Part shown: positions 1-64,000 of the stretch, piece by piece
Position numbering within the stretch: the stretch's first letter is position 1
Layout: each line of letters opens with the position of its first letter
Assembly (NCBI GenBank): GCA_009192285.1
Contig: WBVU01000015.1
Span: 558,001 to 622,000, forward strand
Origin: Morchella semilibera
Taxonomy: Eukaryota > Ascomycota > Pezizomycetes > Pezizales > Morchellaceae
Direction: 5' to 3'
Length of the DNA: 64,000 bases
The notes under the pieces: generated by a model
Databases searched by the model: none
Told to the model about the DNA's origin: nothing
Seen by the model: the letters and a program-made list of their open reading frames with translations, nothing else
Made by a program: the position numbers and the translations under genes

Positions 1-1615
1 TCCGTTGTCAGTGCCCTTCACTTCACTCACGGAAGACCTCCACATACAATACACAATCACCGACCACCCTAAGGGCCGCCAAAACTCCTACGTACATGCA
101 CAAGTAGCCCCATTCTAAACCCCCCCCCCCTCTCTCCCTCCCTCCCTCGAACTCCCTCTCTTCTAAATGCTTAATATCAACAAGCTCTCCCTCCAGACAA
201 CACGAGAAGGGGTAGCAAAATTCGTCGTGTTCCCACTGGCGGCGAAACGAACCGACGTCACGGCTATGTTGTTCCAGCCCAGACTGAAATCCGTACCTGC
301 ACAAGATCGAGGCTCTGACGTTGCTATTCCCCGGTGGAGACAGAAGGGCTCGATAGATAAACGAAGGAAAAAAAATAAAAAAAATAAAAAAAATAAAGAG
401 CCACGAAGAATCTGAAACGCACATTTTACCGGAGCCTGGACGTCGTCATCCATCCACCCATCATTAGTGGGTTGATAGGCGAATTGCACCCCACCTCCCC
501 GTGAGTGGAGAAAAGAAGCACACCAGCTCATGTAAGTAAGGTTTTGCGGCTCTGCAGAGCCGCCACGCTAGCCCGGTTTTCGCGGACGAGTTTTTTGTGC
601 ATGTTTGCTTTTCTTGTCGGGACCTGCTTCCAGACCAGCTAGACGGACATTGACGAGTCTCATAATTACAATAATTACAATACAACAAATTCGTAGACAA
701 TCAATGAACGAGTCAGCAAGATAACAGAGACAGCAACAGATTGGAAATTTAAGCGCTCGCAATCAAACTCCCCGAAATGAAGCATTGGGCGTTTCCGACC
801 TGCTAGGTACCACCTCTCTAACTAAACTCGCTTGCCTGCAGCTCTCGAGACACAGAACAGGATGGTCTGGTTTCGTGCTCTAGAGTAGCTTCTGAAAGGC
901 GAGAGGGGTGGTGAGCAAGAGAGAAGGTGGGGGAGGGGAAAGCTTGTTCTTCACTCTCACGCCACTAGTAACTGGGTTTCAGCATGCCGTTGCCGCTCGT
1001 GCATTGAACGGGATGCTGCTGGTGTTTTGATAACTGCACGTTTGGCAGCAGCATCATAGTGATTGTTGACGGCGGCGCTGCACTAATAATAATCATGAAA
1101 ATGTTTAATTTGTGTTAATTAATTTCTCTTCTAGGAGAAATTAGGAATTACTTAAACGGTTAGCTAAACACTAAAGTTACCTCGGCCATCGTTAATCCAG
1201 ACCACCCTATTATCCGTAGAGTACCTGCAGTAGTACTCCAATACCTAAAAAGCCACAATTTACAGTAGTCCTTTCCCTGCATCAAGAAGCGTTATCTTCA
1301 GCCTTCGTGGCTGGCTGGGCGCTCGACTAAACTCCATGCCCATGCACAAGTGTCAATGATCAGGGTTCACAATTCATACCATATCACATCCGGGTGTCAA
1401 TGATTAATATTCATTTGTCTATAAACTTATTTGGCAAGCCTTTCGAAGTCTTGCTAAACCTATTACTAAAGTTAAAATCCACCCAAGCACTCCCCATTAC
1501 CAATACGACGCGTAAATAGCAGCTTGCATGAAATAATATTCTCGCTAAGTGTATACCCTCCCAATACCTACGCACTCGTTGGCGGAATCTTCTCGCCTTC
1601 TCATAAGGGAATAGT
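1..1615. other. gene-free stretch at left window edge
   Basis: No open frame here has coding character, splice structure or a recognisable motif. The stretch holds short C-runs and A-rich tracts (near 120 and 370). Two copies of TGTCAATGAT lie about 40 bp apart (near 1350 and 1394), the same motif seen in several introns further on. It lies 3' of the hypothetical gene on the minus strand, so it may include that gene's 3' UTR. A gene entering from the left cannot be excluded. Confidence 0.5.
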
Positions 1616-2380
1616 CTACGGCCACTCCTCGCTTTTCAGCAGACTTGGCATTTCTGTAAATATTCTCTTAAACATGGACGACGAGATCCACCTATCAATG
1701 CTTGATTTAAACGCCTTTGCATCCTTGAGCGCCTGTTTGACACTTGCACAATCCTCCAACACCGCCTCATCATGGTCCTCCTTTGCCCTCTTCATCACCA
1801 CCGCTAGCGCAGCGCCAATATTCGCCAAGCGCGCCCTGATACCCACCGTCTTCCAGAAACGGTCCGTTCCGTTAGCATGTGCAAGCGCGTAGTCAGCTTT
1901 GAGCACGCCGAGTGACAACATTAGGCTCTGTATGTCAGCTTTCAGCAACGTCAGTGTCATACAGGGGACTTGTTTGACTAGACCCAGCAGAGGCTCGTGT
2001 CTTTGGAAGTATTCAATGTCCCCCAGATAGTGCTTTAGCTCGCCTTTCTCAGCGGCCATGAGATCACCATGAGTGGTAAAACTAGCGAGTTGCGCTTTGA
2101 GGTATGTGCAGCGCTGGAAGAGGTATTTGTATTCGGGGGCGTTGCTTTTCTCGGCGTAACGCTCGGCGTGGAGTGGAACCTGTGGAGGTGAGTGTGCGAA
2201 TTTGAGGAGCTGGAGCGAGTGTGAGAGGTCGATAAGGTTGGAGTTAAGGAGCTTGAGAGCGGGGGTACAAATGGGGTACAGGGCGTGGGTGCAGGTTGGT
2301 TGGTCAAGATCCCAGGCAGGAGTGGTGAGGGAGGTGAATTCGCCTCTTAGGTAGTTGGCTGGTTTATCAGAGTTAAACAT
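1616..2380 (-). CDS. hypothetical protein, 254 aa, single exon
   Basis: I do not recognise this protein. It is an uninterrupted frame of 254 codons starting at the first true ATG (residues MFNSDKPANY). The frame is open for 13 further codons upstream, but only from a non-ATG codon. The protein is soluble and leucine- and alanine-rich with no signal peptide or membrane segment. The second half (from about residue 90) looks largely helical, with charged segments such as KRAKEDHDEAVLED. This could be a coiled or helical-bundle protein. Coding is supported by length and residue composition in a region where other long frames are low-complexity. No splice sites are needed. The gene is isolated, with more than 6 kb to the next gene. 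It could be lineage-specific, or a chance frame. Confidence 0.5.
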   Translation of the reverse strand: MFNSDKPANYLRGEFTSLTTPAWDLDQPTCTHALYPICTPALKLLNSNLIDLSHSLQLLKFAHSPPQVPLHAERYAEKSNAPEYKYLFQRCTYLKAQLASFTTHGDLMAAEKGELKHYLGDIEYFQRHEPLLGLVKQVPCMTLTLLKADIQSLMLSLGVLKADYALAHANGTDRFWKTVGIRARLANIGAALAVVMKRAKEDHDEAVLEDCASVKQALKDAKAFKSSIDRWISSSMFKRIFTEMPSLLKSEEWP

Positions 2381-5300
2381 AATGGATAGACTGACAGGGC
2401 TTATTTTATTGGCTTGCAAATGTGTGTGCGTCCTAATTCTATAGGATAGAAGTTCGTTGGTAAAGTGGGAATTGGTACTTAAGTATACTTACACATCTGT
2501 TTACCTCTAAAGATACGTATGCCGCTATCAGTTTCAGACCTTGACGGCATCGTGGCATAAAAGAGGGAGGCCATGTTTGGGCATTGGCTATCATAGATCT
2601 TCATTAGAAACGTTTAACCACCGTGACATTATGATTCCTCTTACTTACTAACTTGAACGGTTTAAAGACTTATATTAGGAGATGGTAAAGACAAGAAGCC
2701 AGTTCCAGTTTCCAGGAACTCGGAAATGTTTATAGTTGTCCTTGGTTTCGGGTTGCAAGGATCGTGACAACGGAGCGGAGCATGATTAAGCAAGTACATG
2801 TATATATGGGGGAAGGGCACATAAGAACAGCTCGAGAGTTGTGGCGTATGGTTGTCCTTACTGAGGTAGAAGATAAAGAGTTTGAGCATACGTATCATTT
2901 AAAGATATCAGCCAGAAGAAATCCCCCAGTTCCCGATTACACTTTTTGCGGTACATTTCAGTCGAGCCAGCTTACCCCAGACCTTGGCATTACGGCATTG
3001 CAAACGGGCGGCATCTCACGCTGAGGTGAGATTAGAGTTTAGCAGGCTAGCCTTTGTGGGCAAGTAGGTCAAATGTTTTCTTGTCCTGGGGAGCTTACCT
3101 AATACTACAGTACACGCCTCCACGAAATAGAAACACTTGAGCTCTCATTCCTTTGTTTATTTCCACCCAAGATTCTGGACCTTGAACACAGTCAATCCCA
3201 TATCTAATGATACATACATCATCAACTATCACTCGTCCTCCTATTCTCACTCGGTCACGGGGCTATTCTGCAACGGCTACTGATGCTTATTACGGCGGAT
3301 CTCCATACTGACCTCATGGCCCCTCTTTGAACTCCGAGTATATATTATGGTTATTGGCTATATTATGATAAAGTTTGGGGGCTACCGAGATGTTTTCTTC
3401 AACACCCGGACTGCGTCAAACTACATTACGGTCCTTTGATCGTTCGATTAATAACCCGAGCTTCATGAGCTATTCGGCTTAGGCAGAGTTTTGGATGAAT
3501 GTTTGGAGATTTCTACATGCATACATTAATACAAGAATAACTGAGTTATTAGGACTGACTTATTACCCGTATCCCCCTACAAGAGCACCATACCATCATA
3601 CTCTTCCGAGGACCAAGACTTACCACTGCCTACCCTTCAAGCCGCGGGTCGGAATAAGGTGAGCGACCGGTAATACGGCCGTACGGGCATTTTCCCCAGT
3701 TGAAACATCTTCCCAGACCAAACATACCCATCCGAAATCCCCCCCAATCACATCTACCAGGAAGGACCTTACCAACACAGCTCACCATGCGATGATCATT
3801 CTATGATGCGTTGCATATATGCACTAAAAAAGATTTTCACTTAGGTATCGTCCGAGTACCCCCCCTCCCCCCCCCCCCGGTCAAACATTCCATTCATCTA
3901 TCCACCAATCCATCCATCCAATCATCCATCTCTGAATACACCTCTCCATTTATTGCGATGCTCTAGAGAGACTGACTTAATAGACTGCGATCCCTCCTTC
4001 ACTAGATTGTGATATTTATACACTCAGCTGCCGGTGTTTTATCCATACCCCATCCTAGAGGCTAAATCTGGCTCTATTTGAAATCCAATGGCAAGATGAT
4101 TTCTCAACAACACCACCATCCCTCCATCATGATCAGCCTGTCAATGCCTCTCACACCGGCCCGAAATCTGGCCCCGTTTGGTATTTAATGGCGCATGGTT
4201 GATCACTCGTTTCCGTCCAATGTTGCGCGGTGCGTTGGCGCAGCCACGGCGCACCACCACCTTCATGAGTCAGCAAAAAGGCCTGAAACTGATCCGCCCA
4301 ACACTAAAGTATATATGTATATATGCTCGTCTCGTCCATCGCATGAAAGACGCGTCACTGGGTGAGGGTGAAGAGGAGGAGGCCCAAGGAGAAGAAGAGT
4401 GAGATGCACTGGGGACATAGCCTAATTGTAATCGCAGCTCCTCATCAGTAGTTTTGTGATGAGCCTGTCAAGCACTAGTGCAGTGGTTTTACAAAAGTGA
4501 GTTTTTTTGGAAAAAATATTTTTTCACAACCCTCTTAGAGACTTAGCTCTCTCCTGATAAAGTAGCGTGTAACGCGACCTAAACCTCCTCCACTATAGAT
4601 GCGTTGGCGGCATCACAAAATCTCACCCTGATCTCCTCCTTCATGCTAGCTAGAGTAACATAACGTAACTAGGCAGGCATCTGCATAACGCTCTCCCCTC
4701 TAGAATCTCACTTTCCCTTCAGGCGGGAAACATCGCGTTCGTGGTTACATTTGAAACGCTGGTGTGTTCACCATGACGACCTTTTAGTCCAGTTCCCAAC
4801 CGGCCAGGCCTATGACGTTGGAGGAGAGAGGGGGGAGGGCTTAGTTGGTTAGACCAGCCCCCGTTAGTACGTTAGCGAGGACCTGCATATGTGCAACGGC
4901 GGAAGTGAAAGAATCCGATGATCCCGTTATAAGATTCGGTTCTTTTCGTTAGCTGGCCAGCTGGGTGGACCGCAGTTGGGTTGGGTGGAGTTTTTTTGGC
5001 GAGTGATATCGTGTGATTTGAGGTTTTTAAGTGTAGGTGTAGGTGATATGATTCCGGCTCTGGAGGTTAGGTAAGTATATGGGTTATCTCGGCGAAAGGT
5101 GGGCCGTGAGATAGATAGGACAAGGACGAGGGGGGAAGAAAAAAATTGCCCGAGGGGATCACTCGTTTTTGGGACGCCGGAGAAATACGGTTCTGGGTCT
5201 CCTAACCACAGCTTATCGGCAGGCATTTGCGGGTAGCAATAAACTCTCATCAGTCAGTCATATCAGCCTCTACAAGTTTCCTGGGGAGCCCTCCGTCATC

Positions 5301-8300
5301 GTCTCGAGCCCATCCCGTGTCACAAAAAGGGCAAAATGCACCTCCTCTTCCTCTATCTGTCAGCGCCAGCCAGGCCAGCCATCCAGCGACATCCCAGCAA
5401 TCAGGCAGCTTTTCTCGGTGATTGGTGGACTGGTATTGGCGTTGGTATGTGCGTAGGAAAAAAAAAAAAAAGTCGAACTGGCAAAAAGGTTATCCCGAGA
5501 CAAGACAGAACCCTCTTCCGTGGTAACACCACCCACACACCCCACCCTCCCAAGCAAAGACCGTCCACTAGAAGAAGGGAAGAAAAGAAAAGAAAAAATT
5601 TAAGTCTCCGAAATCAACCCTCAATGCTAATGTACCAGGGAGGAGGGGGGGGGGAGAAGCGAGAGAAGAAGGGGGGAAAATCCCCGTAGACTTCACCTCA
5701 TGGGAATAGTCACGATGCCCGCTGGCTAACTACTGGCTGCTTTAAACAAAGAAGTATGAGGAGGTTGAGACCACGGGTCTGAATCCAAGTCGCCAAATCA
5801 GAATTCAACCTCACTCCTTCCCTCTCTCCCCCGACCCCTCACCCCCCAATTAATGTCGTGGAACTAACTAATGTAAAGTATATACTCCATCCTGCAGGTA
5901 AGCAAAACAACAACAGCATTACAGCGACATTAACAGCATCATCATCATCGTTAGTTCTAGAGTAGGTAAGGTATATCTGTATGTCAGTTAGCCACAGTAG
6001 TTAGTATACTAGTAGTAGTGTATTATAGCTACATCCAGCTTTCCCACCCAAAAGCTCGATGACGACGCCGTATGAAAAGCGTGTCTAGATCTCAGACAAG
6101 GTCCAGAAAGCTTCCTTCGTCCCCTTCACACCCCCTTTACCCCTCCTTCTGCCCCTCTCTTCTCGAAGGAAAAAGGAAAACGAAAGCAACGTCGAGAAAC
6201 CCATCCTGCTGCTGGACTGCATCTCACAAACCCACGCGCAACGAGAGAGAGAGAGAGAGAGACAGAGAGACAGAGAGAGGGAAAAAGAAAAGAGGGAATA
6301 ACTAAGGCCAGCCTCACTGCAGCGCAGTGTACTTCCGAGGGATCCAATTCTTGCCAGGAGAGGAAAATGGCGGAGTGATTCCTTAGAACGCCTCATCCCC
6401 GACAGAGTTTTCGAAAATTATACATAGCTGTACCTATTCAATCCTTCACCCCCCCTGACCTCCGACCTGTTAAAACCTTTCCCCGGTCTCCAACACCCAG
6501 ACCTTCCTGCAAAACACTGGTAAAAAAAAAAAAGATATCTTCCAACTCCTCTTCCGTTGCATGAAAGTCTCCAAGTTCCCACCTACTCAGGCAATCCTTC
6601 GACATACCAAAACGCGGGGTAATTACTGTACAGTAAGTTCCCCCCCCCCGGCCCCTCCGGCCCTCTCCTCCTAAGGCCTCCCCGCAAGAATCCGACCCAG
6701 CCCGGCCATTGGCTCTGCGCTGATCGTCGGCGTAGGTAGGAAAAGGAAAAAATAAAAAGTCGACTACATACAAAACTAGATGATGGCCATGATGTATCGG
6801 TATTTGCTGTGTTTTACGCTGCACGATACCATTGCTTTTTCCTTCGACCTTCTCACCAAAGAACAAAATAAAAAAACTGCCGAATGACGAATGACATGCC
6901 ACGTGCGGCTCGTCGCACACAACTCTCACCCTTTGTGACGGGCGCGGGCTAGGAAGAGTGCACTAGTGACGAAGGGACAAAGTTTCTACCCTACCTAAAC
7001 GTCACATCACATCACATCACCTCACCCACATCACATATCATCACATGGTGCGCACCCCGCATTCAATACCAGGAGATCCAGTTGGGGAAGAGAAATTCCC
7101 TGGGAGACCGAAAGGAGCGACCAGAGAGAAATCCATACATACATTCCCACCATCACCACCAACTACCCCCCCTCCCCATTATGGGGAGGTCGCCGTCACT
7201 GTCGTCGTCGTTTGACAACGACTGAGACGATGATCTCTAAAGAAGCGGAGGGGAAAAAAAAAAGAAACTGCTGGGAGCATAACCACAGAGGTTGTTTTCA
7301 ATTCCTAGGGCAGAAAGGAGAGAGAGGGGTCAAGGAGAAAGAAAAAGAAAAAAAACTACCGTGAAACTCAGCTTTGAAAACGACTGACAACACTTTCTGG
7401 GTTACCGAAACACTATTAACACCCTAGGGCTACGAAGGGAAAATAAATTGACAAAAAGAGTCATATTGTGGTATGATGGTATCCACAAATGTATGTAACT
7501 TGGACAGTACTACGAACGGAGGAGGAAAGTAATAAGATATCTAATCCTGATAGGCGACTGGTAGTTTTCACTTTCTGCACTTTACGTGTACCCCCCCGGT
7601 CCTGATAGAGAGAGGATACCAACATACCAACATAATAGTGATCACAAGTTTTGTGGTGAAATGTCGCAAGATTTGCAAAACAGAAAACACCTCTGATATG
7701 CCATACTATCACTACCTACTAGCTGTATAGAATGATTTTTTTTCCCCAACCTTAAAATCCAACCCTCACAAAATCTCAAAACACCATGGCTAAAAAAACT
7801 CGAATGGTGAAAGCAGTAACTCGCAAAAAAGGGCAAAATGACGTTATGTAGATAATAAAATAACTGGAAATATATAAAATAAAAAAAGGGACAACAGAAT
7901 CGAAAATGAAGAAGAAGAAAAACCCAATCCCCCCCCCCCCTCCGCGCGCCCACCTAATACCACCAAACTCAGCTCCAAAAAGAAAAAAAAAAAAAAAAAA
8001 ACCAAAAACCAAATTTCTCCCCAAGCTTATGAAAAAAAAGCTCCTGGAACGCCAGCATGATCTTTCTTTCCCGCGCGCCCGTTTTCTTTCGAATAAAAAA
8101 ACATACAAGGAATAAAGAAGAAAAGAAGAAAAGAAAAACCCCAAATTCATATAAAAAAAAAAGGAATAAAGAAAAAACGGTAAAAAGCGTACACACTTTT
8201 GATAGAAAAGCTTTTCCCCTCCTGAAATGCATAAAACACACATTTAAAACATTGACACGTCGACGCCCCGCGTCGCACCTAGCCCCCCGAATCAAGGATC

Positions 8301-8555
8301 TTTTGCACAGCTGGTATGGAGAGTTCGGATGCGGTGAGGGTGCGGGGGAAGGCAGAGCGCACGAATAGATGGAGAGGTGATGGATTGTTATGATGGTTGA
8401 GTGGTTGTGGCGCGGTTGAGAGCAAATGACATGGACGAGGTGAGTAGAAAAAAAAAAGTAGAAAGAGAATATAGCACAATAATCAAAAAAACGTTACAAT
8501 AAAAAAAGTAAAAAAACAATGCTAAAAAAACAAAAAACCCCGAAACACTCAAGTC
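2381..8555. other. 6-kb gene-free, simple-sequence-rich stretch
   Basis: I see no convincing gene. The open frames are short and consist of low-complexity residues (poly-F, poly-K, Arg/Ser repeats) produced by homopolymers and by CT/GA tracts, such as the GA run at 6245-6285 and A-runs at 7980-8000. One copy of the recurring 19-bp motif ending TATCACTCG is at 3217-3235; shorter ATCACTCG copies are near 4202 and 5158. C- and G-runs of 9-12 nt occur at 3860-3880, 5645-5655, 6641-6650 and 7929-7940. The last few hundred bases probably contain the 3' UTR of wc-1. Confidence 0.5.
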
Positions 8556-11500
8556 TCAAGTACCATTCGCTGTCATATCAATGTCCACGTTTCCATTCAT
8601 GTTCCCGTTCATGTTCCCGTTTGGTGTCATACTGCCACTCATACCCCCGTTCATGTTACTATTCGGGGTCATACTGCCGTTCAATTTACTGTTTGGTGGT
8701 AAAATAGGATGTGGTTGAATAGGTGTCATAGTATTATTGCTGCTCGCAGTGCTTCCTCGTCTCAATTGCTGCTGGATTGGCGATAGTGGAATTGGGTTCA
8801 TGCCCGTCGGTTTGTGCGGTGATGACAATCCAGGATGGGGAGAGTCTCCAATGGAGTGCGTTGTGATCGGTGAGCTTTGAGTGGGACTTGTATTTCCTTT
8901 GTCGGAGGTGGAGGTGGCAGTCCGCGGCGATACTCGACCAATCTTTTGTAACGATCAGCACGGACTCCGTATACCACGACAAACTCGGCCTTGATGGCGC
9001 CGGTTGCTGAGTGGGAGGAGGAGGAGGGGGGAGGAGGTTTGGGGGGATTGCTTACGAGTTTGGCGTAACGCAATCCGCAAGAGTTGCACAGATCTCTCTT
9101 GCCACTAGGGCCTCTTCGCCATTCGGGGGTAACCCTAGTATGACAATTTGCACAATCTTTCTCAAGCTGATCTACGCCCTTTCTCCGCTTTCTCTTCTTC
9201 CTGAGTGCCAGCAGACTGGCAAGCTCTTCTACGAGTCTCTTATTTGTCCTTTGCATCTGTCGTAGCTCAAACTGCCAGCTCGTTGACCTAGTGGTCTTGA
9301 GCTCCTCAAACAAATTTTCATCACCGCCATTTTCTGCACTATTTTCCCTAGAGTCATGGGCGGGTGTTGTGTCACCAAGATTCCTTCCATGTTGTGTCTG
9401 GAGGGGCGATCGGTTGCTCCAGTGGGATGGTGTAGATGCTGCTGATGCCATATCCTTTGCGTTTGGGCTTCCTGCAGAAGCTCTGGTGTGTTTCAAGAGC
9501 CTTGTTTGGGCGATCAGGAACGTAGGCTTTCGGTTCTCAGAGGCGTCCCCAGGGAAGAGGGTTGTCAGGGCCTGCAAAAATTGGCCCCTCTTGTTCTGGA
9601 TCTCATGCTTTACCGTCGCCTTGACCCCTGTTCTTGCCTGTTCTAAAGCTCTTCCAAGTTCATGCTTCGAATCCGGTCGCATGAGTGCTTGAATGCTGGT
9701 CCCTGTCATCTCATCGGACTCCCTGTCGAGCAGAATTTTGACGTTGGATGAAACAAATAAGAACATTCCACTTGTTGACATCTTGGTCCACAACTCATTC
9801 TCCCCAATACCCCCACTGGACTGAATATCTCTCCATCCCAACTTGTAAACCGGCCTCTCCCGCCCTACCAAAATAATACACTTTCTCCCCTTCCCTTGCT
9901 CTGTGTGCAACGTCCCGTGACTCTCGAACCAGGTATACCCACTATACTTTCGGCGAATCCTGAAAACTACATTGACAGATGTGCTGCTAGATGTATCCTT
10001 CAAGTCCCTTGTAACCGGTACAATGTCGCTCGGGTGACAAACTGCTGACAAGCTTGTTCCAACAAGTTCTTGTGGTTCATATTCCAAGACTTTCCTAATG
10101 CTGGGTGAGCAGTAAAGGAAGAGACCCTTGAGGGAAAGCACGTGAACAACGTCGTCTGTATTCTCCAATAGGACCTTGTCCAAGATCCTCTTTGAGTGAA
10201 ACTCCGATTCTCCCGTTCCGAAAGAGGTTAGAACCTGTGAAACATCGTCCCTGGCAACGGTCAATCCAGATCTCTGATCCATAACCATGGCTGTCGATGC
10301 CGGAATGTATGAGGGGAGTTGGTTGTATTGGTAGTTGATCGCAAACGATCCGTCTGATCCTGTCCAGTCAGCTCCGTAAATCGCCACACCTTAAATGGAA
10401 TGTAAAGTACCGGGGCTTTACCTTTATTTCGGTTCATCATCGCCCCAGGCTGCTCCACCAAGTCTACCTGGAATCCAACAAAGTACACAATCTCGGGGTT
10501 GTTAGGGTCCCATGAAATCGGGATCATTGTCAGGAGATTTGTGAATGGCTGTCCACCCTTTCGGTAATTAATGAGAGAGGTCTGACCCTCCTTCTTGGCC
10601 TCAATTTGGTTCTTTAGGTAGAATACTGCATCGTCGTCTACATACTTTCTCTTGACGCCTTGGGGACACTTGCCATCGGGTGACTGAAGGAAACGACAAT
10701 TTCGTCCGAGAATCTCGTGCTTTGTGTATCCGGTCAAGCGCTCGAAGGTGGCACTGCAATAAACAATTGGGTTATCGAATTTTCGGGCATCAGTCACGAC
10801 AAAGGAGCATGAAAAGTCCACTGCTCCAATGTTGATTTGCGGGTTGGGTCTGTTTGCTACTCGGTACTGTTTCATGGCGCAAACAAACAAGCATTAGCTA
10901 TCTACCCATTGGGATGATTTAGTGCAGACATCTATATTAAATAGACGCCTAAAAAAAGAAGAAAAAAGCAGGGAGCAAGAATAAATTAATCTAACCAGGA
11001 CACCTAGCATGTCAAAGCCAGTTGATGAGTATACGTTATCCGAGAACAACGATTGATGTGCCTTCATCCCCATCGGATTATATGGTGAAGATGCAGGACT
11101 CATCCCTGCCGGTGATCGAAGGTCAGATCCCATGGTTCCTTCGTAGTAGGCAACGGATAGGTATTTAAATGACCCACCTCCCATTGGATCAACCAATACT
11201 TGATCCATTGTTGCACCCGACATTTGGGACATGTGCATTTGAGTCATAGGAGAGGAGGCTATGGAATCGACAGACATTCGATGGCCATTTGGCCCAAGGG
11301 GACTGCCTGGCATCTGCGGGCCTACTGGACTGGGAGGAACGGACACTGTGAGGGCACTGGTCACGGGGCTGGAATGCGAAGTCCCCGTCAAAATCTGCTG
11401 CGGATCGGCGTACATTGCGGTCATCGAGGCCTGCAGCTCGGGTCCCGAGATGTTGCCAACCCCCATCATGCCCACAGCGCTGAGTTCGGGCGTCGTCGAG

Positions 11501-11697
11501 TCCATCTCCGAGTACGACTCCATGGTCGTTGGCAACCGGCCCATGTCGCCTCCCATCTGGCTGAGTTCCGTGTTGCTATACGCCGGGCTGACCATCCGTG
11601 AAAACGAATCGTGATCACTCATAAAATCCATATTATATCCATTAGCTAGAGATCTACGTCGCAGCTCGCGAGCATTCTCTGCTACAATCTCGTCCAT
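8556..11697 (-). CDS. wc-1: White collar-1 blue-light photoreceptor / GATA transcription factor
   Basis: WC-1 is the flavin-binding light sensor of ascomycetes. With WC-2 it forms the nuclear white collar complex that binds light-responsive promoters and, in some species, drives the clock. Four exons read cleanly for 945 aa: 11697-10996, 10866-10422, 10359-9056 and 8942-8556, with introns of 129, 62 and 113 nt. Residues about 245-365 form the LOV domain, with GRNCRFLQ placing the photoactive cysteine at about C291. Two more PAS domains lie near 450-555 and 570-670. A basic stretch (RKKRKRRK, about 769-776) precedes a GATA zinc finger, CANC-x18-CNSC (C785, C788, C807, C810). The C-terminus is Asn/Met/Gly-rich. 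The conserved C-terminal part IGRVSPRT is joined directly after GLRYAKL, supporting the last intron. The start at MDEIVAEN is the first Met in this clean frame, but homology-like coding continues upstream (see next entry), so the true N-terminus is probably longer. Confidence 0.93.
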
Positions 11698-11917
11698 TGC
11701 CGACTCCTACCATGCCGGGTGTTGATGCTCGCCTGAGGCCAGGCCCAGGCCGTTGCTGCTGCTGTTGCTGCTGGTTGCTGTTCAACGGGACTAGACCCGT
11801 TCATTCCTCGGGGACCCTGCAGTTCTGACAGCCATGGTATGGGGTATCGTATACTGGTGGTGAGGGGCTTTCGATTAAGCGCTCCATATCGTTTGGATCC
11901 AATTCCATCATCATCAT
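11698..11917 (-). other. probable N-terminal coding of wc-1, in shifted frames
   Basis: Upstream of the clean start, coding-like pieces continue in three different frames: MMMMELDPNDMERLIESPSP followed by PVYDTPY (11917 to about 11840), then IPWLSELQGPRGMNGSSPVEQQ-type sequence (split here as IPWLSELQGPRG and MNGSSPVEQQ), then a poly-Gln run followed by RPGPGLRRASTPGMVG. They lead straight into SAMDEIVAEN if single-base shifts are allowed. Glutamine-rich N-termini are normal for WC-1. No intron of acceptable length joins the pieces; the only GT..AG pair at the last junction would be 29 nt. Either the assembly has single-base errors here or the N-terminus is frame-broken and translation begins at 11697. 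Confidence 0.5.
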
Positions 11918-14900
11918 CGCGAACCCTAGATCAACCTCCGATCTCGTACTCAGATCGGAAAAAGTGAAGGGAGCGGGTCTGATAAAGGGTGCCGTCACAC
12001 CTTCAGAGAGGTGCACCGAAGGGGGGGGCTGCTGACAATAAGTCTGGGGGTGGAGGGGGAGGGGTGGCTGCTTTTCAGAATGGGATTTCCCAGGTTTTTT
12101 TTGTGTGTGTCTTGGGGGGGGTATGGTTCGGAAAGATATTTTGGGGGTGGAGGAATCGATGATGGGGTTTGGGGTAAGGTACTATGTAGGTATGGGTGAG
12201 TACAAGAGGGAAAGCCGTTGAGGGAGTTGCTATTACTGTTATTGGGAGGAAGAGGGGTGGGTTTTTGGAGTGTTGTGTCTTCGGGCCAGCAGGCAATGGT
12301 GGTATGTATAAAAAAAAAATAATTGCAATTGCAACAACCTTCTTTCTTTCTTTCTTTCTTTTTTTTTTTTCTTTGGAAAAAAAAATAATACAGAAAGCGG
12401 GAGTTTTTTTAGTTTTAGTTTTAGTATGGGATAGGCAATTCCTAAAGAAGGGGCAGGAGTAGCAGGCTGTTCTAAGGGAAAGTTCTGATCTGAGAAAAAA
12501 TCTCGGATTAACAAGCAAGCGAGATTTGAGAGCGGAGGTGAGCTGTGTATGAGGAACAGAACACACACTCCCTTGGTGGCAATACACCTTTGTGATGAAG
12601 AGACACCGGCTATCTTGGAGGGGGTTAATGGGGGGGGGGGGTGCTGTATGGAGGACCGAGGGGGTGTGGGATTTGGGGGGGGGGGGGGGGTGGTAGGGAA
12701 TGGGGATATGTGGTAGATAGGTGTGGGTGGTATTTGGATGTGGTGGGTATGTGGATGGAGGGGTGTGGGAGGTGGTGGTATTCTGGTGGCTATCTGCTGC
12801 TGGTGGTCCGGTGGATTACTGACTGGGGTAGACGAGATGTACAGTCAGTACCCCTACTCCAGGTATCACCCGCAGGGGGACTCTTAGACAGAAAGAGAGG
12901 GATAGAGAGGAAGAGGGGGGGGGGTAAAACGGGGGTTTGAACTGACGGCTATACACTCTCTGAGACGAGCGAGAGAGAGACGTGGTGTGTGGATACAACT
13001 CTTCTTCTTCTTTTTGGGGTATAATATAATGGTACAGTAGTTAACTGGGTATATGGTGTTTGGAAAAGCAGCGAGCAGTGTGCGGCTCGGGCGTTGCAGT
13101 TGGTAAAATCCGTACAAGAGCAGCGGTACGTAGAGTAAAAAAAAGTACGAACGGTACAACCGTAACATACAGGCCTGTCAACAGAGAAAGCAATAATAAT
13201 TACTGGTAGACCAAGATTAACCAGGAAGTTCTTGGGTGACGCAGATCGATCGGGCGAAACAGGACACAGGGTAAGGGGTTTTTTTATTTATATTTATTAT
13301 TTTATCTGAGCGAGTATGTATCTCTATGCTGTCTCTGACCCCACTCGGACCAAAGGTAGAGTTAGTAGTATATGTACGTACTGTATCTAGTAGTAGTAGT
13401 TGTATCTGTAATAGTATACTCTTTGTCTTTACGCTGACAGGTTTCCCGTATCTTGAACGTCGACTGGTGAACCCTTGCGGACCGACAGCTACGAACAGGG
13501 GCAAGCGGTAGATAAAAAGAGTATGTACTCGTCGTACATATGTAGACAACCAGGCAACGTGATGTGAGAAAAGGGGAAAACGCGAAAGGGTAGAAAAATA
13601 AATATGTGGAAAGATATCCGTTAGGTTGAGGAAAAAATAAAAAAAGATACCCAGATGCCCTGCTGGTTCAGCATGTAGCTAGATCGACTCGACAGGCTTT
13701 TTAGTCGAGGATAGGTACGTTCCTTTCCCTCTCTTTCCCTCTCTCTCTCTACTGCTGCTGTGTTGTTGCGGCAGACTTGCAGCAACACAAGGAAGGGAAA
13801 AAAAAAAAAAAAAAAAAAAAAAAGTGAGCAGGAACCACAAGCGTGGTCTGAGCTGAGCTGCGGTTCGTTCTTCCAAGAGCACACCCTAGGCCTATGGAGG
13901 CACGGAATCACTTCGTGTCCTGTCGAGTGCGATGATGTCGGTGCGAATCGTGATCGTGGAGTGAATCTGTGATTGCGGGGATGGTGACACTGTTTTGTTG
14001 TTGAGAAAAGAAGCGCGTGGTATTCCGCTGCTCTTGGGAGGGGGGAGAGATATAATCCTCAGAAAAAGGAACTCAGTGGATAAAATAATATCGCTTGCTC
14101 TGCTTGGGTAAGAAGAAGAAGAGGACGAGGTACCTACATACACATACCCTGGGCTACATACTTCTACCCACTCACCATTTACCGTGCCTTGGGAAGACAG
14201 ACAACTAACTACGGAGACGACAAGTACGGACATCATGCTCAGTCACTCATCCTTCTGCAGGTTAAGTGGGAATATTATGAATGACCAACCAACCAACCAC
14301 CCATCGACGCCCACAACATCACCACCCCCCCCCCCCCCCTCACAACCTCCCCTCTTGCATACAAAGAACGACACCAGAAAATGACAGACGGACAAAAAGA
14401 GAGTGGGCACATCTCAATCCGTTTCTTCTTCCGTCGAACCAGGCTTCAAAACGGACCCTTCGTGTTTCGTTGAGGTTGAGCAACTACACATAGGTATTAT
14501 GTGTCTAGAGTAATCCCCACTCATTACCAATATCTTGTCCCCACCCCGCTCAGCGATCCCCACGACATGACATTATTATTATTATTACTTCTCTCTCTCT
14601 CTCTCTCTCTCTCACTCTCACTCTCCCTCTATCTAATTCCATAATCCAACAATAACCCCCTCCCCCTCCCCCCCCCCCCCCAATCCAGATGGATACGTGA
14701 CAAGCTCCCGGCGGGCCAATGTCCTGCGCAGGGGGGGATTTTCCAAAATTAATGCATGCTTGATCAATTGACCGCCCCCGAGATCCAGAGAGATATAACC
14801 CAAACTACACTCATCACAAACAGCAACAGTAACCCATTAGAGGAGCTTTAGAGGATAAATTATATTTCCGTGACACCCGGGGGAGGGGATTGCTTCCCGA

Positions 14901-16420
14901 TATATCCCTCACGGGTCAGGTAAATAATGCCATACATAATTAAAAAAAAAAAAAAAGGGAAAAAAGAGTTAGGTTAGCAAATGCGCAATCAATCAGCTAT
15001 GTACTCCAGCATACAATAGCTAGGTTACCAACGGTCAACAAGGGGAAGAAGCTGTCAATGCCTCGCTTCGTTGGTCCTCCTCACTCAGCCTATTAGCACC
15101 CAAGGATAGGGATATGAGCCTCACCTATCTCACCTAGGGTATATCTTTTTTCTACCTAGGTAATGAGATAGTACTCTAGTTGGTACATACCGGTACTCTA
15201 CTACGAAGTATATCTACATCTGCCTACATGTGTACGGTGTACCCATTAATTCCTTTTAGCAATTCCTTCTTTCACCCTACATATTACGTCTTTTTTCCGG
15301 TACCTGGTCTAACACAAAAAAAAATACGTGCCCTGACGTAACCCCTTCCCAATGGAATTATTCACACATGGGCCCATGGGGTAAAGAAGGAATAAGGAAA
15401 AAACAAATATCCAAAAAGGAAAACCTTCGTAGAATATTCTCCGCCCCGGGTTAGGTACGGTACATAGGGTATCATATCACATACTGATTCCTCTCTCACC
15501 TCACACACACCTTACACGTACTTTACAGCAGCGCAGCACACATGACAATCCCACTCCGCGTTTCGGAGGTCGGCGGGCATATTGGGGGGGGGGGGGGGGT
15601 TCCGTCAAACAGTACCTGTAGGTTACCTGTGTCTGAGTTTGTTGGGCCGAGCACTTTCTGCTCTGTCTAGTTGATGATCTCCATAAAAAAAAACATTCTG
15701 GTGAGATTTTTTATGTATATGTAAGGCAGGTAGTCACCAGCCGTGTGAGCAGCAGCAGCAGCAACATCAGCGAGAGAGAAACTCGGATTTCCCACGGACG
15801 GTTGAAGATCCGGAGAGGATCACATCACTGAATTAAGAAGGGCCTGTTTGTAAAAGTCAGGTAACGAACCCGCTTAGGTATATCCTGCAATGATCATGAC
15901 TGCATATTACTTTTCGCAAAAACGGTCGACTCCATTAATGCATCACCGGCGGCACCAACCACCTAGCACACTCACTTTCTTTCCTCTCACCTCGATTGCA
16001 TACATAAAACCCAACCCCAACATTAATCGGTCATTTCATTTTCAATTTTCCGGCTGTCCCCGCGACGCGCCTTCATCAGCCAGTCTAATTATTGTTATTA
16101 TTATTATTGTTATTATTTTTAATGCTCATGCTGCTCAAGATTATTTTACGTGTCTGGTGTTTTGACCGACATAACTTAACTGAGTTGAGTTTCTGATTTC
16201 TAAAATTTCTAATATCTAAAAATTCCGCCTGCTCCAACAACCATTGGCTACCGTTGTTAATACTTTTTTCTTTTCTCTCTACCTACGTACCTACCAATCT
16301 AATTTCCTAATTCCCGATTCCTATCCCTCCCCCCATGGCCCATTCACCCCCCTCCCCCCTCCCCCCCTCTCCTCGGCCGGCTCGTCTCGCGCCTCGCCCG
16401 GCCGGGTTCTCATGGCCTTC
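11918..16420. other. long simple-sequence region upstream of wc-1
   Basis: No gene is supported. The stretch carries unusual G-runs and C-runs (12631-12640, 12676-12690, 14328-14339, 14670-14681, 15585-15599), A/T-runs (12303-12375, 13799-13823, 14940-14956) and CT/ATT microsatellites (14573-14612). Between them are TATA-like and CAGCAGCAG-like islands but no splice-linked coding. It probably contains the promoter and long 5' leader of wc-1 and the 3' end of the decarboxylase gene. Confidence 0.5.
14573..14612. repeat. (ATT)n followed by (CT)n microsatellite
   Basis: An ATT trinucleotide tract runs directly into a CT dinucleotide tract of about ten units. It lies in gene-free DNA. Confidence 0.85.
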
Positions 16421-19400
16421 TTAATTCAGAATCACCAAGTGCTCCTCGATAGCACGAACGAGCGCGTCGATTGTCTCCTTCGTGGTCCGACTGTTGACCA
16501 CCGCACGGGAAGAATTCGGCCGTACGTTGGGTCTGGCGAATAGTCTATCCACAACACACCCCACCACCACCACCACCCACCACCCCACCCCCAGGCCAAT
16601 CACCGGGGGGGAGGGGAGGAGGCAGAGGGGGGGGGGGTGTAAAAGAATCAATACATGTATTATTATTTATTAACCTTTAAAAAAATATTTAATCTTGCTG
16701 GAAACAACCTCTCCATCATCATCACCACCCCCCTTCTCCTCTTGCACCTTCTCCGTCCGGGGTAAAAAAAAGAATAAATATAAGAAGGGGAAGAAAGAAA
16801 AAGGAACACCCACCAATCATGAACCCTTTAGCCACGAGCTTGGCCGCAATTGCTCTTGTCGTGTCGTGTTCCTATGACGGGTTAACCAAGTTTTTTTTTT
16901 TTTTTTTATATTATTATTATTACTATTACTAATTTTTTCCCCTAATTAAAAAATAAAAATAAAAAAAAAAAAAAATACTCTGGCCGCGGTAACCGCTACT
17001 TCGCCCGGGATTTGGGGGGGTTTAAGAAAGAGAAAAGAACGATTTAACTCACTTCTTTGCCATTGTCGAACAATACCCCTTCGGGGGTTGTAGTAGAAGC
17101 ACCTGCAGTAGGTACGTTGCCTATCCGTCAGTCTCCATATACCAGCCAGTACACACCGCCCTCAGATCAGTGGCGGGGGATCCACAGGTTCAAGCCACGC
17201 ACGTCCCCGCGTCACAGGGGGTGTGGGTTGTGGGTTGTGGTTAATTGATGATGCTCATAAAGTTCCATCTGCAGGGGAATTTATTCCCTTTCAACCCTTT
17301 CCCCCCCATGACGTATATAATCTACCTTTAAAAAAAAAAAAAAAAAAAAAAAACAAAGAAATTGGGGGGTGGGCACACTTACACCTGTAAACACGGCGGT
17401 GGATTCTCCGAGACGAGGGTGGAAATACGTCTTCCTCTTGAGCACGTTCGCAAAGTACGCCGCCATTTCAAAAGCATGGTCGATGCGCTCTAGAAAGAAG
17501 CAAGTCCGTGTTAATTCAAATCATTACCCCCCCCCTTTCATCCCATATCCCCACCACCAGATAGCCAGCTAGCAGCTAGCTGGGACAGCCAGCCAATCGG
17601 AAGGCACGCACAGAGACACTTCAAACAGGGATTATATCCCCCAGCAGGAAGATCTCTGAGCTGCTCTAGCTCCTTCGACGAGCTCCCCCCCCCCCCCGCA
17701 AAAAAAAAGGAAGGAAAAAAGGGAGAGGAATTAAGAGAAGAGAGGGAAAGAAAAGAAAAAAGAAGGGACTACCTTGATACCCATCCTTCCCATAATAAAT
17801 CCATCCAAACGCCATCTTGAAGGGCGTCGCCGGCGGCGGCCGCACCCCATGGTCATCTGTGCCAGGTCGTAGATCTCATCTTCGCCGTCCTCTTCGCTCT
17901 CGTGGAATAAGCTATTCCCAACAGAAGAAAAAACAAAAAGGGGCCCGCCGCAGCACGCCCCCCACAAAAAGAAAAACGTTAGGCAAAATTACTGCTGCAG
18001 AGAACAACTAAACAAATAACAAAAAAACATTTACCAGCAACTACCGCCCCATTTATGACGATGTTATTAATGCTGGGGTACCAGGAAATGGATGGATGGA
18101 ATGGACGGACGGGTGGGGATATCTGGGGAGGGGAGAAACGGGGAAATATCTTGACCGTTCCAGATTGCCTGGCTGGCTGGCTGGCTGGCTGGCCCATGGA
18201 TAATTTATGAAATCAAAATTAAAAGAGTCACAGTCTACATACCGAAAATGCGAGATGAGTTTGCCAGCGAGCTTATCCAGGCGCGGTAGATATATCAAAA
18301 AAAAATGTGCAATTTAGAAAAAAAAAAATTGCCCCGGATTCGAACTTATCATTTTACCGCTGCCCGCAACATCTTCCCCCCTCCTCATCCGCATTTTCGG
18401 TATTTACTGCCTGTGTGCACTCCCGCCAAGCCAAGCCAGATCCAGATCCAGACAGATCCGTCCGTACGTTCAGCCCGTTCAGCGCATCCGATACCCATCA
18501 ATGATCATCGCAACAACAAAATTGAAAACTCCCACCCCACCTCATTAAAGAAAAACAACAACAACAACAATAACAAAAAAGGGAGAAAGCAAAAAAGGCA
18601 AGAGAAAAAGAGAAAGAAAATAAAGAAAAAAAGGGGAAAACTCACTACCCCGCTCTCGCCATCGTCGCGCCCCAAAACCTCCTCCGATCATTCGTCAGCA
18701 AAAAGCTACACGTCATGGGCACGCCCAGCATCTTGTGCGGATTCATGGTCATGCTGTCGGCCCTATGGACGCCCTTCAGCCTCCACTTCTGGTTCTCGCT
18801 GAAGGCGACGCTGCCGCCCCAGCTGCCGTCGACGTGGAACCACAGCCCGTGCCGGCGGCACACGTCGCCAATCTCCTCAAACGGGTCGAAGGACCCCAGC
18901 ACCGTTGTGCCCGCTCCCGCGTTCACGTAGAAAGGCGTGAAGCCTTCCTGCTTGGCCTTGATCACTAGGGCTTCGAGGTCTGTATGTGTGCGCGCGAGCG
19001 GTAAAGGTCAATGATCAGTTGAGCAGGTTTTTTTTGGGCCAATGATATACGTAACGTACCGGAGACAACCATGCGCCCCTGTCTATCCACGGGCACGGTC
19101 CACACGGCCTCGCTCCCAAAGCCGCAGAGGATGGCGGCCTTCTCGACACTGTAGTGTCCGTGCGCGCTCGTGAAGACGACGAAGCGGTATGCGCCGTTAC
19201 CCTTGGTCTGGGTGTCGGGGAAGAGGGTGTTTCGCGCAATCACCATGGAGGTGCTGTTGGATGCGGAGCCACCGGGGAGCGTCATGCCGCCGGCGTTGGG
19301 GGAGGTGAAGCCCATGAGGTTGGCGAGCCGCGTGGTGGTCGCTTTCTCAATGATGGTGAGCGCGGGGGAGACTGCATGTGTGTGTCGGTCAGTTGGCTTG

Positions 19401-20003
19401 AACTGCTAGTGCAGGGAGAGGGAGCTCCAGAGGGGTTCCTGGGAGTAGGTAGGAGAGGGAGGGAATTGGACGGACCTTGGTAGACGTGGACCTGTAGAGT
19501 TGGAATCGCCATAGCCCATCAGCACTTGCAATTGATTCAATCCCACCAGTCGATACCACAGCCCAACCAGAAAGGGAAAGAAAGAAACCCACATTAGTAT
19601 TCAACACCGCCAGCACCAGCTCACTCACGACCCCGACCGGATCCGTGCTCGCATACAACTTATCCATGAACCCAGGACTCCACGTATTGACCGAGTACCT
19701 AAGGACCTTTCCGACGACCGCCAGCAGGCCCTCCTCGCCGCGGCCCTCCGCCGCCGGCAGGTCCAGATCGAACGCCGCAGCAAGCTCATGCGGCGGCAGC
19801 GCCTCGCCGATCAGCTTCCCCGGCCCGGCGCCCGCGTCCGCCGTCGAGATGAAGCTCACCAGGTGCGGCTGGATCAGCGCCAGGAGCTGCCCGGGGGGTG
19901 TTAGCGTCGGGAAATAACTGGGGGGGGGGGAGGTTACTTGTTGGACTTCTTGGGCACGTCCGGGGAAGGTTGTGGTGGGGCTGACGGGTGTGGTGGATGG
20001 CAT
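16421..20003 (-). CDS. PLP-dependent group II amino-acid decarboxylase, frame disrupted (possible pseudogene)
   Basis: The product resembles fungal glutamate / cysteine-sulfinate decarboxylase-like enzymes, which remove CO2 from an amino acid using pyridoxal phosphate. Nine exons can be traced: 20003-19593, 19491-19476 (16 nt), 19371-19060, 18979-18649, 17911-17773, 17489-17385, 17102-17053, 16871-16814 and 16544-16421. Splice phases agree at almost every junction. Family features are HGHYSVEKAA, HVDGSWGGS and MNPHKMLGVP, where the lysine of NPHK is the PLP-binding residue. Exon 5 reads CGRR in one frame and FKMAFGWIYYGKDGY in another. The last exon reads DYSPDPTYGR, then FFR, then AVVNSRTTKETIDALV in three frames. 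Exon 7 has CFYYN and PEGVLFDNGKE in different frames. Intron 4 is about 740 nt and simple-sequence-rich. The enzyme may therefore be a decaying gene, or the assembly may carry homopolymer errors; substrate cannot be stated. Confidence 0.75.
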
Positions 20004-21501
20004 GGTTGGGTATGCAGGTGAATATCCTTTTTTAATTATTTCTTTACTATATTTTGGGCTTTTTCTTTCCCACTTTGTCTTGCTCTTATGCAGTCGACGG
20101 CGACGGGCAGCCAGGCAGGCAAGAAAGGGAAGAAATGCGTGTGCGGCACAGGAATATATGATAGGACAAGACAGACAGACAGGGCAGACTCGACTCACTT
20201 ACTCACTTACTCACTCACTCACTCACTGACAGTAAGGATGGGGGGGGTGAGATGAGAAAGAGGACAGGAAGAAAGAAGTTTTGCACTGGAAGAAAAGAAA
20301 AACCCCTCCAAGTGCGGCTGATGATTCCTTGATTCCTCTGCTGGTTACAGTAACCAGATATAGATATAGGAGATATAAAGCATATTAAAACCCACAATTA
20401 ACAGCTATTAATCACAGAGTAAACTATGGGGGAGGTAGTTATTAATTTACACATCCGACACTGCTCCCTATCCCGGTCGCTGGAAGTGGCCGAGGGGAGG
20501 GGGAGGGGGAAGCTTGTGAAATTTCAGATGACCATCATGAGCAATATAGGGTAGGGTTGTTTCGTTTCACGGAGCGTGCGGAGGATGTGATCAGGTAAAC
20601 GGGTACGGTAATTGGTAATGCAAGGCTACATACAAGCTACATACATACTAACTTGCAACTTGCAATTGAGCGGAAATCAACTACCGCGCGCGCGCTGAAT
20701 ATCAAAATTAATCGTCATTTTTCTTTTTTGCCTTGTCCAGAAAGAACCAAAATTAAAAAAAAAAAAAAAAAAAAAAGACTATCGCAACAGAACAGGATGG
20801 CGTCATATTGTCAACATTTTTTATTTTTTTATTTTTATTTTTTATTTTTCTTTCGTCCCAACTTTTTTTTCTTTTATTTTTTCGCACCAAAAATTTTCGT
20901 GCTTGCTTTTTGATTGGCCGTGCGTTTTTTCTTGTTTTTTTTTTCGCAGTCCCTCCCCCCGGACGGGCCCCCTCTTGTTAGTTTGTCCCTCTAGATACTG
21001 ACGTCTCCGCTACTGACATCATTGGGCCCAGGGGTGTCTGCGGCCCTGCCTGCCATGTTTCAACTTCACATGACATGTATGCTAAGTATCCTCTGACTAA
21101 TCTTGGTATCTTACTAACAAATACCTCCACCCCAACAATGACTAATATGGGAAATCGCGCACAACATACCGAATTTGAGGAAACCTTCTCTGTCGGTATT
21201 CTCTTTATTCCGGACTTGACCCTTTCTTGGCTCTCCTCTCCCATCTCCTTCCTCCACTTCGCTCCTCTCCGAACCCAGGCCCCCTCCTCCCCCTCCGGAC
21301 TAATTATGGCTAATAAAAGAAGATGTACTAATTCTATTGTACCAGTTTTAGCCGGCATATGGCAGACAGGTAGACGACAGGCAGCAGTCATTATTTTTAT
21401 TTTTATTTTTATTTTTATTTTTTTATTTTATTTATTGATTAACCCGGACCCGCCCCCTGGAAGTTATGGACTCCAGTGGCTGGTCCTGGTCCCGGTTCCT
21501 A
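20004..21501. other. intergenic, decarboxylase promoter and NOP9 3' region
   Basis: No gene is seen. It contains CACT repeats (20200-20228), an A-run (20757-20776), T-rich tracts (20815-20950) and a TTTTA microsatellite. The first part is upstream of the decarboxylase start, and the last part is the 3' flank of NOP9. Frames between 20978 and 21524 have no supporting features. Confidence 0.5.
21391..21433. repeat. (TTTTA)n microsatellite
   Basis: Repeated TTTTA/TTTTTA units directly downstream of the NOP9 stop codon on the opposite strand sense. Only simple sequence is visible. Confidence 0.8.
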
Positions 21502-24098
21502 TCACACAACACGCTGTCGTTTAGTCGGCGGCGGCAGCGGCGGCGCCAATGCATTAGAGCCTGAGCCTGAGCCTGAAGAAGACTTCGCCGCTCCCTTCTT
21601 AGCAGCAGCGTGCCGTTCCCGCGCAAGCTATAAACAAAAAGTTAGTTAGTTAGTTAGGTGCTTTACCGAGTCTGAAAAGGGAAATGGCAAAAGGCGACTT
21701 TTCCGACTTACCTCAATTGCAGTCTTCTTCCGCTCGCCCTGCTGCCTCTTTCCAGGACCAGGACCCTGAGCTGCCGTTGCTCCATTTTTGGCCCCACCAC
21801 CACCAATTCTGAGCCCCCCCACCCCGCTTGCCAACGACGACGCCCCCGACGCTTCCTCCTTCGCCAAGCCGAACCACTCGTTCCGGCGGGTCTTATATTT
21901 ATCCATTGCCCAATTCCTCCACACGGCTCTTCCAAAGAAGCTCTCCCTGATAACTGGCTCGTTGCCCAGGAGCTCCGCCGCGATGGCCTGCCTATAGTTT
22001 GTGAGCCCGCCGCCGGCCGTTGCCGTCCACGCCGCGTCCGCAATGTGGGATCCCGACGGGTGCACCGTCAGTGCCGCCCACGACCCCCGCAGTCCATTAA
22101 GCAGCTTGCGCTTCTCGGGCGCCGTGGTGTGCGGCGAGAGTAGGAAGGCCTGTACTACGTGGGAGGTCTGCGCGTGCTGACAGAGACCCACAGTCGTGTC
22201 AGGGCTCTGGGAGACGAGGGAGGCGCTGACCGTGTCGTGCAGGTCGCCCGGGTGGTGGAGAAGGCATTGCGCGAGGAGGGAGCCATGGCGTTGCTTGGGG
22301 TCGCGTTTTGGCTTGGGGGGTTCTTTGCCTTCTTCTATGGGCGGAGGGACGAGTTCTTCGGGGGTGAGGGAGAGCATCTTGAAGATGAGTTGCGAGGAGG
22401 AGCAGTCGTAGGCGCTGAAGATTGCCTGTTATTATTTTAGTTTCTAGAACCACAAAAACGGAATATAAATGGTTATATTGAATACCTGAAACTTACCTTT
22501 GAAATATCCGTAACATCAACCTCCTGCTTCCCACAGACGTCTATCAAGGTCTTGATAACCGCGACCTGACCTCTCTCTAAAAAATGAAAATTTGCATCAT
22601 CAGCCATCACTCACCCCAACTCATCTCTCTTACAGTAAAAAAAGACTAAAAAAGTGGACTCACCAATCATCCCCGGCACCTCCTTCAAGATCTCGCCCAC
22701 CGCCTCCTTCAGTACCTCCCTGCCAACCTTCTCCAGCACCCTGACAACCACAAACCCGGCCGTCTCGTTCCTCGCCAGACTGCCCATGCGCGTCCGAAAG
22801 TGCGCCTGGTAGAGCTTCTTGAACTCCCGTTTGGGCGCATAGCTCATGATCTTCTCCGCCAGATGGCTTCCCACGGGATCATACAGTAGGTTTGAGAAGA
22901 AGCTGCTCTTTTTCTCACCCTCCTCCCCCTCCTTCCCCTCCTCATCACCAGCACTTATCCCCGCCAACCTCCCCAGCAGCGTTGCCTCTCCCTTCCCACG
23001 CGGCCTCTGCATCTCAACCTGCAGCAGCACCTGCAGCGTCGGACCCCCGATGGGGTGGACGGCCATCGCGCGGATCTGCTCGACACCGAGGCGCACGCCC
23101 ACGGCCGCCACGATGCGTTCCGCGGCCTCGGTGAAGGATTCGGGGACCTCGATGGCCTCGGGGGGGGTAAAGTCGGCGGTCACGACAGATATGTTCCTCT
23201 TTTTTCGGCTCTGGACGAGGGATTGTGAGGAGGGGGAGGCGGCGGCGGGCTGGCCGGAGAGGATGAGGAGGAGGGCGCGGATGGGGTGCGAGGCGAAGGT
23301 GTGTGTCAGGAGGGGGATTATCTCCGGCTCGATTTCCTGGGGGGTATCAGCTACTGGCTGGTTTCACGGGAGGAGGGGGGCATCACACATTCAACATATA
23401 CAGAAACAAGCTCTCCATACTCGCCCACGGCTCCCCCTCTTCCTCCTCCACTACCTCCTCCTGCTTCCCGGCCACCACCACCGAGCGCTCAAACAGCACC
23501 TCGCAGCAGTGCGACGCAAAGCGGTGCTGCACGAGCCCCACAAAGTGCCCACTGAACGCCCGCCATAGCCGCTTGAGCTGCGCGGGGGTCGACAGCTGCA
23601 CGAGCTTCTCGAGAAGCCGCGAGCACCCCTGGCTGCTGGCCAGCTTGAGCTCCTTCCCCGAGGCCTCGCGGTACACATTTGCGATGAACAGGTTGCGCTC
23701 GTCGGGGTCGCTGAAGGCGTTGGCTTCGAGGACTTCGTCGACGTTGCGGAAGTATTCGGATTCTTCGGTGGTGAGGAGGCCGTGGAAGGGCGTGTCTTCG
23801 GGGTGCTGCTGAGCTGTGTTTTAGAAGAGTCAGTATATATATAAATATATGTGTATGAAGTTGTGTAATTTCACTAGCTAGCTAGATAGCTAGTCCCCAC
23901 GCGCGCACTGTCAATGATAAAACCACCATATATATATATCCACATACCTCCGTCGTCGTAGTATTCCGCCTCTACCTCTGCCTCTCCCTGCTGCTCAATT
24001 GGGACAAAATTGGCATTCTGTTTGAGCTCGTCTGCCTCGCGCTCCTCTTTGCGCTTCTTCTCGGCCCTGCGACCGCGCTTTTTGGCTTCCTTTGGCAT
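21502..24098 (-). CDS. NOP9: Nucleolar Pumilio-repeat protein Nop9
   Basis: Nop9 is a U-shaped RNA-binding protein with Pumilio repeats that binds pre-rRNA during 40S subunit assembly in the nucleolus. Six exons give about 722 aa with consistent phases: 24098-23948, 23813-23389, 23336-22664, 22576-22497, 22425-21712 and 21627-21502. The N-terminus is strongly basic (MPKEAKKRGRRAEKKRKEE), typical of the family. The conserved start of the folded region FHGLLTTEESEYFRNVDEVL follows. Pumilio-type helices are seen in ASSQGCSRLLEKLV, FASHCCEVLFE, DPVGSHLAEKIM, ARNETAGFVVVRVLE and VHPSGSHIADAAW. C-terminal YKTRRNEWFGLAKEE leads into a basic tail. Acidic and glycine-rich insertions separate some repeats. 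Length is close to that of fungal homologues. The frame is intact throughout. Confidence 0.9.
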
Positions 24099-25514
24099 GT
24101 TTCGTGCGTGTTCGTGTAGCTGGTGGGGGAAAATTGTGAAGAGGAAAAAAAAAGTAGAGCCTCATATTATATGCAGTGCGTGCTTGGCATCACGTGCACG
24201 TCTATTATGTATGTAGTTATGAGCTTGGAAGGTAATCTAGCTATTTAATTGGGGAAGGGTAGAGTCTTTACTGGGGGATCTGGGGAGTTTTGTGAGATAT
24301 TGAAGTGACTGGTGTGAGTTATTGTTGTGGCTACTTGGTGTGGTGGGTAATCATAAAATATCACTCGTTGTACTGTCGAGCTGATTGATTGATTTCATAG
24401 CATGGAATGGGATTTGAAAGGTATTGATGTAAGAGAAGAAGCGGGGGTCTTCTCATAGTGGAGGAGTGAGTTGATGAGACAATGAGGGAAAGGAAGTGGG
24501 GTCTCTCTTCTCTTCTATTTCACAGCCTTGAGAAGAACAAGTGTCTGTAATCCAAAAGTACACATGTAGCAATTCAAAGGCCAAACAACACGTATAAAGT
24601 ACATCGTACTGGAGATAACGCAGTGCCACAGACAACTGATATCAATTGTATGACGTTCAGCCTCTGTTGTTCAAGAGCTTGGATATGGGTGCGCATAGTC
24701 TGCTCTCACTGCAGTTACGGCTTCTTTCTTCCCCCCAGCGCCCCCTACACTGACCAACGTGCAGACATGACGCTCGACTCGGCCTTCATAAGGATAACTC
24801 ATACACTTCTATTAAATGATTTTGTCTACATATACTCTCACACGGTTAATCACGGGTACTGTCTGTATATAAACCCGAGTGCTGGTACCACATGTATGTA
24901 GTTGTAGTTTAGCGTATACAATACTGCCCCAAGCACCGTTGGCTGGGCTTGGCTGGGATTTCTGCCTGTTAGCCAAGCCCGTGGTATTCTTAAGACTTAC
25001 CACCCACATGTACTACACACGTGCACGTACAGCCCTGCTCGAAAGGTCCTGGTACCTCCGGGTCAAAAGTACGAGGGTATTTCTTCTATTTTCTAATTCT
25101 CCCATTGCTGTGACTATAACAACAGAGAGCTACAGTATCCTCATTACGGCCATAGCTACCTATCAATTTTTGAGTATGCGCAGGAGAAATGGTCATCAAC
25201 AGACACAATATAGTAGGGTGCTAGGAGTTTCCGAACAGGGCTGCACATGTAGAACAAAAAAGATTGCATCATTTTCCTTCCTTCCTTGAAAACTGCACAT
25301 GTGGATGGATGGGTTGCCATCATGATCAAGTGGATTTGAAATATGTGCACGTTTGACTATAACACAACGTTATATACATGTACATGTAGGTACATCTTAT
25401 ACTAGGGGTTACCACCTCGCGGCCGCGAGTTGTGCAAGCTTTAATCCTCTAGCTCTCTCTATGGTAGGTACATATACATGTACTCTACATGTACCAATTC
25501 CCGCCAGTTTGACC

Positions 25515-25783
25515 TTTCATTTCCCTGTGATGCAATTGGTTTTGATGCGCTGCCAAGGAAAGGATCTTTCCGCTCATAAACTACAACGACACAAATCAAA
25601 GCATCGTGGCGTGGCCTAGTGGTAATACACTGGGCTTCGTCATATGACCACGACAGGTTCAAATCCTGGTGGGAGCAGTGATGAGAATGCCCAACATGGT
25701 AGCGACGCTCTTGAGGGATGACACTCATTCACATAAGTCTTTTGCTGCCCGCTTTTTTTATTATTTAATTATTTTTTTTAGCC
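25515..25783 (+). mobile_element. tRNA-derived SINE, copy 1
   Basis: The tRNA-like head begins at about 25605. It has an A-box-like TGGCCTAGTGG and a B-box GGTTCAAATCC (25656-25666). The body that follows (GAATGCCCAACATGGTAGCG ... GATGACACTC) is shared with two other copies in the window, and the copy ends in a T/A-rich tail. Similarity to copy 2 also extends about 90 bp upstream of the head. It is not a functional tRNA: the ends cannot form an acceptor stem. Confidence 0.8.
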
Positions 25784-25930
25784 TTGGGGGGCCCCTCCGC
25801 ATTCTTCCTCTATGTTAGTGATGAGGCCTTCTGGGTAGAGTTTCAGTGCCCTCGTGCTTAGTCGTGCCCGAACAGAAACTTTCAAAACGATAGCCCAGCT
25901 AGACTGAAAACGAGTGATACCTCATGAATC

Positions 25931-26016
25931 ATTTCTTTCTTTCTTTCTTTCCTTCTTCCTTCCTTCCTTCCTTCCTTCCTTCCTTCCTTCCTTCCTTCCT
26001 TCCTTCCTTCCTTTCC
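25931..26016. repeat. (TTCT)n / (TTCC)n microsatellite
   Basis: About 86 bp of TTTC units passing into TTCC units. Its frames give only poly-Ser/Phe-Leu or Lys/Gly/Arg strings and are not genes. Confidence 0.9.
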
Positions 26017-26859
26017 CCCTTGTCTACCCCACCAGTCCACAAACCCCTCCACAGCCACCGTCCTCTACCATGACGCCAGACAATATCCCCCTCTAACCCC
26101 GGCCGGCCGGTCCCTCGACGCCGAAACAACCGGCGCGGCCTCAATCTCAGGAAATCACCAAAGGCCAACAACATGCACCGCGCCGGCCCCGGATCAATCC
26201 TTATCAAAGACACATGTATGTATGTATGCAGTACAATTCCATAACATGCACTTATCTGTAGGTAGCGGTTTGGCCTCCGGGCTGCGGGGTTGTCCGCGAC
26301 GCCGTACGGCCTTGGCTCCGGGGCGATAGTTCAGCTGGAGTACGGACGATTCATGTGTCCATCCATCCATCCATAGCTGGGCACGCAAATTGGTACTTTG
26401 CATACCTCGCTATAGTTACATGTATACATGTAAGTATATGGCGGAGCTCAATACGCCGCCGGATCACTTTGTGTCCGGGTTCTATTTTTGCTATCCCGGA
26501 TCCCTTCTATCCCGTGCGAGATTTGATGAGTTTTTGGCCATCCGGAATATATATATATATACAAGTGTATATATATATATATGAGGGGGGTTATGATTAT
26601 AATTGTTTGTGTTACTGTAGATCATTGTGTCATAAAAATCATCAACTGCTCCATTGTAGCAGTGTCGCCGACGATCCATTGTATTCAGGGAAAGATCTCC
26701 TTGCCCTAAATAATTGAATAAAGGGCATACAGAACCCCAAACTCAATAGCTAAAAACCCCCAAAAAGCCCCACGTCAAAATTACAAAGCTAAATTTACAA
26801 TTACACGGCATCCTCTTAGAAGAGGAAAGAAGCCAAATGTACAGCCTGCACCATCACCA

Positions 26860-28189
26860 CTAGTAATCGTAATCATACTTCAAGCAAATAGTACCGCTCT
26901 CAGGATTTACAAGCTCGCTCAATGGCACCGACTCACCCAGCTTCCCTAGGTCGATCTTGAAATCGAGCGTGACATTACCGGCGGCAGCATTGCTGTAATC
27001 GAACGGGATGATGGGGCCGGAGACGTCACTGTAGCGGCGCCTGGGGTCCTTCTGCTGCCATTGCCACCAGATGCGGTCGAGGTTTGCATGGTGGAGGTAG
27101 AAGAGTGGGTCTGTATTAACACAGGTACAATATCAGCACAAATACATCCAACCAAGTTATAGCAAAAAGAAATGGGGGGGGGCAAAACTCACCGCCAGGA
27201 CTGTTATAAGCATCACCGATAGCGCCCAACACTCCACCAACACCAAAGTGCCCACCGCCATGCACATTCTTCACATCGAAGCTCGGCTCGCCCTCTGTGC
27301 GGCGGGCAAACGCGCCAAAGGTCGTCTTTGACATCATCTCCTCGATGACCTCGGGGACGAGGTTCGTGAGCGCGATCGGCTCCACAAAGTCACGGGTCAG
27401 GCAGTGCGGGTTGGAGACATTGACATCGTGCGACGGGCCGAGGCTGAGCTTGAACTTGTTAAAGGTGAAGGGACCATCCTGGACACATCCGCCGCCAGTG
27501 CGGCCGACGATCCCAAGGAAGTTTAACGACTCGTCAATCTCGACGAAGGGGCCGTTGCCTCCAAAGCCTGCGGGGTTCAATTAGCCAACGATAACTCTTA
27601 CTTGCAGGGGCGCACTGGAGAAGGAATGTCGTACCAGTTTCGGGATCGAAGATGGACCACTCGGTCATTTCGGTGCCCGACTGGGAGTCGATCAACCAGT
27701 CCCAGTACGGCTGGCCGCCGGTCCACCCGCACTCTTCGCGCAGCGCCTTCTCGTAGGCGGAGACGAAGTAGCGGTGCCAGGGGAGGAAGTGGCCGACAAA
27801 GTGGATGTTTGGGGTTTGGGAGCTGTGGACGCCTTGGAAGTCGTCGTAGATGCTGTCAGCGCCGGTGACGGCACCAATTGATTTCTTCTTTGCAAGGCAT
27901 TGGACGGCGGCGAGGTATTTTTTCTTTTCCTTGTTTGTGAGGGAGCGCCTGAGGGAGGGACCGATTGGTTAGTTATATTGCGTTGAGAATTATATACCAA
28001 AGGTACTTGGGCGGAATATATTATAATTATGTGAGTAACATACCATTCTTTCCTTACTATGGGCTCACGACATCTGTACGAATCTCTTGAGGCCAAAGAT
28101 AAATCTGATGACTCGGAGGCGATGGGAGAGGCGATAGAGAGTGTTGATAGACACAATACTGCCGCACTTGTGAATCCAAAAAACTTCAT
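26860..28189 (-). CDS. Secreted tyrosinase (type-3 copper oxidase)
   Basis: Tyrosinases oxidise monophenols and diphenols to quinones with a di-copper centre, in melanin or secondary-metabolite chemistry. Four exons (28189-28044, 27948-27635, 27567-27193, 27110-26860) give 361 aa with exact phases. Residues 1-20 are a signal peptide (MKFFGFTSAAVLCLSTLSIA). The CuA site fits the family pattern: VH90, IH98, then FLPWH107R with E115. CuB is present as NPHCLTRD, VHGGGHFG and DPLFYLHHANLDRIWW. PYWDW lies between them. The protein ends about 80 residues after CuB (DYDY) and lacks the long C-terminal inhibitory domain of classical melanin tyrosinases, matching the short secreted tyrosinase group of fungi. 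The gene is single and not in an obvious cluster. Confidence 0.92.
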
Positions 28190-30051
28190 ACTGACAATTA
28201 TAACTTTCCTTGTGAAAAGGTGGGATGTATATAAAAGAGATATAATTAAAGTGGCCTCGAATGCAGGTCCAGAGAATAATACTATTTGATCAGAGGGTCT
28301 ACGGAAGGTGGTCTCCCCCCTCGTATTTATCTATGAGTAGAGTGTAAAATCTGCAATTGCAATTAAAGGAGGATATTATATTAAGTACATCTAGCGAATG
28401 GAGCTCTCTCGTGCCCTCACGTCTCGGCATGCAATGCGTGTTCCGGGTTGACAGTACTCTGCATTAGATTTTGTATGTAGGTGTACCTGCTAACGCTATC
28501 AGTAAATAACAAATAAATGAACCCTTCTGTTTTGATCTAGCGAGCTCACGCTTCCTTATTTTCCCTTGCCTGCCTGCAGTCGAGGGATCGAGGGAATTGA
28601 GAGTGTGGAGACGTAGCTAGACGTACATACATGTAGTTGCAAGCCCACCATGTATGTACCCACCCGCAACGCCACAAAAGCGCTTGAGGCGATGATTAAA
28701 CCCAACTCGTCGGACGGGATGATATATGACAGTGTTAGGCTGTAGCCACCATGCAAGCCTCGATGGGGGTTGTGGATAGTTCTTTGGCCATGTTTAACTA
28801 CAGCAGCTAGATCTAGACAGTTGAATAATTAATTAGAACATTCGTGCTGAATATACGTATGATCATATATAGTTAGGGACAAGTTAAATCTCCAGTAGAG
28901 TATGAAGTTGCGTTTAGTATCGCAGCATTAGGTATATTACGGATACAATATAGGTAGGGTCTGTCCAAGAGGCTATGATCGGAACAACGAGGATAGCCTG
29001 GTATCTGGGCCCAAAGATAGATTAACTGTGGAGTCTTCCTACATGTCTTCCTGGTCGGGGTACGTGGGTTCATCGGTAATATACAGTAGTAACTGGTGCT
29101 GCTATTTAGAAGCCGCTATCATTAAAAGCCTGATGTTAGCATTGGCTAGGAAAGGAATGAATAACTATTCTTACCAAGCTTAATACAGATGTTGATTAAT
29201 ATATAATATGGCCATTACGGAATCTTGGTTAAGGTTAAAGAGTGACCTTACTAAATTCCGTGGGAATGTTCCCTTAATTTAGATCTGTGCGCCGGCATAG
29301 TTATATAGCCGTCCCTAATGCCAACAGTTCTGAACAGAGAAGTTAAGGAAGGTAGAGGAGGGTAGCAACCCCTACTACTTTTGGGCACCCAGCTGACATC
29401 TTGGGGCGGCTGTCTTTCTGCCCACTTTTCCGTGCAGCACCAATGAGATTGCGAAATCCAAATTTCTCTACCATAGAATATCAGGGGATCAAAGTGCGGG
29501 GGAAACACAAGGCCATATATAGGTCTCATGTCGTATCTCTTATTGTGTGGAGAAAAGAAAGGAAAACTTGAGGCATTAAAGTTTTATGAATATTAATACG
29601 ATATAATGGTAAGCTTAAAATTATTTTTCAGGGGAATGCTTGCAGGATCCTTCAATTCCAGCAAGGGGCACCCATTGGTTAAAGACCACACACCATGAAG
29701 GAACATGGTTCGTTACAATAGAGTACCAATCAGTTCCTTGCAAGGGCATCATTATCCCTTAGGTTGTCTCCCCCCCCAGAAAAAAGCAAAAGTTGATACC
29801 TGATAGATCTTATTATCTCTCTTATCAAATAGTTGATCTCCTATAGGGGGGTAGCATTGACAGCTTAAGGGATAGCGCAGAGGTTTTATTTGTTTATTTG
29901 TTTATTTATTTATTTACTTATTTTTTGCTTTTCTAGGGGAAAGAGTGTAAAACCAAGGTGGAGATTTGAATAGGGAGACCCGAGGTTGACTTCTAATTCT
30001 ATAGGGACCTTGGTTAACCGGTACCAGACTGTATTTTCTTGGTCGAAAGTA

Positions 30052-30184
30052 GACCGTGTGCACCTGTGGCGAGCACGTACCTGTGCCGAGCATCTTAAGG
30101 ATCTACTACAAATGATGGCCTTTATTATGTGGATTAGATAAGATGCTCGGCACAGGTACATGCTCGGCACAGGTGCACACGGTC
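30052..30184. repeat. foldback element with 46-bp arms
   Basis: The left arm 30052-30097 (starting GACCGTGTGCACCTGTG) is the reverse complement of 30139-30184 with about two mismatches. The loop is about 41 nt. Each arm also contains the short unit ACCTGTGCCGAGCA twice. Such structures are typical of MITE-like or foldback fossils. No coding is present. Confidence 0.85.
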
Positions 30185-30186
30185 AC

Positions 30187-30323
30187 GCGTAGGTAAATAC
30201 CGTCGTTCACGGGTGTTGACGGACACTGGACCGTGCTGACGGAACAAGCCGAAAGAGAGACAGCCAAGCCAAGTTTGGCCTGCAATCCGTCAACACCCTG
30301 TGAACGACAGTAGGCAGATACGC
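30187..30323. repeat. second foldback element, adjacent
   Basis: The arm 30201-30223 (CGTCGTTCACGGGTGTTGAC, then GGA) is repeated inverted at 30286-30309 with one extra base. Weaker pairing (GCGTA at each outer end) extends the arms to 30187 and 30323. It starts only two bases after the first foldback ends. Confidence 0.75.
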
Positions 30324-30563
30324 TGCACGCCACACGCCGGTGCCGGGCCGCTACTCGGGATCGTCTCAGCCGCGGTTCCATACCAGGGTTGAACTTACCC
30401 ACTTCAATAAACAGTGTGTTCTAGAACATGGGGGTAAAGTCGTAATTCTGGAGCGTCCTAGATGTCCTTGTAGAGTAGAGGAGTCTAGAGGAGAATAAAA
30501 ACAGGATACTAAATCAGTTCGAGTACTCACGTTTTCATTTAGTAGGCCACCTCAAAAGTATCT

Positions 30564-30946
30564 AACGCGTTGGACCAGGAACCCTGTCAGACGCAGAAAC
30601 ACAGGAGGAAAATGGAATTGAAATCATTATGAAGATCTATCCTTCTTATGTGAGAACCATCTCAAAGAAATTCTGACACAAATATCTTAAAAGCTGGTGG
30701 AGATATGTTATGGTGCTGATCTCTCCATACAAGTGTTTGTATAGGAGTTTCTAATTTGACTGTTTCTTCACGAGTTTTTAAGCAAATTTCCCCCTTAAAC
30801 TTGGAGGAGTACCCTTCTTAATAGGCAATTCTGCCTATGTAGATGGTATCTAGATTCATATGGTTTTGAGGCTTTACCACAAGTGCTGGTTCTTCAGATT
30901 TTGCTGGTTGCCAGGCGACAGGTTTCTGCGTTCCGGTCCAACGCGT
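30564..30946. mobile_element. short terminal-inverted-repeat element (MITE-like)
   Basis: The left end AACGCGTTGGACC (30564) and the right end GGTCCAACGCGTT (to 30946) are inverted copies. Pairing resumes at GGAA and CGCAGAAAC after a 10-base insertion on the left. The interior is about 310 bp, AT-rich, without an open frame. No clear target-site duplication is visible. It could be a non-autonomous DNA transposon or a remnant of one. Confidence 0.6.
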
Positions 30947-31940
30947 TGCTCCTTTCTTAATAATACCGAGCGTTCCTTTTGTCCAGCCCGCTCCTCACGT
31001 CATTGCTTTTATGCACGGTCTTAATGCAACTTAGGCCAACTGGAGACCCTTACACCAAATTCCTAATCCCCTCCCGGGCCAGCCTATGCCGCATCTGGGT
31101 CCGCTTAGCAGTTAAGCTCCACGAGAATCCCATGATCGCTAAGCCGGCCCATGGGAGAATCCCTTCGTCGAGTCCGAAATTTGTCTCGGCAAGTGCATTA
31201 ACCTTCCCACCTAATGGCTGACACGCAGTTGATTCAGTTGCGATAATTGCCGTGTAGGCGATTCCTACCTTCACGGGGAGGTGAGCGAGACCATGAATGT
31301 TTGATATGCTTGTGAAAGAGCGTGCTATCTTGAGTCTCAACTTCAGAGGGTATGCCTATAAGCCATGTTATTATGTTACTAGCTAGGCTAGATACTTGTG
31401 ATATGTAGCAAAATTTTCGAGCTATTTTATTTGGTGCCAGGTCGTTGTCTAGCTGGGCATGAGTAATTGAGTTATATGCACGTACAGCCATGTCATGGCT
31501 TGTATCTCAGCGTCGAGAAGGCGCCCCCCTGAGTTGCAAGTAGCCAGTGTATATAAACAAGAATTTCAAGCACGTGCAGGCTTTCTTGCAATGTTAGATG
31601 TCTCATTCGACCGATCCGCAGTGATATTTGGCCGTCCAAGACGCGGGGAAAAATCCGGTACAAATCCAGTACCTACAACCGCGGATCGATGGCCGCCAGT
31701 ATCATAATTATCATAATTATATGCCATCGTAAGATACTTATCAAGGAGTAGGGGTCAGGATAAAGTTCCTGCATATCCCATGTCCTAGGTATCGGTACAT
31801 GCATGGCCGTATAAGATCCTGAATAGACCACGACCCCGATCACAGATTACACGACCCGAAAGCTTAAATTTTTTTCTTGCATCAAGCCTATTACTCTCAA
31901 CCACTCGAATCCCGCCAGCCGGTGGAGGAGCTAGTTAGCC

Positions 31941-33456
31941 ATGTCTAGCGGATTGGGGCCGTTGATGTTGGTGGTGACGTTCACGTTACTATCACTTTCA
32001 ACGGTGTTCGTGGGGTTGAGGTATGTTAAACTGTGTGAAACTTTGGATCTAGATGAATTAAATATGAACCGTTGGGTTGACATTTCCCCTCGCCAGGTTT
32101 TATTGTCGCAGTGTTGTTGTTAAGGAATTTGGGGCCGATGATTGGATCATGCTGGTGGCTTTCGTAGGGACATGGCTGATGTGTTTGGTCTTGTAATTGC
32201 AGGATGCTAACATAGCGAATAGATCATGGCGTGGGGAATGGGAGTGACGAATTATTTTCACGTATACTATGGAACTGGGTATGCTGTCCTTCCCGAGATT
32301 TTAAGTTTGCAGATCAGTGAATATTGACATACGCCCCTAGAAAACACTCTGTTGACCTGGTACCTCTCCTTCAAATCCCATGAACTATAGCTATATTTTA
32401 TGCCACTGACAAAAGAAATGTCTTTAGGACTATGACAAAATCATCATCCCAACATTAAAGCTATGGTATGTCTACCAGCTACAGTACCTCTTAGTACTGT
32501 TCTCCCTCAAGGCCAGTATCCTCTCGTTCTACCGCCGATTGTCGCCCGCGAGGGGCTATCAAATTTCCATCTACATCGTCGGTGGTGCTGTCACCATTTA
32601 CACTATCTCCATGCTCTTTGTCAATGTTCGTCAGCCTGAATTCCTTCTCTGTTCCAGCTCCATTTGTATACTAAATCCGTTTGACAGGCTTTCGAGTGCC
32701 CGAAGGATCCAAGTCGTGCTTGGTCTCTGAGTTTCCCGCAGGGCTGCAACAACCTTGTAGTTGTCTATTATGTAATGGCATCATTTAATATCCTATCTGA
32801 TATTGTAATACTATTGCTACCGTGGCCTTCGCTGTTGAAGTTGCAGGTCAATAAGCGGAAACGAGGTGGGTTAATCAATAGAGATGTATTTCTACATGGA
32901 TAAGTGGACTAACAACTATATAGTTGCTCTCTTATTAATCTTCTCATGTGGAAGTATAGCGGTTGTGGCTTCAATTGTGAGGATTAATGCTCTATACAAG
33001 TATCACCATGCAGTTTTGACAGGTGGAGATATTCCATGTACGACTCCCATTAAATGTTACCAGTCCAGAATCTAACAAGGGACCTATCTAGACATCGCCA
33101 TCTACATTCTTCTCTGGTCGCAGATCGAAGTCAATGTTGCCATCATCAGTGCTTCTGCACCGACTTTAAAGCCACTTGTCAGATCAATCCTCGGGGGCAC
33201 TACCTTCGCGAAATCCTATGAACAAGGCGGCGAACTGGGCTATTCCGGCAATAGTAGGCGCGGAATACCCTTACACTCGCTAAATAGAAGTGTAGCACAG
33301 GGGGTCACTACTGAGATCCAAGGAAGGGAAAGAAATGAGAGTGAGGAGAATATTGTCATGAAGAATGACGAGATTATCCGGACAGTTGAGGTAAAGGTGG
33401 ATACGGACCGCGAGGGCTCAACAGATAGTATTAGGCAATTGGAGTTTGGGAGGTAA
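31941..33456 (+). CDS. Pth11-like fungal rhodopsin-domain membrane protein
   Basis: This family comprises fungal-specific seven-helix receptors, some needed for surface sensing. I assembled seven exons: 31941-32020, 32097-32163, 32223-32261, 32428-32625, 32688-32865, 32924-33037 and 33080 (or 33092) to 33456, giving 346-350 aa with matching phases. Visible family marks are RFYCRSVVVKEFGADDWIML in the first part, then AWGMGV, then LKASILSFYRRL. Further on are FECPKDPSRAWSL, QGCNN, LPWPSLLKLQ and SASAPTLKPL, in the order expected for this fold. About seven hydrophobic segments are present, then a polar cytoplasmic tail. The second and last introns have alternative acceptors. The last acceptor choice decides between DIPWTYLDIAIY and DIPYIAIY, and the first of these fits the family better. 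It stands alone in repeat-rich DNA. Confidence 0.8.
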
Positions 33457-36019
33457 TAGTGATACGTTGAGGGATGGTTGAATGCTTTCTTTGTAAGATA
33501 TACATAGGGATTGAATATGAAATAACTCTTAGCTCATGCGGTGTTAGAGAAATTTTTATTGTTGATACAGAAGAATTGTTACGTCTTTACGAACCTACAT
33601 ATTTCTCGTGAGGATACCAGTTCCATGTACTGGGAACAAATCTATTCAGCCCAATTGTAAGAATTGTAAGTGTCGACTAGCTGGTGTTGGCATACTTTAC
33701 TATCCCCATAGAATGATTCCCTCAAAAGACTGTTTGGGTAGACATGTATTCAACCATCGATTATTGGCCGTTTGGATAGGGAATCCTTAAAAGACTTGAC
33801 GGGCAGTAATCGGCAGAAAGCCCACTTAGCATTTTGGGCTTGAAAGAGGTCTCCAATGCCGAACTATGCAATCATGAGATATCACTCGGTATTGTCTGCG
33901 GGGCGGTAAAAAGTGTACCTACATCTTCCAGTTAGGGCAGTGGTGATTTTCTTTTATATAGTGAGCTATTATCCAAGAAGGGAATACATCATGCTTTAAA
34001 GCAAGAGGCGGTAGTCTATATCCGGTTTCAGGGCTAAAAAATGAAGAAAAAAAATAAATAAAAAACTTTTTTACGCCAGCAACAAAAGACTTATGTGTAT
34101 GAGTGTCATCCCTCAAGAGCGTCGCTACCATGTTGGGCATTCTCACCACTGCTCCCACCCGGGTTTGAACCGGTAAGTGGTCATATGACGAAGCCCAGTG
34201 TATTACCACTAGACCACGCCACGATACTTTTATTTGTGCCGCTACACTTTGTGAGCCCTCCGTTTGTGGAAGGATCCTTGGCAACGCACATCACCCACCA
34301 ACCGTACAGGGCAGGGCACCCAAGGAACACTCCGCTCCGCTAAGTACAGTCCATCGCGGAACAGACCCAGGTACATGTATACACCGATTATCCCCCACCC
34401 GCCCCCCGATTATCTCGGGGGGCAGCTCCCCTACATGACTATAATAAGATTTTAAACTGACTAGGAAGCTTAGATACATGTAGGCACCGTGCCCTAGTAG
34501 CCTAGGTATCTTTACGCTGGAAGGGCCCAGGCCCAGCCCAGGGCGGTCCGTGGAGGCCTGGGATCACAGAATATCACTCGTAAATGACCGACAGTCTAAA
34601 TGCCCTCCTAAACGAAGCGAAGGGCAGGGGTAAGGTCACAATACCGCTCTCTGGTTGGCTAATCTATGGGCTCAACACCACTGACCTTCAAGATTCATAT
34701 CTTTCCAAAGATGAGGGGAAAACGTCATGGCAGCGCGACGGCCGCCCCCTGCGGGGAGGGGGAAGCGGGTATTGTTCCAGTGACGCGAGTTTCGAGTACT
34801 GTGGGCTAGAAAGCACTGGAAACCAGGAATCATCTAGATATGTACCTTCAAGGTGTATGGCCACCTCTATATAGGGTTGGTCAGAGGCCCGGGGCGGCGG
34901 CGTGCCTAAGTAATTGTGAAGAGAAAGAGGCGAGACCTGGTTGCCTGATTGACTACAACAGCACAGATAGATGGGTCTTATATGCCCACCAAGTAGACAG
35001 TCACATATAAGAGTAAGTACATACCGGAAAATACTCCTAGGCACTTTGGCAACTCCGGTGCTAACAAGTGCGTGGACTAATGTGTGCTCCTACTTCTCAG
35101 TTAAGTAGACTCTGGGGCCACATTTCAATTCACAAAAGATGGTTGGTTTTTGTGGCGAGGAATGATGCGGGGAAGGCGAAAACGAGATAATTGCTAAATC
35201 ACCCCTTCTAAACCCCCAACTCTTCATATTGCTGCTTAGTGTCCCTTGGTTGAGCACCAAGAGGCGCCCCCCACCTGCAAGATTGATCACTGGATGCCCA
35301 ACGTGTACGGAAAACCCCAGCCAGATCAAGGGGATTGGATTAGGCCATATATCACCAACTAACCGACGGAATCAGAAGTCTCGCTGCTTTGGCTGACACA
35401 TTGCTGGTACATTCTTGCTTTGTAGTGATGATCAAGCAGAGTAGCGGGTCAATCAATCAATGGTTAATGGGGAAAATTTTAATGCCACGAAAGCACATTG
35501 TTTAAGTTTGTTTTTTTGGTTTTTTGTTGGGTTTTGTTTTGTCTCGCTTTGCTTTGGTTTAGTCTGTTTTGGGAGATGGCCGGGGGAAACTTTTATATAG
35601 GCATTCGCCATAGTCTTAGTTATGGGCTGCGTATAATTAATAATCTATTAAGGGGTCAATATTCAACCAGAGTGAGTTACCAATCAATCAATCAATCAAT
35701 GTCCAACAAGAGTCACCGGCTCGAGTGATAATCTATGAAGAATAGTATTTTTTTTCATTCATCGGAAAGGGTCTATCTATATCTAGCTGTAAGCAAGCAG
35801 AAGGCTCTCTATATAAGAAAAAATTCACAATGAATGAGTGTGAGTATAAGAAATATAATATATATAAGGAGATAAAAAGGAACCCGTTCCCACTGAGCAA
35901 AAGCACCCAGCAGAACCGGGCGGGTTTCGAACACACGCCAGATAGATCGTAGGCCGTACGCAACAGACCACCAGTTAAAACAGTGCCTAATGAGTGTGTG
36001 TATGTGTCCGATATTACTC
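33457..36019. other. intergenic with SINE and motif copies
   Basis: No gene is supported. Copies of the recurring 19-bp motif lie at 33870-33888, 34562-34580 and (opposite strand) 35722-35740. T/G-rich sequence lies around 35500-35570. A short tRNA-like hairpin at about 35900-35965 was judged insufficient for a tRNA gene. The last part is the 3' flank of the lipase-like gene. Confidence 0.5.
34033..34313 (-). mobile_element. tRNA-derived SINE, copy 2
   Basis: Reverse-strand copy. The head starts at 34223 (CGTGGCGTGGTCTAGTGG), the B-box GGTTCAAACCC lies at about 34161-34171 and the conserved body runs to about 34085. An A/T-rich tail then runs to about 34033. Upstream of the head (34224-34313), sequence similar to copy 1 continues, including GCCAAGGAT and GCACAAAT, suggesting that the full element is about 270 bp. 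Confidence 0.8.
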
Positions 36020-39000
36020 TTATTCCTTCGTCTCGGCCTCGGCCTCGGCCGCATCAGCACCTGCCTCGACGACAGAAATGATTGGAGAACCGGCCTTCTC
36101 GTGATTGGTCCACATTTCCTTCAGGCTAGGAAAATCCTTCTGCACCTGCTCACTGGAAGGGATGCTAACAGAGGCTTTCTCCTCCTCGCTAATTAGGCTC
36201 GCACTCGACGCTTTCAGCTTCGGGTTTAGGCTCTCGCCGCTGCCGCCAAAGAATCGATCGGCCTCATTCACGCACTCCGTATCCTCCGGGTCGCAACGGG
36301 ACTTTGGCTTGTACCTCATCCCGTGGGAAAACGGCTTCTCATCCTCATCCTCAGCGTCCGCAGAGCCGGCAGTGGCGGGCAGATCATCGCCGTAGACGGA
36401 CTTCTGTGCGAAGTTTGCGGGCATGGGCTGGCCGTTCATGAGGACGACATTGCGGCCCTTTTGAACGTTGACAACCTCCTCACCGAAGGATGCCGGGAAG
36501 GCATTTGCGAATCCACCGACCTCGGAGACGGAGCGGGTGTCTCCCGGCGCACTTTGGAGCTTGGTAACCTTCTCGCAGTCCTTGTCGCCGCGGCGGAGAC
36601 CGCCTTTTTTAAGGCCAAGACCGGGACCACGCGTGCTTTTTTGGGCTGGGATGACAGAGCGCTTTTGAGCAGGCGCGGGCACAGGTGCAGGCTCCTTTTC
36701 TTTTGGCTCAAAGAGGACTGGGTGACCGTCGACTTCAAGGGGGCGGCCATTGAGGAGAAGGACAGACCCGCCCTTGCGGAAGTAGTCCTCATCCGGATCG
36801 CCGCTCTCTCCGGTTTCGCTGGGGGCGTTGCCGCCAGCAAGGGCGCGCTGTTGAGCGTTGTAGGCGGCGCTCTCCTGGTTTGCGGCGAGTTGGGCGTCAA
36901 GAACGTCCTTGGGGGCGTTGAAGAAGCGGAGAGCGCGGTCAAAGCCACGCTTCTCGATCGTAGCTTCAGTGATGTTTTCAACCTGGGAAGGCTCTGTGAG
37001 AGCTTTGACGTTGAGGGTGCTGTGGCGCTTTTCGAGGGTGGTCTGCTGCTGCTGCAAGTTTCTGGACGTATGACCGGCTTCGACCACGCTTTCCTGACCC
37101 ATTCCAGACCAGCCTGACAAGATATTGACAGGCTCGATAGTAATGATGTCTCTCTTCTCGATCTCGTCTGACTCGGGGAGCATCTGGTCCTCAAAGAACT
37201 CGTCAGAGATCTTCTGCTTACTCGCGACACCTTGAGGCTTCTTAATCCACATCTTCTGAGCCTTGTCAAAGCCTGCCATAGTATCGTAGATCTCCTTATC
37301 CTCATACTCAGTCGGAACTGGTGCGGGCTTATCTAGCATTTCAAGGGTATTTTTAAGTGCGGCGGACTCGACGCTCGTACCATCTTCAGAGAGCTTGCTG
37401 CGTTTGCTCTTCTCTGATGTAGCAGGATCAGGGACAGGTTTAGGCTTGATCCACATTGATTGAGCCTTGGAGAAGCCTGCCATAGCAGAGTAGATCTCTT
37501 TGTCCTCGTACTCGGGGACATAGACTGGCTCCCTCTCGCTCTCCGGGGCGACCTTTTTCTTCTCGACCATCGCGAAGGTCTTTTCAAACTTTGAGTCGGG
37601 AACGGTGGTCTCGGCTTCCGCGTCTGGGTTTGCCTTCTCATCGCCAGTTTCGGAAATCTTGCGCTTGTAATGGCCGGGGCCGGTCATATATGGGGGCAAA
37701 TCAACGAATATGTCTTGGTCGGCGTTGAGATCGGTATCAAGGAGGGACCTTTTGGATTTGAGTGACCAGTCGTCGATGATTTCCGTCTCGAACTCAGTAA
37801 TCTCAACAATGACAGACAATATGGAGAGTTCGCTGGCTAAGCAATTGTCCGAGTGGTGGAAGTAATCAGCGGAAACGGGAGCGGCAATAGGTGTGAGAGG
37901 GACTTCGCATCCGGGTTCCAAGTTGTTGGCGCACGAAACGACATCCAAGGGGGTATATGGAGCAAAGGGCTTCGTGATGATGAAGGATTGCTACGTTTTA
38001 TGATGTTAGTATTCTAGCAGGGCTGATATCAGATCAAGAACTGAGGTCTTAGGGTAGAGGCATATTATGCTAGTGCCCTTGATATATAGATACCTCGTAA
38101 TGAGAGAAGCTGGAATTATCCTCAGTAAGAGGATAGTTGGGAGTTGGGTCGGAGATATGGGTCACCCGGCGATAGGTCAAAGGGGTGAATTTCTAGAATA
38201 GATTTAATGTGAATATGTATTTCATGCTTCATGCTTCCAAAGCGTATGTAAAGGGCTCCCGGGAAAGCATACTGAATGTTCTGAATAGGAAAGGAACGAA
38301 AGGCCATAGAAAAAAGGGGAGATGTTACCCTATCAAGGAATTGCGCATATTGATCATTTCCAACCATTGGCTGCCCAAACGTAGTAAGTTCGGGGTTCCA
38401 TCCCTTGGCAAAGAAATCGGCAGCAGCCAAAGTTACCACAGCACCACCAGCTTGGCTTCCAACAAGAACGAGTTTATAAGGATTGCTGGCTATATGTAGA
38501 CATGAGTACATGAGTATTGGGTCCCCGCACAAGATATCGATGTTCATCTGATCCATACCTTCGACATACTGTTTCACCAACTCCTTGATGGCCTCTTCAG
38601 CCTTGACCCATTCCTTGTGGAAGCCTTTATGGACCTTACACCCAGGGCAGACATGCTTGTAATCCACGGTCTCCGCGGTTGGGCTGCTGCTGTAGCCACC
38701 CGCGATTGCAACGAAGATCTTCCTTCCATCGTGATCAACCGCGACGTACCCGCGTGTACCCTCGCCTTGATCGGCGAGGTCATCGTTGGTGTTCCATTGC
38801 TTCACCAACTCGAGTCCCGGGAACTCCCTGCAGAAAGAGTTACACTGGAAAGGATAGGTAATCCCCTCGATGGACCCGGCACAGTTGGTTATATCGACAA
38901 CCTTGGCAAGTTCAACGAATTCATCAAAGAGAGACTTGGAGATTCCAGGGGAGAGAGTGGGTAAACGAGCAGAAAGCTCATAGTTGACTGGGCTAGCTTT

Positions 39001-39114
39001 CTCAATGTTACCTTGAGAACCTAACAGAATTTGTCTTGAGCTCGGAAACGGAGCTGCTAGGGCCACAAGTGGGAAACATAGGAGCGTTGCCGAGCGTAAA
39101 TATGTGGACAACAT
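36020..39114 (-). CDS. Secreted class 3 lipase-like protein with long repeat-bearing, Kex2-site tail
   Basis: Four exons (39114-38559, 38489-38329, 38192-38094, 37990-36020; introns 69, 136 and 103 nt, all phases exact) encode 928 aa. A signal peptide (MLSTYLRSATLLCFPLVALA) is followed by a lipase class 3 domain (about 60-330) with RGYVAVDH, CPGCKVHKGFHKEW, YKLVLVGSQAGG, TYRRVTHISDPTPN and a C-terminal piece ending DYFHHSDNC. The nucleophile motif is GSQAG instead of GHSLG: Gln198 sits where serine is needed. Asp254 (SDP) and His270 remain. The tail (about 340-928) contains a 25-residue unit twice (432-457 and 500-524: EYEDKEIY..MAGF..KAQ.MWIK), two LNGRP/MNGQP segments (about 678-701 and 783-799), and Lys-Arg sites such as IEKR, LEKR, TIEKR and AQKR. 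Lipase fold and secretion are seen in the sequence; loss of activity and Kex2 processing are inferred. Confidence 0.85.
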
Positions 39115-42100
39115 GAGGGAGGTTTTTTTTTTCTTCCTTTTTTTTTTTCAGATTAGGACCTTGTTCACTGACCAAGTAGTCTACAGCTGGCCTTTTGTAC
39201 ATTCGCACTTCGAGGAATCATTCTTTCCTCGGGCTCCTAAAAGCACTTAGTTCGAAGCTTCATAATTCGATGAACCTACTGCTATAGATGAGTTGAGTGG
39301 GCTCCAACACTATAAATATATCTAAGGGTGTTTTCCGCTGAAGATACCTGCCTCTTCCAACTCAGCAGCATGTGACGAACCAATATGCAGCTTATCCTTC
39401 TTTCAGAACCTATCGAAAGCACATACCTATTTTGTACACAGTGTGTTTAGTTGTACCATGGTAAGAAAGCGTGGTAAGCTCCGTTCTGTGTGCATGTACC
39501 ATGTGTGCATGTACCACCGTCTAGCCAAATCAATTTAAAGCTTGACTATTGCAGTGTACCCAGTATCTATGGTACTGGGCACAGACAAACTAAAAGCGAG
39601 CGGGTGACTACTTTACTTCATGTTCATGAGATCACAATCGGGTTTAATCCGCTGCAAGAAGTCGTGCTGAGGAAGGGCGCGTTATTGTCGTACCGCATTC
39701 GATATTGTAGTTATATTGTGTCCGCTTTAGGCTAGCCCACTCCCCTCTTTCTTTTGCTCATACAATATGATAGCGATGCAATTGATGTAATGCTTTTTTG
39801 TATTTCCATCATCACCTCGCGATCGAGGCGCTAGGATAAGGAATAGAGTATAATCCGCCATCATCTGGTGTATCGATATATATCGCACCGCTTCCATAAT
39901 GAAACTAATGTAGTTAGCTTCCTAGCGTCACCTTAGACAGGATCTTTGTGGACGTACTAGTCCACACTGGTACTGCGGCGGGGAGAATATTTCCGTCATA
40001 AAATCCCGCTCGAAAAATTTGTCATCAACGCCGCAGCCTGGAACTTGTTTCGAGTGATAGTCTATGATACGTCTCGGGTCCATATAGCTAACCAGCAAAA
40101 GTTGTGCTAATCCGTGGGGTTTGATCAACGTTAAAAGGTGACCAGGATTAGCAAGCCCCTAAAGGGCCTTATGTGAAGACACATAGCCCAAGTGAGACCA
40201 ACTCCTAACAAATGGCAGTGAGAAGCTGAGGATTCCGATATGGGCCGAAATGTTTCAAACACAGCAGGATCATCACAACGCTATCCAAACAAATCAGACG
40301 CCTTTTGAATACTTTCAATAGTATGACTGCTTTTAACATCAGGTGCGGTCGATTGGGAGTGCACTTATCTTTCCTTGCCGGCATCAGCTATCTAGAGACA
40401 CCAGATAAGTGGATGTAGTAACGGTGACAGGAAAGATCACCTAAAAAGTACCAGTATACGGCCCTGATCTCCCTGGCATGTCGCATCATATGTTACAGCC
40501 TGAATTTCTCCACCTGCTCCTTGCATAACAACGAAGATCGCATATAGGGGCTCAAAGAACGTTGCTGGTCACTCCTAGATTGTTTTGGTGGGTATCAAGA
40601 AGGCCTACTCGGTCTGTCATAGACCAAGTGGTTGTTGAATCCGCCAGGCAAAAGGCGGCAGTGGACTTTGAGGCGAGTTTTGCTTGGTGTTTGTAGAAGA
40701 GATCGGAAATTCTTATTGTTTCGCATAGTCACAGATTGCAAATATGTCGTCAACCGAAAGGTCATGGATTCTCGAACAAAGCTTCCTGAATAGAGCACAC
40801 AGACAAGGGGCTGGGCCTTGACTCCCCCGTAAAACCCTTGTGTAATCTGCAGATTTCATTTCCTATTTGTAAAAAGCGATTCAGTAGCGTGTAGATCGTG
40901 ATAACACAGACTCAAAATCTCTGCTAGTTACCGATTCGCTGGCTTTTGAAGTATGCATCCGTCAATTGACACTGTGCTAACACCTGTATGTTGTATGTCT
41001 ATGAGTAGGAGCCAATGGCTCATATATGAAAAGAACATACACGGTAGTTTAATCATACGATTAGCTGCTCCCCAGGTAATTTCCGGATGGGTATTCTTTT
41101 AAGTTCGGCGGAATTTCGGATCCCGTCAGACCATTTTGTGGCTCGGTGACTGCGCCATGTGTAAATCTCCATGAGGAAGTGGCCTTGCCACCGTAAATAC
41201 GGGGCCCGAACACCACCGAAGGGGGAACCACCAGTCCCGAGAGCCAAAAGGTCTCAACCAAAGGCAATTCGATGCGGTTACTGTAGATGCGATGGCACTC
41301 TGTAACCCTTATTAGGTTAAAGCTGAATCCTACAGCTTTTGCGTAATTGGTACCTACCCGCATAACTATTTTGTCCCAAGACTCGGACCATACGGTGTTG
41401 AAATTCCGGTGTCCGACCTAACTACCCCTGCTTGTAAGAATATCTAACGGCCATGGCATAGCATGGTATGGCATGTCCGATACCCACGACTAATATCCGT
41501 CACCAGATATCTGCACAAAACATTCCTGAACCTGTAGGCATGTATGTATGTAAGATAAAAGCCTGGTTTGATGTCTTGAGACTCACATAAATTTACCAAC
41601 TTTACAAGGTTGGACCTGTATTCGGAAATTGTCCATTCAGAAACATTGACAGTAAGAGAGCTTTTGGCTGCTGTCACTTGGTCAATTTCTAGCAATACTC
41701 GTGCGTATTGGTGAGACTCGTAGTAGTCACGAGGCGAGTTTCCCTCCAGTCGGGTTGACCCGTGGGGTTTTGATATTTGATGTTTCTATTTAAGGAGTAC
41801 ATAATCCACTCTACTCTGGTTTTTAGCACCGAGAGATTGAAGAAGTGTGGAGCTCATAAAGACCAGTAAATATAACAATTCGAGCATTGACTTTCAGTGC
41901 CCTGGGGGTTTGTTGGATTCGGGGACCAGGCCGTTTTTCGCCGCCCACACCCCACACTGCACTGCTGGGTAGCAGATATCTCGATGACATCTGGTCAAGT
42001 CGTGTCGGCGCACTTTTCAAACCGCCACTCCCGTAATCAGTGCACGATGCAAATCAGGCCAAGATTTCGCTTGAAAGTCAGCATTTGTTTTTCTTGTATG

Positions 42101-43562
42101 TACAATTGCTTTTTGCAACTGAGGCATTCCCCAATCCTAGGACTCCCGGTTGCATGCTCCTCCGTTCGCCAAACCTGCCGAAAAAAGAGGACTTTCCGAT
42201 GCCGGTAGAGTTTGAAGGGTGTAACTTTTGTAAGCGTTTTATCTAGATAATAGATGCTAGCATTAGTAATGTAGCGAACTTTTGACAAGTTGCCTTGGCT
42301 TCGAGCGTCAAAACGATAACCATCTAGAATAGTCAAAAATTCATTTATTTCCGGGGGAAATAGGAAATCTCAATACTTATAAGAAGTTACCTATTTAGTA
42401 TTCAGGAGGGCCGGGGTGGTCCTAAACCCTTAGTTACAAAATTTTCCTTCTGTTTCAATTTGCTAGGATGGTAGGATGGCTTCGGGGAAAATAACGAAAA
42501 GATGTTGTACTCAAAAGGCAGATTCTATTGGGTGATTGCTCTCGTGATCTAGTGTGCATAAGGATTGGCACCTCTGCAGGCCCAGGGAAACCCTGCCGCC
42601 AGCCCTGTCGGCGAGATGATGAGTCGATCAGTTTCGCAAACGTAGGAGCACGCGAGGGTGCATGAAGAGGTAGGATCAAGAAGTTTTGACAACCCCGCGG
42701 TAGACTCGCAAACTAGAAATTTGTGGATTCTGCGTCCATGATCTCACAGTAACTTATGCGGATTGTTTTGCGAAAGAGACATCAATATACTTGCAGTGCC
42801 GGAAGAGCGTCCAGAGAGGAACGAGGCAATGATTGAATTCCGAATTGATTGGTGATGGAAGTAAAAATTTTATGTACCTACAAGTACCATTGAATGTAGG
42901 TATTTGCGCAGAGCGCAAGTATAGAAGAAGCTGTGAAGGAAAGCAAGGGCCCTCGTAACTTTGATCAACAGCGAAACAATTCCTACACTCGCGTGGCTCC
43001 CCTGAACATCCCCCTGGTTCTTAAAGGTCCTTTCTCCCGCACCTCTCTCAAAAGCCTTAGCTTACACGCAACTTCTCGCAGTCAACCAGTCCCATCATTA
43101 GAATCACCAACATCATCGATTTTTCACCTATCTGAGTACTGCCCTATCGAAATATCCCACCTTGTTGACCCCCCCGCTTGCCCTAACTATATATCCTCCC
43201 CACTTCGGAGATCCAATTCGCCCAAAACTTGTCACCCGTAGATCGTGTATGGAGATCTGCGAGCTGTCTTGGATCCCAATCCTCGTTTAATTCCAACACC
43301 GAGCCGCCTCACGGTCCTTTTAGTTCTTTCCTATAAGGCCGTGTCCGGGTCTTTCATTTCTGAGCTCCCCACGTCCGGACTTTATCCCACGTCGGTCACC
43401 TCACCCAACGGTCGTGGGATTGGTGCATTTATAGAACAAGCCAGCAAGCTTTTTCGCTTTCTTGGTATTTGAACACCCACTACCTACAAAAAGGTTCGTA
43501 GCCCTCACTTAGAGCCCGCTGTTATCATCCCACACCACCGTCCTTTGTTCGGGAAAAAAAAA
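39115..43562. other. gene-free stretch between lipase-like and F-box genes
   Basis: No supported gene. Frames at 41053-41363 (both phases of the minus strand) and 42037-42336 have no motif and no splice partners. One copy of the 19-bp motif (opposite strand) is at 40051-40069. The two divergent genes at its ends may have their promoters here; the region 43000-43560 directly before the F-box start is the likely promoter and leader. Confidence 0.5.
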
Positions 43563-45204
43563 ATGACAACCCTTTCGATTGAGTCGAATATTTTCAAAGC
43601 CAAAAAGGCCATCAGATCAAAATTCCAACATGTAATGGAGTCACGTCAACAGAAGGAAGTAACAATGGAAAAACCATCAAAACCATCAAATCATCAAGGC
43701 CCCCCCCAGAGGAACGTCTTCGAAACTTTCTTCAACGGACGTGCTCGCCGAACGATGTCCTTCGTGCGTTCTAAACAGCAGGGGAAACTGGTTGGGGTTC
43801 AGGGTAGGGCTGCCAAAAGGTTAGCCTTTGTGACAATATTGCTACTCCCTGTCAAATTCAGTATGCTGATAGATTTCCTGGTATAGCCCTACATTGGGGG
43901 ATAGATTTTTCTCACTACCCGTTGAATTACAGTTGAATATTGTGAACATGCTATTTTTCTTCGATTTGCTCCACCTTCGCCAAACATCAAAAAAATTCAG
44001 AGAACTCACGATGCAACACGAAAGCCACATTGTCAGACATCACATCGATATGTGTGTGCCGAAACATATCACCAAACTTTATCCCCCGCCGGCAAATAAT
44101 ACGCCCACTCTAAGCTATCTCACCGACTTGGCATATAAGCAGAGGGTATCGACTCAGTTGGCACAGGTGCTCGCAAACCAGATTGTTAAGGAGATGATGG
44201 GAAGCAGGCAGCAAAGGGCTATGACAAAAGATGCCAATCAATATGTTATCAGACATTTGCAGCTTGGCACTTCGCCCCTGATATTTGCGCTTTTTCACTT
44301 TTTGGAAACTTACAGGGAGCGCAAATTGGAACATCTATTAGAGGGTGATTTGAATTATTCCACTGAGAGGCCATCAACAATTCTCAACTCAATCTCGCAT
44401 GAGAGGAATATGGCCCTTCAGTCGGAAATCCTAAAACACTACCCGGATGATCTTCTTCTTCAATATCATCAGATGTACCACCTGCTTCTGCATATGCTTA
44501 TTCGTCGACTCAGCCCGTCCAGAATGCCCTTTGGTCTCCGCACAATTAGCCGTTGGAGTTCTCAACGACCTAGCAACGAGGCTTTTGCTAAAGTTCTTGT
44601 GCTTGGCGGCATTCGTGAGGTGTGGGAAATCTACAAGATCAAGGGTTATAGCAACAGACGCAAAGCCCTTGACAAATATCTCAAGAAGCTGGACTCGGAC
44701 AAAATGCAACATAGTACAACCATTAATAGTCATACCGAGAGTAGCTCAGCGGCAGAAGCTAATATATCGGTACCCCGCGGTTCACCTGGACGAGGCCCGA
44801 GTCTAGAGATCCCTTCGAAGGTGGCTAGGTTGGAGGTGGATGAGTTGATGGATGTTTGGACGCCTGCTGCAGAGGAGCGCTTATTATCCAGGGCGATTGT
44901 CACATCCTTGGATGAAGTTGGTTGCTGTGGACATTTTGTGTCTCAATTATTGGGGAACACTGCCGATACAGATAATGAGGAGGATGGAGAGGATTCTGAA
45001 GACGAGGACGACTCTGGAGATGACGCCCCGAACAACCCAGGTGCAGCAAATGGGATCCATTACACTGGTGGCGCTACGTCTGTCCAGGAAAATACCTGGG
45101 ATGGGGCGGATATACACGAGGAACAAGAACAAGATGATGATGACGACGATGACGATAGTTCATTCGGGGATGATGAAGGGGCAGTAGGTTCCAGTTCTGC
45201 TTAA
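43563..45204 (+). CDS. F-box protein with acidic C-terminal tail
   Basis: F-box proteins connect substrates to Skp1-cullin ubiquitin ligases. Two exons (43563-43819 and 43887-45204, intron 67 nt) give 524 aa. The start is the ATG of MTTLSIESN; the long frame of exon 2 has no ATG of its own near its beginning, and the splice AAAAG|GTTAGC..TATAG joins phases exactly. The F-box is at about residues 89-130: FFSLPVELQLNIVNML, then LLHLRQTSKKFREL. A basic, Ser/Lys-rich leader precedes it. The middle part is helical with no recognised substrate domain. The last 80 residues are very acidic, with two Asp/Glu runs and an eight-Asp stretch. The substrate cannot be inferred. Confidence 0.8.
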
Positions 45205-48188
45205 TCGTAATCGAATCTGCTGCGGTCTTTTTTCTTTCTTTCCAGTTATCTCGGAGGTTTATTTCTTCTTGGGATAATATTTGCTTCCTTATTTTTGCGT
45301 TACCTATATTCTGTACACTTTTAGGGATGTTATCTACTTTCTTGCACTTTGTTTTCCTCTCTGATATGCCGCATGATGTCTATATGGGTTTTATATGCGC
45401 TATACTGGAGGAGTCTTTCCCTTTTTTTTTCTCTCTATGTATCTGAGGTTTCTGTATCTTTATCGGGCTGGGCTGGGAGTTTTTTTTTTCTTTTTTTTTC
45501 TTTCTCTCTTTCTTTCTTTCCTTCTTTCCTTCCTTCCTTCCTTCCTTTTTCTCTTTTCCTTTTCCTTTATTACTACGTTCATTAAATCTAGGCTGGGGGC
45601 ACGTGGGTTGGGGGGTTACTACGGATGATATACTAGCAACTATAAAATACATGGTTAAAGCAACATACACTCTACACATGATTGGCTTGGGGGAGTCGGG
45701 CTATGGAATGGGGGTGAATGATGATGATCTGTATTGGGAAATTAGGCATCGTGGTTTTTAGGGATTGGCTCGATAGACGAAGTACACTTTTATTGATTGG
45801 GCTCTCAGTGCGTACCCTACGCATACTTTCAGTGCCTACGACATACTTTAGGTATCTACAGCTAGGTGCAAGGACGAGAATGACTACATACATACATGAT
45901 CAATAAAACCTTTTGCCTTCCATGATATCTATTGATTATGATATAGTACGCACATTCTACTCAAATCAGGGCAGAGCACCACCCCCAACAGCACCAACAG
46001 TACCACCTACTACTACATACCACTACCCTTCAGGTAGACGCCTAGGCAACATTGAATATCCCGAATAGCTATAGATACGCGTCCGTTCATTTCTAATCCC
46101 CCCATCCCAAGAAGCTCCCCACAAATAGTATAATACATATACAGGACTGACCACGGAGTGAATTACCGTGCCCCCAGTCAATAATTCCTCAGTCATTCAG
46201 GGGGGGGGGGGGAGGCTTGGGACTTGAAATTCCTCTCTCTCTCTCTGAACTGCCCTCTCTTTTGTCTGAAGATCAAATCGGCCGTGATATCATCGCCTCT
46301 TGGCCCCTCCCGTCCCTCAGCCAATATCGGGGCATAGAGTGGAATAGGTACATGTCGCTCTTCTACATACGATACAGGTATGTATGAGGTGAGCTGCAGC
46401 TGAATGAGTAGGGTACCTACACACATGTACGATAACTACATGTACCTACTTACATGCGCCCTAATAGAGACACCTTAGACAGTGTGCAAGCGCACTGTCG
46501 ATGTCGAGTAGAACACGGGGATAGCCGGGGTATGAATTGGTTCGTCTCCGTCTACATCTCCTGCATTATAGGCTGGGTACATACATCATATGGTAACTGT
46601 ACCTCTGCTCTACTCTACCTTCCTACCCTAGCCATCCTATCGAGCATCCCCATCGACCCCAGATCCCCCTCTGCGCGGCAAAAAAGGAAGAAAGGGAATA
46701 GAAAAAAAAAAGAAAAGAAAAGAAAAAAGGAAGAGTGACCGGACCAGGTTCACGCCAATAAATTGCGACAGCGGCGGCTCTGTACATAAAGCGCAGCCGA
46801 CCCGGGGGAGCGGTTACATTTCTCTCTCTCTCTCTCTCCCTTCTCTTTCTCTCGCCCGAGTACTTATGTACTTATATTGATTGGTTGGTCCGAAGTAACG
46901 ATTTCTGGGGGGGAAGGAAGGGAGGTGGGAGGGGTGGGGGGCAATACTTCGGAATGGAAGGAATAGCCGCGAAGGACGTGCTAGGAAGGCTCGGGGTATC
47001 TATTGTTCTGTGTATGGGGCCGGCGTGGGGATGGGGAGTGGTGACTATTGCGCACTTTACCTGGCCGGGCAGAGAGGCCTAGCTAGGGATACCTACCATA
47101 GAGAATTTCAGAGTTACACAGGTCGGTGGAAGGTGTCAATCTGGAGAGGGGGGGTAATGACAGGAAGGGCGCGGTGGGGGGGGGGGGGGAAGTATGAGAT
47201 GCATTGGTTCGATATGGGTATATACATGTATGTAGGAGGGATCAGGGAGAGGTCTCTCTCTTCATTAGAGACATCGACAACGGTTGTCAATTATCATATC
47301 ATATCAATATCATACATATCTGCGACTAACCTACCTGTAGCTAAATGTGAGTGAGTGTGTCTCACATACGCGTAATTTACACCCCCATACACAGCTGGAA
47401 TTGATAATTTCCGGATGTAGAATTTCTCAACTCGCCATCTGCTTGCTAAATTAAAATTGACCCAAGTTTGGCTAAAGTACTATTATATTATAATATCGTG
47501 ACTTCGAGTTTTTGATTAAACTGCCAAGAACGGAACAGGAGATGTGGGGATGTACCAAGAAGTATCTACCATAGTACAGCATTCCTAACTACATGCACCC
47601 CCCCCTTTTCTTGAGCAGGTGTAACGGAAGTACATAATTAAGATGTAGTTTCAAGATACAACCAACTCTCGTTAATATATGATAATATGGCTATTATCAT
47701 GATATATACATGTATCTTATTAGGATACATGTAGTTTGTATCACAGACTTTGGCTTCCACGCAGTGCATGTCCCTATATTGAGAGGGCACACAAAAGTAC
47801 GTTCTCGGGAGATTCGGAAATCAATTCATACCTACATGTCGGTATGTAGTCAAACAGATTTATGGGCCATGAACAGCGACGAAGTCTCTATTACAGGCGA
47901 CAGCCCAGTGACGTCTGTAAAGAAAAAAATCAGGGAGAAAAAGCACAACATGTCAATTGAATGGATTTATCGGCTAGCACTCGTAACAAAGGAAAAGAGG
48001 GGAAAAAAAACACAAGAGCCATAATCGTCGATCAATGCGATCATAAAAAAAAGGTGAGTGATGAGAGGTGACGACAAAAAACGATACAACGAAAAGCACG
48101 CCGAAAATAAAGAGGAGTGAAAAACACAAAAGAAACCCTCAAATCGTCCCAAATTTAGTCATCTGGCATAGCACTGGAGTCTATCCGC
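45205..48188. other. gene-free stretch between convergent F-box and PDC genes
   Basis: No gene is supported. It contains T/C tracts (own entry), a G-run (46200-46213), CT tracts (46821-46840) and TACATGTA-type palindromes at 46345, 46423, 46436, 47224, 47704 and 47725. The two flanking genes point toward each other, so both 3' ends lie here. Confidence 0.5.
45481..45565. repeat. T-rich / (TTCC)n microsatellite
   Basis: T-runs interrupted by C, then TTTC and TTCC units, downstream of the F-box gene. Frames over it are low-complexity only. Confidence 0.85.
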
Positions 48189-50397
48189 TTAATTAATCCT
48201 TGCGTTCATCGCCGCCGTTGCCTGCCCGACCTTTAGCAGGGCCCTCGGCGCGTCCTGCCAGGGCATAAAGACTTCAACCAGCTGCGAAATCAACACCATC
48301 AGTAACTTTAAACCCCCTAAAAACAAATAAAAGGGCACGAAAAATGAAACCCACCTGGATATGCGGCGCACTGCAAAACTTCTCATTCCTAAACAGATTC
48401 TCGAGCTCCGTTTTGGTCTTGACCTGGTACGAATCCGAGTGCTCAGGGTCTGCACTAAACAGTTGCAAGATTTCCTGGTGATTCCACGGCTGGATATCAT
48501 TATAAATTGCCTTCATCCCATGGATGATCCTCTCAATCGTATACCTAATCAATCAATCAATCAATTAGCGCCCAATCCCCTCCTCCAATAATTGCATCAC
48601 AGAATGTCACTCACCCCTTATTATTCAGCACAAAGATAATAGGCTTCAACCCGTGCCTGACCATCGTACTAATCTCCTGCACCGTCAACTGCAGTGATCC
48701 ATCACCCACAAACAAGATGACCCTCCTATTTGGGTTCACCTCCTTACATGCAAGGGCCGCGCCCTGCAGGGCGCCAACAGAGTACCCAATGGACCCCCAG
48801 AGTACCTGCGAGATCGCCGTAACGTCCTTCGGGAAGCGGGTCTCGAGGATACCAAAGGACGAGGTTCCCGTCTCGGTGATGACTACATCGCCGGCCTGTA
48901 GCCACTGCCCGACGCGCGGCCAGAAGTGGGCGTGGTTGATCTCGGAGGAGATAGACTCGTGCCGTGGGATCGTATTGGAGATCTCGGCGGTGGAGTGTTT
49001 TTGGATTTTGGTGTAGTCGAGGTTGTCGATGAGCTTCCGGATGACGGATTTCATCTGGATGCCGGGGAACTCGGAGTAGCGGATCTGGCAGGTCATTGGG
49101 GTCAGTTTTTCAAAGCTCCATGCAAAAAGGTGTAGGTGGAATCTTTACCTTCGTGTGGTCACTGTGGAACTCCACGGTATTCTTCTTTGTAACATGATAC
49201 GTGAATCCACCAGAGTTAAAATCACTCTGCATCCCACCGACATACAGGATCAGCTCTGCATCATCAACTCTCTGCCTAACATCATCCCTACTCGCGTCGC
49301 CGACATATACACCTCCAAACGGCGCACTCTCCTCATTAATCGCGCTCTTCCCCATAGGTGAAACAAACGCCGGCAGCTCCGTTCTTTCGATCAGCTCGTG
49401 CAGCTCATCCAGCACCCTATGTCTAATCGCGCACGCATCCGCAAGAATAATCGTATTCTTTGACTTATAGATCAGCTCCGTGATCTCCGCCACGACTTCA
49501 TCCTCCGTCTCTTCATTGTTCGGCGGGGCCGCGAGGTCTAGCGGTGTGTTGAGGCGGGATGCGGGCACGGTCTTGAACACCATGTCGGTGGGGAGGCCGA
49601 TGTAGACGGGGCGGGACTTGACCCAGCAGGTGCTGAGGACACGGTCGATCTCTTGGGCAGCTTTGGAGGGGTCGTCAAGCATGGTCTGCGCACAGGTGAT
49701 GTGCTCAGACATTTTTTCAAAGACGCGGAAGTCACCGTTGCCGAGGGTGTGGTGGAGGAGGAGGCCGCCGCGCTGGGAGGCGGTGTGTGGGACGCCGACG
49801 ATGTGGACGACGGGGACGTGCTCGCTGTAGGAGCCGGCAACCTGGTGGTTTGAGATACATGTTAGAACTGCGTGTTTGTGGTTATAGGTTGGAATTGGGG
49901 TGTGCTTACACCTGCGAGGGCAGATAATTCACCTATTATAGGAATTGAATCAGCTTTACTATCTTTTTGATAATCTTTCGGGAGGCCCAACTACTCACCA
50001 ACACCGAACGTAGTGACCAAAGCCGAGATACCCTTAATTCTTGCGTACCCATCGGCCGCATATGCTAGAAAGTTGCCAATGAGTGTCAATGATCATCTAC
50101 CAAACAGCCAAAATCTAAGACGAAAGCAATATGCATACCGGCATTGAGCTCGTTACAGTTTCCCACCCAGTACAAACCTGCATCTGGGAGGAGATCTAAC
50201 GCAGCAAGATTGAAATCACCCTAGAAATTTGACCCTAATAGTTAGAATATGCCCAATTGTCAAGAGAGAGATAGATGTGGTGTCAATGATCCGGGGGGGA
50301 GGGCGGGAAAGCGTACAGGAAGACCATGGACACCACGGACACCAAGCTCATACAGCCTCTTGAAGAGGTAGAGTCCGACACTGATCCCCTCAGGCAT
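48189..50397 (-). CDS. pdc: Pyruvate decarboxylase (ThDP-dependent)
   Basis: The enzyme converts pyruvate to acetaldehyde and CO2 in fermentative metabolism, using thiamine diphosphate and Mg2+, in the cytosol. Eight exons give 565 aa, normal for the family: 50397-50317, 50220-50139, 50064-49999, 49932-49910, 49841-49149, 49084-48615, 48544-48355 and 48281-48189. The first exons encode the N-terminal Pyr domain: [14 protein letters not shown], the ThDP glutamate in [16 protein letters not shown], and [13 protein letters not shown]. The C-terminal PP domain has the ThDP motif beginning [11 protein letters not shown] and ending NNKGYTIE. HHTLG supplies the HH pair. Exon 4 is only 23 nt (coding for ELSALAG); its boundaries are fixed by phase and protein continuity. 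The frame is intact. Indolepyruvate or phenylpyruvate decarboxylase is a less likely reading. Confidence 0.95.
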
Positions 50398-53300
50398 GGT
50401 TATTTGATGGATTTATTTGCTGATACAGCTAAATGGAAGCTAAAGAGTTGTTTTTGTTGTATTCGAAAGAACAAGGATGAACTCAAGTCCGTTTCAATTG
50501 AGTGACTGATTCTAGAAAGTAAACATACATCCAAGCGGAAAACCGAAGGCTCAAATACTCTCCCCTCTTGACCCCCGTCCCATCCATCTCATTCCATGTA
50601 TGCGGCCAGAGGCGTGTGGTGGAGGTGAACAACATCCCACAATCCATCCCACATCCCACATCCCACCGATAAACAATGACGCAACGACGTCGACAGGTAA
50701 CGGCTTGTTGCACCAGTCTGCCCCGGGCGCGCCGCACGTCAAAGCTGTTTACTAAACATGCATATTGGGAGAGATGGCCAGCCATATCTGCCTATCCTAA
50801 ACCCCCCCTACCCGGATACCCGACTGCACTTCGTTCCGTTCCACTCTCTCCTCCGTGGATGCCCGGCTGGACCTGGAACAACGGAGTCCCTTGAGTGCCA
50901 CTGGTGGTTAAGAAACAGCTGTTTTTTTTTTCTACCCAAGATGCACTGCCAAGGGCTGTTAATCCGAACCTTATGCTCTATTACATGTAGGTACTAGAGT
51001 TTGCTTTGCACAGCAGTTCAAGGATAGCAGTATCAAACATACGTTTTTCACATGATCTGTGCTCGCCGCACAGTCGCGTCTGTATGATCGAGATCTCAGA
51101 GCGTCACTGAATAGGTATATGCATTGAGTAGGGGTAAATACATGGAGAAGAGTGGAGTAGAGTGGTAAGTACATGTCGTAGGTAGAAACACGGACTGTAA
51201 CACAAAGTATCGCTCTCTGTAAGTACAGGTATGTAACAAGAGCAACGATCATCCGTCTGTCCGCTGCAATTGCGTGGTTTAACCTTTGTAGCATCATTGC
51301 TAGTAATCAACCCAAGCCTCTCTTTCTCTCTTTCTCCCCTCTCTCCCCTCTCTCCCTCTCTCCGTTCTGCTCAATCAATCAAAAAAAAAATATTTCTTCG
51401 AGAAGAATCATCTACCCATTCTCTCATCCCGAAAAACACCTGATTCCTGCAGCCTCGAATTCCAATTCCAAGTCCACAATCAATAACATGAGCCACAAGT
51501 CTTCGCTCAGGTTCCGTGATGTTTCCAAAATTGGAACTACAGGTAACTGGTAGCCAATCAGACCGCCCCCGCTCACGCAAGGAAGTAGAGCACTCTACTA
51601 CCGGGCCCATCCGAGGGGGGGAACAAAAAAAGTGGTGCCACATCTACACGTTTTGTTTTTCTAGGGCTACACGCATAGCCCCCCAATGGGTGTGTGCTTC
51701 TGAGCAAAAACATTTCCCAGGTCAACTTTGAAATCTCAGCTCTGTTGCCGGAAATAAAACTTTCCGGAACAATCCCTGCAATCCCGTGCCGACCCGTGAC
51801 TACGCAGCCGTTGTTTTCCCGAGAACTAACTCTAATCCCGAAACACTGTCTTTCGGCCCCGCCGGGAGTCCTCTCCTATCTATCTCCTACTTGAAACTGA
51901 AGCTCAGCACGGAGTCAAATCACCAGACACTGTGCCAAACACTCCCACTCCCTCATCCAGTCTGTTCTGGCCTCTATCAGGTACTAGTGTAATCTCTGTC
52001 CACATCCCGTCCGTTCTATCCCCGACTGTAAGGGCGGGAAAGAAGGAAAATCATCCAATCCCCAACTGTAAAGAAAGCCCTCAGAATATCAGATGCCACA
52101 ACACGAGCTCCGGGAATCTTACCTTAAGCCACACCGCCAAATCCAGCGCCGTACAGTGCACCGAGATAATCCGATCCGGAAAAACTCTCACCCTCATGAG
52201 ACATGAGCAGACCAAAGAAGGTGATGTGTGACCATCTAGATCTCAGATCCAATAGTTGGTGTTCCTGGGAGTTTAAACAAGCTATGGATCGACATACCTC
52301 TAATCGGAAATCCTCCTGTTAGCCGCATGGATTGAAAAGCCCTATGGAGATGACGCTGACATGGATGCATGAGATGATGCGTGCTTGTGGGCTGATTTTC
52401 TGAGGGAGCTGTTGAGAAGCTGGGTAGGGTAGCTGAGGGGGAAATTTATGCTCCGAGGAGCTTGAACTCTTCGAAGCTTTGGGCTCTCCCTCTCTTCACC
52501 TGAACACTCCTCTAGAAGAAACAGACTGTCTGTCAGTAGCTCTCCAATAGTGATTTTCAAGGGCTGGGAACTACAGGCCCACGACACCTTTATTATCGGG
52601 AAGAGCTCTGTAGATCTCTGTACTACACGCAAGTAACTTTCCACCGTTCAAGCCGTGCTGATAGTAGAATGTATCAGCGGATAGGGAGCAGCAGAGAGGT
52701 CAAACCCCCCATCGTACTAATTATTCTAACAGAAAAAGGCTCCATCCACAAAGAATAGCGCGAAGAGCTCAACCCAAGCTCACTCCCGACCGTTCCAGAG
52801 CCGCGATTTTATCATGACTTACCCAAAAATTCGACTCTTTATCAAAAGCTAACCTCCACGCAGCTACCAAAGGCAAGGGGCGTCTGCTGATCTAGCTCTG
52901 CTATGAGCGATCCTGCTGCCGCTTCTGTCGGCTCCACAGGTCATTAGTAAAAATTACAGTTGTTTATGGTGATGAGACGAAAAGGAGCAACGTTATAATA
53001 GTCTGCTCTCTTAGGCAAAATTAGGACTAATGCGAGGAACAGAAGTGATGATGATGGTTTCATTTTAGAAGTTCAGGAGCCTAACTGTTTATTATATATG
53101 CTGATCACAATCCGGACATGGTCTAGGCTTACAAGTGACATTGTGTGATCCTAGGGCGGCATAGCATAATGTAGAAGTGAATCTTTTATTTTTACCATGT
53201 GCATCAGTTAGATCTGTGGTCTTGAGGAGCTTTAGTATTAATGCACCGGGAGCCACGAGACCAGACAGAAACGTGACCTGGCATATCCCCCCAGATATGG

Positions 53301-56300
53301 AGTCCACTCCATCGTATGGATTATATAACCAGGTGTAGAAACATTAGGTATAGCAGAGGCCATGGCGTCGAAATTGGGCAAGGAGCAATGGAACAAAGAA
53401 AAAAAAGTTACCCGTCCAATTATCCCTCGTCTGGTAGTTAATTGCTGCCAGGTTTGAGACACCTGATCTTGCCAAACGAAGACCTAGTTTGTCAGTGCGT
53501 CAGGCGTAAGCCACATCTGAGTTGATTTCTTGGCAGCTCTAACAGACGAATTAGATTAGTTCCTATGCGACAGGCGAGCGGCGTGGCTTGTTGAATCATA
53601 GAAGATCACTCGAATGCCAAGGAAAGTGCCTAACACTGTAAATATTTGGTTACTCAAGTTTTGGAACTCACAGACACACAATAAAGTATGCGTTATATAA
53701 ATTGACCCTATGATCATAGTTCTACAAGCCTGTTACTCGTTACAGCTTGTGTAATTACACCCCAAGGCTATTCCAGTCGCGGGCACGTTGACTTTCAATA
53801 GCGGGGCAGACTCTCTAACAGAGGCTGTACCGGACATAGAAGCGCCGCTCATCCCAGAACATAGCCCTCACGAGCTCAACTCTCACTTTAGCTGGCTGCT
53901 ATTTAGGAGATCTAAAGATGTACCCGGCCAGCTAATCGGAAGCACCTCTATCTAGGCCCTGTTCTTCATGGCACTTTCATTCCTCCACCGAAACCCCCCC
54001 CCAGCACCGGCACAAACGCCACCTCGGGTGGGGGGAATATTTACCACAGAAGCTTCTGTTGCTATTCTCACTCTTTTTTGGCGTTATAGCCTCCTCCTAC
54101 TTGCCTAGGGCTTTCTCCTCTGTGGTCTCGAGGGTTCGCTGCAGGGGGAGGTTTGACAGTTTTTTCCTTTTTGATGTTCGAACAAATAAACAAACCAACC
54201 AAGCCCCGGTGTTTAGTTACTCAATACAAGTTACCTTCTATAACTCCATGGATAGCTCTGTCCGCAGGACCGGCCCCCGGGAGGGGGGGGGAGGTGGATC
54301 CTAGAAACTTTTCTTCACTGTTGTACATAGGGCGGGTCAAGCCTGATCGGTGCGGCTCGCAAGACCAATACCCCTCATCTCTCGCCTCAGAGTGTGCGTC
54401 TTGAGAGCATCGAGACAATCTGGGGGTGCGGGGGTGGTGGGGGTGGTGGGGTTTAGTGTAACTACTCATCCTTACGTGCTTCGATCTGCTCTGCGGATCA
54501 CAGTGAATCAGGTACTGCTTATTATGTGGCTCTGTACGTGAGGTGTGAGTGGATGTGTAATAGAATTTTCCGGCACGCCAAGGATGGCCGTGAAAGCACT
54601 GCGTACGGGGTTAAAATTTATTGTGGTGTTATTGACGGCACCGTGGCGTGGTCTAGTGGTAATACACTGGGCTTCGTCATATGACCACTTAACCGGTTCG
54701 AACCCGGGTGGGAGCAGTGGTGAGAATGCCCAATATGGTAGCGACGCTCTTGAGGGATGACACTCACACACATAAGTCTTTTGCTCCAGGATTTAATTCC
54801 TTTTTTTTTTAATTCAGCTTCCATAACGAAGGCCCCCAAATCCGGGATAAAACCGCCTCAACCCACCCCTCTATAGTTCAGTCAGGATTGTGTCCACCAC
54901 CATTCAGTGACGGGATACCCTCCGGCCACTCCATATTACGAGTGATGACCTGTGAGTCTACGAGTTTTTTTTTTTTTTGTTTACATCAGTAATCGTATCC
55001 AGCGTGAGTCTACGAGTGATCGATTGATCAATACTACACCAAGTGTCTTTAGGTTGCGGAAGCTGTGATGAGTGTTGAGTTCCCTTGCAAGTTATGCCTG
55101 CATTCGTCAAGTAAATCACGTGCACACAATCTGGGCACGGTGAGGATGTCTTCGCCATTTCAACTCTAGATCTGGAGCAGTATCATTTTAGAGAAAATAA
55201 AACTGGGCTACGTGCGCTGTTTCTCTTTGGTGGGGCCCGTCGATACCCAGTATCGATCCATCATCACTCTGTAAACGACAGTACCTGCGGGAGGATTATG
55301 CTAAGGACCAGCCTTGCATATACTGTATATGAGCAAGTACATACATCTTATCTGCTTCTTGGATCCGGTTTGATATGCTTTTGTGCCAAATCACCCTATT
55401 GTGTTAAACACATATGCATGTAGACCTGACTAAGGCCACTGCACATACATAAAACCAGTTGTAGCAAGATCATTAACGTGGTAATCGTTATTTCGATAGT
55501 GGAGGGATAAGCACCGCATACATGTAAGTATGTATGTACTTGAGTGCCCAAAGCCGTACCTCTATGGGGCCCAAAAAAGCCTTTGTTAAAACCACAGCTT
55601 GATACTGAACATGCTCTGAAGACGCAAAAAATAAACTCCTGGTCAGCTTTGGCTAAGGCTTATTCGGGGCTTATAGAAATATTGGTTCTGCTCCTCAAGT
55701 AGCTGCCCCACAAACGAGGAGGAACGCATAAAGGCCTGTGCTTCTGTGTGGGCGGTATATAGCATGAGGGCATATAACAAGCGTTAATGCCTAAACCGGT
55801 CGGTATTCCGTAATAGTGATAATTACTATTATATAGAAGGCCGGGGCCCAGGTCTTGGGTCGGGGGACTTGAGAGCGCATCCCGTATTTTGGGTATAGGT
55901 ATAAATTTATAATTACAGTCACGGAAAGGACAAATCTATATCTTACAAACGAAACGGTATTTACGCATCATATCGACGATACCCCTGGATATCCTGTTGA
56001 ATAAATCTCGAGGAGTGGGGTGAGAAAAACGGTCAAGAAATAGCGCAATGAAGACAAACATGATATTCATTCACGCTCGTCTACACCTCCATTCAGACCC
56101 TCTTCCGCTATCGTAAGTAAACTGTTACTCAAACCCTTCAACGCCATGTGAGATAAAAAAGGACAAATGAAACGAACGAGCGAGCGTGAAAAAAAAAGGA
56201 TTGAAATGTTGATACTCGAGAGAAGAATGCTAGCAAGAAAAGAGAAGGATATAAAGCTAGAAGTTGATAACCGCTTGACTGGTATAGAATTTGTTGGCCG

Positions 56301-56507
56301 TTTACCGATCAACGATAGCTTCTAGCATATTAAGAAGTGTGGGGTAAGGAAATGGATCTAGGCTTAGATCAAGAGTCAATAAAAATAATATAAAATGAAA
56401 ATAAATGAATGAATAAACTATGAAAACAATAGAAGTAGTAATCTCTGCCCGAACCGGTATCTATAGTGTAATAAAAGGGAAATTACGGCACATAGGCCCG
56501 AATAGGT
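50398..56507. other. 6-kb gene-free stretch with one SINE
   Basis: No convincing gene. Copies of the recurring 19-bp motif are at 53594-53612 and, degenerate and reversed, at 54939 and 55013. A CT tract is at 51320-51365. Frames at 53092-53462 overlap in two phases; one reads YNPYDGVDSISGGICQV but lacks a start and usable splice partners. The first 400 bp are the PDC promoter and the last few hundred the 3' flank of the kinase gene. Confidence 0.5.
54642..54815 (+). mobile_element. tRNA-derived SINE, copy 3
   Basis: The head begins CGTGGCGTGGTCTAGTGG with a perfect B-box GGTTCGAACCC (54694-54704). The shared body follows, with a short T-rich tail after TTTTGCT. Apart from the tail it is over 90% identical to copy 2 by eye across head and body. 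Upstream similarity to copies 1 and 2 is weak (GCCAAGGAT at about 54578). Confidence 0.85.
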
Positions 56508-59500
56508 TTACTCTGGTTTGATCTTTGCGTAAAGACTTGTTTCAAGGAAGTTAAAGTTCGGGTCCAGCGAACAGAATTCATGCTCATTCAGCAGTGTTGC
56601 AGCAGTAGGTCTCTCAGAGGGTTCACTAAAAAAGAAGCTGTTAGTACTCTACTTGCCCATCTAGAGATTGAAAAGACTTACATGGTATGACAATCCGCCA
56701 AAAATCCAATCGCACTTGGAGAGACGACCTCAGAGACATCCTCGGGAATTGGTGGCGGCTGCCTTTCGCTACCAAGCTTGTAAATAGCACCGATAACTTC
56801 CTCCTTGCTCCATGGTCTGCGACCAGCAAACATCTCGAGTACCACACATCCGAGCGACCAGATATCAATCTTGGCACTATAGCCTTGTTTCTCGGGTCTG
56901 ATAACCTCAGGCGCCATCCAGAAGACTGATCCTTGCATGGAGTTACCGGGATCATCACCATAAATGTTATCTAGCACTCGAATGTCAGCGAAAGTATCAA
57001 GAATCAAGAAATGATTCATAGCTTACCACTCTTCTTCGAAATACCAAAATCTGAAATCTTGCAAGTACCGTCAATATCAAGCAAAATGTTATCAGCCTTC
57101 AAATCTCTATGTAAGATACCCTCACGATGTAAGTATTCCAATCCGCTTAGAGTCTGCCTCGTCAAGCTCCTAACTACTGGTTCTTCGAAACGACCATGTT
57201 TCCTCAAACAGCTTCCTACACTACCACCAGATATATATTCGAGGAAGATACTCATTTGCAGGTCCCTTCTCTCACACCCAAGATACTGGACGATATTGAC
57301 ATGGTCAAGATGCTGCATGGTGTCGATTTCCTGATTAAGCGCAGCTATCATTTCCTTCTGGCGTTCAGATTCACCTGGTGATACATGTCTTGACACCTCG
57401 ACTTGTTTCACTGCCAAGAACTCTCCTGTGGTCGCGTTCATTCCAAGATAGACTCTTCCGTAAGTTCCCTTCCCAATCAGTTGACCCTTGAACCATTTAA
57501 AGGTAGCTTGACGCTTAATTCCTCCAAGCGGCTGCTGCATTTGTTGAGGCTGTTGGACCTGCAATTGCTGCTGCATCGCTCCCCGCTTCCCTTCACCAGG
57601 CTTAACCTCAATAAGCTTTGCACCAAACAATTTCGTGCTCTTACGGCGCAAAATATCGCCGTTTTTGATGCCTTGAATATTTGGATTTGTGTATCGCTTC
57701 CTCTGTTCATGTGCTCCCTTAGCAACTTCACGAATCGACTTCATTCTACCAAGTTGTGAGCGACCAAGACTCCGCTGTGCAACAGCCGGTACTACCCGCT
57801 TAATTGCTGGAGAGTCAGATGAAGTAGGTACAGAATCAGACGATGTGCCCTCCACTAGTGTAGACGAGGACGCAGGAGTATCTGTTAATTGGTATATCTT
57901 TGGCTCATTCTCTGTAACTACAACCGGAGATGCGGGCGGTGAAGTAGTGACAGTCTCATCGATAATTGGCTGATCAAGATCAAGATTAGGGAAGAACTCA
58001 TCAAGGTTGTTAATAAGCGCTTCTGGAGGAGGGCGCGACGCCCAATTGTCCTTTGAATTGAAAGAATCTTGACGACCAATACGCATAAGATCCGCTGGCG
58101 ATTGCGCAACGGCAGATTGAGGAGCCGACCAAGGGTTTTGGAATCCAGCTGGCGAATTTAGTCCCTGCTTATCATCGCCTTCCTCAAACTCGGGTGTAGG
58201 TGGTGATTGTGCCGTTGTCGCACTACCTGATGCTGTCGCTGTGGCCGAAGTATTCGGGGTTGGTTTGAATGATACATTCTTGGTCGAAAGCGTTAAAGTA
58301 GGCTTCGGAGAATCCAGTTGTCTTTCGGGAATCGGCTCAGCTTCTGGAACTTCCACCTTAGGTTGTTTTGTCTGCCTCAAAGGTTTGGCAAACAATCCGT
58401 CATCACTGTCATCCTTATCGTCATCTTGTTCACCAGTTGCCCCAAACCCATCGCCATCAAAATGAACTTCATTCTCTCTGAAAGGAATTTCCCCATCAGT
58501 CCCAAACACCGGTTTCCGAGTACTGGGCGGAGCGTCCCCGCCAATACCAAAGCTCATCTCAAGAGATTGTTGCCGTGGGACTTCCGGAATGTGCAATGTG
58601 AGCTTCCCAGGGCCAGCTCCTGCTTCTGGTTCGTAGTCAGGTTCATTGAACAATTGGTTTCCTTTGCCCCATGTAAAGCCGGGGCTAATTGGGGTCCCAC
58701 CTGAGCGAGGGCTGCTTGAGCTTGACTCTCCAAAATTAACTGTAGCCATTGCACGTTGTGGTCCCGAAGGCTCATTAACTCCTGTTTGATGCTGCTGGCT
58801 TGGTTGATTGGGATATGTGGGTAGTGAGACTGTAGATGCGGATGGTACAGGATCCCTCGTCAATTCTCTAGGGACACCAGGAATCGGTGTTTTGGTAATA
58901 CCAGCCCCCATCAAACCCCCTGAAAGTAGAGAGGCTAGAGCGCCTCCAGGACTACCAGTGATCGCTGGGAATCCACTCTGCACTCCAAAGTCAGGGTGCC
59001 GCATCTGTGGTACGGCCTTCCTCTTTGTTCCGACCTCTGACATTTCCTGCCCCTTCCGTCGTCGCACGCTCACTCTTCTTGGCACAACCGGGTACTCAAC
59101 GTGAGTGCGCTCTTCTGCGTTCCAGCTAGCATTACTCTTCGTCGAGTCGCGTCTAGTCAGAGAAACTACCGAGTTACGCGCGGAGGCACCTGCCGGTGGT
59201 GGTGGCGGCCTCCTCTGTGGGATCAATGGCTCAAACTGCTTATCCTCATATGGCGATGATCTTGGGTTATCGAAATCAACCACTCCCCTACCTGCATAGG
59301 GCGCAGTCTGGATCTTAACGAAACCAGGGTTCCTCTCCCGCTCAAACCCTTTGTGTTGCACCTGCCCAGCCCTGCGGCTTTGGGCTGCAGCCTCCAACTG
59401 TGAAGTGCCTGCAGAACCCTTGTGAGAGCCATTGGGGAAAGAGTTGAAAGACCCACCCTGTGCTGAACCTTGGGGAAAGAAAAGCTCGTCCTGACGTGCC

Positions 59501-62500
59501 GCTGAGACGCTACTATCTATAGGAGAATTGGTACTTCCATTTCTCTGATCCGCTGTCTTCGCCACGAAGCCGCCTTGCCAGTCGCCTCCTGGATATGCGG
59601 ATGCAGGACCAGGAAGAGGATCACAAGGTGAAGGATGAATAGATGGATGAGGTGCCCGTGGGGCGTGCGGTGAACTAGGGGTGTTGATGACATTGATTTG
59701 TGGGCTCCCGGTAATGCTCTGTCCCTGTTCTTGGTATCTTCGCAAAAGTGCCAATCTCTCTCGCAGGTCATCGATTCCATCCACTGGCAGGGCAGGCTTT
59801 ATGCCTTCGTGAAATTCTTCGAAAGATCTAAGTGGAGAATTAAAGTCACCCTGTTTCAATGTTGAAGCTTCTGAATTCAACTGGCTCTTTGTGCGCTCAA
59901 CTTGGAATGGTTGAGGCTTCAATCCACGCTGTTGCTCACTGTTGAAGAAACCTAACTGGGCTGGAGAATTTAACTGGCCACTGGCATTCGCTGCAGCAAT
60001 GGCCTCGTGGGACCGTGATGTAGGGCAAACAAAGAATCTCAAACTAGCAACACTATCTGCCTTTGTCTTGAAAGAGTGTATCAACTGTTCGTCTGTAAAA
60101 GCAGGTTCTTCTTGAGGGTTCACAAGTTAATTATATATCCTGGAGGAGGAGGAGGGGGGAATATACCATATGCATTTGCTCCTTGGCCTACTTCTGTGGG
60201 ATGAATTGATGCCACCTCCCATTCACCAATACCCAATTCCGCACAAAATACTTTCCGTAGAGAAGCCGCTGAATCCAGTTTTGTAACATCTATCAAAACC
60301 CAAATCCTTCCATCCCTGGTTACAAACACAAGCTTTCTCTGATTTCCAGCCCCACTGGCTCCACTCGCTGCGGTTGCTACCCTAGAAGCCTTTTGCCTCC
60401 CTCGTAGATTGATATCAACAGACGAGATTGAATGACGATCAAGCGAAGAATCACTAGCATTATGTTCCGCAATTGAAAAAGGAACACCCGCCGGTCCCCA
60501 ACTTGGAGAAGCTGGTGAATCAACATCATCCATGCTTTCATCATCCTTAGACTCCTTCCTCGCCCCTAGCCTTGTTCGGATCTTATCAACAATCTTTGAA
60601 CCTTTAGACTTTTCGTGCGTATCTTGTCTCTCAATTGGCTTGGGGTGGACTCCTAAAACCTGAAGTGCCTTGGTTGTTCCCTTCCCATCGCCCGCCCTAT
60701 TCATCACATTACTATTTAAACTTGATGCAATCGACTCTGCCGAGCCTCCCCTCTCATGCCTAGAGGCAGAGATATTCTGATGGCTTAAATTAGGCGAGTT
60801 ACGGGGTGAATTTGAGGTTGGCTGCTTCCCAGTGAAATTGTTATGTCCCCAAATTTCCTGGGGTTCACGAATACTTGTCTCCGAGTTAGATGGGCTATGC
60901 CGACCCACCTGGTCGACAAAGTTACTGACAACCCTCTTCGGGCCAGAGCTTGGCCCGTTCGGACGGTGCAGCTGCTCTATCCCGCTGTCGCTATTGCCTC
61001 TATTGTACTGTGGCTGCTCGTTTGTGGAAGAATAGCTCCCATCTGTATGCATTACGGGTAAGGTTATTGACCTATTTCCGTGATTGAACCGTTGAACTGG
61101 AGATTTCAAGTGTGGTTGCTTACTTGGCGACTCTGCCCTCTCAGCTGATGAGAAGGAGTCGTTGCGATGCTGGGGGCTGATCTGTCCCGAGGACGGCGGG
61201 GTATTTGGGACAACTTTGGTCAATTTCAACATTTCGCGGACCATCTTTTTAATATTCTTTGCCGCCTGTCTTTCTTTTGCAGGGTCGGCGTTTGGTCCAC
61301 AAAGTCTCAGCACTTCCGGTTGCACGCGTTCGAAAATGTTCGAAGAAGTAGTATGATGGCCCATATCCAAAAACTCTTGGCCGTGGATATTGAGATTACG
61401 GAAAGCTTGTTGCCATTCCTTCGAAAATTCGTGACGGTCGAGATAGTTGATCACCCTGTCCAATGTCCAGATAGCAGCTTCTGATTCTGATGAGAGGGGA
61501 CCAGACGAGTTCGATGCTACAAGAGGAGACTGCTGGGAATGGGATACATGGGATGACCGGGTAATACCCCCCACGGGGATCTGACTGGCACTAACACTGC
61601 GATTCCCCGACTGTTGTTGCACAAGTGATACAGATGAGCCGTTGGAGTGGAGAGGTGCCATGTAATCTGGCTCGGAAGATTCAATGCGCACAAAGGAAGT
61701 GAGGCTCTCTGAGGACTGGGCTGATGGCTGACGGTACATAGGCACTTCAGGGGGAGGGCGTTGGGGATGATGGGGAGGGTGATGGAGGTGTGAATGTGGG
61801 GTGTATTGCTGCTGTTGCACAGTGATACCGTTGCCGTTGACGGCGGATGTAGTACCAGCACTGACCCCGTTGTGGAGAGGCACAGACATAGGGGTTAACT
61901 GGGTTTTAGGGACCGAAGAGGATAATGGAGGGTGTTGGTGAGGATTATAGGCCCCGTATTGGGGTTGAAGCCTCTGTTGTTGTTGCTGCTGCTGCTGCTG
62001 CTGCTGATGCAGTAGATTTTGCTGCTGCTGTTGCTGCAAATGCTGTTGTTGTGCATAAAAAGTCATGATGCTGTCCCTTCCTCTTCCCACGGTAGCATAA
62101 TGAGGGTGGTACCCAGGGTCTTTTTGAGGTGGTGGGGGGGGCGGGGGCGGAGGAGGGGGTGGAGGAAGAATTCCAATTCCATTTTGCATTGGAGAATTTC
62201 CTACTGAAAACCCGCCACTATTATTTCCAACTCCAACCCCAACTCCTGGCCCTACTCCTACCATTCCACCTGGCCCGTTACGACCATCCAACACCGATGT
62301 CGAAACATGTCGTAATCCCATGCCGGGCTGGCCCGGCAACATCGAATTTCGTGAAGGCTGTCTGGGCTGCATTCCGGCAAACATTCCACCGCCAATATCC
62401 GCAGGCGATGAGGCAGCACTTGTATGAGCTCTCGGGCGGCCGCTCATCATATTATTGTATCCCGCACCTGAACCCGAGGTCGGGATGGGCAAGAAGTTAC

Positions 62501-62681
62501 CCGTAAAGTTTGGAATCTCGCTCAGTTGCTCAGGCTCGTGCAGATAGTGCGCTGTTCCTGGTGTGTTCATGCCACTACCAGGAGTTGCACCGCTCATGTT
62601 CATTCCCCCGGGTGAGGGTGTGCTTGTGATTGAAGGGTTGTTCTGGGAAAGAACACTCGCAGAGCGTTGACGCGAGACCAT
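56508..62681 (-). CDS. BCK1-type MAP kinase kinase kinase, cell-wall integrity pathway
   Basis: The protein corresponds to yeast Bck1 and Neurospora mik-1, which relay signals from protein kinase C to the cell-wall MAPK cascade. Four exons (62681-60167, 60092 or 60110 to 57027, 56970-56682, 56625-56508) encode about 1995 aa, longer than most relatives. In order: a Gln-, Pro- and Gly-rich N-terminus (poly-Pro at about 173-186, poly-Gln at about 212-237); a SAM-like segment at about 405-470 (IWTLDRVINYLDRHEFSKEW); a Ras-association-like segment at about 780-830 (VFVTRDGRIWVLIDVTKLD); a long disordered middle; and a kinase domain at about 1703-1970 with IGKGTYGRVYLG, AVK (K1734), HRDLKADN, DFGISKKS and WMAPEVI. 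The first intron (56 or 74 nt) has two in-phase acceptors 18 nt apart. It has a GTATAT donor and is needed because the first frame stops at the junction. The C-terminus is LYAKIKPE. Confidence 0.93.
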
Positions 62682-64000
62682 TACTCTCTTCCTTTCCCTT
62701 CTTCAGCTCCTCTAACACCCTAACACCCCCTGCTGCTGCTTCCTCGGATAATATTCTATATTTTCTTGGCAGTTCTCAAAAACTTACCATCAGCTGGATG
62801 TGATAGTCGCCTCGATCGCCGCTGCCGAGAGTTGTGCGCGCGCGGTCGTTTCGTAACCTTAGAGACTTCAAAGCTCCCCGAGCAAGGCTGTCCGAACAAA
62901 TACTTGTATAATTCAGAGTTCACGGACTGATCAGAACCTGAATAACTAGCTGACTGAACTGAACTGACTGACTGAGAGTTATCCCCTCACTTAGTAGAAA
63001 CAAAATGGAAAAAGAAAAGAAAAAAAGTATAACCCGTGGGGTTGTAAAGCGAGCGAGCGGCTCTGTATCGTATTTCGGGGGGCTCGTGCGTAAACGAGCT
63101 CTCGATATGTAGATATGTAATCCTGAAGATGTAGTTTTTTTTAAAATTATTATTATCTCCTCTCTTTCTTTCCCTCTTTTTTCAATCTTCCTTCGCAAAA
63201 AAAAAATGATGTTAGGATATGTAGTTAGAACAGGGTAGGATGTATGAAGGTCAAGGTTGAAGGATAAGCAAAGCAGTTTGTTGTCGTTCCTTCGAGGGTG
63301 TTCGGCGGCACAGCACATCAGCCCCTGCTCCGCACTCGCCTGACACTCATTTCGTATTTTATACACAAACCCTGCGAATCTCTGTACCCTGCCCTCCTAT
63401 TGGGGCTGAACATGAGATTTCGATGGTCAGTGGCGGTAAGCGCAAGGCACCAGGAACAACCTCCCTCGAGGTACCCTTAGCAGCATTGAATTGAATAACT
63501 CGAACTCCCCTTACACTCTAAGCTGACGGTATTTGGATTTCCTCTATCCCTCGGTCTTTGGGCCGAGTGGTTGTCGTTACATACATCGCTTCCCCACTAC
63601 ATCTACATACAGCAACTACATGTACCCCTTGTGTAACCAGTGAAGCACTTTCCGGTGGGGCACCTCCAAATCTAAAAAAACTGCTGAAGCTTCTTTCAAC
63701 ACCAAAAAAGAAACAATCCCTATATATATCTACCACTGACTTACAATCAGACCTCTTTTTTTTTGGTCGCATGCACGTACGTCAACTGCTCTACATATAT
63801 GTAGGTATCACATTTGTTCGCTCAAGGAAAGGTTCTCATCCCGTGGTTATTATGATGCCGAGCGGTGCACAGTCCAGATACTAACGCTATTTATACTACG
63901 ACATACATACACCTAGGCATGCACCATGATGCCTCCCTTCTCCAGACTCCAGAAATACTCTTCTGCCTTCAAACTGTTGAGATTGGAGGGGGTCTGTTGC
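62682..64000. other. upstream region of the MAPKKK gene, to window edge
   Basis: Probable promoter and 5' leader of the kinase gene: CT/GC-rich sequence at 62700-62850 and purine tracts at 63000-63030. No second gene is supported. A TACATGTA palindrome is near 63618. A gene entering from the right cannot be judged. Confidence 0.5.

Follow-up and report, generated by a model that had tools for sequence, protein, structure and literature searches.

The question raised by this locus of Morchella semilibera is whether a lipase-like domain and a very long tail with many Lys-Arg (KR) pairs form one secreted protein, and whether that protein is the precursor of several peptides. A protein of 928 residues is predicted from four exons on the minus strand, at positions 39114-36020 of the window (the whole stretch of 64,000 nucleotides analysed). 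The order in the predicted protein is a signal peptide, a class 3 lipase fold and a 606-residue tail, with the tail in the same exon as the lipase C-terminus (Table 1). The start of the gene at 39114 is located outside the coordinates of the first-pass annotation. The three introns are of the GT-AG type, have lengths of 69, 136 and 103 bases and are all found within the lipase part; a 41-base version of intron 1 led to a frameshift, and the 69-base version was adopted instead. The gene model is supported by the match to Pfam Lipase_3, which improves on splicing from an E-value of 1.6e-11 for the unspliced reading frame to 5.4e-19 for the protein. The Lipase class 3 profile PF01764 is matched with 68.9 bits against a curated cut-off of 22.

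By inspection, the N-terminus MLSTYLRSATLLCFPLVALA, followed by APFP, is a typical signal peptide with a hydrophobic core and an A-L-A cut site; the highest hydrophobicity in a 10-residue window is 2.67, in the window beginning at residue 11. The same exon had been described as running on for about 600 residues past DYFHHSDNC, and this is correct: 606 residues follow with no stop, and the segment 37990-36020 (minus strand) is a stop-free reading frame of 656 codons. The GC-poorest codon position is position 2 in all ten tail windows (60 codons each, starting at residues 361-901), the pattern that coding sequence should show. The gene model, the signal peptide as inspected, this coding periodicity and the low dN/dS between the repeat cores described below support the prediction that the secreted (pseudo)lipase and the tail are one continuous fusion.

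Table 1. Positions of the predicted features in the window (minus strand) and the basis of each assignment
Feature	Residues	Positions	Strand	Basis
Exon 1: signal peptide (~residues 1-20) and N-terminal part of lipase fold		38559..39114	-	gene model and hydrophobicity
Exon 2: nucleophile-elbow region, GSQAGG		38329..38489	-	gene model and alignments
Exon 3: THISDPTP with Asp254 retained; FSHYE with His270		38094..38192	-	gene model and paralogue alignment
Exon 4: end of the lipase part, entire tail and stop codon		36020..37990	-	reading frame and gene model
Codon CAA, coding for Gln198 where the catalytic Ser would stand	198	38452..38454	-	PDB and paralogue alignments
KR (LKSKR), near the lipase-tail junction	352-353	37748..37753	-	gene model
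KR (GHYKR)	381-382	37661..37666	-	gene model
Repeat core 1, EYEDKEIYSAMAGFSKAQSMWIK	432-454	37445..37513	-	pairwise comparison
KR (EKSKR), separates the two repeat-bearing segments	468-469	37400..37405	-	gene model
Repeat core 2, EYEDKEIYDTMAGFDKAQKMWIK	500-522	37241..37309	-	pairwise comparison
KR (EIEKR)	551-552	37151..37156	-	gene model
KR (TLEKR)	593-594	37025..37030	-	gene model
KR (TIEKR)	619-620	36947..36952	-	gene model
VLLLNGRPLEVDGHPVLFEP, highest model confidence, strand pairs		36704..36763	-	AlphaFold2, 10-residue means 64, 77, 69
KR (PAQKR)	715-716	36659..36664	-	gene model
RR	738-739	36590..36595	-	gene model
VVLMNGQP		36425..36448	-	translation and fragment comparison

Residues 1-328 match 31 distinct PDB sequences at E-values up to 0.001 (best 1.5e-20), which bear the names lipase or feruloyl esterase A. 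The protein shares with these class 3 enzymes the profile and sequence match and the Asp, but differs from them in a replaced nucleophile, a replaced oxyanion residue, a shortened segment and an added tail of 600 residues. The nucleophile motif GHSLGG is changed to GSQAGG, so that the Ser of an active enzyme is replaced by Gln198. The motif R-G-[ST] is the oxyanion element of class 3 lipases and the segment following it is the lid. An active enzyme would have R-G-[ST] where A-G-G is found here (F-R-G-T in a paralogue compared with I-A-G-G), and the segment after A-G-G is shortened, with two 8-residue gaps relative to the same paralogue. Asp254 aligns with the catalytic Asp, while His270 is one alignment column off the His of the paralogue. 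This comparator is a single gene of the same genome (locus L019, C2:2862921), picked by eye, with an alignment score of 468. It appears to encode, in one exon, an intact secreted class 3 lipase 369 residues long, which has the GHSLGG motif and lacks both KR and a long tail. The mature lipase part of the present protein (residues 22-322) has eight cysteines, and each of them pairs with a cysteine of L019.

The genome searched comprises 56.8 Mb in 23 contigs, the window being on contig C12, and gave nine Lipase_3 matches. One on C12 is the present gene, one on C13 is a near-identical copy, and one on C19, below the cut-off, was left out; in the other six reading frames, all of which were read, GHSLGG is intact. 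The replaced nucleophile and oxyanion residue and the shortened segment, compared with the motif kept in six of six relatives, make it very probable that the domain has no lipase activity by the usual mechanism. The first-pass annotation had guessed at a "(pseudo)lipase", and these replacements agree with it.

The tail (residues 323-928) has a net charge of -33, three cysteines and one N-glycosylation sequon. Its charge-hydropathy value is disorder-like (Uversky -0.03, compared with +0.13 for the lipase part). A comparison of the tail-bearing reading frame of 656 residues with Pfam and the PDB at E-values up to 10 matched nothing, and in its own genome the only relative is a copy on C13, a contig nearly identical to C12. 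Weak genome matches to parts of the tail (E 0.95, 0.04 and 5.3 in a search up to 10) were treated as noise. A pattern was fitted by 12 stretches in the bacterial and 2 in the viral collections, and none was confirmed as a relative. The start of the tail, after the last lipase cysteine, was also considered as a homologue of the L019 C-terminus and was rejected (P 0.09 gapped, 0.11 ungapped). An AlphaFold2 model of the 656-residue frame, made with no alignment, has a mean pLDDT of 39.8 with 24 of 656 residues reaching 70; low values from a single sequence are not proof of disorder, and the model is too poor for a fold search.

At least seven KR sites had been claimed for the tail, and the count is exactly seven, with one RR in addition. 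A mean of 1.92 KR is obtained when the composition is shuffled (P 0.0016). The lipase part has one RR (residues 247-248) but none of the seven KR, and RR (1), KK (4) and RK (2) show no excess in the tail. Kexin prefers an aliphatic or a basic residue at P4. An aliphatic P4 is present at three KR compared with 0.35 expected (P 0.005), and an aliphatic or basic P4 at five compared with 0.59 expected (P 0.0002), this criterion having been applied after the sites had been seen. Conditional on seven KR, the five of seven have a P of 0.03 and the three of seven a P of 0.12, which is a modest bias. As a control, 15 other unspliced reading-frame segments from the window and the loci gave KR ratios of 0-3.25, compared with 3.52 for the tail. 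The over-representation by itself is not unique, since a NOP9 segment reaches 3.25; for a segment that looks, by eye, like white collar the ratio is 2.52. The pattern [ILVM]xKR occurs three times in the tail, once in each of four control segments and never in the other 11. No Ste13-type XA or XP dipeptides were found after the KR sites in the fragments. A kexin gene is located on contig C3, with a P-domain match (E 8.6e-16) that spans positions 1-57 of 86, and its exons, read by eye, contain the His, Asn and Ser catalytic motifs together with a membrane anchor. This kexin, the short introns, the white-collar-like segment and a UstYa gene described below are together suggestive of a filamentous fungus. 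The site statistics and the presence of this gene make kexin processing of the tail plausible.

A unit of 25 residues had been reported to occur twice in the tail. The duplication is confirmed as a core of 23 residues, EYEDKEIY..MAGF.KAQ.MWIK, in two copies with 19 of 23 residues and 55 of 69 nucleotides identical. Core 2 is closed by KK (residues 522-523), while KP is found at that place in core 1. The KR-bounded fragments 383-469 and 470-552 align with a score of 118 (maximum 51 in 500 shuffles). Ten codons differ between the cores, six of them synonymously, giving an NG86 dN of 0.13 and dS of 1.42; these values come from 23 codons only, and dN is biased downwards because the limits of the core were picked by protein likeness. 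When the 14 changes are placed neutrally, a mean of 9.3-9.5 amino-acid changes results, and four or fewer are obtained in a fraction of 0.0001 of 20,000 runs from either copy. The low dN relative to dS and the few amino-acid changes suggest that the core is translated and has been kept by selection.

The DNA next to the cores is much less alike, with 4 of 15 bases matching, ungapped, in the nearest full step on either side, and homology of the flanks was not accepted (P 0.03 on the N side, 0.24 on the C side). GFDRALRFF (residue 621) is not significant as a third, degenerate copy of the core (P 0.14 and 0.44). The segments VLLLNGRP and VVLMNGQP had been called related, and this likeness is marginal: the score is 52 with a mean of 31 and a maximum of 59 in 5000 shuffles, and the P of 0.0036 for the fragments is uncorrected for the number of fragment pairs. 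It is important to note that KR borders neither core. The upstream KR are 49 and 30 residues before, and the downstream KR 13 and 28 residues after.

These features can be compared with those of known precursors. The KEP rules, as given in excerpts of PMC6339444, include a motif in at least three fragments and 15% of the protein length. The signal peptide is present by inspection (SignalP was used in PMC6339444), and cutting at KR and RR gives ten fragments, eight of them after residue 353, where at least four are called for. Judged by pairwise alignment and not by the Le Marquer 2019 pipeline, one pair of fragments is clearly alike and another marginally; the two cores (2 x 23 residues) make up 5% of the 928 residues and the two whole fragments 18%. 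The gene is not a KEP because it falls short of the three-fragment and 15% rules. With the KEX2-processed repeat proteins, as these are presented in parts of PMC6339444 and PMC7329392, it shares the signal peptide and several KR sites, but has two copies rather than three. The first-pass interpretation as a whole holds in part, but its proposal of repeats separated by KR and cut by Kex2 does not hold in the usual sense: there are two copies only, KR is 13-49 residues away from the cores and the repeat rules fail.

UstYa (DUF3328) is the partner of cyclised RiPP precursors. Its single match in the genome at E-values up to 0.01 is on contig C1 and not on C12, and this is not the arrangement of an ustiloxin-type RiPP. 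Ece1p has no enzyme domain, and its fragments are unlike one another. According to the portion of PMC5784256 used here, Ece1p has 271 residues and seven KR motifs, of which only two are needed to release the active peptide; the present protein shares with this type of precursor the signal peptide and seven KR motifs. Hum3 of Ustilago maydis has 17 repeats of 31-36 residues, 14 of them separated by putative Kex2 motifs, in the account of PMC4617103 as excerpted. Both proteins combine a folded domain, in that case a hydrophobin, with a region of repeats that has putative Kex2 sites; however, the hydrophobin follows the repeats, whereas the pseudolipase precedes its two copies. In the GH128 protein 365456 of Coprinopsis cinerea, a Kex2-released peptide was detected by peptidomics (PMC9769878, in excerpt). 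This is likewise a protein of enzyme fold with a Kex2-bounded peptide, but it has one short peptide and a C-terminal glycoside hydrolase, while here a long C-terminal tail is carried on a lipase fold. On the preferred reading, the gene resembles Hum3 or Ece1 in its logic more than it does precursors of the ustiloxin type. The architecture had been thought not to be described; the GH128 protein and Hum3, as far as the excerpted sources go, provide precedents for its type. Words starting with "lipase" are absent from the main text of PMC6339444, PMC7329392 and PMC9769878, and no lipase-Kex2 polyprotein is found among the matches listed in the open-licence literature.

From the anatomy, the dead-looking site, the excess of sites and the conserved core, as read from the sequence, we infer a secreted pseudolipase-polyprotein that kexin would cut at some of its KR sites, a reading to which we give a probability of somewhat under one half (about 0.48). 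The tail would be exposed to the kexin resident in the late Golgi, which would cleave some of the seven KR. A cut after Arg353 would free the lipase fold, 31 residues beyond its last cysteine. Cutting at every KR would divide the tail into fragments of 29, 87, 83, 42, 26, 96 and 212 residues, and with RR739 also cut the last would become 23 and 189. The fragments of 87 and 83 residues would be the duplicated pair presenting the 23-residue core, and the role of the lipase fold would be that of a carrier, a folding domain or a binding module rather than that of an enzyme. A stronger version, in which a dead lipase has been taken over to carry a multi-peptide precursor through folding and secretion and kexin frees two paralogous peptides of about 85 residues, with EYEDKEIY-MAGF-KAQ-MWIK as the active, selected part, and further unrelated peptides, seems to us rather unlikely. 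The usual type of peptide precursor is disfavoured mainly because the core is internal to a KR-bounded fragment, and a disordered region with a binding motif would account for an internal core about equally well.

This last point leads to a possible alternative, which we regard as worth serious attention: the tail may stay on the protein as a disordered extracellular extension, with the cores as tandem binding motifs for the wall, the membrane or a protein partner and the KR mostly incidental. The restriction of the likeness to the cores, the distance of the KR from them and the acidic, disorder-like composition of the tail would all be explained. However, the excess of KR and the three (I/L)EKR contexts would not, and exposed KR in disordered cargo of the Golgi are generally expected to be cut. 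The distance of the first KR from the last lipase cysteine could suit a C-terminal propeptide, cut by kexin mainly at KR353, with the tail discarded or serving as a chaperone and the pseudolipase as the mature product. Lipase propeptides cut at KR are known, but 600 residues with a duplicated motif that preserves its amino acids would in our judgement be unusual for a discarded propeptide, and we consider this improbable.

Least probable is that two genes or transcripts share a frame by chance or that the gene model is wrong. An internal Met at residue 374 and the location of all introns in the lipase part might be taken to suggest it, but between the two parts there is neither a stop nor a change of frame, the coding periodicity continues, no in-frame Met was found from the end of the lipase to residue 374, and Met374 has no signal-like sequence. 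If the secreted pseudolipase-polyprotein is cut as proposed, pseudoenzymes with a lipase fold would join the few carriers known for secreted peptides of fungi, and a KEP screen demanding at least three repeats, as in the excerpted PMC6339444, would miss such a gene. If the protein is not cut, the gene would still encode a secreted pseudolipase whose disordered-looking tail holds a conserved motif of unexplained role. In the 23-residue core there is a concrete conserved motif.

The copy of the gene on C13 was ruled out as independent evidence by the complete identity of the stretches compared. Contigs C12 and C13 have 1,576,628 and 1,575,470 bases and agree at every base (100%) in the three stretches, each of roughly 10 kb, that were compared. 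From one of these stretches to another, the offset between the contigs shifts from +55 to -22 bases, so the contigs differ in length somewhere. They represent either redundancy of the assembly or two near-identical haplotypes. Contigs C9 and C10 form a second near-identical pair with paired positions of the SINE-like repeat described below, again in keeping with a partly redundant assembly or near-identical haplotypes.

A reading frame of 295 residues antisense to the tail (36230-37117, plus strand) is unsupported as a gene and is probably a shadow of the coding strand. A tRNA-like dispersed repeat is located at 34083-34223 and 54642-54783 of the window; the first copy has an A-box-like TGGTCTAGTGG and a B-box-like GGTTCAAACCC on the minus strand. 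ARAGORN found no tRNA in these regions of the window. The repeat has at least 40 matches in the genome with 92-100% identity (40 of 123 candidates were scored, and both C12/C13 and C9/C10 were counted), and it is probably a tRNA-derived SINE. Another tRNA-like stretch, which has a GTTCGAAACCC box, is located at 35890-36010, just past the stop codon of the gene, and occurs only here and on C13.
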